From a virus: a stretch of 32,541 bases of DNA. Below are positions 1-32,541 of the stretch, piece by piece. The translations under genes were made by a program, and so were the position numbers. The stretch lies in IMG/VR virus record IMGVR_UViG_3300036814_001206, positions 1-32,541 of that record. One strand, written 5' to 3'. How positions within the stretch are numbered: position 1 is the first letter of the stretch; every line of letters begins with the position of its first letter. The notes below the pieces were generated by a model, which saw nothing but the letters and a program-made list of their open reading frames with translations, was not told the DNA's origin and did not search any database.

Positions 1-127
1 TCGCCGGGTGACTTGGGTACAGATGAGGCCTTGGTCGAGCTGACTAGGGTCATAAAATCTTTTAGGCCCTGAGCTGTGGTGATCCCATCCAATATGTCAT
101 TCATGCCATCTTCTGTCATTCCAGGCA
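1..127. repeat. Terminal direct repeat, left copy
   Basis: These 127 bases are identical to positions 32415-32541. The repeat lies inside the scaffold gene, and that reading frame continues correctly when the two ends are merged. A 127-base exact overlap equals a common assembler k-mer, so the simplest reading is a circular assembly graph rather than a biological terminal repeat. It supports a complete, circular or circularly permuted genome of 32,414 bp. Confidence 0.95.
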
Positions 128-749
128 AGCTGGATGCTCTTGAGACTGACTCATAGAATGCCTGCTGGTTGTGTTCACCGAAGGCCGCCATCTCTGTGTC
201 ATGTGCTTCATTAACCCCATTAACGATTTCTTCTGAGTAAGTCTCGTTCATCGCGTGAATATTTGTGTGATACATGTCCAGTATCTGAGTGAAGGCGTCC
301 TGATTTATGTTTGCCTTGCGTGCATACTCTGAGAAATCCTTTAGAGCCGGATCGTCGGAGTTTAGAGAGTAGCTTTCGTCTGTCATTGAATCAGGTAAGG
401 CATACTCGTAATCGCCCTCTGGTGCGCCTGTAAATCCGCCTAATGCCTTGTTGTGATGAGACTGAAGCTTGGTGTATCCCTCGGCTTGCTCAGCAATTGA
501 CTTGAACGTGCCCTCGTTGTACCAATCCGGTTTGTTTCCCTCACCGGCCACGCCATCCGCCCAGTACCATTTACCATCGGTTTCTGGTGCATCTGATGGC
601 TGTGAGGAACCATTCTGTGCATCTCCTTGTTCTGGCATGGTAAATGTTTTCTGTGGCTCTGTGCTCTCAACTGGCGCTGATTCGGTGGGTGCCTGTTCTT
701 GAGCTGGCTCTGCGGCTACTGGCGTGGACTGCATCATTACTTCTGACAT
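1..749 (-). CDS. Capsid scaffolding protein (N-terminal 249 codons; continues at 32414)
   Basis: This is an assembly scaffold for the procapsid. The start ATG at 749-747 has a GGGGG ribosome site 7-8 bases upstream. Merged with 32414-32270 the gene encodes 297 residues. The N-terminal 60 residues are rich in Glu, Pro, Ala and Gln and look disordered. Next comes a stretch reading GKWYWADGVAGEGNKPDWY, then FKSIAEQAEGY and GGFTGAPEGDYEY, a pattern I recognise from podovirus scaffold proteins (family knowledge). The middle and end are highly charged and helical, as expected of a scaffold. It lies directly downstream of the portal and an 89-residue gene. The major capsid gene, its usual next neighbour, is instead about 2.4 kb further on, beyond the par module. 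Confidence 0.85.
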   Translation of the reverse strand, partial: MSEVMMQSTPVAAEPAQEQAPTESAPVESTEPQKTFTMPEQGDAQNGSSQPSDAPETDGKWYWADGVAGEGNKPDWYNEGTFKSIAEQAEGYTKLQSHHNKALGGFTGAPEGDYEYALPDSMTDESYSLNSDDPALKDFSEYARKANINQDAFTQILDMYHTNIHAMNETYSEEIVNGVNEAHDTEMAAFGEHNQQAFYESVSRASSLPGMTEDGMNDILDGITTAQGLKDFMTLVSSTKASSVPKSPG

Positions 750-759
750 TAAATACCCC

Positions 760-1029
760 CTATTGGTTTTTATGTTCGTGTATCATACTTAAAAGCATTC
801 TTATCATATCGTTCTGACCTTCGATGTATGATAGCGTGTTGGCCTCTTGGATTCCGACTTTGACAAACAAACGTAGCTTAAGGTTATCCATGAGCTCCTT
901 GCCTAGCTTGTTTTCTTCAAGTGCCTTGTAAGCACAGAATCCGATGCGTGATTTGACGCTGTCGGTCTCTTTCTTCATCTTGATTGCATTGTCAATTTCA
1001 TTATCAATTGGACTTTTTATTTCTTCCAT
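760..1029 (-). CDS. Small acidic protein between portal and scaffold
   Basis: The gene encodes 89 residues and is not recognised as a named family. The start follows a GGGGGG ribosome site about 7 bases upstream. The sequence is charged and predicted helical, with no signal peptide or membrane segment. It ends 10 bases before the scaffold start and begins 15 bases after the portal stop, so it is co-transcribed with both. Small genes at this place are common in T7-like head operons, which suggests a head-assembly accessory role, but nothing in the sequence shows one. Confidence 0.75.
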   Translation of the reverse strand: MEEIKSPIDNEIDNAIKMKKETDSVKSRIGFCAYKALEENKLGKELMDNLKLRLFVKVGIQEANTLSYIEGQNDMIRMLLSMIHEHKNQ

Positions 1030-1044
1030 CTTATTTCCCCCCGG

Positions 1045-2658
1045 TTATTGTTGTGGTGCGTTTAATGTTTGCGGTGCCGCTTGACCCTGTGGCATCGGCG
1101 GCTGAGCTGGCGCGCCCTGCTGCTGCTGTGCAGCTTGTGCTTGCGCTGCGCCTTGTAGAAACTTCTGCTTCGAAAGTGCGTCACGGACAAAGTCCACGTT
1201 AACGCCTAGCTTATCGCAGACGACTGATCCAACTTCTGTGACGTCCATACTGAGTAATACGCCGTACTCTCCGTACTGTGGGCCAAGAATCTGGTTGATC
1301 ATCTGGCTGGCCTCGATTGCTTTTTGAACTTCAATTCGGCCCTGTAGGTCTTTGATTGGAGCGTTGTAATCCACGTCCATTATTTTACCGTCTGGTTTGA
1401 TCTTAGGTACAAGACCAAGAGCGCCCAGGATATGCCAAGTGATGTTAAACATCGGTGCTGAGATTTCTTGCTCATAACGTCCTGCTTGAGCCTGGTTGCT
1501 TCGCATCCATTCTTCCTGCCGAGCGCTAATCTCTGTGGCTGTCTTGTTTCCCTGGTCAGCCGGGACGATTGGGTTAACATTCAATGCGCCGTTGACGCCT
1601 TCTACTAATTCTTGTCTTGTCAGCTGGGCATAGTTTGGTTGTCCCTGAATCACAAGCTGCTGTACAGGTGGGTTGGAAATCCCATTGGGCATGACGGGGA
1701 TGATACAGCCAGGGTCTATGCGCGCCGTATATGGATTTATTTCTGATCCACTGGCTACCAAGAAGATTGGGTTAGCGTTGTAGCTCGCCGCACGTAAATC
1801 GTTTTCAGCTAGCTTGTTTAAGGCTTGGATAAATGGCAGTACGTCAATGACAGGGCCGCGGCCGTAGACTTCGTCAGCGTCTAAGTTCCAGCGGAACACA
1901 AGCCATGGCGACCATGACATGTACTCTTGGAGCAGGAATTTGTCTGATCCTTTCTGCATCACAAAGTAGCACCACTTGTCTTCGCCTTCAGCGTCTGGCT
2001 CGTAGATTGTGCCCTCTATGATTTCTACTTTACGCTGTGGATCTTCTGGCATGGCCCTCTCAAGCTCTGGTGTAAGCTCAGCTCGTGGCCATGTGCCTTG
2101 AATCGCTTCTAATGGCACCTTAAAATATCTGTAAACGTTCTGTACGCTTTGATGCGCCCCAGCTTCTAAACACACTTGGTCTAGTGGTACGCTTGTAAAG
2201 ACGAATGGATTGTCAATTGTGCCCTCAGTGATTAGCATCACGCCTGTACTGATTCCCATTTCCATAAGACTTTGATATAAAGCTTGCTGGAAATTAGAGC
2301 GGTCTAGCATGTCAAAGTATAAGTCTTCCCATTTTTGGCAGTCTTGTTCTGCCTGGTGCGGTGACTCGTTAGCTTTGCCAGATGTTATGGCCTTCCCTGG
2401 TGAGAGCTTAAGCCAGTGCTGTCCAGCTGGCATCATCAACTGCTGTAAGTTGGATGCAAACTTTCGCAGACCTATAGTGGCTGTTGAATCGTATTGCCAT
2501 TCAGTGCGGCTTTGTCCCGGAGTGTACTTGATGTGATTGAACTGATTCCGGTTGGGCATCGTAAAATCATAGGCACGCTGGAGTATTGTGCCCCACATGT
2601 ATTTGTGGCTCATAGCGTTTGTGTAACGCTCGTTGATCATCGCCGCTTTGGTCTTCAT
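1045..2658 (-). CDS. Portal (head-tail connector) protein, T7 gp8 type
   Basis: This is the dodecameric portal at the capsid vertex through which DNA is packaged and ejected. Its 537 residues match the usual length of the T7-type head-to-tail connector family (about 530-560). The N-terminus (ERYTNAMSHKYMWGTILQRA, then TEWQYDSTATIGLRKFASNL, then LMMPAGQHWLKL at about residues 10-85) is typical of that family. The C-terminal tail from about residue 490 is rich in Gln, Ala and Pro. It overlaps neither neighbour: the 64-residue gene upstream ends 3 bases before it. Residues about 175-246 are homologous to a separate small protein encoded at 14060-14332 on the other strand. Confidence 0.93.
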   Translation of the reverse strand: MKTKAAMINERYTNAMSHKYMWGTILQRAYDFTMPNRNQFNHIKYTPGQSRTEWQYDSTATIGLRKFASNLQQLMMPAGQHWLKLSPGKAITSGKANESPHQAEQDCQKWEDLYFDMLDRSNFQQALYQSLMEMGISTGVMLITEGTIDNPFVFTSVPLDQVCLEAGAHQSVQNVYRYFKVPLEAIQGTWPRAELTPELERAMPEDPQRKVEIIEGTIYEPDAEGEDKWCYFVMQKGSDKFLLQEYMSWSPWLVFRWNLDADEVYGRGPVIDVLPFIQALNKLAENDLRAASYNANPIFLVASGSEINPYTARIDPGCIIPVMPNGISNPPVQQLVIQGQPNYAQLTRQELVEGVNGALNVNPIVPADQGNKTATEISARQEEWMRSNQAQAGRYEQEISAPMFNITWHILGALGLVPKIKPDGKIMDVDYNAPIKDLQGRIEVQKAIEASQMINQILGPQYGEYGVLLSMDVTEVGSVVCDKLGVNVDFVRDALSKQKFLQGAAQAQAAQQQQGAPAQPPMPQGQAAPQTLNAPQQ

Positions 2659-2661
2659 GGC

Positions 2662-2856
2662 TTAGCCTCCAAGCGTTTGATTACTTCCGCCTGATGCTGG
2701 GCTTACTCCACCACCTCCGCCGCGCTGGCGATTGAGCTGGTCAAGTTGGTTTTGTTGCAGTTGCCTATTCTTGCGCTTTGCTTCTTTGTCTATCTCCAAT
2801 TCTTTAGTTTCTTCTTGCTGCGTATAAAAGTCTGGCCCCGGGTCACTTGATCCCAT
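2662..2856 (-). CDS. Small Gln- and Gly-rich protein upstream of portal
   Basis: The gene encodes 64 residues. The N-terminal half is strongly charged (Glu and Lys) and probably helical. The middle is Gln-rich, and the C-terminal part has a run of five glycines followed by Ser, Gly and Asn. The composition suggests a flexible tail-assembly or head-completion accessory, as small genes next to T7-type portals sometimes are, but I cannot name a family. The spacing of 3 bases to the portal and 12 bases to the preceding gene supports translation within the same operon. Confidence 0.7.
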   Translation of the reverse strand: MGSSDPGPDFYTQQEETKELEIDKEAKRKNRQLQQNQLDQLNRQRGGGGGVSPASGGSNQTLGG

Positions 2857-2868
2857 TTTTATTCTCCT

Positions 2869-3357
2869 TTAAATTAATACACTATCTTCTCTACTGCACA
2901 GGTGTCGATATAACTGGAAGGGTGTAAACACTCTTCTCGGAGCGATTCCAAGCACCGCTTTAGTTAGACTCACACAGTTTTGTGGGTTGAGCTGCAAAGG
3001 GAAATAGTGAAGTGATTTTCCTTTTGGGGTAATCTCACATTTCACCGTTTTCAATTTGCCCCGCCTAAGAATCTTTAACAGACTCTCGGCTGTGTGGTCT
3101 TTTTTCATGTAGCTTATGTCAGCTACGTTAGCCCTACTGTCTGCAAAGATGACTCCTTTGGGCGTATCCCAAAACACAAAGCAGTGGCTAAATCTTTCAT
3201 TAAGGCAAGCGTGTATCCAGAACAACTTACCCACGGCTACCCGAGGGACAAAGCAGACATATGCTGTTCTTTTGTTCTGTTTGGTTTCTGCCGTAAAGTC
3301 TTTGAAGGAGCAAAGCGATCTAACTGAATTACAAAAATCTTTAATTGCTCCCCACAT
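2869..3357 (-). CDS. Probable permuted papain-like (NlpC/P60 or LRAT-type) phage protein
   Basis: The gene encodes 162 residues. A His in the strand FSHCFVFW (about residue 58) precedes a Cys in NCVSLTKAVLGI (about residue 127), followed by FTPFQLYRHL. That order, His strand first and Cys at the start of a helix later, is the permuted papain-like arrangement seen in LRAT and YiiX-type enzymes (family knowledge). A similar Cys-helix-LGI-TP-QLY pattern is familiar in podovirus and gene-transfer-agent proteins. The enzymatic role is inferred: peptidoglycan or thioester cleavage is possible. The ATG follows a purine-rich GAGGGAAGG and AGAGGA stretch. Its first 121 bases overlap the end of the 80-residue gene in another frame. 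Confidence 0.65.
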   Translation of the reverse strand: MWGAIKDFCNSVRSLCSFKDFTAETKQNKRTAYVCFVPRVAVGKLFWIHACLNERFSHCFVFWDTPKGVIFADSRANVADISYMKKDHTAESLLKILRRGKLKTVKCEITPKGKSLHYFPLQLNPQNCVSLTKAVLGIAPRRVFTPFQLYRHLCSREDSVLI

Positions 3358-3479
3358 TCCTCTAACCTTCCCTCTAGTTCTCGCGCATCTGCGCAGACAA
3401 TTAATTCTGCTCTTTGCTTACAACCGTCTGCTTTTGCTGTCAGTTGAAAAACAGCTCGGCGCAAAGAGGTGATGCTCAT
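3237..3479 (-). CDS. Small unknown protein, start coupled to upstream stop
   Basis: The gene encodes 80 residues, is not recognised, and has a charged, mostly helical composition. Its ATG overlaps the TGA of the 134-residue gene upstream (ATGA), a typical translational coupling. Its last 121 bases overlap the start of the papain-like gene in a different frame. That is long for a phage, so either the C-terminal 40 residues are a loosely constrained tail or the annotated end is not important. The coupled start and position in a tightly packed operon favour a real gene. Confidence 0.5.
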   Translation of the reverse strand: MSITSLRRAVFQLTAKADGCKQRAELIVCADARELEGRLEECGEQLKIFVIQLDRFAPSKTLRQKPNRTKEQHMSALSLG

Positions 3480-3880
3480 ACTGGTGAGTCTTCAAACTGG
3501 TCTGGTACGTCCATAAAGATGGCGTTAAAAGTTCCCTGTCTTCCTGCATAAAAAAATAATGTTTCTACGCCTTTAGGAATATAGAACCAATGTGGATCTT
3601 CTCTGTCTGGAATTAAAATCCTTCCCTCATCGCTTAGAGGTAGGCCAGCAGGTAACGCTGGAGCTGCTGGAGATGCCGCTAGTGGTTGAGCGCTATAAGA
3701 CATTATCAAGTCACCACATGTGGTTGTAATGGCAACGGCGCGTCTTTTGATATTCAGAATCTGAAAAGTATCCCCATTGCTGCAAGTTACGCAGTAAATA
3801 TCTTTTGCATCTAGAAAATAGCTGTTGTCTATTACGTTCCCAAGATAGTCCTTGATCGGGGCTGCTTTCGTAGTTGCCAT
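3476..3880 (-). CDS. Unknown structural-operon protein
   Basis: The gene encodes 134 residues. I chose the ATG at 3880, which starts one base after the TAA of the upstream gene and has GGAGGG about 8 bases ahead. A longer frame reaching back to 4024 would cover the whole upstream gene. The sequence is compact and mixed, with an Ala- and Pro-rich linker near the middle and aromatic residues near the end (HWFYIP, TLFFYAG). No signal peptide or membrane segment is seen. The order terminase small subunit, small genes, portal suggests a head-related function, which is inference only. Confidence 0.7.
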   Translation of the reverse strand: MATTKAAPIKDYLGNVIDNSYFLDAKDIYCVTCSNGDTFQILNIKRRAVAITTTCGDLIMSYSAQPLAASPAAPALPAGLPLSDEGRILIPDREDPHWFYIPKGVETLFFYAGRQGTFNAIFMDVPDQFEDSPV

Positions 3881-3881
3881 G

Positions 3882-4070
3882 TTAGTACCCTCCGCGGTTG
3901 AAGGTAACTTTCTTACCAGTTCTTGGAGCGGAGTAAGGCGCTTCGGCTTCTGAAGGAACCACGTCAGGAAATCCTGGAACCACGTCACCATCGAGCTTAT
4001 CAGTACCATTGCCCATCCCCTCATCCATTTTTTTCATCTTCATCATCACTTTATTACGTAGAGACATCAT
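3882..4070 (-). CDS. Small unknown protein
   Basis: The gene encodes 62 residues. The first 20 are rich in Met and Lys, followed by an acidic and Pro-rich stretch and a basic C-terminus ending RGGY. The ATG overlaps the last four bases of the preceding gene (ATGA), so it is translationally coupled. It is followed one base later by the ATG of the 134-residue gene. No family is recognised. Confidence 0.6.
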   Translation of the reverse strand: MMSLRNKVMMKMKKMDEGMGNGTDKLDGDVVPGFPDVVPSEAEAPYSAPRTGKKVTFNRGGY

Positions 4071-4372
4071 TTTGCCTTCCTCCTGTTATCGCCTTTCATG
4101 ATTCGATTAGCCAGGCCCTGCATGACGTTCTTTTTATCCAGAATAGATTTAATACGAGATCTTATTCCTTGCGGATTAGGTGCGTTATGCGCAAGAGCCA
4201 GAGCTGCACGGACGCGCTTAGGATCTATTTTCTTTGATCCGCCCTTTGTAATTGGGTAGCTACCTTTAGGCGCACCGCCAGCAGGGCCTACAAAGATGTT
4301 GCCAGAGTGGTATTCACCGACATTAGAGCCGCCAGGTTTCTTACGTGCAGCCATTATTGATTTCTTATCCAA
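4067..4372 (-). CDS. Small basic protein with a DUF6582-like segment
   Basis: The gene encodes 101 residues. A Gly-rich N-terminal half contains GPAGGAPKGSYPI, followed by a helical stretch around KRVRAALALAHNAPNPQGI and then RSRIKSI. A Pro-Ile segment followed by an R/K-AAL helix and a proline-containing turn resembles a short motif found in phage head-maturation and scaffold-associated proteins (DUF6582-like, family knowledge). The C-terminus is strongly basic. GGAG sits 12 bases before the ATG at 4372; an internal ATG at 4354 (MAARKK) is the alternative start. It lies just after terminase small subunit and is coupled to the next gene. Confidence 0.6.
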   Translation of the reverse strand: MDKKSIMAARKKPGGSNVGEYHSGNIFVGPAGGAPKGSYPITKGGSKKIDPKRVRAALALAHNAPNPQGIRSRIKSILDKKNVMQGLANRIMKGDNRRKAK

Positions 4373-4375
4373 TTT

Positions 4376-4981
4376 TTATTCTCCTAGTTTTAATTTTGAT
4401 TTGAGCGTATCTAGATCTGCGAGCAGGCCAGGCAGTGTAAGTAAATCTTCTGAGGTTTTTAGAGTAGACATAAGCGTGGAGGCGTCAGCAGCGCTTAGCT
4501 CACCGCGTGAGATTGCACCAAACAATTCCCTAACTCGATCTTCGCTTGATTCGCATGCGGCAAAGTCAACCTTTGCGCAATGCTCTGGGGCAGAAAATTC
4601 ACGCCTTAGGCGGCTTTCCAAGAATAAAAATCTGGCTTGGTCAGCTTTACCAGTGTTGATTGATTTCAAAGCTATAGATTCTAGATAATTTCGACTAAGT
4701 GCTCTGCCCTTTTTATGAGCACTCCGGAAATCATCAAAAGATGTGTCTTTGTTGTTCAACCAATCGTAATAAGTTGATTTTCCTATCCCCAATTCACAAC
4801 AAACGGTGCACACCGTGCTCCCGATTGAGAAATAATAGAGCATGAGAGGGATTAAGTCTGGAGTATACTTCGTCGGTCTACCCGTAAAAGAACGTGAGGC
4901 CGCCAAATATTGACGCTTCTGATCAGGATCAGTTAATTTATCAGCAAATTCTTGGAATAGTTCTGGCTTCAAGTTGCTCAT
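4376..4981 (-). CDS. Terminase small subunit (DNA-packaging protein)
   Basis: This subunit recognises phage DNA and feeds it to the large subunit for packaging. It encodes 201 residues. The segment GRPTKYTPDL (about residue 34) followed by a helix-turn-helix with LGIGKSTYYDWLN (about 64-76) and a basic RFLFLESRLRREF (about 117-129) follows the usual pattern of phage small terminases that begin with a G-P-T-K-Y-x-P motif. The C-terminal 60 residues are acidic and helical and probably contact the large subunit or other protomers. The start overlaps the VRR-NUC gene by 41 bases. The large subunit is far away at 14803-16146, an unusual separation. Confidence 0.78.
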   Translation of the reverse strand: MSNLKPELFQEFADKLTDPDQKRQYLAASRSFTGRPTKYTPDLIPLMLYYFSIGSTVCTVCCELGIGKSTYYDWLNNKDTSFDDFRSAHKKGRALSRNYLESIALKSINTGKADQARFLFLESRLRREFSAPEHCAKVDFAACESSEDRVRELFGAISRGELSAADASTLMSTLKTSEDLLTLPGLLADLDTLKSKLKLGE

Positions 4982-5369
4982 CCTTAGATAATATATTAAT
5001 TAAAATATCTAACAGAGGCGCAACTCCTCTAACCACTAAACACGTATATCCACAATCTTCCAATCTTTTCATCACCTCGACTTGAGAAGGTGAGCACTTA
5101 CCGGTAGCTGTCTTAATCTCCACAAACAAATTTAAGCTTGGGAAGAAGAGGTCTGGTACACCTGGTAGCATTCCTTGTCGTTTTAGCAGATTCCCCTGAA
5201 TAGCTGCCCTCTTACGATCTTTTCCAAAACTAGCTCCATTTGGACAATGCCACCAAAGAAGATTCTTAAACTTTGGATGAACTCTCAGCATCTGACAGAT
5301 AGACAAATGAATGTCTTTCTCAGATGGTGCATTGTACAATAAAGTTCCACGCATAGATGATTTTAACAT
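4941..5369 (-). CDS. VRR-NUC family nuclease
   Basis: The gene encodes 142 residues, the usual size of stand-alone phage VRR-NUC proteins (PD-(D/E)XK fold, structure-selective endonucleases). Visible motifs are PNG at 43-45, PGVPDLFF with Asp 73, VEIK with Glu 84 and Lys 86, then a Gln 96 that is conserved in the family. The first residues lack a good ribosome site, so MRGTLLYN at 5354 is an alternative start. It is the first gene after a likely promoter and overlaps the small terminase by 41 bases. It probably processes branched replication intermediates before packaging, which is inference. Confidence 0.85.
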   Translation of the reverse strand: MLKSSMRGTLLYNAPSEKDIHLSICQMLRVHPKFKNLLWWHCPNGASFGKDRKRAAIQGNLLKRQGMLPGVPDLFFPSLNLFVEIKTATGKCSPSQVEVMKRLEDCGYTCLVVRGVAPLLDILINILSKDEQLEARTIPRIC

Positions 5370-5410
5370 TATTTTAAGAAATGTAAAGTTTTTGATCGCA
5401 TAAAGAGTGA

Positions 5411-5441
5411 ATTATAACAGATATATACTAAATCTTTTCAA
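5411..5441 (-). promoter_or_regulatory. Possible promoter for the VRR-NUC to scaffold operon
   Basis: On the minus strand a perfect TATAAT (5411-5416) is preceded by TTGAAA (5436-5441) with a 19-base spacer. That spacer is longer than ideal, and the -35 element lies inside the end of the loader gene. The 58-base gap before the VRR-NUC start is otherwise empty. Confidence 0.4.
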
Positions 5442-6024
5442 TTGTGCCTCGGCGATTGCCATGTTTGTATTGTTCAGGAAATTTTTTAATCATATCATCA
5501 ATTTTATCTGGCGTCAGAAGAACAGGCTGACTAGAGGACTTGTTGGTCTTTCTAGTCTGATAAGCAGATGAAGCCTTTGCCAAAGCCATAATATCAGATG
5601 GGACAGGAGGCCATGCGTTTTTTTCAGAGTTAGACGAAGAAAACCAGGAGTTAAAAGCGCATCTAAGCTCTTTTGTCGCCATAGACATGCACAGTCTACT
5701 CCAAGCTGCGCGCTCAGTTGCAAAATCCATCTCTTCTTTGACTCTAGCGGTGTACTTATGCAAATAACGCATGGATAACTCATGCATAATTTCTGTGACA
5801 TCATCAGAAACATCATCAGGATCTTTGATCTGCTCGATAGGGGCAAAGAGTGATCTTTCACCCCTGTTTTGTGGTAAGGCCGTCAACGATTGGATCCCGT
5901 CCACCGTTGGCTTGCACGAGAGCGAGGTAACGTTGCTTGGTTCGTTGGGCTTGATTAGTGGAAGATTGTTTTGACTGTTTATTCTTTCCAATATTTTTGA
6001 TTTTGGCTTTTCTAAGTCCATCAT
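5428..6024 (-). CDS. Probable replication protein, lambda P-like helicase loader
   Basis: The gene encodes 198 residues from ATG 6024, which has GAGGA five bases upstream; an ATG at 6036 in the same frame is the alternative. The N-terminal 60 residues are polar. A helical core contains AAWSRLCM and then NAWPPVPSDIMALAKAS, similar in layout to the W-P-P-x-P segment of phage P-type helicase loaders (inference; no catalytic motif exists to confirm). It follows the initiator gene and overlaps its last 167 bases in another frame, echoing lambda O and P. Its job would be to bring the host DnaB helicase to the origin. No Walker motif is visible. Confidence 0.45.
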   Translation of the reverse strand: MMDLEKPKSKILERINSQNNLPLIKPNEPSNVTSLSCKPTVDGIQSLTALPQNRGERSLFAPIEQIKDPDDVSDDVTEIMHELSMRYLHKYTARVKEEMDFATERAAWSRLCMSMATKELRCAFNSWFSSSNSEKNAWPPVPSDIMALAKASSAYQTRKTNKSSSQPVLLTPDKIDDMIKKFPEQYKHGNRRGTIEKI

Positions 6025-6925
6025 AGTATTCCTCATCGTTTGGCGGCTCCCGTTCGAGCCATTTGTTTACAAAACTGTTTGGAGTTCTTGAAGTTTTACC
6101 GAGACCGCCGATAAACATATTATTTATGTCCCTTTCTCCCCAGTATAAATAATCATTTATTAAATATTGCTCTAGCAGATTATCTGCCATTCGACCAAAG
6201 AACACGTCTCTTTGCCATTGGGGCCAGCTAGACCATTGGTCACGAGCTGCCTTCTTTCCTGTTCTTCTAAATCCTTGAGTTACTTTGTTGTAAAACGCAA
6301 ACATTTGGTCGAAATCTAACTCACAAGAATTTTTATTTTGTAAATAAGATATTTGTAATGTCTTTGTTATTATATAAAGGTATAAATCGGCTATGTAGTT
6401 CGGATTCTGACCGACAAAAGCCGTATTCTGAACTACAAGATGCAAATCCTCTAGTGTTTCATCGCCCTCTATGTAGTTCAGATTCTGAATCACATCATTG
6501 CTCATTCTTAGTAAATTTGTCCCTTTGATTGATGCATTAAAAGTACAAGGTTTCATTTCTATTTCTTCCTTCTTTTTAAGAACTGGCATCTTAAAATTAG
6601 ATCTCAATTTCTCTAAAAGATCCATATTTAGCGAATACCAGAGCTGATGATTATGGCGACCGGGGCCTTGTTTTAAGCAAATAATACCTTGCTCTTTAAG
6701 ATTTTTTATCGCCAACCGGATAGATGTTCTTTTGGCCAGAAATACTAGTTCATGCTCCCACTCATCAGAGGTCTTATATATCCCTTCTTCTGGCTTACGT
6801 TTGGTGAGCTTACACCAGTGAATAATTTGCTGAATAATAAAGGCTTCGGTTACGCCAAATAGGCCCGCATCCTGAAGGTGCAGACCGCGAAAAGTAGTAT
6901 CTTTTTTAGATATTCTGGTAACCAT
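5858..6925 (-). CDS. Replication initiator with N-terminal winged helix (lambda O-like)
   Basis: The gene encodes 355 residues from ATG 6925 (MVTRISKK). The open frame extends back to 7081 but would cover both divergent promoters and the next gene, so I rejected the longer start. Residues about 10-100 read like a winged helix: DAGLFGVTEAFIIQQIIHWC, then SIRLAIKNLKEQGII and a Gly-rich wing. The C-terminal 60 residues are basic and low in structure. The gene carries iterons at 6391-6488, inside codons about 146-178, plus an AT-rich stretch, as lambda O carries its origin. The pair with the loader gene supports a role in origin recognition. Confidence 0.65.
   Translation of the reverse strand: MVTRISKKDTTFRGLHLQDAGLFGVTEAFIIQQIIHWCKLTKRKPEEGIYKTSDEWEHELVFLAKRTSIRLAIKNLKEQGIICLKQGPGRHNHQLWYSLNMDLLEKLRSNFKMPVLKKKEEIEMKPCTFNASIKGTNLLRMSNDVIQNLNYIEGDETLEDLHLVVQNTAFVGQNPNYIADLYLYIITKTLQISYLQNKNSCELDFDQMFAFYNKVTQGFRRTGKKAARDQWSSWPQWQRDVFFGRMADNLLEQYLINDYLYWGERDINNMFIGGLGKTSRTPNSFVNKWLEREPPNDEEYYDGLRKAKIKNIGKNKQSKQSSTNQAQRTKQRYLALVQANGGRDPIVDGLTTKQG
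6326..6491. other. Probable replication origin: iterons plus AT-rich region inside the initiator gene
   Basis: Two direct copies of a 20-base element (6391-6410 and 6469-6488) agree at 19 of 20 positions. An inverted partial copy sits between them at 6423-6440, sharing TGTAGTTCAGA. The copy at 6469 contains a perfect dyad, TTCAGA-T-TCTGAA (6477-6489). The flank at 6326-6388 is almost all A and T and could be the unwinding element. The layout of iterons beside an AT-rich stretch within the initiator gene is that of lambda ori (established for lambda; inferred here). Confidence 0.6.
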
Positions 6926-6956
6926 AATTCTACTTATACAAATGTGAGCTAAAACT

Positions 6957-6985
6957 AGACTATCAGGGTTTACATTCAAGGTCAA
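6957..6985 (-). promoter_or_regulatory. Leftward promoter for the replication genes
   Basis: On the minus strand TTGACC (6980-6985) and TAGTCT (6957-6962) are separated by 17 bases, a good sigma-70 match. It lies 32 bases ahead of the initiator ATG and overlaps the rightward promoter, so one bound regulator could control both directions. Confidence 0.6.
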
Positions 6986-6997
6986 TAGAGGTAAAAT
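6969..6997 (+). promoter_or_regulatory. Rightward promoter for the regulator gene
   Basis: TTTACA (6969-6974) and TAAAAT (6992-6997) have an exact 17-base spacer. It overlaps the leftward promoter head-to-head. Downstream, TGTTTGAACAA and TGTTTAACG form an imperfect direct repeat that could be operator half-sites. Confidence 0.65.
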
Positions 6998-7035
6998 GTT
7001 TGAACAATTATGTTTAACGTCGAGGGGATATACAT

Positions 7036-7311
7036 ATGGACAACCAGAGAGATTATCAAAAAAGCAGTCTTGAGAAGGCAATCAAGATATATGGCAATAG
7101 CAAAGAGGCATTATGCGAACAATTAGGAATTACTAAGCATCATTTACATTATTATTATGGGCCAAAGTCTAAGGGATTGCTCCAACCGCATCATTGTTTG
7201 AGACTAACTGAGCTTTTTCCTACCTGGTTTATGGCTGAAAGATTACACCCTAATGTATATCCAGCTGACGTGGCCAGATTAATTAGAAAAAAACTTAAAT
7301 CAAAAAAATAG
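7036..7311 (+). CDS. YdaS/Cro-like helix-turn-helix regulator
   Basis: The gene encodes 91 residues. The pattern LEKAIKIYGNSKEALCEQLG, then ITKHHLHYYY, followed by a basic loop and the C-terminal ERLHPNVYP, matches the Cro/YdaS family, whose members end the domain with R-P-x-x-Y/W-P (family knowledge). The ribosome site is GAGGGG, 9 bases ahead of the ATG. It is the first gene rightward from paired divergent promoters, so it probably controls both the replication operon and its own. No larger CI-like repressor is visible, so it may be the only lysis-lysogeny regulator, or a Cro whose partner is missing. Confidence 0.7.
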   Translation: MDNQRDYQKSSLEKAIKIYGNSKEALCEQLGITKHHLHYYYGPKSKGLLQPHHCLRLTELFPTWFMAERLHPNVYPADVARLIRKKLKSKK

Positions 7312-7320
7312 GAGTCATTT

Positions 7321-7614
7321 ATGTTGCGAGAGACTTTTTTAGCCGCGGGAGAGACAAATTGCGATTACGATCCAGGCTACAATCCGATCGTAGAAACCAC
7401 TTACAACCAGCCAGTATCATATAATAATGTATGCATGGTACCTTTAAAGCCACAGAGTGAGCCCAAGCGTACAGAGTCTAACCCATTCATCATCCTTGCT
7501 GCCATAGGAATGAGTGGGCTGGCTTTGTATTTTGGAACCCACGCAGTGAGTCATTTATCGATGAGCCTATCAAGCGTTTTGTCGGTTGTCTTCTTTGGCA
7601 TAGGGTGTAGGTAA
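7321..7614 (+). CDS. Small membrane protein
   Basis: The gene encodes 97 residues. The N-terminal 55 residues are polar with several Tyr, Asn and Pro. Two hydrophobic stretches follow, FIILAAIGMSGLALYF (about 60-75) and LSSVLSVVFFGIG (about 83-95), likely two membrane spans with a short turn. AGGAG lies 6 bases before the ATG, and the gene starts 9 bases after the regulator stop, so they form one transcript. No family is recognised. Membrane proteins beside an immunity regulator are often superinfection-exclusion factors, but that is only context. Confidence 0.65.
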   Translation: MLRETFLAAGETNCDYDPGYNPIVETTYNQPVSYNNVCMVPLKPQSEPKRTESNPFIILAAIGMSGLALYFGTHAVSHLSMSLSSVLSVVFFGIGCR

Positions 7615-7623
7615 AACATTTGA

Positions 7624-7671
7624 ACCTTTTTATTAAAAGGTATTGACACCTCCAGAAGATTGGAGTAAAGT
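7624..7671 (+). promoter_or_regulatory. Strong promoter with embedded dyad operators
   Basis: TTGACA (7643-7648), a 17-base spacer and TAAAGT (7666-7671) make a near-consensus promoter. The spacer is filled by an inverted repeat, CTCCA and TGGAG (7650-7665). A second palindrome, ACCTTTT and AAAAGGT (7624-7641), abuts the -35 element. Both are likely binding sites for a regulator that controls the early operon from 7730 onwards. Confidence 0.7.
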
Positions 7672-7729
7672 TTAATTATAGCGTTGTAGTAGGCGCTATT
7701 TTTAAAAACAAACTTAAAGGAGTATTATA

Positions 7730-8143
7730 ATGAAAACACCATATGAGGTGGTATCAGATCATCTTGACCATAACAATGAACTTCCTAAAACAAAAAAACT
7801 AAACGCATCACTAATATATGATTATTTAGCAGATGATAGAGAGCTTACGGGAGAGGTATTTTGTGAGTTCTCCTCACTCCCATGGTCGAAGAGAAGTGCG
7901 CGTAGTCTAGAAGATATACGAGAATTGACTTTGCAAATCATGGCTTCATCTTATTATTCAATGAGCTCCAATTATGACATAAATTCAAATTGTGATGTTA
8001 AAGTTAAAGAATCTTTCTTAGCACTCATCGAGAGATTGCGTGACTGGGTTTATGAAGCATCCAATGAGCGACTTGGAGAAGAGTTTGAAAAATCAGCTTG
8101 TATGGTCAAATCGCACAATGAACTTTTTGATTTAAACAATTAA
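7730..8143 (+). CDS. Unknown early protein
   Basis: The gene encodes 137 residues and is the first gene behind the strong promoter at 7643. AAAGGAG lies 7 bases before the ATG. The protein is acidic and mostly helical, with no signal peptide, membrane segment or recognisable motif. First genes of early phage operons often modify host functions, but the sequence itself does not show a role. Confidence 0.7.
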   Translation: MKTPYEVVSDHLDHNNELPKTKKLNASLIYDYLADDRELTGEVFCEFSSLPWSKRSARSLEDIRELTLQIMASSYYSMSSNYDINSNCDVKVKESFLALIERLRDWVYEASNERLGEEFEKSACMVKSHNELFDLNN

Positions 8144-8159
8144 CAAAGGAGAGGGTAGA

Positions 8160-8324
8160 ATGAAAGATAAAAAAATGGAATCAGATCTATTTGATTTCTC
8201 CATGCAAAACACAATGGATCTTATCGATGGTAAGTTGTCTTTTGAAAAGATAATAATGCTAAGAGAAATTGATTTTAGTTTTGACTACTACATTGATATT
8301 TTGATTGAAACGAACAAAGGATAG
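8160..8324 (+). CDS. Small acidic protein
   Basis: The gene encodes 54 residues and is preceded by AAAGGAGAGGG, a strong ribosome site. The protein is acidic and helical with a repeated aromatic and Asp pattern (FDFSM, DFSFDYYID). No family is recognised. It lies 16 bases after the previous gene and 13 before the next in the same early operon. Confidence 0.6.
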   Translation: MKDKKMESDLFDFSMQNTMDLIDGKLSFEKIIMLREIDFSFDYYIDILIETNKG

Positions 8325-8337
8325 AGGAGGGGGGAGT

Positions 8338-8481
8338 ATGACTAAATTTAATATGTTTGATCAGGAAGACTATGCGCGTTTTATAAATGATGAGATTAGT
8401 ATGCTAAAGGACGAACTAAAGAGGGGTAAGTTGGAAAAAGAACTGACAGAGGAATTAAACCAGTGGGTTTTCTCGAAATAA
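8338..8481 (+). CDS. Small charged protein
   Basis: The gene encodes 47 residues behind a very purine-rich ribosome site (GAGGAGGGGGG). It looks like a single charged helix, rich in Glu and Lys (MLKDELKRGKLEKELTEEL). No family is recognised. The stop is followed at once by the A-tract of the hairpin at 8480-8525. Confidence 0.6.
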   Translation: MTKFNMFDQEDYARFINDEISMLKDELKRGKLEKELTEELNQWVFSK

Positions 8482-8525
8482 AAAAAGGGGAAGGTTTAAA
8501 CGGGTGCTCAAGCCCTGACTTCCCC
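8480..8525 (-). terminator. Terminator-like hairpin oriented against the early operon
   Basis: GGGGAAG (8487-8493) pairs with CTTCCCC (8519-8525). The 25-base interval holds a smaller GGG and CCC stem. On the minus strand the stem is followed by seven T residues and ATTT, the signature of an intrinsic terminator. On the plus strand there is no T-tract, so rightward transcription should pass. It may stop an antisense transcript. Confidence 0.5.
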
Positions 8526-8572
8526 GTGCATTTGTAGTAGTAGTTGTGTTAACTAATCAAAGGAGTATTTTA

Positions 8573-8746
8573 ATGAATAAAATAATAAAACCAGCCAACA
8601 GTGAAACTATATCTAATTTCATTATGTATAGCAAGCCTAACCATACATCTAAAAACTTTATGTGCGACTTTATCAAGCCTTATCAAAGAGTAAGCCAGTC
8701 AAATGTTTTTGTCTCAGGTTTTGAAAAGAACAAAAGGGGCATCTAA
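8573..8746 (+). CDS. Small unknown protein
   Basis: The gene encodes 57 residues from the ATG at 8573, which has AAAGGAG 7 bases upstream. An open frame reaches back to 8546 but has no ribosome site there. It is basic, with several Asn, Phe and Lys, and no recognisable motif. It ends two bases before the exonuclease gene, so the two are almost certainly co-translated. Confidence 0.6.
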   Translation: MNKIIKPANSETISNFIMYSKPNHTSKNFMCDFIKPYQRVSQSNVFVSGFEKNKRGI

Positions 8747-8748
8747 TT

Positions 8749-9645
8749 ATGAGTTCAATTATTAAGGAAACCTTAAGAGATTCTTATGAGGAGTTTTTAG
8801 AGGAAAGAAAACGCGGTATAGGTGGTAGCGATGCAAGTGTGGTGTGTCGCTCCAACAAGTGGAGAGACCCTGTTGACTTATTTAAAGAAAAGACAGGGAA
8901 AGCAGAACCAATACCAGACAATATATCCATGAAGCGTGGACGGTATTACGAGCAGGGCGCGTTAGATCTTTATGAAGACCTAACAGGCTTTAAGTTGTCA
9001 GAGAATCCAGGGCTGATCAAGCATCCTGAATATGAGTTCTTGATAGCACACGTGGACGGAATAGTTATCGGATCTCACATAGTAGAGATTAAAATACTAT
9101 CAAGGCCTAACTTTGATGACTGGATCGAGCCGGTAGGGGACGGATTTGATGAGAAAGAATCAATACCCATAGCATACTATTACCAAATCATGCATTACTT
9201 GATGTGCACAGGGTTAAACGAGGCTCATGTGTTAGCTGACTTAGCAAGAAACGTATTCATTTATAAATTTAAGAGAGATCACGGATTTATAGCTAGGATG
9301 CGTTGCAAAGAGATTATATTTTGGGATCTCGTGCAAAGAGGTGTACCGCCAGAAGGAATGACGACGGAGGAAATAGCAAAATTAAATAATCTCGATCCTA
9401 AGCGAAAGACTGATAAAATGTCAGAGGCAGATGTTGAGTCAGTAGCTATCGCGTCCGAGATTAGAGAGCTCAAGGATGATATAAAAAAGCTAAAGTCTAA
9501 GCAAAAAGAAGGTGAGGACTTTCTAGCTCGAAAGATTAAAGGGACATCAGGTCTAAAGATAACAGATCAGATGGGTAGTGTACGGAAGTTAGCAACGTTT
9601 AATGCTGACAAAAACGGCAGACATACGCTTAGGGCGTACGGCTGA
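8749..9645 (+). CDS. YqaJ-family viral recombinase / exonuclease
   Basis: This is a 5'-3' double-strand DNA exonuclease of the lambda-exo-like PD-(D/E)XK fold that makes 3' single strands for annealing. It encodes 298 residues. Family marks are the N-terminal RGIGGSDAS (residues 22-30), GRYYE with Glu 68, Asp 103 in AHVDG, and Glu 113 and Lys 115 in VEIK, which would be the catalytic set. The C-terminal third has a charged coiled-coil stretch (about 225-265). It is followed by ERF and an SSB-like gene, completing a phage homologous-recombination set in one operon. Two unknown genes sit between it and ERF. Confidence 0.9.
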   Translation: MSSIIKETLRDSYEEFLEERKRGIGGSDASVVCRSNKWRDPVDLFKEKTGKAEPIPDNISMKRGRYYEQGALDLYEDLTGFKLSENPGLIKHPEYEFLIAHVDGIVIGSHIVEIKILSRPNFDDWIEPVGDGFDEKESIPIAYYYQIMHYLMCTGLNEAHVLADLARNVFIYKFKRDHGFIARMRCKEIIFWDLVQRGVPPEGMTTEEIAKLNNLDPKRKTDKMSEADVESVAIASEIRELKDDIKKLKSKQKEGEDFLARKIKGTSGLKITDQMGSVRKLATFNADKNGRHTLRAYG

Positions 9646-9663
9646 GCAACAAGGGGGTTTAAA

Positions 9664-10008
9664 ATGAAAAAAATGAAAAGGTATTACAACAGCGACGAGA
9701 ACGATCTAGTAACCGTTTACGAAAAGAAAGATCTTGAAGAGTTTGCGCCCTTCTTTAATTACGCAAATGAAGCGTGGTATCGAGAATGGGTAAGGCTTGG
9801 ACGAAAAGAAAAGGGAACCTGCTGCGTTGGTACAGGCATAACAATTAGATACCGAGGGCCGAGAAAGCGGACATGGGTTGATAAAACGGTCATCCACAGC
9901 CCCCCGTGCCAAGGCAATGTATCAGCCTATGAGTGCGTCGGGCCTGCTATGGAGTATTTGAAGGCCTGCCGAATTGAAGTAGAGTATTATGAAGGTTGGA
10001 TGGATTAA
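9664..10008 (+). CDS. Unknown protein in the recombination operon
   Basis: The gene encodes 114 residues with an AAGGGGG ribosome site. It is rich in aromatic and charged residues, contains a CC pair and a later Cys in SPPCQGN, and has a basic patch YRGPRKRTW near the middle. Nucleic-acid binding is possible but not shown. No signal peptide or membrane segment is visible. It sits between the YqaJ nuclease and the ERF gene, and the next gene starts 14 bases after its stop. Confidence 0.65.
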   Translation: MKKMKRYYNSDENDLVTVYEKKDLEEFAPFFNYANEAWYREWVRLGRKEKGTCCVGTGITIRYRGPRKRTWVDKTVIHSPPCQGNVSAYECVGPAMEYLKACRIEVEYYEGWMD

Positions 10009-10022
10009 AAGGAGATAAAAAA

Positions 10023-10415
10023 ATGAAATTATTAAAAGAAAATTATAAGTATGATACAAATTATGAAGAAAAAATGACTGAAGAGGAAATAAAAGAGGAT
10101 CCAGATTGGGTAAGCGCCTTTACTGAGGAGTCCATAGAGGGTTTTGTTAAAGAATGTCTTAATCCAATTTGGAGACGCAGAGGAAGCTATTGGAAGCATA
10201 GGGGTATAGATAAAAAGAAGTTTGAAATCCTATTAAGATCATTTTATCGCTATACTTTGGACGGATTTATATCTGGTGATTGCCGTCGGAAAGATGGTTG
10301 GTTTTGGATTAGCAGTGACCACGCACTCGAAAAGTGGGGGATAGACTACGGGTTAGAAGGGGTGGAAACACATAGATTTTTTTCCCATGTGGATGCATTT
10401 GGGACTTATTCTTAA
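10023..10415 (+). CDS. Unknown protein in the recombination operon
   Basis: The gene encodes 130 residues from the ATG at 10023, which has AAGGAG 8 bases upstream. The protein is acidic at its N-terminus and rich in Trp, Phe and Tyr in the middle (NPIWRRRGSYWKH, DGWFWISSDHAL). I recognise no family. The dense aromatic core suggests a folded globular domain rather than a disordered peptide. It precedes ERF by 14 bases in the same operon. Confidence 0.65.
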   Translation: MKLLKENYKYDTNYEEKMTEEEIKEDPDWVSAFTEESIEGFVKECLNPIWRRRGSYWKHRGIDKKKFEILLRSFYRYTLDGFISGDCRRKDGWFWISSDHALEKWGIDYGLEGVETHRFFSHVDAFGTYS

Positions 10416-10429
10416 CAGGAGAAAACAAA

Positions 10430-11044
10430 ATGACAACAGAAAATAAAAAAATGAACATACACCAGCAGCTTAGAGAGTTTCAGCTCAGCATGTCAATGGA
10501 GAAGAACGCAAAAGGAAACAGATGCTCATACCGTAACATAGAGGGAATTATGGCTTTGGCTAAGAAAAATATGCATAATCTTGATGTTTCATTGTGGAGA
10601 AGCGATTCAATCATCTCTCTGCCAGACGGTGACAGGTCAAGGCTTTTTGTTAAGGTAGAGACCGCGTTAATCGACGGTGAAGGTATTAAGAGTGAGATTT
10701 TTTGTGGCTTGTCAGAGATAGGGACCAAGGCTGCGATGGATCTATCACAGCAAACGGGTGCAGCTTCAACGTATGCACACAGAAGAGCGTTATCTAATCT
10801 ATTTGCCATTGACGATGGCTCTTTAGATCCAGACGCTCAGCAACCTGAAAAAGCAAGACAGGAGATAAGGCGCGTGAATGATGTAGATTTCGTAAAATAT
10901 GAAAAGGAGATACAGGAAGCCAAGTACACATATGATTTAACAGAGATTGGAAGAAAACTAAAGTCTTTGAACGAAGGAGAAGACAAGGCAAGTTTAAGGA
11001 GCTTGTACGAAATTAAATGGAATCAACTAAAAGGAGAAGACTAA
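10430..11044 (+). CDS. ERF-family single-strand annealing protein
   Basis: This protein anneals complementary single strands during phage recombination and genome circularisation. It encodes 204 residues. The diagnostic segment QQTGAASTYAHRRALSNLF followed by an acidic stretch (about residues 104-135) matches the ERF family of phage P22 and relatives (family knowledge). The C-terminal 60 residues are helical and charged. The start follows AACAGGAGAAAAC. It works with the YqaJ exonuclease upstream and the SSB-like protein downstream. Confidence 0.9.
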   Translation: MTTENKKMNIHQQLREFQLSMSMEKNAKGNRCSYRNIEGIMALAKKNMHNLDVSLWRSDSIISLPDGDRSRLFVKVETALIDGEGIKSEIFCGLSEIGTKAAMDLSQQTGAASTYAHRRALSNLFAIDDGSLDPDAQQPEKARQEIRRVNDVDFVKYEKEIQEAKYTYDLTEIGRKLKSLNEGEDKASLRSLYEIKWNQLKGED

Positions 11045-11045
11045 A

Positions 11046-11258
11046 ATGGGTACGGTGAGTGATAAAGAAATTAGAATTACCGTAACGTTGTTGCCAATCG
11101 AGGCATACACAGGGCCAGGTACCCCAATTCACGGAATGGAGGGAAAGCCAGGAGATTTTAGACCACAGACAATTAGGATGTGCATAGATCTCCCGAGCAA
11201 TTTTCCTGAATGCAAGGTAAGTTCAGCCATAGAAAATATTAACACAGGAGACGAATAA
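11046..11258 (+). CDS. Small unknown protein after ERF
   Basis: The gene encodes 70 residues, starting one base after the ERF stop, with AAGGAG inside the end of ERF as its ribosome site. It is predicted to be mainly beta strand, with a Gly- and Pro-rich middle (TGPGTPIHGMEGKPGDF). No family is recognised. The tight packing indicates a real gene expressed with ERF. Confidence 0.65.
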   Translation: MGTVSDKEIRITVTLLPIEAYTGPGTPIHGMEGKPGDFRPQTIRMCIDLPSNFPECKVSSAIENINTGDE

Positions 11259-11259
11259 G

Positions 11260-11535
11260 ATGTTTGGGAAGAAAAGGAAGCTACGACAGGAGGAGTGGAA
11301 AAGGATAAATGAGGAATGCAGAAAACAAGAGGATGAGGAATTCAGAATTAAATGGATAGAGAATGATTGCATTGTTAAAGGTGTGATGGAAGGAATAATA
11401 ACGCCAAGAGAAGGGCTAGACATTCATTCCTTTCTAAAAAAGTTCACCCACGATGATACAACTCATGCTAGACGCATGGAAATAATCAATTCAAGTATTA
11501 AAAATAGGAGAAAACTAAAATGGAACAAGAATTAA
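11260..11535 (+). CDS. Small charged helical protein
   Basis: The gene encodes 91 residues. The first 45 are a highly charged helix, basic then acidic, followed by a more regular section ending in a basic tail (NRRKLKWNKN). Its last 16 bases overlap the start of the SSB-like gene, whose ribosome site AGGAG lies inside this frame. It begins 1 base after the preceding stop, and GGAG lies 8 bases before the ATG. No family is recognised. Confidence 0.65.
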   Translation: MFGKKRKLRQEEWKRINEECRKQEDEEFRIKWIENDCIVKGVMEGIITPREGLDIHSFLKKFTHDDTTHARRMEIINSSIKNRRKLKWNKN

Positions 11536-11936
11536 AAACAGTTAAAGACGCAGCCGAGAAAGGTGAGGTTGTGGACTTCAAAATCTGCATTTTAAACGAA
11601 AAGACGCTGGGAGAAAAAGAAACTCCAGCGCTCGAGGTTGTGATGAAATGCAAGGACTCAGCAGGCGTGGAGCTAGACAAATGGTTGCGCCATGTTATCT
11701 GGGGTACTGAGAAGGGGCAGTTTTTCATTGACAAGTTTACTGACACGCTAGGCATTAGCAAGATAACCCACGCAGAGGATGGATGGCATTATAAAGAGGC
11801 CGAGCTGAAAGGTTATCAAGGTAAGTGCAAGCTAGGAATTAACGACAGAGGTTATCCAGAAGTTGCGGAGTGGGTAACTAAAGAAGAACCTGTTGTTGAG
11901 TCAGGAATTGTTGAAGATACAGGGATTCCTTTTTAA
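11520..11936 (+). CDS. SSB-like phage protein with acidic C-terminal tip
   Basis: The gene encodes 138 residues. The N-terminal 110 residues are a beta-rich domain similar in layout to small phage proteins (DUF669-like) found beside annealing proteins. The C-terminus ends VEDTGIPF. An acidic stretch finishing in Pro-Phe is the hallmark by which bacterial SSB recruits partner proteins (established for SSB). Position after ERF and YqaJ supports a single-strand-binding role. The OB-fold itself cannot be proven by eye. Confidence 0.65.
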   Translation: MEQELKTVKDAAEKGEVVDFKICILNEKTLGEKETPALEVVMKCKDSAGVELDKWLRHVIWGTEKGQFFIDKFTDTLGISKITHAEDGWHYKEAELKGYQGKCKLGINDRGYPEVAEWVTKEEPVVESGIVEDTGIPF

Positions 11937-11961
11937 TTTAAATAATAACTGGAGAGAGATT

Positions 11962-12141
11962 ATGTTAGCAGTAACTATACATGAAGGTAAGTTTTTATAT
12001 TTTAATACCACCATTGAAGGAAAAATGGTCAAAATAGCTATAAAAGTATACTGTTGCCAACTCGGTAGCGCAAAGCTTGCAATAGAGGCGCCTGACTTTG
12101 TATATATAGTACGTGAAGATGCAAAGAAAAAAGTTAGATAA
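11962..12141 (+). CDS. CsrA-like RNA-binding regulator
   Basis: The gene encodes 59 residues, close to the 60 or so of CsrA. It starts MLAVT like the first beta strand of CsrA (MLILT), then EGKFLYFN against VGETLMIGD. Its second half reads KLAIEAPDFVYIVREDA, against the CsrA pattern V-R-I-G-x-x-A-P-x-x-V-x-V-H-R-E-E. The Arg that contacts GGA in RNA is retained; the preceding His is Val, and there is an insertion of about seven residues between the first and third strands. CsrA proteins bind GGA motifs near ribosome sites and block or stabilise mRNAs. The ATG follows GGAGAGAG. It is the last gene before a hairpin. Confidence 0.7.
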   Translation: MLAVTIHEGKFLYFNTTIEGKMVKIAIKVYCCQLGSAKLAIEAPDFVYIVREDAKKKVR

Positions 12142-12148
12142 TATAATT

Positions 12149-12170
12149 GGCCCCGAGAGGGGCCTTACTT
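12149..12170 (+). terminator. Hairpin after the CsrA-like gene
   Basis: GGCCCC and GGGGCC flank a GAGA tetraloop (12149-12164), giving a very stable stem. It is followed by TTACTT, a weak T-tract, so termination may be partial. The next gene starts 18 bases beyond the stem. Confidence 0.6.
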
Positions 12171-12181
12171 AGGAGAAAAAT

Positions 12182-12520
12182 GTGGAATTAGAAATAACAA
12201 CACCTATCTATGAGAGATTAGATATGGTTAGCACGAGTTGGTCGCATCAAGAAAGAGTAATTAGCGGGCTCGTTATGCAATGTAAAAAAATTGCAGGGGC
12301 TCAAACAAGAGATGAAGCAGACAAGATTCAAGTTAAGATTGACGTCCTTATAGATCAAGCCCTCTCAATGTCCGGAGTGGCCCAGATCATAAAGGCGATG
12401 AAGAAGCTGGTCATGGCTGCGCGTATTGAGGGTGATATTCCAACGATAGATAATGAAACCGATAGGCGTGAGTATTCAACAAGGTTGCTTACTGCATTAG
12501 AAATAAAATGTAAGAGATAA
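12182..12520 (+). CDS. Unknown helical protein, GTG start
   Basis: The gene encodes 112 residues. The start is GTG at 12182, with AGGAG six bases upstream; the overlapping ATG at 12180 is in another frame and closes after three codons. The sequence is helical with repeated Ile, Met and Lys, and no membrane segment or known motif. It lies between the two hairpins at 12149 and 12525, so it forms a separate or attenuated unit at the end of the recombination operon. Confidence 0.6.
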   Translation: MELEITTPIYERLDMVSTSWSHQERVISGLVMQCKKIAGAQTRDEADKIQVKIDVLIDQALSMSGVAQIIKAMKKLVMAARIEGDIPTIDNETDRREYSTRLLTALEIKCKR

Positions 12521-12524
12521 AAAG

Positions 12525-12548
12525 GGGCGGGTTGCGGCCGCCCGTTTT
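12525..12548 (+). terminator. Intrinsic terminator of the early operon
   Basis: GGGCGG (12525-12530) pairs with CCGCCC (12538-12543) across a seven-base loop, followed by GTTTT. It lies directly after the stop at 12520 and should end the rightward early transcript. Confidence 0.75.
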
Positions 12549-12737
12549 GCCTAGAGATATTCTCGGGAGAGAGATCAGTGAGCAGTGTATTATAACATTA
12601 TTGTTAGAATCATCAATATAAACGAGATCCTACGTGATTCTTTTGAGGTTTACAGTAGGATAGGGCACATGAGTTAACGTCGAACACCATTTAAATCTGG
12701 TAACTTTTTTATCAGATGTATAAACAAGGAGAGAGAA
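12549..12737 (+). promoter_or_regulatory. Intergenic leader of the outer-membrane cassette
   Basis: No gene is seen in these 189 bases. Close to the outer-membrane gene, 12695-12717 can fold into a nine-base-pair hairpin with one G-U pair (ATCTGGTAA and TTATCAGAT, loop of five). It ends 8 bases ahead of the AAGGAG ribosome site. A promoter is expected, since a terminator precedes it, but no convincing -35/-10 pair stands out. The GGA-containing ribosome site and the adjacent hairpin resemble a CsrA-type target, which is only inference. Confidence 0.4.
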
Positions 12738-13409
12738 ATGAGAAAGTATATTAAAAAATTAATGGTATTAGTTGTATTTTTTGCTATAAATATAGCAAAT
12801 GCAGATAATCTTTATATGGGCGTGCAGGGAGGATGGGAAAATTTAACAATGGAAGGTAATTTATCATTGTTACCTCAGCCACTTCCTACCACCATCATAG
12901 TGCCATATCATAGCAAATCAAACAGCGGCATGTTTGATTTTTATCTTGGAGTTCAAAAGAAAGTCTCAAAACGTATACTAATTGCTGAAGAATGGGACAT
13001 CTTAGTGCCATTAGGGAAAACCAGTGTAGAACATTATGGTACAGTGGCAGATCAAAAATTTTCTTACAATTTGGGAGCAAGTTTGAAGTTTGGATTTTTT
13101 TATAATAAAAACGGAAATGTGTATGCTCGTGGTGGATTAGGGGTTGGTAGCTTTGCGGGCGGAATAACCAAACAGGGTGGTGCAACTGGACTATTTCCCA
13201 CGGTTAAGGGTGATAAGATTTTCTACTACCGCGTAGGATTAGGATTGAACCAACAGTTTAGTGATCATTGGTCAGCGCACCTAGAATACGACTATTACAA
13301 ATATTCCCCTTTTAGCTTGAGCAAATTTTCGTATTGGACTAATGTAATAACTAAAATTCGCCCTTCAATGAATGTTTTAATGGGTGGTTTAAATTATATT
13401 TTTAACTAA
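12738..13409 (+). CDS. Phage-encoded outer-membrane beta-barrel protein
   Basis: The gene encodes 223 residues. A signal peptide with Lys-rich start and hydrophobic core ends at ANA-D (about residue 22). The mature part alternates hydrophobic and polar residues with many Gly and aromatics (LYMGVQGGWE, FDFYLGVQKK, NVYARGGLGVGSF, FYYRVGLGLNQQF, SAHLEYDYYKY, MNVLMGGLNYIF), consistent with an eight-stranded OmpA- or Lom-type barrel ending in the outer membrane. AAGGAG lies ahead of the ATG. Such phage barrels alter the lysogen surface, for example masking receptors or aiding adhesion (known for Lom-like proteins; inferred here). It leads a cassette of coupled genes. Confidence 0.8.
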   Translation: MRKYIKKLMVLVVFFAINIANADNLYMGVQGGWENLTMEGNLSLLPQPLPTTIIVPYHSKSNSGMFDFYLGVQKKVSKRILIAEEWDILVPLGKTSVEHYGTVADQKFSYNLGASLKFGFFYNKNGNVYARGGLGVGSFAGGITKQGGATGLFPTVKGDKIFYYRVGLGLNQQFSDHWSAHLEYDYYKYSPFSLSKFSYWTNVITKIRPSMNVLMGGLNYIFN

Positions 13410-13419
13410 GGGGGAAAGA

Positions 13420-13770
13420 ATGAAAGCTAGATTTTTAACTATATTACCAATTATATCTCTATTGACAGGCTGCATGAACATGCCAACACCGCCAATTGAG
13501 ATAACAGCAACCTATGTAACACCTGTCACTTATGAAACAATGACGTGCAAGCAGTTATTCATAACAATGAATGCTTTAAAAGAACAGGAAACGAATCTTG
13601 TTTTTGCGCAGACTCAGCGTATAAAAGATAGTAAAGTACAGGCTTTTTGGTGGGGTACAGGAAAGGGTGACGGAATAGCAGCACCAGAGATAGCCCAGAC
13701 TAAGGGGAAAATTGTAGCTGTTGAGAAGGCTGTCAAGAAAAATAATTGCAGACAAAGGGGAAAGAAATGA
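13420..13770 (+). CDS. Small lipoprotein
   Basis: The gene encodes 116 residues. The signal peptide ends in the lipobox LLTGC with Cys 18, and the next residue is Met, so outer-membrane sorting is expected. The mature part has TCKQLF, a Gln- and Lys-containing helix, an AFWWGTGKGDG turn, then a helix ending KKNNC. This pattern matches a family of small proteobacterial and prophage lipoproteins with two conserved Cys and an F-W turn (recognised by layout). Its ATG lies 10 bases after the barrel stop and has a GGGGGAAAG ribosome site. The stop overlaps the next start (ATGA). Confidence 0.78.
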   Translation: MKARFLTILPIISLLTGCMNMPTPPIEITATYVTPVTYETMTCKQLFITMNALKEQETNLVFAQTQRIKDSKVQAFWWGTGKGDGIAAPEIAQTKGKIVAVEKAVKKNNCRQRGKK

Positions 13771-14063
13771 CATTTAAAGGATGGATGAGCCTATGGGTGA
13801 GCGACGTAATAGATGCTGTTGACGAGCATTGTACACAGAGAATAGACAAACTTGAACGCTCAATAAAAACAAGATTGGTTAAATTACACCATCTTCAATC
13901 TGAGATTACAAGATTAGATACCTCAATCGGTCTGACTGACTATGCTGTTGAGGTGCGCCTTAATAAAATTGAGCGCGACATAGAGGATATTATTAAGCAC
14001 GACTATATTAGAAGCAATCACGGCATAATTAAAGCAACTGATTGGTATAAGGAGGAAAAATGA
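13767..14063 (+). CDS. Coiled-coil protein coupled to the lipoprotein
   Basis: The gene encodes 98 residues from the ATG at 13767, which overlaps the lipoprotein stop. The region from about 25 to 80 is a probable coiled coil (RIDKLERSIK, HHLQSEITRLD, LNKIERDIEDI). The end YIRSNHGIIKATDW resembles the end of the 56-residue gene at 14329 (YIKSN), and both have a start resembling ID-x-LER. They may be distant duplicates. No signal peptide is seen. It flanks the portal-fragment gene and overlaps it by four bases. Confidence 0.65.
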   Translation: MTFKGWMSLWVSDVIDAVDEHCTQRIDKLERSIKTRLVKLHHLQSEITRLDTSIGLTDYAVEVRLNKIERDIEDIIKHDYIRSNHGIIKATDWYKEEK

Positions 14064-14332
14064 CTGAAGAGATTAATAAAAAAAATATATATCAACTTGT
14101 AAATCTTCCGGTCAAATACATTGAGAACGAATGGCCCCATGCTAAGTTGACGAGAAAACTTAAAAGTTTAATAGTGAGTGATCCTAATATGGTTGTAGAA
14201 ATCGTCGAGGGTTCTATGTGGTTATCTGATCAAATATTGACTGAAGAAAAAAGATGGTGTTATTTTTTATATTGCATAAATCATAAATCGTTTTTATCCA
14301 AAGAAATTACCAAAAAAAGGGGGAATATATGA
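14060..14332 (+). CDS. Stand-alone portal-protein fragment homologue
   Basis: The gene encodes 90 residues, with ATG overlapping the previous stop (ATGA) and GGAGG 5 bases ahead. Residues 10-82 align along their whole length with residues 175-246 of this phage's portal. Shared positions include W-P-x-A-x-LT, D-P, VEI-x-EG and WCYF, about 23 identities in 73 aligned positions with one two-residue gap. It lies on the opposite strand from the portal and in an accessory cassette with barrel and lipoprotein genes. The reading frame is intact and coupled at both ends, so it is not debris. A plausible role is interference with portal assembly of a competitor, but this is inference. Confidence 0.8.
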   Translation: MTEEINKKNIYQLVNLPVKYIENEWPHAKLTRKLKSLIVSDPNMVVEIVEGSMWLSDQILTEEKRWCYFLYCINHKSFLSKEITKKRGNI

Positions 14333-14499
14333 GTGATGATATAAATTTAAAATCAAAAATAGACTCACTGGAAAGATTAATAATGACACTCAACGGTGAG
14401 ATGATACTACTTAGAGGAAGAGTTGATGAGTTGGAAGACCAACTGGACTCAGTCTACATCAAGTCAAACATAGTATCTCATGAGCCAGGGACAATATAG
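14329..14499 (+). CDS. Short coiled-coil protein
   Basis: The gene encodes 56 residues and starts within the stop of the portal-fragment gene (ATGA), with GGGGGAA ahead. It is almost entirely heptad-like (KIDSLERLIM, RGRVDELEDQLD), followed by YIKSNIVSHEPG. The end resembles that of the coiled-coil protein at 13767, suggesting duplication or shared partners. It is the last gene of the cassette; a hairpin overlaps its stop. Confidence 0.65.
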   Translation: MSDDINLKSKIDSLERLIMTLNGEMILLRGRVDELEDQLDSVYIKSNIVSHEPGTI

Positions 14500-14511
14500 T
14501 CCCTGTTGTTC
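14486..14511 (+). terminator. Terminator of the accessory cassette
   Basis: CAGGGAC (14486-14492) pairs with GTCCCTG (14499-14505) around a six-base loop, followed by TTGTTC. The stem overlaps the stop codon of the 56-residue gene. The T-tract is imperfect. Confidence 0.65.
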
Positions 14512-14523
14512 AAAATGAGTACA

Positions 14524-14532
14524 TGTTATAAT
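14524..14532 (+). promoter_or_regulatory. Extended -10 promoter for the two micro-genes
   Basis: TG-T-TATAAT (14524-14532) is a perfect extended -10. Only poor -35 matches exist 15-17 bases upstream, as is usual for extended -10 promoters. It lies just beyond the cassette terminator. Confidence 0.6.
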
Positions 14533-14564
14533 ACTAGCACGGATGAATCAAACCTGGAGTGGAC

Positions 14565-14648
14565 ATGGATAGTTTACCTTTCTCAACTTTAATATTTGGT
14601 GTAATTTTACCAACCATGGGCATTATCTACATTCTATACTCAAAATAG
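14565..14648 (+). CDS. 27-residue hydrophobic micro-protein
   Basis: The gene encodes 27 residues. The ATG has GGAG five bases upstream and lies 32 bases after the extended -10. After six polar or small residues comes one hydrophobic stretch, STLIFGVILPTMGIIYILY (about 7-25), ending in Ser-Lys, a likely single membrane span. Similar peptides include small holins, membrane toxins and regulators of membrane proteins; the sequence does not decide among them. Confidence 0.5.
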   Translation: MDSLPFSTLIFGVILPTMGIIYILYSK

Positions 14649-14688
14649 TTTCTTAAAACTTGGGGGGATAAAAACCAAGGAGCAAGCT

Positions 14689-14751
14689 ATGATAGAAGTT
14701 GTCATTGAACTGATAAGAATTGCGCTCGGTCTTTTAGAAGATTCTCTCTAA
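14689..14751 (+). CDS. 20-residue amphipathic micro-peptide
   Basis: The gene encodes 20 residues with an AAGGAG ribosome site six bases ahead. The peptide alternates Ile, Leu and Val with Glu and Arg, so it would form an amphipathic helix. It recalls the layout of type I toxin peptides but is acidic, so function is unknown. It follows the 27-residue gene by 40 bases. Confidence 0.4.
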   Translation: MIEVVIELIRIALGLLEDSL

Positions 14752-14777
14752 GAGGTGACACAAGATATACCATAAGC

Positions 14778-14797
14778 CTGATAACTGCAATTATCAG
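14778..14797. terminator. Hairpin between convergent transcripts
   Basis: CTGATAA and TTATCAG flank a six-base loop. It lies between the end of the rightward micro-genes and the stop of the leftward terminase gene, where a bidirectional terminator is expected. No T-tract follows on either strand, so the call is tentative. Confidence 0.4.
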
Positions 14798-14802
14798 TCA
14801 TA

Positions 14803-16146
14803 TCAAACAGGCTCAGATGACCATGGGTTCTGGTGTATACCACCGCCTGACAGATTATGCTGATTGCTCGTTAGCATTCCCTCAATCCTGGCTTGTGCTA
14901 TCAGCTGCAATGCATCACAACAATGGCTTGCCCAGTTATGGTCAACGCCACCATGTGCACCGTTGATTCCTTCTTTTGCGTGGTATTCCATAATACAGTC
15001 AATTCCATACTGACATTCTGTCTTGTGTATATAAAATTTGCTAAATAAGGCCCGTGTGTGCTCTATAGAAGCCATTTTATCCTTAGTCCTGGGTACCTGC
15101 CTAAAAATTATACCGAGTTTCCTTGCGCGTTCTAGCCTTGATTGTCCTGATGACAGCTCACGCACAGCAATATCATGGGGGGCATAATGATCTCCTAAAA
15201 CATAACCGTACTTATTTCTGTAGTCATGTATATAGTTTATATAATGTTCAAAACCTTGGTTGTTGTTTTCGTAGTAATGAATAAGTCTGATCTCACCATT
15301 TGTACCAAGCTGAACAAGCCAGATTGCCATACTGTCAGAAATTCCGAGATCCCAGAATGAATGCACCGGCAAATTACAATCAACTGGGAAGTCCCCTACC
15401 CTGTTTTGTTCTTCTGCCTGCCTGAGGTATTTGCTAAAGTAAGCGTTGGCGAGCGCCACGTCGAAATCGCAAAAATACTCCTGACGGAGCTCTTCAATAC
15501 TGAGATTGTGCTTATCATCTTCTATCTGCTCGTCGGAGACAATAGGCATACCCTCCTCGTCCTCTGTGTCAGAGACTGTAAGGACAGATGTATGCCAGTT
15601 GTCATCTTCTTTGACTGAATTAAAAAGCTTGTAGCAGTGATTATGTCCTCGTGGAGTAGAGTTAATGAGAAGCCAGCCATTAGTCTCATTAAGTGATGGC
15701 TTGAGGTAGCGGAGCGCAAAAGGAGTCTGGACTGCATACTCAGAAAAGATTATCCCACACGCACTAATTCCTACCAGCTTGTCATAGCGGTTGGCTCCTA
15801 CAATCTGGATAGTACTTCCATTTGTGAGTGTAATCCGAAGCTCAGAGTTATTTATATTCTTAACAAATTCTTTAGGGATGTGATCTATGAAACTTTTTCC
15901 TTTCTTATCTATGCCCAGCCACACCGCTTTTTTTCCCTGCCCAATCTCAGGAAAGACATAGAAATAATTTCCAGTTCTCTGTAATGCTTTACAAATAAGT
16001 ATATTCCAACATGTTTTGTCTTTGCCTGACCTCCTATGCCACACGACAAATCCACGCAGCTTATTTTCTACCAGCATCGCATTCATCAAAGGCATCTGGT
16101 ACGGCCGCGGCTCAAACTGATGCGGTAAGTATTCTACACTCATCAT
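14803..16146 (-). CDS. Terminase large subunit
   Basis: This is the motor ATPase and nuclease that packages and cuts the genome. It encodes 447 residues. The N-terminal ATPase has WHRRSGKDKT (residues 36-45, Walker A) and CGIIFSE with Glu 136 (Walker B). The C-terminal RNase H-like nuclease shows acidic residues in SFWDLGISD, GDHYAPHD and the last HNWASHCCDALQ. The start is one of two adjacent ATGs (16146 or 16143) behind a GGGGGG stretch. It is the last gene of the leftward structural operon, more than 9.8 kb from the small subunit. The length is a little shorter than most large terminases (often 470-600) but the key parts are present. Confidence 0.92.
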   Translation of the reverse strand: MMSVEYLPHQFEPRPYQMPLMNAMLVENKLRGFVVWHRRSGKDKTCWNILICKALQRTGNYFYVFPEIGQGKKAVWLGIDKKGKSFIDHIPKEFVKNINNSELRITLTNGSTIQIVGANRYDKLVGISACGIIFSEYAVQTPFALRYLKPSLNETNGWLLINSTPRGHNHCYKLFNSVKEDDNWHTSVLTVSDTEDEEGMPIVSDEQIEDDKHNLSIEELRQEYFCDFDVALANAYFSKYLRQAEEQNRVGDFPVDCNLPVHSFWDLGISDSMAIWLVQLGTNGEIRLIHYYENNNQGFEHYINYIHDYRNKYGYVLGDHYAPHDIAVRELSSGQSRLERARKLGIIFRQVPRTKDKMASIEHTRALFSKFYIHKTECQYGIDCIMEYHAKEGINGAHGGVDHNWASHCCDALQLIAQARIEGMLTSNQHNLSGGGIHQNPWSSEPV

Positions 16147-16152
16147 TCCCCC

Positions 16153-16512
16153 CTACTTCTTTTTGAATTTCTCCAGTGTTCTAAGACCACCAAAACCAAG
16201 CATACCCATAACTAAAGGGTATAAGCTAGACGTGTCAATAGGTGGCGCATGAATGGATGCGGCAACTAGAAGTGGTCTTACAATATATTCGTACATGACC
16301 CCTCCGCCAGAGCACCAGCCTATGAATGGCCGCCATCCTGAAACCCAGAGGCTTGGGTTAGAAGCCTCTATCTTATTTATTTCTATCTGTCCCGCTCTCA
16401 TCTGAGCATCAAGCTGCGCAAGAGCTAATTCTACTTTTCTTTTATCCTCATCTGATGTAAAGAAACCACCAAATATTTTAAGTCCTGCGTTTACCAGTGT
16501 ATCTATAATCAT
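16153..16512 (-). CDS. Holin, 3TM (gene-transfer-agent) family
   Basis: The gene encodes 119 residues. The layout is a short hydrophobic N-terminus, a charged helix DEDKRKVELALAQLDAQM, then NPSLWVSGWRPFIGW, a second hydrophobic segment, and a third (SLYPLVMGMLGFGGLRTLEK). The phrase S-x-W-V-S-G-W-R-P is a hallmark of the Holin_3TM family. It would form the membrane lesion that starts lysis. No endolysin gene adjoins it; it sits between fibre and terminase, as lysis genes do in several podoviruses. Confidence 0.85.
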   Translation of the reverse strand: MIIDTLVNAGLKIFGGFFTSDEDKRKVELALAQLDAQMRAGQIEINKIEASNPSLWVSGWRPFIGWCSGGGVMYEYIVRPLLVAASIHAPPIDTSSLYPLVMGMLGFGGLRTLEKFKKK

Positions 16513-16549
16513 GATGTCACCTAAGCTGATTTTTATTTATCATTCTAAA

Positions 16550-17788
16550 TCACGTAATTTGAGTCAAAGTAAGAACATAACCTTGTAAACCTGCAGGGCT
16601 TGCTGTAGCGCCAGCTGTATTGGTGTAAGTTGCACTTATTGCTATACCATAATCAAGACCCGATGTGTTGTAGTCTGCCCAAGCAGTGGTAATTGCACAC
16701 TGTCCTATAGTTGGAGAGACGCTAACAGTGAACCCGTTTGATCCATCAAAAGTAGTTATTCCAGTCAAATTTTCCATCGAAATGAAGTGATCTTCGAGAT
16801 TAATAGAATTCGCTGCCAATGCGGCAACTGTAACCGTTACTTCACAGGTCCATACTGCAAGAGAACTGCCAATATCATACTGAGGCGACGAAGGTGTAGC
16901 GCCTATTGACCAGCTACCCGAGGAATTGGTGCTAACCCAGCCCCTAGTAGCTAAAATAACATCTGATAGTCCTGTCGCAGGCACAGTAGGGAAAGGTGAT
17001 CCTTCAATCCATGATATATCTGTAGAGAGAGGGGGGTCACCAATTAGTCCATTTGCAATTACTATCATTCCAGTAGGAGCGTCATAATGTGCTATCAGGG
17101 ACTCATCACCAATCGCATCAAGTCCTGCTTGCACGGTTACAAGTGAGGTTCCATTCCAATACCCTACCAAGGTCGCTCCTGAATCACTTGCACTTGTTCC
17201 CGCTGCCAACTCTGCTTTAAGTTCAGCTGCAGTTATTCCTCCTGGATCTAAGGGTGCATCAATAATAGATCCAGCTGAATCTTTTGCCCATACTCTTGGA
17301 GCATCGCCAGGTCCTGGAGTAGATAGGACAGGTAAAACAAGATCAGCAGCTTTGGGGTATTCAGGATCTGCGGGGGTATAGGTTAGAGAAACCTCACCAT
17401 AGCTTGGATATATCTGTGAGCTATCTGCTGGCGTGTTGCTAAATCTAGCGGTATAAAAGAAGTTATCCCATGCGATTAAATAGCTAGCGTCAAATCTTTG
17501 ATTTAAATCCTCAGCAGTTAAGCTGTTACCTGGCGCAAAGTTTGTAGGATCTTCGATTTGTATTCTTCGGCATACTGTGACTGTGCCGCTTCCAGGATCA
17601 ACAGCAAGAGTCAAGCTGAAGCTGGTATCAGAGACAATAGCAGATACAGAGTATGCTGCTGGAGCCTGAAGTGCTTGCCCATAATAAACGGCTATATCAC
17701 CTACTGAAAATATCCACATGGGGATGGTGTAAGTAACAGAGCCATCAGCTGTGAATTGATAAACGGTTTGAGTTGCTGGACTTGGCAT
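16550..17788 (-). CDS. Tail fibre protein with T7 gp17-type anchor
   Basis: The gene encodes 412 residues. Residues 1-130 follow the T7 tail-fibre attachment domain: TQTVYQFTADGSVTYTIPMW at the start, a central VCRRI-x-IEDP, then FAPGNSLTAEDLNQRFD. The middle is Pro-, Gly- and Ser-rich. The C-terminal half is beta-rich with many Thr, Ser and Ala and would carry host recognition; it has no visible enzymatic motif. AGGAG lies 7 bases before the ATG. As adsorption protein it is likely to vary between relatives. Confidence 0.88.
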   Translation of the reverse strand: MPSPATQTVYQFTADGSVTYTIPMWIFSVGDIAVYYGQALQAPAAYSVSAIVSDTSFSLTLAVDPGSGTVTVCRRIQIEDPTNFAPGNSLTAEDLNQRFDASYLIAWDNFFYTARFSNTPADSSQIYPSYGEVSLTYTPADPEYPKAADLVLPVLSTPGPGDAPRVWAKDSAGSIIDAPLDPGGITAAELKAELAAGTSASDSGATLVGYWNGTSLVTVQAGLDAIGDESLIAHYDAPTGMIVIANGLIGDPPLSTDISWIEGSPFPTVPATGLSDVILATRGWVSTNSSGSWSIGATPSSPQYDIGSSLAVWTCEVTVTVAALAANSINLEDHFISMENLTGITTFDGSNGFTVSVSPTIGQCAITTAWADYNTSGLDYGIAISATYTNTAGATASPAGLQGYVLTLTQIT

Positions 17789-17797
17789 TGGTCTCTC

Positions 17798-20668
17798 CTA
17801 ATGGTGAATGATGGGTTCTTGGCCCGTGTATTTGTGGTATTTGTGCATCTGTCGCTCATAGGTCCCAGGGTAAAAATGGTTTATAACCCCTTTGCCTAGC
17901 GAGTAGTTAAGAAATAACTGTGCGTTTGGAAGAGATGCGAAAGGTAAGTTCCTTTTAGCCAGTTCAGCTGTGATTAGTCCTGCACTTTTTTTGTGATGCT
18001 TGTGACTAAATAATCTATCTCCTAACTCATAGAAGTATGTGGCTACTGAGCCAACATCTGATGCAACGGGACCTAAGGCCTCAGAAATAGCATTGTATGG
18101 GTGCTCCACAATAGCTCCTACCATATCACCGTAAAGACCTGCTGGTCCCTCCATAGCTCTTAACCAGGTTTCCCATGCGTGCGGGCCAGTTAATGGAGGC
18201 GGGGACTGGTTTTTAAGAAAGGCCTTAATTGATTCACTGGCATATCCTGCAATCATTGTGCCCGTGTAGAGGTATGTAAAGTTTTTAATAATATTTGCTG
18301 ATCTTGCAAAACCTTGTCCCGGTGCCTGTCTTAATACCCGTCCGAGCACGTTTTTTACATAATTTATAGGATAGGATTTATATTGCAAGAGCAGCTCTAT
18401 TATATAATTTGCTGGTGTAGAAATAGATCGCCTTTTAGCTGCGTTAGCAAGTGATGTAAGATCCATTCCAGGCACAGCCTCATCATAGCTTGCATGCAAA
18501 TATGTCAATAGATTGTTGAAATGTTCAGACTTTGACAGACCAGATGACTTTTCTTCGGCCGGTGTTATATTTAATAAAGACTCAGGCGTTAGAAACTTCT
18601 TCGATCCTGGCCAGAATAGGTTTTTAACAGCGTGTTGCTCTGAATTTCTCCAGACATCCCAAACCTCGGGAGTTATTCCATTTAAATGAAAGTCATTTGA
18701 GAGCGCAGGAGGTAGTTTATCAAAACTTCTCCCCGCATTAAGAGCCAACCAATGGGATGTTGCTGTTACACAAGTCTCACGCATTACATCATCATGTGTT
18801 GCCAGGCGGTTCCACTTAAACATGGTCTGGTCAAGCTTGGTCATCTGACCGCTAAACGTGCTCGGGTCAACACCCATTCTGTTGGATGCTCCCTGCATAT
18901 GATCAAACCCAATTCCAACCGCCCTGAGTAAATTCTTATGATCAGCTGATCTTAAGTTGGGTAGTATCTTTTCTTGAGCGTAAGGTAAAAATGCTACAGG
19001 GTCTTTCCACATGAACCTCATCGAGAGATGCAAGTTTTTCATTAATGGCATTCCCTTTGTTCCTAGGGAGGCCATTATATTGATAGGATCGTTGATAGAG
19101 GAAATCACTACTTTTCCTAGTCTCTTAATATTTTCGAATGACTTTAAATTTTGTATGACCCTTGCAGTGGTGTTGATATCCCCTGCTTTATATCCTCCAG
19201 TCAGATACTTAAAACTTGTGTCAAGAGGATCAAGATGTTGCTCAAGCTTGGGATCAGATTTGTTTGTCTCAATTATATGATTTCTTATCATTTCCCATCC
19301 GTCCTCGGCATCGGGTCCGTATGTGTTTGCTGTTTCTATAATTTTGGCTGTTCTGTGCATGTCATTTTTTAGCTCATTAAGAAAATTTCCAGAACCATAC
19401 TTTTCAATATAATCCAATCTTGTCACCCCACTCTTCCAGAAGTAGGATCTCTTGCCGCCCCTGGCGTATTTGGCAAAGGTTGGTCTACCGCCAGATGGTC
19501 TTTCATCCCTTGGCCTGATCTGATTAGAAGTGGTAAAGTTATCAAAGTCTTCTCTCAATGCGTCGTCAATTTCTTTTTCATCTGTATGATCTACATCTTG
19601 TAATGATAGATTAAAATCTAATCCAGATTTCATGGTATTCTTCCACTCTTGAAACGCATATTCTTTTCTTAATTCATTCCACTTAGACGTTCCTAATTCC
19701 TTCCTGAGCTCTTCTGCTCGCAGGGTATTGCGAGCATCAAAAATAGTACTAATAGGATGCTTAATACCTTTGGCGGCGCGCTGAGGACTCAGGACTGTTT
19801 TAAACTCTTTCCCTTCTTCGATGGCTTTATCTACCATGTGCTTATTGAAGTCTCGTGTAAACTTCCCAATCCCACCAGGGTTTAGTAATTTTATAGGGTT
19901 GTGTATAGGTCTGGAGACTCGTCCAGCCAATCTTTGCACGTAAATACCCGCTTCATGCAGAGCCTTTAAAAGAGTATCATTATGTTTAGTGATTACTTTA
20001 GCCATCTTGCCAGCCAAATTGTCCTCATAAATCTCTGACTGGGCCTGGTTAATTACATCTGTTGTGAATTCACGCTTTTTTTGGTTTGTTTTTCCAAAGC
20101 CAATCGGGTCATAGTCAAGCAATCCTGACCCGCCGTTTTTATCGAATTCAGTGTATAAACCTATAGGACCGTTAGCAAGCTTTCTATAACCTCCAGCCAT
20201 GCGATTAGTAAAACCACCGAGCGCTTTTGTCCCTTTGCCAGAATATCCTCTACCAGTAACAATTATTTGAGTTGCTTTTTTGATCTCGTTCTTATTAGCT
20301 TTAATTGTGTTTATTTTGTCAGCTGCATTTAAGAGTGTTTTAAGGGCGGCTCTTTTTCTGAAAGCTAATTGTTCCTTCCTTCCTTCAAGATACATTTTAC
20401 CTGCTTGATTTAAGTGATCCGCCCAGGATTTTTTAGGATCTTTTAGTTGTAAATTTTTACCCAACTCGTAAATTTTCTTATTAACAAGCATGATATTTTT
20501 CATCCCTTCGTCGGACCCACTGATTCCCTCAAACTCTAACGCTTCGCGTACCTCTGCTGATGCTTCCACGGCTATCCAGTTACTAACCTCTTTTCGACAC
20601 TTAGTATCTATTACCTTTACAGCTGCTCGTCTTCGTGCAATTTCACCTTCTAAATCTACTGTAACCAT
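17798..20668 (-). CDS. Large internal virion (ejection) protein, T7 gp16-like C-terminal part
   Basis: The gene encodes 956 residues from the ATG at 20668, whose first base overlaps the preceding stop (TAATG), with AGGAG 10 bases upstream. The C-terminus contains AKRNLPFASLPNAQLFLNY followed by a PGTYERQMHKYHKYTGQ stretch, a pattern I recognise at the ends of large podovirus internal virion proteins. A weak membrane-like segment lies near GTMIAGYASESIKAF. Such proteins are ejected with the DNA and form the trans-envelope channel. No lytic transglycosylase motif is visible, unlike T7 gp16, whose N-terminus carries one. Confidence 0.75.
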   Translation of the reverse strand: MVTVDLEGEIARRRAAVKVIDTKCRKEVSNWIAVEASAEVREALEFEGISGSDEGMKNIMLVNKKIYELGKNLQLKDPKKSWADHLNQAGKMYLEGRKEQLAFRKRAALKTLLNAADKINTIKANKNEIKKATQIIVTGRGYSGKGTKALGGFTNRMAGGYRKLANGPIGLYTEFDKNGGSGLLDYDPIGFGKTNQKKREFTTDVINQAQSEIYEDNLAGKMAKVITKHNDTLLKALHEAGIYVQRLAGRVSRPIHNPIKLLNPGGIGKFTRDFNKHMVDKAIEEGKEFKTVLSPQRAAKGIKHPISTIFDARNTLRAEELRKELGTSKWNELRKEYAFQEWKNTMKSGLDFNLSLQDVDHTDEKEIDDALREDFDNFTTSNQIRPRDERPSGGRPTFAKYARGGKRSYFWKSGVTRLDYIEKYGSGNFLNELKNDMHRTAKIIETANTYGPDAEDGWEMIRNHIIETNKSDPKLEQHLDPLDTSFKYLTGGYKAGDINTTARVIQNLKSFENIKRLGKVVISSINDPINIMASLGTKGMPLMKNLHLSMRFMWKDPVAFLPYAQEKILPNLRSADHKNLLRAVGIGFDHMQGASNRMGVDPSTFSGQMTKLDQTMFKWNRLATHDDVMRETCVTATSHWLALNAGRSFDKLPPALSNDFHLNGITPEVWDVWRNSEQHAVKNLFWPGSKKFLTPESLLNITPAEEKSSGLSKSEHFNNLLTYLHASYDEAVPGMDLTSLANAAKRRSISTPANYIIELLLQYKSYPINYVKNVLGRVLRQAPGQGFARSANIIKNFTYLYTGTMIAGYASESIKAFLKNQSPPPLTGPHAWETWLRAMEGPAGLYGDMVGAIVEHPYNAISEALGPVASDVGSVATYFYELGDRLFSHKHHKKSAGLITAELAKRNLPFASLPNAQLFLNYSLGKGVINHFYPGTYERQMHKYHKYTGQEPIIHH

Positions 20669-22587
20669 TATGGAGATACTCCTGCTAAGCAAGCTACTAC
20701 TTTGTTAATTAATCCCTGCACGCCTTTGTCGTTCTTTTCAATTTTTTCAATATCTTGTAAATGTTTTAGATTTTCCTCTGTGATAGGCCCCGTTGGATTA
20801 TCTTTGCTCTTTAAGTTTTTTTTAATACTATTCTTAATTTCATCATCAGTTATAGGCTCACCATACGGCTGCTTCTCTTTTTCTGCCTGCTCCGGAGTTT
20901 GGGTTTGGTTATCTTTGTAAAAACTATTGGGTTCTACTTTCGTGGGCGTTTCATCATACTTAGGACCATTCCTTATGGTCCTTTCATCCTTGGCTCGCGC
21001 AAGATCCATCGTTTGGTCTTGAAGCTTGCTCTCAATATCTGCTAGATCTTTTAAATGTTTTGATATCGGATTTCTGAGAAATATATGCTTCCTTTCTTTA
21101 GCTGGAGTAGTGATTAATTTTTTAAGAGCCTTACTTCTCTCTTTTATTATTCTCTCTTGATTAGGCGAACTGAATTTATCATGTTTATCTAACTCTTCAC
21201 TTTCAAACTCTGGAGAGTGTAATTTTGTAGCCATTACTTGTTCATCTGCGGTAGCGTTTTCTTTTGGCTTGCCAAACATTCTGGTTACAGTAGCCGCTGG
21301 CTCAGCAGTATATGCATTTCTTTGAAGGCTCTTTTGTAGTTTGTTTAGCTTTGGGCTTTCCTTTAGATTTTGAATTTCCTTTAATGCTCTCAGACCATTG
21401 AGGAGAGATACAATAGGCACCGTCTTCTTTGCTTCACTAAGATCTTTGGTACCTATCTCTGAAATTTTATCTGCTATATTTTCAGCGTCCTCATGAAGCG
21501 ACTGAATGTTTTGTTGACGATCAAGTATTTCTACTTCGTCGAGCTCAGCAGGAGAGAGTGTTTTCTCTTTTTGCTCCTCTGTAAGTGAGTCATATATGGC
21601 ATTCTCGTTTTCTCTTTCCTCTATTGATTCATTCAGTGATCTTGCGTTATTCTGTGTGGGTGTGCCACTAGATTCAACTCCCGTGGTCACGGCTTGGTTG
21701 TTAAGAGAATTAATTGATGCCTCCTCACTCAAGATAGGCTTTTTACTTGTCAGTTTATCTTGTAAGTAGGAGCCACCCTTTTTAAATGCAAAAGAAGCTT
21801 TTTTTAAGTAAGGATTAATTATTGGCTTTGCCACACGGCCAATTTCAGAAAACACAGGATCTAAAGCTGCCCCGGCAATAGTCCAATTCATAATGTTAGC
21901 AAAGTACTGCGGGGCCGTAACGTGCTGGCCATCAAAGTCACTAACCGCAGTTCCAACTGTGCTGGAGGCAGTCCCACCCAGCAATCCTATAGCGGTTCCC
22001 TTAAGTGCATTTTTAACCACTCTTGCCTTTAGTGTGTCTTCGCCAAGAGAAGGAACGGCATCTCCAAGTGCTGTAAAAACGCTCTTCGATCCTATGTCTA
22101 CCAGCTTTGCGCCTTCACCTGCAATTTTTAATGTGGGTATGTCTGTAAAGAAAGACGCGACACCTGGAAGTATATTATATAGTAAATGTGATCCTAACAC
22201 ACTCTGCTGATCTTTGGGGACGTATGATTGTATTAATTCATTTCTGTACTTATTCAACTTAAGAGTATGATTATAATCATTTAGGTCAGCCTCAGGATTT
22301 CTCCCTTGAACATCCGCTATCGCATCGATTGAAAGTTTGTTTGCCGCTCGCCACGCACCTCCTAGAATATCTGAAAAGTCGTCAAAGTCTGCTCTGTATC
22401 CAGCAGTTAGCCCTTCTGTTGTGGTAGGATAGAGTCCTTTTCCTTCTTTTATGTCCTGGACGCTATCTACGGGGCCATCTGCTCCAACCGGGGTTGGTAC
22501 ATCATAGGAGGCAGTCGGTCCGGTGCTCCACGGAAATGGATCATTTTTTTTATCATCTTGCTGATTATCTGGGATCGGCTCTTTCAT
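20668..22587 (-). CDS. Internal virion protein of unknown family
   Basis: The gene encodes 639 residues. The first 50 are polar and Pro-rich, a region about 90-210 has hydrophobic and Gly-Ala-rich stretches, and the C-terminal half is charged, helical and low in complexity. The ATG overlaps the stop of the upstream gene (ATGA) and the gene is joined to the next by TAATG, so all three are translated in tight sequence. Position between gp15-like and gp16-like genes marks it as part of the ejected inner core. It could correspond to a domain that is part of a single longer protein in other phages. No catalytic motif is seen. Confidence 0.65.
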   Translation of the reverse strand: MKEPIPDNQQDDKKNDPFPWSTGPTASYDVPTPVGADGPVDSVQDIKEGKGLYPTTTEGLTAGYRADFDDFSDILGGAWRAANKLSIDAIADVQGRNPEADLNDYNHTLKLNKYRNELIQSYVPKDQQSVLGSHLLYNILPGVASFFTDIPTLKIAGEGAKLVDIGSKSVFTALGDAVPSLGEDTLKARVVKNALKGTAIGLLGGTASSTVGTAVSDFDGQHVTAPQYFANIMNWTIAGAALDPVFSEIGRVAKPIINPYLKKASFAFKKGGSYLQDKLTSKKPILSEEASINSLNNQAVTTGVESSGTPTQNNARSLNESIEERENENAIYDSLTEEQKEKTLSPAELDEVEILDRQQNIQSLHEDAENIADKISEIGTKDLSEAKKTVPIVSLLNGLRALKEIQNLKESPKLNKLQKSLQRNAYTAEPAATVTRMFGKPKENATADEQVMATKLHSPEFESEELDKHDKFSSPNQERIIKERSKALKKLITTPAKERKHIFLRNPISKHLKDLADIESKLQDQTMDLARAKDERTIRNGPKYDETPTKVEPNSFYKDNQTQTPEQAEKEKQPYGEPITDDEIKNSIKKNLKSKDNPTGPITEENLKHLQDIEKIEKNDKGVQGLINKVVACLAGVSP

Positions 22588-25094
22588 TTATCTTTGATCC
22601 CATGGTTATAATTAAAAAAACCTTCAGGAGGATCCTGAGTAAAGCCCACATAATTTAAAATTAAAAGATCTCCATTTGGCTGGCGAGATTTTTTCCCATC
22701 CGAACCAAAGTGCTGCGCTCCGCTTCCGTCTGGCGTTGTTTGCCAAGATCCGTTTATGAAAATAGATTTTGCTTTGTCCCTGGATAAATAAATTGAATTT
22801 AGCTTTTTTAAATCAGGGTTTTTAGATGGAAGCAGTGCAAACTTATCAGGATTATTTTGTACAAATGTCATACCAGCTTGCAATGTAGGTGCATGTAATG
22901 GTAGGTTTTTACTGCCACCCTCGCCGTTTGGTATGACAGTTGAATGTGGAATCAAAGGCCCTCCTCCACCGGCATTCTGGTACAGAGACTGCAATACAAA
23001 GGTACTTGCTGAGGTGACATACCCCTTTAATTCAGCGGTAGAGCTGGCGCCTTTACTCTTATAAGCTTTATCAGCCGCTACCTGAGCAATTGTCGTCCGT
23101 AAGGCGCTTAAGTATTTTCTCTGCTCGGGTCCTGGCATGGCGCCAATTGTGCTTGCCACATGTTGATATGTGGGATCGAGCGATATGAGATTTCCAAAGT
23201 CCGAGAATGAGCAAGCATGTCCATCTGTTTTACCTAAAAATCCTCCATCTATTTTACCCACTCTTGAAAAAAAATCTGGATTTCTTCTGGCTTCATCAGC
23301 TGCATCCGTAATTTCTTTGACGTTCCCTGGTGCATTAGTATTAAGAGATGCGGCTAGCTGTATGACTGGAGCATAGCCCAGGCCTCCTGGCTTGATAAGA
23401 GATCTAAGCCCGTACTTCCATTTGGCACCAAATGCTAGTCTCATCTTTGCAAGCTGATTTATTTCAGATTCTGATCCGTTAGTATCTCTTTCTCCAACAA
23501 GATTTAAAACAGAGGTCTTGGCTGATGCATTATTCATGAGCCTAACCTGGCTATCTTTCAATCCCAGATGAGTTTTTTGTGTGGCCACTGAATGATCCCA
23601 CCACTGATTAAGTATTTTACTTTCATCGGGACCAGGTGTAGAAGTTAGGAGACTTTCAGGATGCTGAGCGCGCTGTGTAGCTGCTTGCTGCAATACTGTA
23701 CTAGCCTCTTGAGACAGGACCAAGGGGCGAACGCCATTTACAATATGTGTAAAGGCTTCGCTCGATCCTGGCATCAAGCGAACCTGGTTGGCTGGATCGT
23801 TCTTTATTTGCTGATAGTATGTAGCTAATCTTGTTGACACCGGGCCTGCTATTCTCCTGGAGGTTCCTTTATCATATCCATCAAAAACTACATTCTTGCC
23901 TGATTTAAGATCACTAACCATAGCTTGGATTTCATGTGCTGGCATGCTCTCCAATTGCTCGGCCACAGAGTTCTGTGCGATAGCATCTTCAACTTTTATT
24001 CTATATTCTGGATGCAAAGCTTCTTGATTGGCCTCAAAATCTGAATTTCTTGCCCCTCCATGATTCAAAGCAGATAGATAATCTTTTGCAGCAAATGCAT
24101 TTGAGGCCGCCGATATTTTATATTGATTCTTTACGTATCTAAACTGTGTTGAAAGATTGCGGCGTATTGAGTTTAGGCCTTGGGGGGAATATATGCTTGA
24201 AGCCGTTCTATTGTCATCTTTGTTTGTTGTGACACGCTCCTGATCAATTCCGAGCGAAATGTATTTATTAATAGAGTTTTCTATTGCCGGCCTTTGTGCG
24301 GGATTGGCAAATTTATAATTGGCGGATAACTTACCTAACGTTCCAGACATCTTTGCAAATAACAATGACTTATTTGTGTTCCTCACATTATTTAATACGC
24401 TAGCTTCACTGACACCTCTTAGATGGCCGTTTTGTATAGCTGAGTTATGCGCTTCTAAAGCTAATGCATAGGATGATTTTATACCTTCTTCGTTACCATT
24501 ATATGCAGCGGTGTACATTACGTTAGAAGCATTGTTTTCATTTGACATTGTGGTGTCAACGGCAAGTGCTGCTGTTTGCCCAGCTTGCCAGTTGGCCTGC
24601 TTATCCGCAATCCTCATGCCATAACCTGTCACTACATTACGGGCTAACGATTCATATTCGCCCTTATACTCTTCAGGTACCTGATCGCCCAGAGTTTTAA
24701 GATACGAATTGGTTAAGTTTCCAAATTGAGCCAGGTTGCCTGTTTTTGAATCTGTAGATACTGGCTGATTCATAATCTTAAGGTAAATGCTGTTTAGAGA
24801 ATTTTGCATCTGTGAAACGAAAATGCTCTTTGCAACAGGAGCACCAGCTTGATTGTAAGCACGCCCTGCCTCTGTTAGGTTTAATGCTGGTTTAAATGCA
24901 GCCCCTTCCTTATCTGCATCCTGCTGCCCTTTCTTTGCATAAATTTGATCGGCTGCTTTTTGAGTAATTCCCCATCCTTCTTGTGCAATCTGACTAAATA
25001 TTTTAGCCTTATTCTCAGCAGCCTGTGCCTGTGACATGTCAGCTGTTGGCACCTGAATTTGTGAGTTCTCTTGATACGTGGGTATCGTTGCCAT
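22584..25094 (-). CDS. Internal virion protein, T7 gp15-like by position
   Basis: The gene encodes 836 residues. The N-terminus reads like many podovirus inner-core proteins: Gln-rich, then a helix with QKAADQIYAKKGQQDADKEG, then a LTEAGRAYNQAG turn. The body is almost entirely helical with few Cys. AGGGAG lies 7 bases before the ATG. It follows the gp14-like gene by 11 bases, the same order as T7 genes 14, 15 and 16. The role would be to build the internal core and the DNA-ejection conduit. Assignment rests mainly on position, length and composition. Confidence 0.65.
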   Translation of the reverse strand: MATIPTYQENSQIQVPTADMSQAQAAENKAKIFSQIAQEGWGITQKAADQIYAKKGQQDADKEGAAFKPALNLTEAGRAYNQAGAPVAKSIFVSQMQNSLNSIYLKIMNQPVSTDSKTGNLAQFGNLTNSYLKTLGDQVPEEYKGEYESLARNVVTGYGMRIADKQANWQAGQTAALAVDTTMSNENNASNVMYTAAYNGNEEGIKSSYALALEAHNSAIQNGHLRGVSEASVLNNVRNTNKSLLFAKMSGTLGKLSANYKFANPAQRPAIENSINKYISLGIDQERVTTNKDDNRTASSIYSPQGLNSIRRNLSTQFRYVKNQYKISAASNAFAAKDYLSALNHGGARNSDFEANQEALHPEYRIKVEDAIAQNSVAEQLESMPAHEIQAMVSDLKSGKNVVFDGYDKGTSRRIAGPVSTRLATYYQQIKNDPANQVRLMPGSSEAFTHIVNGVRPLVLSQEASTVLQQAATQRAQHPESLLTSTPGPDESKILNQWWDHSVATQKTHLGLKDSQVRLMNNASAKTSVLNLVGERDTNGSESEINQLAKMRLAFGAKWKYGLRSLIKPGGLGYAPVIQLAASLNTNAPGNVKEITDAADEARRNPDFFSRVGKIDGGFLGKTDGHACSFSDFGNLISLDPTYQHVASTIGAMPGPEQRKYLSALRTTIAQVAADKAYKSKGASSTAELKGYVTSASTFVLQSLYQNAGGGGPLIPHSTVIPNGEGGSKNLPLHAPTLQAGMTFVQNNPDKFALLPSKNPDLKKLNSIYLSRDKAKSIFINGSWQTTPDGSGAQHFGSDGKKSRQPNGDLLILNYVGFTQDPPEGFFNYNHGIKDK

Positions 25095-25105
25095 GATTTA
25101 CTCCC

Positions 25106-25684
25106 TTATCCCTGGTTTTGCCATTGATTTTCATGTCGGTCCCACCAATTGGTTGCGGATGCTCCCTGGCTCCATGTTTTATTTACATCTTGCGCAGCAC
25201 CTGATGCAGTTGAACCGGCTGTCTTTGCAGCGCTAGAACCTAGCCCTCCCGCTCCAATCAACGCAATATTTGCCACATTACCAATAGCACCAAAGAAGTC
25301 GCCCCAATGCTGTGATGAAAGATTCTGTCTTGCAGCGGATATCTTAGAATTTATATCGTCCTCTTGAATTTGCAGATTAAGGTTTCCTATTTTACTGGCG
25401 TCTGCAAAATTAGAATAGGCTGCTTGGGACAGGGAATTGAATGTTCCAGAGGAGAGGGACATGCCAGATGCGACAGCAGCGACTCTTTGTTGAGATTGAA
25501 TCATCTCTAACTTATCATCACGCTGTATTTGTTGCTGGGATGCGGCTGCCTTTGCACGTTCTTGTTGCTGGCGAAGCGCTTCTTCTTGCTTTTCTTCGGC
25601 CTCTGACTGCTCCACACTAGAATATATTTCTGTTCCAACGCTGGCCGCGCCTATTACTCCGAATACGACTGCTGAGATTCCCAT
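25106..25684 (-). CDS. Internal virion protein, T7 gp14-like
   Basis: The gene encodes 192 residues, near the 196 of T7 gp14. It begins with a hydrophobic helix (AVVFGVIGAASVG), then a Gln-, Glu- and Ala-rich coiled stretch (about 25-70). SGMSLSSGTFNSL follows, then another helix and a Gly-rich hydrophobic segment (ALIGAGGLGSS). This helix, SSGSF-type turn, helix order is typical of podovirus ejection proteins that insert into the outer membrane. AGGAG lies 6 bases ahead of the ATG. Confidence 0.75.
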   Translation of the reverse strand: MGISAVVFGVIGAASVGTEIYSSVEQSEAEEKQEEALRQQQERAKAAASQQQIQRDDKLEMIQSQQRVAAVASGMSLSSGTFNSLSQAAYSNFADASKIGNLNLQIQEDDINSKISAARQNLSSQHWGDFFGAIGNVANIALIGAGGLGSSAAKTAGSTASGAAQDVNKTWSQGASATNWWDRHENQWQNQG

Positions 25685-25693
25685 CTAGTTCTC

Positions 25694-27784
25694 CTACGCT
25701 GTAAGTTCAACAGACAGTCCCAAAATAGTAATGGGCAAAGGCTGTATTGTTTTTATGAGTGCTTGTGCTGAACGACTCCATCCACCATATGTGGTTGGGA
25801 CCGCAAATATTCCGTCTTTAGGCTGTACTGGAGCGTCTAAAATGATTCCTCCACCTGATGGGGTATCTAAATTTTCCATTGTCACGTCGACGTTATTTAC
25901 CTGGAATGGGTAGCTATCTATATATTGGACATAAATTTTGTTGATTGTTTTCTTGAGGTAAAGTGTATCTCCAGTTTGAGCCATCACGTGAGCCGGCAAA
26001 GTTTCAAGTTCTGCGTCAAATCCAAGGCCAAACCAATAATCTCCAATCTCAGGCGCATCAAATGTAACTTGATTAGTTGCATTGGCTCTGAATGCTCCTA
26101 TAAATGTACCCGTCGGATTCTGAGGATCTGTACCAATATCTTTTACTATTTGAACCAGTCTGTCTTTAAACTGATCACCTAGCGTGATAGTGGTATTTCC
26201 TGTTGCGGCAATATTATGCATCTCTGCACAGTCCATTGATACGTTCCAGCTTAATTCTTCTACAAAGAAACCATCATCTTCTGCTCTCTCTGTAATAAAA
26301 TAAACTCTTTCCTCAACTGCGCAGACATTTTTCCACTTATCGGTATAAGGTGGATAAGATACCGGGTCCGTTTCTACATAGGTTGTTGTCTTTGTAAAGG
26401 CAGTGACACCTTGCTCTTGTAGAGTTTGGTATGCTATTAAGTCGCCCTCTTCTTGGCAAATTAGCAATAAATTGGTGTCATAAGCCGTGTTATGAGTATA
26501 GCTTGTCATTTCAGCAGGATGTTGTATTAAGTGTTCGCTGGTTACAGATGCGTCTTCCGATGAATAGGATTGTGTCTGTAATCCATAAATAAATGCCATG
26601 AGTGCCCTACCACCTCTCTTCACAAAAATTGTGGCAGTGTCAATAATCACTGGTGTGGTCGCCACAGATCCTTTGCTTGTTTGTACTCGTATTGCTACGT
26701 TGGTAGGGGATATCCCGTCATTTCCCCATACAGGTGAGGCCTGCTCATTTGATTCTGTAAAAACCTGAAGTGACCTGGCTGATACCAAGTTTTGGATTTT
26801 ATTTGATCCACTACCAGAACCCATTGTAAAACTAATAGCGTCTGAGGCCAAACCTGATCCCATGTTAAAGTCGGTAAAATCTCCCACTACACTCATGTAT
26901 AAGGTTTGAGGAGTTCCCACACCACCTCCTAAGCACAGCCTGTCTTCATATATTGCCACTGTGGCAGGATAAAACTTTACTGTATTATATGCAGTCTGGC
27001 TTACAAAGCACTGAGTACCCACATTGATCAATTGACCAAATTCTTGTGATATTCTTACTCTAACATGAGCTGGTGGTCCAGCAACAAATTCAACAATTTG
27101 ACCTTTTCCTAAGTCAGGAAATAGAGGGTTCCCTAAAGCTTCAAAATATCCTCCAACAAAATCCGCTGTAAACGCAAATGATCCTCCTGAAACGTGTAGT
27201 GTAGGACAAAGAGAATCAGATACCGAGCCTAGCGTGACTATCTTTGCAGATAATGTAAATACTTGGCTAGTATAATTTGTAAGATACTGGTAAGTTGGCG
27301 GGTTTTTAAAGACTAATGCAGCTAGAGTAACGGCCCCGGCTCCGTCTGCTGTAAAGACTTGAACGGGTGCGGTCTCATTAACCATTATAAATTCATTTTG
27401 AAACTGAGCGCCTTTTAGCCCCTTGGCTAAAACAGATGCAGCGGTAAATGGATTGGTTAGTGTAGTAATCACAGCTGTCGGCGCAGTCACATTGGCAACT
27501 ACAATGCCACCAGCTCCAGAAACATTAGACACAATAATAAGATAGTTGAATTCACCTGCTATCCAGCTAAAGGTTTGAAAGCCTGTTGCTGCGGCAGGAA
27601 TTGCAGCTGTGATCACTTCATCCACCTTTGACCCGAATCTGCTTCTTGCACCACCTCCAGGAAGAACAACAAAGTTATTAATCTTAGCTGCTGACTTGTT
27701 ATACAGATTTAAATCTGACCTAGCAAATAAAGACTTAGATAACTCTCCGTGCGTAAAATCATGATTTGATACTAAATATCCCAT
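25694..27784 (-). CDS. Tail tubular protein B (T7 gp12-like nozzle)
   Basis: The gene encodes 696 residues from the ATG at 27784 (MGYLVSNHDFTHGELSKS), which overlaps the TAA of the upstream gene (TAATG). GGGGGAGAA serves as the ribosome site. Upstream frame extension to 27817 starts with a non-ATG codon and is unlikely. The N-terminus has G-E-L-S-x-x-L-x-x-R and a PGGGARSRFGSK phrase typical of podovirus nozzle proteins (R-P-G-T-x-F in relatives). The body is beta-rich. It forms the distal tail tube below protein A. Its partner gene is immediately upstream. Confidence 0.8.
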   Translation of the reverse strand: MGYLVSNHDFTHGELSKSLFARSDLNLYNKSAAKINNFVVLPGGGARSRFGSKVDEVITAAIPAAATGFQTFSWIAGEFNYLIIVSNVSGAGGIVVANVTAPTAVITTLTNPFTAASVLAKGLKGAQFQNEFIMVNETAPVQVFTADGAGAVTLAALVFKNPPTYQYLTNYTSQVFTLSAKIVTLGSVSDSLCPTLHVSGGSFAFTADFVGGYFEALGNPLFPDLGKGQIVEFVAGPPAHVRVRISQEFGQLINVGTQCFVSQTAYNTVKFYPATVAIYEDRLCLGGGVGTPQTLYMSVVGDFTDFNMGSGLASDAISFTMGSGSGSNKIQNLVSARSLQVFTESNEQASPVWGNDGISPTNVAIRVQTSKGSVATTPVIIDTATIFVKRGGRALMAFIYGLQTQSYSSEDASVTSEHLIQHPAEMTSYTHNTAYDTNLLLICQEEGDLIAYQTLQEQGVTAFTKTTTYVETDPVSYPPYTDKWKNVCAVEERVYFITERAEDDGFFVEELSWNVSMDCAEMHNIAATGNTTITLGDQFKDRLVQIVKDIGTDPQNPTGTFIGAFRANATNQVTFDAPEIGDYWFGLGFDAELETLPAHVMAQTGDTLYLKKTINKIYVQYIDSYPFQVNNVDVTMENLDTPSGGGIILDAPVQPKDGIFAVPTTYGGWSRSAQALIKTIQPLPITILGLSVELTA

Positions 27785-28359
27785 TATTCTCCCCCTGGTA
27801 TCCAGTGACTGTTCCATACAGGGTTGCTAATGAGCGTTGGATTTGGCTGAGCTGTATAATCTCTGTTTTGTGCAATCACTCTTTGCTGGCTCGCCTTCTG
27901 CTGCCAGTAGGTTGCAATGTTGGGATTCTCGGTCACCAATAAGGCGCATTCAGACGCTAACGCATAGCTCAGGAGTAAATTAAAATAACCTGGGAACTCA
28001 GCTTCTGAGACAGTTCCAATGTAGCCCCACTTCCAAGGAGGACTTACATTAGCCCATATATACTTACCATATACGATATTGTAATTCCCGTAAGGATAAG
28101 TATTCCATGCTTGAATATAATCTGCTGGTAAATGGTAGCTGTAGTTCCACCTGGGATTTAGTGGTTCGGTAGGATCTTCGACAAGCTGCTCCCATCTCAA
28201 GGCAAAATGCCAGGGATGTCCAGCCATTATGTCTGGTAGAATTAAATCATAAATGCTTGACATTGCCTGCAAAACAGTGTTCTGAAGATTGAGCGTTGCC
28301 ACAGGATTGTTACCGAGGAAAGTTAAAGCGTTGTTTATAATCTGTAGCTTTGTGGCCAT
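27784..28359 (-). CDS. Tail tubular protein A (T7 gp11-like adaptor)
   Basis: The gene encodes 191 residues, similar to T7 gp11 (196). The opening ATKLQIINNALTFLGNNPVA, then an acidic-aromatic PDIMAGHPWHFALRW, and PADYIQAW in the first half are the usual signs of the family that joins portal to nozzle. The C-terminal third is helical. The ribosome site AAAAGGAAAA is weak but well placed. It follows a strong hairpin and is translationally coupled to protein B. Confidence 0.88.
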   Translation of the reverse strand: MATKLQIINNALTFLGNNPVATLNLQNTVLQAMSSIYDLILPDIMAGHPWHFALRWEQLVEDPTEPLNPRWNYSYHLPADYIQAWNTYPYGNYNIVYGKYIWANVSPPWKWGYIGTVSEAEFPGYFNLLLSYALASECALLVTENPNIATYWQQKASQQRVIAQNRDYTAQPNPTLISNPVWNSHWIPGGE

Positions 28360-28382
28360 AACATTTTCCTTTTATTTACAGA

Positions 28383-28419
28383 CAACCTGACGACTCTGGG
28401 GGGATGAGCCGACAGGTTG
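28383..28419 (-). other. Stable hairpin between capsid and tail genes
   Basis: CAACCTG and CAGGTTG form the base. Inside, CG and CG, a G-U wobble and CTC and GAG extend the stem past one mismatch to a nine-base C-rich loop. On the minus-strand transcript no T-tract follows. It may be a processing site or partial terminator that keeps capsid mRNA more abundant than tail mRNA. Confidence 0.55.
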
Positions 28420-28443
28420 AATTACGCAAGCAAAAAACTATCC

Positions 28444-29010
28444 CTAAGGATGATCTCTCAAAACAACAATTGAAACTTCATCAGTAGGAAGTGCTGCTGC
28501 AGCGTAATGCAATGTTACAGTCCCTGCAGTACAAACAGCTCCAACTATGGGCTGTGAAAAGCCGGCAGTCATAATTGCATCTGCGTTGTCGGTAGCTAAA
28601 ACACCTGTAATAGTGAAAGCTTGAGAGGTTGTTGCGGTACATGCTAAATTCTCTCTTGCAATAGCTATATATGCTACGATATCAGTACCCAGTTTAGGCG
28701 CAGTCACAGCACCATCAGCGATATCAGCTGTGTCAACAGAACCTGGTGGTAATGTTTCAGTGATTTCAGCCAATGTAACTGTAGAGCTAGTTGCAGCTGT
28801 TACCATTGCTAAAGTTAAGGTTGCGTCTGATGCAGTAAACTGAATCATCGAACCTATAGTTAATTGCTCGTAGACTGCCAAAAAGAAGTCTGCGGCTAAG
28901 GTAGCAGCTTTAGTGTCTGCAGTACTGCCATATTTAAAATCAACAGGTACTTGCTCACCTTCATAACCATATGCAGCTGAGCGAACCCAGTTTAAAGTAT
29001 TAAAAGCCAT
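28444..29010 (-). CDS. Probable head decoration or head-fibre protein
   Basis: The gene encodes 188 residues, rich in Ala, Thr and Val with few charged residues. A central TADIADGAVTAPKLGTDI is the repeat-like phrase common in phage fibre and decoration proteins. The N-terminal third (about 1-85) is compact and probably beta-rich, and the C-terminal part resembles a small beta sandwich. It follows the major capsid gene by 28 bases and uses the same leftward transcript, the usual place for such a protein. A tail-associated role cannot be excluded. Confidence 0.6.
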   Translation of the reverse strand: MAFNTLNWVRSAAYGYEGEQVPVDFKYGSTADTKAATLAADFFLAVYEQLTIGSMIQFTASDATLTLAMVTAATSSTVTLAEITETLPPGSVDTADIADGAVTAPKLGTDIVAYIAIARENLACTATTSQAFTITGVLATDNADAIMTAGFSQPIVGAVCTAGTVTLHYAAAALPTDEVSIVVLRDHP

Positions 29011-29038
29011 TGTATATATCTCCTATTATAGTTATGGA

Positions 29039-29875
29039 TTAAGATTCATCGCATTGAATTTCGATCACACCTTTAGGTAGCAATACACTTGCCCCTAAAC
29101 GCATGCGAGAAATTGTCAACCAAGATTGGATATTTGGATTCCAATCGGTCTCAACAGTAGGTGTCATTGAATAAGCACGACCTAATGCATCCATCTGCCA
29201 TGCGAAACAAGAACGTATATTACCGACTTTAGGAATACCGCCTTCCTGTCTTTCGCCGATAGTGACGATTTTAAAACCGAGGAATGTATCAATCTTGCCG
29301 TTAACCAATGTACGATTCATGTTATATAAAACGTTAGTTGGCTCGTCTTCGCCCAATAAGGCAGAAAGCTGGCTGGGATTTATGATTAATACTCTATCAT
29401 CAGGGTCCACATTTTGCTCATCCATCTGAGTAGCAGCTTGGCGTAGCTTAGCTACAGTCATGTTGACACCACCATCAGCAATGATATTAGCAGCTGGCAA
29501 AGTTGCAGCGGCTAATGCATTGATCAATGTTTGATCTTCTCTCCTTCCAGCGCTTTTCGCATGTACCTTTCCAAGCTGACCTAATACGTTTACCTGAAGC
29601 TCAGCCTGTTGATATACGTCAACGGGAATATTGAGCACCCAGTTATCATAGGTCGTTAGGACCTGTTCGTATCCCGGATCTGATACTGGAACTTGACTTT
29701 GAAACGCACCACGTGCTTGCATGGCTGCTTCACCCTGTATAGGCCACTGAAAACTCGCACCCACACAATTATAAACAGACAAAGAAGTGTCCCCTAGGTA
29801 CGCAGCTCCTTGATAAACATTAGAAAATGTATCACGGAACATTTCAATTGCAACATTACTTAAACTTGCTGGCAT
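29039..29875 (-). CDS. Major capsid protein
   Basis: The gene encodes 278 residues. It is shorter than T7 gp10 (about 345), but the order of elements suits a HK97-type capsid: an N-terminal arm, a long helix around KLRQAATQMDEQNVDPDDR, then VLIINPSQLSALL, a typical P-domain strand, and GKIDTFLGFKIVTI. The C-terminal end has the common VETDWNPN and LGASVLLPKGVIEI. AATTTTTGGAGAATATC gives a good ribosome site. The scaffold gene, its normal upstream neighbour, is separated by the par module, so capsid must use its own promoter. Confidence 0.88.
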   Translation of the reverse strand: MPASLSNVAIEMFRDTFSNVYQGAAYLGDTSLSVYNCVGASFQWPIQGEAAMQARGAFQSQVPVSDPGYEQVLTTYDNWVLNIPVDVYQQAELQVNVLGQLGKVHAKSAGRREDQTLINALAAATLPAANIIADGGVNMTVAKLRQAATQMDEQNVDPDDRVLIINPSQLSALLGEDEPTNVLYNMNRTLVNGKIDTFLGFKIVTIGERQEGGIPKVGNIRSCFAWQMDALGRAYSMTPTVETDWNPNIQSWLTISRMRLGASVLLPKGVIEIQCDES

Positions 29876-30043
29876 TGATATTCTCCAAAAATTAAAAAGT
29901 TAAAAAAAATTAATTAGTCATCTTTAATCTTTGGAGGTGCGAGAGCTTGTCTCCGATTAAACGCTGACCTCAATGAGTTGAGGTTGTGCACAAGGCGTCC
30001 ATCAATCTTAAGGTTATATTAAAAGAGGTCATAAAGCAATCAA
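29876..30043 (-). promoter_or_regulatory. Leader and probable promoter of the capsid operon
   Basis: No gene is seen in 29876-30143. On the minus strand TTGATT (30038-30043) and TAATAT (30016-30021) with a 16-base spacer form a likely promoter. The leader then contains a perfect hairpin (29967-29984, ACCTCAA and TTGAGGT with a four-base loop) and a ten-base palindrome, TTGTGCACAA (29984-29993). These may protect capsid mRNA or bind a regulator. Confidence 0.5.
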
Positions 30044-30055
30044 TTTTCACCACTA

Positions 30056-30111
30056 ATTGTTGAGTTGTACAATTGTTTAATTAACTATTTGTTTAATTGT
30101 TTAATTGTTGG
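30056..30111 (+). repeat. Octamer array upstream of the par operon (candidate centromere or operator)
   Basis: Seven 8-base units lie in exact register, starting at 30056, 30064, 30072, 30080, 30088, 30096 and 30104. Consensus is ATTGTTTA: units at 30072 and 30096 are exact, 30088 differs by one base, 30056 and 30104 by one or two, and 30064 and 30080 are divergent. Ribbon-helix-helix partition proteins such as ParG and omega bind such short tandem repeats (established), and this operon encodes one. Confidence 0.7.
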
Positions 30112-30143
30112 TAGGATTAGTTTTAACATTTGGGGGAGTAAAA

Positions 30144-30347
30144 ATGTCAGACAAAATTGAATGGCCAGATTTGAACAAATTCGAGGCAATGTTTCCGACT
30201 TTGAAAGGAAAATTAAAACCAATAAGTATATCTAAAGAGCTTGAGTCTGAGTTAAGGGATAAAAGCAAGGATTTGCTTGTTAATGGACCTAAAGGACAAG
30301 GGGTTCAAAATTATAATAAGCTTCCTAAACCAACGGTGGGGAAATGA
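30144..30347 (+). CDS. Unknown protein, first gene of the par module
   Basis: The gene encodes 67 residues. The ATG at 30144 has GGGGGAG ahead; an earlier in-frame ATG at 30105 lies inside the octamer array and has no ribosome site. It is polar and basic with ELESELRDKSKDLL as a probable helix and a Gly-Pro-Lys-rich tail. No family is recognised. Its stop overlaps the next start (ATGA), so both are translated together. Confidence 0.6.
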   Translation: MSDKIEWPDLNKFEAMFPTLKGKLKPISISKELESELRDKSKDLLVNGPKGQGVQNYNKLPKPTVGK

Positions 30348-30730
30348 GTATTATCAAAATGGTTCCCGTTAAAATGGAAAAGACCGAATTCCTCCATCTA
30401 CTTATAGAAAACGAATTTAGCATTGAGGCTTCAATGGCTATCTGGAAGCATTATATTGAGATGAAATCAGAGTTTATATTTAATATGGATCTAATCTTAC
30501 TTCAATGGTACGAATTCATTTCGATTAAAGAGGCAATTCTGTATGTCTTGACGAGGTGGTTTCCAAATAAAGAGGTAAAACTTGAATCTTTTGAGGACAT
30601 TAATTCAGAGTCCTTTAAAAAGAATAATGATATACATGCAGTCAAGGTGGGGGCTGACAAACCACGTGTTCTGATTTACTTTGGAACAAATTCAGTAAAA
30701 GTTCGTCATCATGGACAAGGTGCTTACTAA
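30344..30730 (+). CDS. Unknown protein in the par module
   Basis: The gene encodes 128 residues and starts in the stop of the 67-residue gene. It is largely helical in the first 75 residues (EASMAIWKHYIEMKSEF, then LTRWFPN) and beta-like at the end (PRVLIYFGTNSVKVRHH). No motif is recognised, and there is no Walker box or membrane span. It ends 12 bases before the ParA start. It might be an adaptor to the partition ATPase, an addiction component or an unrelated passenger; context alone cannot decide. Confidence 0.6.
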   Translation: MSIIKMVPVKMEKTEFLHLLIENEFSIEASMAIWKHYIEMKSEFIFNMDLILLQWYEFISIKEAILYVLTRWFPNKEVKLESFEDINSESFKKNNDIHAVKVGADKPRVLIYFGTNSVKVRHHGQGAY

Positions 30731-30742
30731 AGGAGGAAAATT

Positions 30743-31462
30743 TTGATAATAAGCTTTTTAAACCAGAAGGGTGGCTGTGGGAAAACAACGCTTGCCCTTA
30801 ATTTTGCATCCTACGTTGCGCGGGTACTTGAAAGATCACCGTTTGACGAGGTCGTTTTGATTGAGACTGACAGGCAAGAGTCCCTTTCTTACTGGCATAA
30901 CACTCGCCTAGACTCAGGAAAAGAATGCCTACAGATTCTATCGCTTCAGAGGGTTAATGCCCTCAGGAGCTTTAAACCATCCAAGAAAAAGCTGTATGTT
31001 CTTGATGGTGGTGGTATTGCAGATGATCTTTGCAGAGCCAGTATCAAACTGAGTGATTTGGTGGTTATCCCTATCAAAGCGTCGCCAATGGATATTTGGA
31101 GCATGGCGCCGATAACCACCTGGATTAAGGAACGTCAAGAGTTTACTGACGGGTCACCTAAATCATGCTATGCCCTTTCTATGACGCATCTAGGATCAAA
31201 GCTTGGCAAGGGGACTGTCGGAGAATTTGATGGGACTGATCTCGATTTAATACCTGGTTCAATTAAGGATAGAGTTATATATAAGAGCAGTGCCATGCAA
31301 GGGCTATCGGTTTTTGATGTGACAAAAGATTACACATCCAATGAGCTTTTGGCCAGACAGATTGCGGAGAATGAAATAAATTATTTGGCAACTAATATCC
31401 TTTCAAGAGTTGAAGTTGCTATACCGGACCCTATAGGAATTGGAGGAACATGCTGTGACTAA
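30743..31462 (+). CDS. ParA/ParF-like partition ATPase
   Basis: This is a Walker-type ATPase that moves plasmid copies apart on the nucleoid. It encodes 239 residues, the usual short type without an N-terminal DNA-binding domain (ParF class Ib, about 200-240). The start is TTG with AGGAGG seven bases upstream. The deviant Walker A is KGGCGKTT (residues 9-16, with the signature Lys 9), the A' box ends in VLIETDRQ, and Walker B is LYVLDGGGI. Downstream lies a ribbon-helix-helix gene in the ParG position. Absence of an integrase makes low-copy plasmid maintenance its likely job. Confidence 0.88.
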   Translation: MIISFLNQKGGCGKTTLALNFASYVARVLERSPFDEVVLIETDRQESLSYWHNTRLDSGKECLQILSLQRVNALRSFKPSKKKLYVLDGGGIADDLCRASIKLSDLVVIPIKASPMDIWSMAPITTWIKERQEFTDGSPKSCYALSMTHLGSKLGKGTVGEFDGTDLDLIPGSIKDRVIYKSSAMQGLSVFDVTKDYTSNELLARQIAENEINYLATNILSRVEVAIPDPIGIGGTCCD

Positions 31463-31676
31463 TATGATGCAAAGACCCGAGAAGATAAAAAAGGAAAAGA
31501 AATCAGCCATGGAGGACACAGAACTGAAGGTGGTTGTTAATCTCAGTGTAACCACTGACTTTAAAAAGATCCTTAAGACGTTTGCTGCTGACCAAGAGAT
31601 GACCATGTCTGCACTGATTGTTAAGGTGTTGAACGAGTACATGAACAATTGTTTAAATGCTGAATTAAACAATTAA
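31455..31676 (+). CDS. Ribbon-helix-helix protein, ParG-like
   Basis: The gene encodes 73 residues from a GTG at 31455, with GGAGG 8 bases ahead, overlapping the ParA stop by 8 bases. A TTG at 31440 in the same frame is the alternative. The N-terminal 28 residues are basic and flexible, followed by LKVVVNLSV (beta strand), then two helices, TTDFKKILKTFAADQE and MSALIVKVLNEYM. This order, flexible tail plus ribbon-helix-helix, and the length match ParG (about 75), which binds the centromere, activates ParF and represses its own operon (established for ParG). Confidence 0.8.
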   Translation: MTNMMQRPEKIKKEKKSAMEDTELKVVVNLSVTTDFKKILKTFAADQEMTMSALIVKVLNEYMNNCLNAELNN

Positions 31677-31689
31677 ACATTTAAACATA
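31666..31689 (-). repeat. Second octamer array, inverted, after the ribbon-helix-helix gene
   Basis: Three consecutive 8-base units start at 31666, 31674 and 31682. Their consensus TAAACA-A/T-T is the reverse complement of the ATTGTTTA repeat at 30056. The first unit is exact. The array overlaps the stop codon and the ribosome-site region of the next gene. Confidence 0.65.
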
Positions 31690-31707
31690 ATTAAAGGAGA
31701 AATATAG

Positions 31708-31887
31708 ATGAGCTGGCATGATCCAATTATATTTGCATTAGGATTCGCTAAATGTAAAAAAGACTTATATAAAGTAATTCGTGAAAAAGAACAACTTTCT
31801 AAGTTGTACCTGGACACTAAGCTGGAGCTAGATCGTGTAATGTGGAACCTATCTCAGGAAAATAAGAGAAAGAGCAAGGAGGGATAG
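31708..31887 (+). CDS. Small helical protein, possibly membrane-associated
   Basis: The gene encodes 59 residues behind AAAGGAG. A short hydrophobic start (PIIFALGFA, about 6-14) is followed by a charged coiled helix (REKEQLSKLYLDTKLELDRV). It follows the second octamer array, so a repressor bound there could silence it and the next two genes. No family is recognised. Confidence 0.6.
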   Translation: MSWHDPIIFALGFAKCKKDLYKVIREKEQLSKLYLDTKLELDRVMWNLSQENKRKSKEG

Positions 31888-31889
31888 GG

Positions 31890-32048
31890 ATGAGTAAAGA
31901 TATTTGGATTATTCCTAGTGATGGGGAGATTCGACCCAATCGTTTAAGAATCGAGCCAGGTGAAATTATACCTGGCGGTCGTGGAAAACCAGTTAAGATT
32001 AACATCCCGGATGGCAAGGAGGATAAAAATGATAACCACACTACTTAA
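31890..32048 (+). CDS. Small basic beta-type protein
   Basis: The gene encodes 52 residues, starting two bases after the previous stop with AAGGAGGGA inside the previous gene as ribosome site. It contains IWIIPSDGEIRPNRLRIEPG and then GGRGKPVKINIPDG, probably short strands and turns. Its last 20 bases overlap the next gene in another frame. No family is recognised. Confidence 0.55.
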   Translation: MSKDIWIIPSDGEIRPNRLRIEPGEIIPGGRGKPVKINIPDGKEDKNDNHTT

Positions 32049-32241
32049 AATCGGATCAGTCATTTGCATCACAGAAGGTATCATACTTAGTACCTTCTTG
32101 ACTGGGTTCGCTGTATATGTTTTATACTCATTCTGGGAGTCTTGGCTGGCCGGCTCTTCAAACGGAATTGATAGTGAAACAGCCAACCACTCCCCTACCC
32201 TATCGAAAAATACCACTAAACAGCCCCCCGAGCAAATTTAA
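32029..32241 (+). CDS. Small membrane protein ending the par module
   Basis: The gene encodes 70 residues from the ATG at 32029, which has AGGAGG 5 bases ahead. An open frame back to 31960 would overlap the preceding gene more and lacks a good ribosome site. The first half is one long hydrophobic segment or two short ones (about residues 6-35, with VICITEGIILSTFLTGFAVY), and the rest is polar, Ser-, Thr- and Pro-rich. It ends 28 bases before the convergent scaffold stop. Confidence 0.6.
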   Translation: MITTLLKIGSVICITEGIILSTFLTGFAVYVLYSFWESWLAGSSNGIDSETANHSPTLSKNTTKQPPEQI

Positions 32242-32269
32242 TACCACTTTTTCGGAGAGGGGAGGGCGG

Positions 32270-32541
32270 TTATCGGTTCAACTTGAAGTCACCCGGATAC
32301 ATTTCTGTATATTTAGCAATCAATGCTTTTTCAGCCTGGTCGCGTCCTGGTCCGCCCATCTTCTGCATTTTTGCCAATTGCTCACGCAAACCTGACTTAG
32401 TTTCGTAAGTAGGATCGCCGGGTGACTTGGGTACAGATGAGGCCTTGGTCGAGCTGACTAGGGTCATAAAATCTTTTAGGCCCTGAGCTGTGGTGATCCC
32501 ATCCAATATGTCATTCATGCCATCTTCTGTCATTCCAGGCA
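32270..32541 (-). CDS. Capsid scaffolding protein (C-terminal part; starts at 749 across the join)
   Basis: This is the remaining part of the scaffold gene described at 1-749. The frame across the join is open and in phase: the codon boundary at 119 corresponds to 32533. The C-terminal section here is helical and ends with basic residues before a TAA at 32272-32270, as typical for scaffold proteins that touch the capsid through a basic end (family knowledge). The last 127 bases repeat 1-127. Confidence 0.85.
   Translation of the reverse strand, partial: PGMTEDGMNDILDGITTAQGLKDFMTLVSSTKASSVPKSPGDPTYETKSGLREQLAKMQKMGGPGRDQAEKALIAKYTEMYPGDFKLNR
32415..32541. repeat. Terminal direct repeat, right copy
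   Basis: Identical to positions 1-127; see the left copy. Positions 32411-32414 continue smoothly into this copy, so the sequence can be closed into a circle by removing one copy. Confidence 0.95.

Follow-up and report, generated by a model that had tools for sequence, protein, structure and literature searches.

A portal-like gene in an accessory cassette

The window, that is, the whole 32,541-nt stretch of IMG/VR virus record IMGVR_UViG_3300036814_001206, looks like a complete genome because it carries a terminal direct repeat of 127 bp. It carries an AT-rich cassette (12738-14499) encoding an outer-membrane barrel, a lipoprotein, a heptad-like protein, a 90-aa fragment of the portal protein and a 56-aa coiled-coil-like protein. 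Upstream, a GC-rich hairpin followed by a T-run (12525..12543), terminator-like on both strands, would close the early operon; the count of terminator-like hairpins equals chance expectation, and the position of this one, just past the stop of a 112-aa gene, is suggestive. No clear sigma-70 promoter was seen before 12738.

The first cassette gene (12738..13409, + strand) encodes a 223-aa outer-membrane beta-barrel protein that matches PF13505 with E = 2e-6 and 28.4 bits, just under the cut-off of 28.7. It is followed by the gene of a small lipoprotein of 116 aa (13420..13770, +), with an LTGC lipobox read from the sequence and no family match above cut-off. No phage relatives were found for this barrel-lipoprotein pair (12738-13770, +), whose genes are candidates for host-surface change or superinfection exclusion. 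The third gene (13767..14063, +; a longer TTG start at 13746 is possible) encodes a 98-aa heptad-like protein for which no relatives were found; a weak PADLOC match of this protein to RT_UG36 was judged to be chance. Its stop overlaps the start of the portal-like gene (14060..14332, +), the stop of which in turn overlaps the start of the 56-aa coiled-coil-like gene (14329..14499, +). The cassette proteins tested have no credible relative among catalogued phages, the fragment finding only the portal of Methylophilales phage MEP301 at E = 0.5, and PADLOC returned no match for the fragment. The interval that separates the early operon from the late block, filled here with genes for envelope proteins and small cytosolic proteins, is a usual site for accessory (moron) genes, and we infer such a role for the cassette from this position.

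The cassette is separated from the convergent TerL gene (14803-16146, − strand) by a stretch that contains a 27-codon open reading frame (14565-14648, +; MDSLPFSTLIFGVILPTMGIIYILYSK), the translation of which reads like a single membrane-spanning peptide.

The genome and its own portal

The genome encodes its own portal, or head-tail connector, as a full-length protein of 537 aa (1045..2658, −), recognized by PF12236 (E = 1e-67) and phrog_332 (E = 4e-67); its closest solved relative is LME-1 orf12 (9efk, E = 7.5e-61). The nearest catalogued portal, that of MEP301, is only about 30% identical, which indicates a poorly sampled lineage, and the portals returned by an IMG/VR profile scan are at most 33% identical. 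Two PHROGs without assigned function, phrog_21528 and phrog_21643, cover portions of this portal, one N-terminal (24-215) and the other C-terminal (280-518); some catalogued phage proteins are thus portal halves, perhaps from split or interrupted portal genes.

Further genes in the record encode a TerS-like protein, tail proteins, RecE, Erf, a DnaD-like loader and a ParA-like protein. With its own TerL, TerS-like protein, portal and tail genes, the genome shows no satellite-style dependence on a helper. An open reading frame of 308 codons from stop to stop runs across the joined record ends (32273..32541 + 3-749, −) and is a probable scaffolding-protein gene judged by gene order, since it lies beyond a small gene after the portal, where MEP301 has a capsid assembly protein. 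The ParA-like partition protein (30743-31462, +) matches phrog_164 (E = 1e-27) and AAA_31; given this protein, the terminal repeat and the lack of an integrase among the proteins scanned in this genome, the phage may be kept as a plasmid. A stretch at 7036-7311 (+), divergent from the DnaD-like gene, gives weak YdaS and CI-repressor helix-turn-helix matches (E = 0.007 and 0.05) and is a possible switch region.

The small gene is homologous to the portal wing

In BLASTP comparisons residues 8-82 of the 90-aa protein align with residues 173-245 of the phage's own portal, with 26 of 75 positions identical, 44 of 75 positive and one gap of two residues (E = 2e-15). Self-matches aside, no other protein comparison inside the window is significant, and tblastn of the fragment on its own genome places the putative source segment at 1924..2142 (−). 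The Smith-Waterman score of the pair is 134, compared with a maximum of 58 in 3000 shuffles. A profile of the wing segment was then built from the portals of other phages alone, with the phage's own portal left out. This profile finds the fragment with 30.2 bits (E = 3.4e-7 at Z = 20,000) and gives at most 9.1 bits on 2000 shuffled fragments. The fragment is therefore homologous to portals as a family rather than to one sequence, and among 19,949 open reading frames of related loci its best matches are likewise portals. The BLASTP score, the shuffles and the profile match together rule out chance similarity.

The homology to the PF12236 family takes the form of a local match to the wing segment, and Pfam and PHROGs models give no match to the 90-aa protein itself. 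Only 75 of the 537 portal residues are represented, all from part of the wing, so that the full set of wing, stem, clip and crown that makes up a 12-subunit channel is not present. The gene lies on the strand opposite to the portal gene and 12 kb away from it, and so encodes an assembly-protein homologue outside the structural operon. An assembly artefact arising from a second portal copy is ruled out by the protein identity of about 35%, the opposite strand and the different composition. The initial annotation had described a free-standing portal fragment in an intact 90-residue gene at 14060-14332, with about 23 identities in 73 positions; the open reading frame is indeed intact, the count was a good estimate, and the significant profile match to portals on which that description hung was obtained.

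Predicted structure

Structure prediction, which the same annotation had proposed as a check, yields an AlphaFold2 model that aligns to the wing of T7-type portals. The model has a pLDDT of 84 (about 95-97 over residues 11-50 and 94 over residues 71-80) and forms a compact beta-alpha-alpha-beta-beta-beta arrangement. Strands and helices follow the same order as in residues 172-247 of a model of the whole portal; since portal relatives and segments were present in the alignment from which the fragment was modelled, its agreement in fold with portals is not fully independent of the sequence comparison. When the fragment model was compared with solved structures using VIA-align, portals ranked at the top, namely LME-1 (residues 196-272, Z = 7.1), Carin1, PhiM1, T7 gp8 (172-248) and PhiV-1 (173-248), the last being the portal of the Avs4 complex entry 8dgf. 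The match to residues 163-295 of the P22 portal is weak (Z = 3.8). The PhoQ sensor and hot-dog thioesterases, which appeared as structural look-alikes, were set aside because portals rank first and the sequence homology is to portals.

In the T7 portal the stem helix alpha-7 carries D275 and D278 (PMC6702177), and the long helix beginning near residue 274 of the whole-portal model was taken as the stem. Under this domain description the fragment is drawn from the wing. The modelled fragment is part of the wing beta-sandwich region together with two short helices, and the rest of the portal is absent.

The fragment is probably maintained as a gene

A strong ribosome-binding site (aaggagg) precedes the ATG of the fragment gene, and ATGA overlaps join it to both neighbours, the upstream gene ending at 14061-14063 and the downstream gene starting at 14329; the coupled starts described in the initial annotation are thus present on both sides. 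We simulated neutral drift by allowing the portal segment to diverge to the same identity in 400 runs. Only 2 of the runs (0.5%) remained free of stops, and the replacements actually observed are milder than those produced by drift (mean BLOSUM −0.19 vs −0.74, sd 0.24). A dead remnant in neutral drift is therefore unlikely, a judgement to which codon statistics contribute nothing, as they do not favour the fragment frame (0.114 vs 0.121 in another frame). Homology, phylogeny, predicted fold, the drift simulation and genomic context all support the earlier proposal that the fragment is kept as a gene within an accessory cassette.

Probable origin from the portal of the same lineage

When 65 wing segments were placed in an IQ-TREE phylogeny, the fragment and the phage's own portal came out as sisters with support of 100/98, and FastTree recovers the same grouping (support 0.993). 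The end branches have a length of about 0 for the portal and 2.15 changes per site for the fragment. Of the 26 identities between the two, 13 correspond to the family consensus and 13 to features of the own portal that lie off the consensus elsewhere; the latter include W66, F69 and F78, residues found in 0-2% of other portals. The reverse pattern, in which the fragment follows the family and the own portal departs from it, occurs at 3 positions only. Placing the fragment beside MEP301-type portals costs 17 log units, with a p-AU of 0.086 that falls short of strict rejection. Because of the sister grouping and the 13 shared off-consensus residues, the fragment was most likely derived from the portal of this phage lineage and then changed fast. 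R177 of the portal, an arginine in 97% of portals, is replaced by Q12 in the fragment, and the GC content of the fragment gene (30%, vs 49% in the portal gene) is in line with that of the AT-rich cassette. Taken together, sequence, phylogeny and prediction leave us in little doubt that the gene originated as a copied portal-wing subdomain and that its product folds as a separate protein.

Searches of 42 related virus records and of 50,697 phage records turned up no further free-standing copy, and the gene is thus known from one genome. In the 42 related records, many of them incomplete, the profile detects one wing segment per record, always within a full-length portal frame. Nor was any other free-standing copy significant among the open reading frames of 109 loci, where a 106-aa frame with E = 0.66 was taken as noise, and none was found by tblastn in INPHARED or in IMG/VR by use of the fragment's own peptides. 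A scan of genome contigs gave no match with the own portal as query and eight distant portals with an alignment. Two IMG/VR contigs of a near-identical virus (L006 and L007) do not cover the cassette region and are thus silent on its presence.

A possible role in interference with portal assembly

The observed homology, own-lineage origin, coupled reading frame and cassette context frame our tentative preference among explanations for the gene as a whole: a paralogue of the portal of its own lineage, kept as a gene, that would interfere with the portals of relatives. The timing of expression, the binding partner, the interference itself and its target are inferred. One portal-wing subdomain (residues ~173-245) was very probably copied into the accessory cassette, where it evolved fast and was kept as a separate, translated, folding protein. 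The free wing piece might then stand in for the portal wing where it touches neighbouring subunits or the scaffolding protein, so that a related phage entering the same cell would be hindered in assembling its rings or incorporating its portal. Having diverged strongly from the portal of its own phage, the piece would do that phage limited harm.

The C-loop of the P22 scaffold sits in the inter-wing cleft, where it meets Met179, Phe187, Tyr191, Leu292 and Val474 as well as Ile266 of the next subunit (PMC12005531), and ring size and portal incorporation are under wing control (PMC13386823). Because the scaffold binds the wing and the wing controls ring size, a free wing piece could block contacts with scaffold or neighbour. 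The contact residues Met179, Phe187, Tyr191, Leu292 and Ile266 fall inside the 163-295 region to which the fragment model is weakly matched (Z = 3.8). Tryptophan mutants in the wing of the full-length P22 portal are recessive, not dominant, when co-expressed with the wild type (PMC9320234), which argues against interference, since portal assembly can evidently tolerate bad partners. The loss of R177 and the identity of about 35% to the own portal leave it uncertain, moreover, whether the fragment binds portal or scaffold partners. We consider it quite possible, short of probable, that the free wing piece hinders portal-ring assembly or the portal-scaffold contact of relatives; the poisoning of relatives' portals suggested in the initial annotation is in this sense possible. 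That the phage has turned its own portal subdomain into a free-standing inhibitor of ring assembly or incorporation, a superinfection weapon akin to interference genes derived from capsid proteins but built on the portal, is more doubtful.

The same loss of R177, along with the long fragment branch, could also mark a repurposed or idle domain, one that folds and has no link to portal assembly, either serving an unrelated role in the cassette or persisting as a captured piece awaiting loss. The composition of the gene is that of a long-resident AT-rich cassette gene, and no other phage with such a gene was found. Against this stand the retained core motifs, the conservative substitutions, a frame free of stops beyond neutral expectation, and the strong ribosome-binding site and coupling of the gene; we regard a repurposed or idle domain as a serious possibility. 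An unlikely alternative is that the protein serves the phage's own assembly, adjusting how many portal rings form or when they do so (for instance by sequestering monomers of scaffold or portal) or entering the virion as a minor component. The own portal is the closest relative of the fragment and the wing-scaffold contact is important in P22 assembly, as such a factor would suggest, but the gene lies outside the late (−) morphogenesis block, in a cassette on the + strand that also encodes membrane proteins, and, judging by their records, relatives with a portal of this family manage without it. Least likely of all is a decoy, a free piece that binds a portal-sensing defence (Avs4-type STAND proteins, SpbK) without activating it: the fragment model does align with residues 173-248 of the PhiV-1 portal in the Avs4 complex, but Avs4 contacts the stem and clip besides part of the wing and SpbK uses the clip domain, neither stem nor clip being present in the fragment, and a portal piece could trigger the sensor instead of blocking it.

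Seen in a single genome, the gene is a genuine oddity, and interference is a hypothesis for its role. Were interference its function, the portal itself would be the source of a genetically encoded inhibitor that acts on the procapsid-nucleating step, the protein would provide a direct handle on portal-ring formation and incorporation, and phages, not only satellites, would be seen to use parts of structural genes as weapons against competitors. Whether or not it interferes, the gene clearly exemplifies a portal subdomain that has survived by itself as a gene, and this suggests that the wing module can fold independently.

Comparison with known systems

The initial annotation knew of no described system of this kind. 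For a portal-derived system this stands as far as the papers searched go, a limited open-access literature search having found no free-standing portal piece with an interfering role; the claim does not extend to structural-protein homologues in general, since satellites use Ccm, a capsid homologue, and CpmB, a scaffold-like competitor. These satellite-encoded homologues are the nearest known kind.

Relative to the podovirus portals of PF12236 (LME-1 orf12 and, by structure, T7 gp8), the fragment is homologous to wing residues 173-245 and has the same predicted subdomain fold, but it is without the stem, clip, crown and N-terminal wing helices and cannot form a portal channel. The Tai tail-assembly inhibitors, encoded by accessory genes of prophages and PICIs that block the virion assembly of other phages, would resemble the proposed inhibitor, whereas their target is the tail (PMC11364771). 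CpmB of SaPI1, likewise small, borrows a short motif homologous to one in a phage assembly protein and thereby competes for a binding site; unlike the fragment, it has in common with the scaffolding protein a C-terminal RIIK motif, acts on the capsid protein and bears no relation to portals (PMC5644958). The SaPIbov5-type staphylococcal islands encode Ccm, a homologue of the capsid protein by which assembly is redirected; the likeness would be that of a phage structural-protein homologue kept by a mobile element and acting on virion assembly (PMC8569155). Ccm has an HK97-like capsid fold that includes a delta domain, and it becomes part of the capsid (PMC8569155), whereas the candidate described here comprises 75 residues of a portal and is encoded by a phage that also has a complete one.

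Follow-up and report, generated by a model that had tools for sequence, protein, structure and literature searches.

In the ParF-ParG-parH system of TP228, parH is composed of tetramer boxes with AT-rich spacers, and a role as an arginine finger has been proposed for the ParG tail (PMC7308502). Comparable modules are also known from phages. Mycobacteriophage RedRock lacks an integrase, carries a parABS system with two 8-bp repeat arrays and is kept extrachromosomally at 2.4 copies per cell (PMC7157519), while the prophage of Ochrobactrum podovirus POI1126, which has partition-like genes, replicates as a plasmid (PMC5492332), and metagenomic phage-plasmids carrying ParA/ParB were reported earlier (PMC4490671). 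Here, we analyzed a podovirus genome in which a ParA-type ATPase gene, a ribbon-helix-helix (RHH) gene and two repeat arrays lie together among the virion genes.

The window, that is, the whole stretch of DNA that was analyzed, is a complete virus record of 32,541 bases, and 127 bp are repeated exactly at its two termini. Across the join of these ends the scaffold gene runs uninterrupted, and a second contig (L002), 99-100% identical to the window, spans this join; L063, a contig from another sample, is also 99-100% identical where it overlaps. The terminal repeat, the scaffold readthrough and the spanning contig together indicate that the molecule assembles as a circle, which bears out the preliminary description of a complete genome. 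Such an assembly would be expected equally from an episome, from a virion genome that is permuted or from terminal repeats that were collapsed. The 127-bp repeat was not accepted as proving a plasmid, because it shows circular assembly only; 127 bp is a common assembler k-mer length. Portal, capsid, tail, terminase and holin genes of the T7-like podovirus kind were recognized by Pfam and PHROG on this par-bearing record, so the window carries virion and plasmid maintenance genes on a single replicon, as phage-plasmids do.

The par genes form an island on the plus strand between the capsid and scaffold genes, both of which are on the minus strand. The operon begins upstream of parA with two extra ORFs from 30144, which had been missed in the preliminary description. 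The island and its borders are as follows, with ORF starts assigned from the sequence.

29039 to 29875, minus strand: gene for the major capsid protein, bounding the island on the left (Pfam Phage_capsid_2, 2.6e-40)
30054 to 30109, no strand: left 8-bp repeat array, candidate centromere and operator; 7 degenerate copies, consensus TAATTGTT (TRF period 8)
30144 to 30347, plus strand: 67-aa ORF that opens the operon; no family match, absent from the relative L003
30344 to 30730, plus strand: 128-aa ORF, second gene of the operon, overlapping the preceding ORF by 4 bases; no family match
30743 to 31462, plus strand: ParA/ParF-type Walker ATPase, 239 aa, TTG start; small type without N-terminal DNA-binding domain
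31455 to 31676, plus strand: RHH ParG-like protein, 73 aa, predicted to bind the centromere; GTG start after GGAGG
31663 to 31687, no strand: right array of 8-bp repeats, with 3.1 copies of AATTAAAC, lying over the RHH gene at its 3' end
31708 to 31887, plus strand: 59-aa ORF within the par island
31890 to 32048, plus strand: 52-aa ORF within the par island
32029 to 32241, plus strand: 70-aa predicted membrane protein with a YSFWES motif, kept in the par-less relatives L054 and L055
32270 to 32541, minus strand: scaffold gene (3' part), bounding the island on the right and continuing over the join into 1-768

The 128-aa ORF matched nothing in IMG/VR except the identical phage, and neither PADLOC nor Pfam found anything for the extra island ORFs. 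The strand of the island, opposite to the late genes, is what would be expected for lysogenic expression. In L054 (8709-9050) and L055 (6895-7240), a near-consensus sigma-70 promoter (TTGTCA, TATAAT) stands before the opposite-strand YSFWES membrane-protein ORF. We also observed a hairpin-rich element of ~100 bp directly upstream of the capsid gene, in the capsid mRNA leader on the minus strand, which is conserved in four relatives (window 29900-30015; L003 3380-3470; L054 8900-9040; L055 7090-7230). A few of its pairs vary on both sides, which is weak evidence from four sequences, and Rfam gave no RNA family match, this element included.

The ATPase had been described as ParA type with the motif KGGCGKTT, and this is confirmed. 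The motif is a Walker A of the deviant type at residues 9-16, and the protein begins at the ATPase fold. It scores above the cut-offs of Pfam AAA_31, MipZ and CbiA, matches the PHROG ParA-like family at 1e-27, finds ParF of TP228 as its top PDB match (1.3e-14), and keeps every invariant residue of a 15-member ParA alignment. Its score against NCBIfam NF041546 (ParA family partition ATPase), still by far the best model, is 143.9 bits versus a cut-off of 180, marking it as a divergent member. In the ParA tree, the ATPases of the window and two podovirus relatives form one clade (support 96/94) adjoining plasmid parA-parG loci, although the long branches of this clade call for caution.

The start of the RHH gene overlaps the end of parA by exactly 8 bases, so this overlap and the length of 73 residues had been given correctly. 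Single-sequence searches with the 73-aa protein returned weak RHH matches (RHH_10, E = 0.004-0.0065; PHROG Arc-like, 8e-5), whereas a 12-member profile, comprising this protein and eleven partners of related phage ParAs, matched the RHH proteins 56B (6e-5), omega (7e-5) and ParG (0.03) in the PDB. On these profile matches, the protein is assigned a predicted RHH fold, in line with the earlier claim. The Pfam ParG model PF09274 did not match the window protein and gave the L003 protein 14.6 bits against a cut-off of 21.4; a profile of the three podovirus RHH proteins aligns with plasmid ParG-type proteins across 57 columns. All five proteins, the three podovirus ones and the plasmid ParG-type ones, share an N-terminal Arg-Pro, which, as a guess by analogy, might be an arginine finger.

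The two 8-bp arrays constitute a third part of the module beside the ATPase and the RHH protein, one that the preliminary description did not include. The right array is inverted relative to the left. Among 32,512 windows of 30 bases covering the whole genome, a lag-8 identity of 0.77 was reached only in the two par-flanking arrays, and AT-rich windows elsewhere reached 0.64 at most. Within each array, lag 8 exceeded all 1000 dinucleotide shuffles, and lags 4-7 and 9-13 did not. Short periodic, centromere-like repeats beside the genes, as in ParF/ParG (type Ib) systems, are found at both operon ends. A sigma-70 promoter candidate in the left array did not rise above shuffles.

The same arrangement recurs in relatives, which are few and all metagenomic contigs. 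In L003 (capsid 72%), an ATPase-RHH pair lies between the capsid and scaffold genes on the opposite strand, as in the window, and in G010/L089 (portal 50%) the pair occupies the same site in the same relative orientation. The right array likewise lies over the end of the RHH gene in both; a weaker array is also found upstream of parA in L003 and a long one in L089. The repeat unit differs across the three relatives, being TAATTGTT in the window, TATAAATG in L003 and of the GCATCTTG type in L089. In other phage contigs (L004-L020), ParA overlaps an RHH-type partner of 66-70 aa, and several have 8-bp arrays upstream of parA, including perfect TAGTAAAC 8-bp repeats in L006. With paired centromere-like arrays, synteny in three genomes and homology to plasmid parA-parG loci, the ParF/ParG-like partition proposed earlier is well supported, and the window locus is very probably a functional segregation module of this type.

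No tyrosine or serine integrase (PF00589, PF00239) was found in the entire record, with positive controls run, and no recombinase or transposase was among the PHROG matches of the scanned window ORFs, in agreement with the earlier remark that no integrase or transposase is visible. The close relatives of the window also lack tyrosine and serine recombinases. An ordinary integrating prophage was rejected, the window being without a recombinase. Since an integrase-less phage here carries a complete plasmid-type segregation module, its maintenance in the host probably takes the form of a plasmid, and we regard plasmid-type (episomal) lysogeny as likely. What is seen directly comprises the genes and arrays, the synteny and homology, and the lack of an integrase; the mechanism that we propose would run as follows. 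The RHH protein would bind both flanking 8-bp arrays as the centromere and, at the left array, would repress its own operon. ParA-ATP on the host nucleoid would pull the protein-coated arrays apart, giving each daughter cell a copy of the phage genome, and the prophage of this temperate podovirus would be kept as a low-copy circular plasmid with no integration. Taken together, a type Ib partition module in a temperate podovirus with a low-copy circular plasmid prophage is the reading that we consider probable.

Two further genes of the window concern replication and its control.

5858 to 6926, minus strand: O/DnaD-like replication protein (PHROG DnaD-like 6e-12, O-like 4.6e-9), the start being placed near an internal ATG
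7036 to 7311, plus strand: YdaS/Cro-like helix-turn-helix gene, 91 aa, a candidate for the switch regulator; oriented divergently from the O-like gene, with weak Pfam YdaS/CI matches

Judged by its matches, the O/DnaD-like protein is probably an initiator or helicase loader. No P-like replication protein was identified in the window, and the repeats inside the O-like gene (two 20-bp copies and one partial) are suggestive at best of an origin; for the O/P-type origin proposed earlier, which stays hypothetical, the O/DnaD-like protein was the only component detected. Counterparts of the YdaS/Cro-like gene occur in G004 and G010, and no S24-type repressor (Peptidase_S24) was found. Elsewhere in the window, a predicted outer-membrane beta-barrel gene (12738-13409; Pfam OMP_b-brl 2e-6, just below the cut-off) is followed by a lipoprotein-like ORF and possibly has a role in lysogenic conversion or exclusion. 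A 90-aa ORF at 14060-14332 is similar to an inner segment of the portal protein (1048-2658; about 35% across 75 aa) and may be a partial duplication of it.

Comparison with par-less genomes shows how the module may have evolved. G004, whose capsid protein is 71% identical to that of the window, has neither parA nor an integrase; G004 and L055 lack parA and keep just the small membrane-protein ORF of the island. Both G010 and G004 look circular, the ends overlapping at 95% over 280 bp in G010 and exactly over 99 bp in G004. In the portal tree, G004/L055 nest within the par-bearing group with moderate support, as do L054/L055, and this nesting favors ancestral presence followed by loss over the less likely course of repeated gain. 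We tentatively suggest, as a possibility rather than a probability, that an integrase-less lineage of T7-like podoviruses inherited the ParF/ParG module from a common ancestor at a fixed site in the virion cluster, that the units of the paired centromeres diverge in step with the RHH protein, and that the module disappeared on at least one occasion (G004/L055). If so, the group would have had episomal lysogeny from its ancestor onward, as a trait that can be lost, and which of its members are incompatible would depend on their type of centromere. MEP301, the best cultured relative by capsid, has no such module at the corresponding place, and none of the cultured-phage records matched in the capsid search is among the matches listed for the window ParA. 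Several ankyrin-repeat proteins are encoded by the par-minus sister genome G004 (L100 157-3320), unusual for a small podovirus and a hint of a host that interacts with eukaryotes.

The par-minus relative also bears on whether true lysogeny is involved. Because G004 is circular without parA or an integrase, the absence of an integrase is general in the group and does not imply a plasmid state. This, with the ambiguity of circular assemblies, the failure to find an S24 repressor and the searches of plasmids and GTDB contigs that gave no related capsid, weighs against the extrachromosomal phage-plasmid of the preliminary description, which nevertheless remains plausible and the best supported reading. 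The module might instead act during a carrier state or pseudolysogeny, partitioning the phage DNA there, or space genomes while a slow host is being infected, without true repressed lysogeny. A close group without integrases, the circular par-minus G004 and the failure to find an S24 repressor are in keeping with this, but three genomes have a YdaS/Cro-like regulator gene divergent to that for replication, the island is oriented opposite to the late genes, and the phages with such modules that were studied experimentally are temperate (PMC7157519), so that we consider such a state unlikely.

Two other readings deny the module its segregation role, wholly or in the main. The differing units of the three relatives (TAATTGTT, TATAAATG and GCATCTTG) resemble incompatibility groups, as if the arrays and RHH protein served mainly in competition, by making the phage incompatible with plasmids already resident or with phages related to it; however, a functional module yields incompatibility as a by-product and titration alone needs no intact ATPase, which leaves this very improbable. 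Nor is it at all likely, with still slightly less in its favor, that the par genes are recent plasmid cargo without function in the phage. Their patchy distribution (absent from G004 and L055) would suit such cargo, but the ParAs of the three podoviruses group in one clade, the portal tree places L054/L055 within the par-bearing group with moderate support, the ATPase motifs are intact, and arrays are retained in each par-bearing podovirus. Episomal lysogeny served by a working partition module thus remains our preferred reading. A par module with recognizable centromeres then offers a concrete sequence marker of plasmid-type persistence, present in several uncultured relatives, and par-plus and par-minus sister genomes differing at one site provide a natural comparison.

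With regard to known systems, the window shares with TP228 a small ParA without an N-terminal DNA-binding domain, an RHH adaptor and a short-box centromere, but differs in having an array at both operon ends, two extra ORFs before parA, an RHH protein that falls below the Pfam ParG model and a phage-borne module. The closest plasmid ParA (35% identical) is that of the Aeromonas plasmid NZ_LT635660 (L093), which has an RHH partner. At its locus, parA is directly preceded by four ACTCATTT-like 8-bp units and followed by an annotated ParG. The array agrees with parH as described in the literature, tetramer boxes with AT-rich spacers (PMC7308502); unlike the window, L093 is a small mobilizable plasmid with another repeat unit.

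No related capsid was found in the plasmid collection (PLSDB) or in GTDB genome contigs, the matches being metagenomic viral contigs only. The terminase was too general for the plasmid search, and the portal gave five distant matches, of which the Acinetobacter plasmids were informative. These podovirus-like plasmids (pZS-1, pAI02 and pTS37365) are circular and have a portal related to that of the window; pZS-1 has a Phage_capsid_2 capsid, and in pZS-1 and pAI02 ParA is followed by a TacA/RHH-like gene. In contrast to the window, their par genes are not between capsid and scaffold genes, no 8-bp array was found in them, and their ParA belongs to another clade, indicating that podovirus-like elements captured par more than once. 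A more distant podovirus, G003 (L044 9989-16640), encodes ParA with a 123-aa partner as well as a XerC-like recombinase, has Rpn-type ORFs and a 555-aa protein, the latter possibly for replication, and is a candidate for another phage-plasmid.

RedRock resembles the window in lacking an integrase and in having parA-parB with two arrays of 8-bp repeats, a system that replaces integration in that phage, but its genome is different and it belongs to cluster A of the mycobacterial phages, and Mycobacterium phage ParAs are distant, partial matches to the window ParA. POI1126 differs in its 60-kb genome, its putative integrase and its membership of another podovirus group. Given the experimental precedents of RedRock and POI1126, the mechanism is ordinary rather than new, and a phage with a par module such as this one belongs to an already known kind, preceded by RedRock, POI1126 and the Acinetobacter podovirus-like plasmids.
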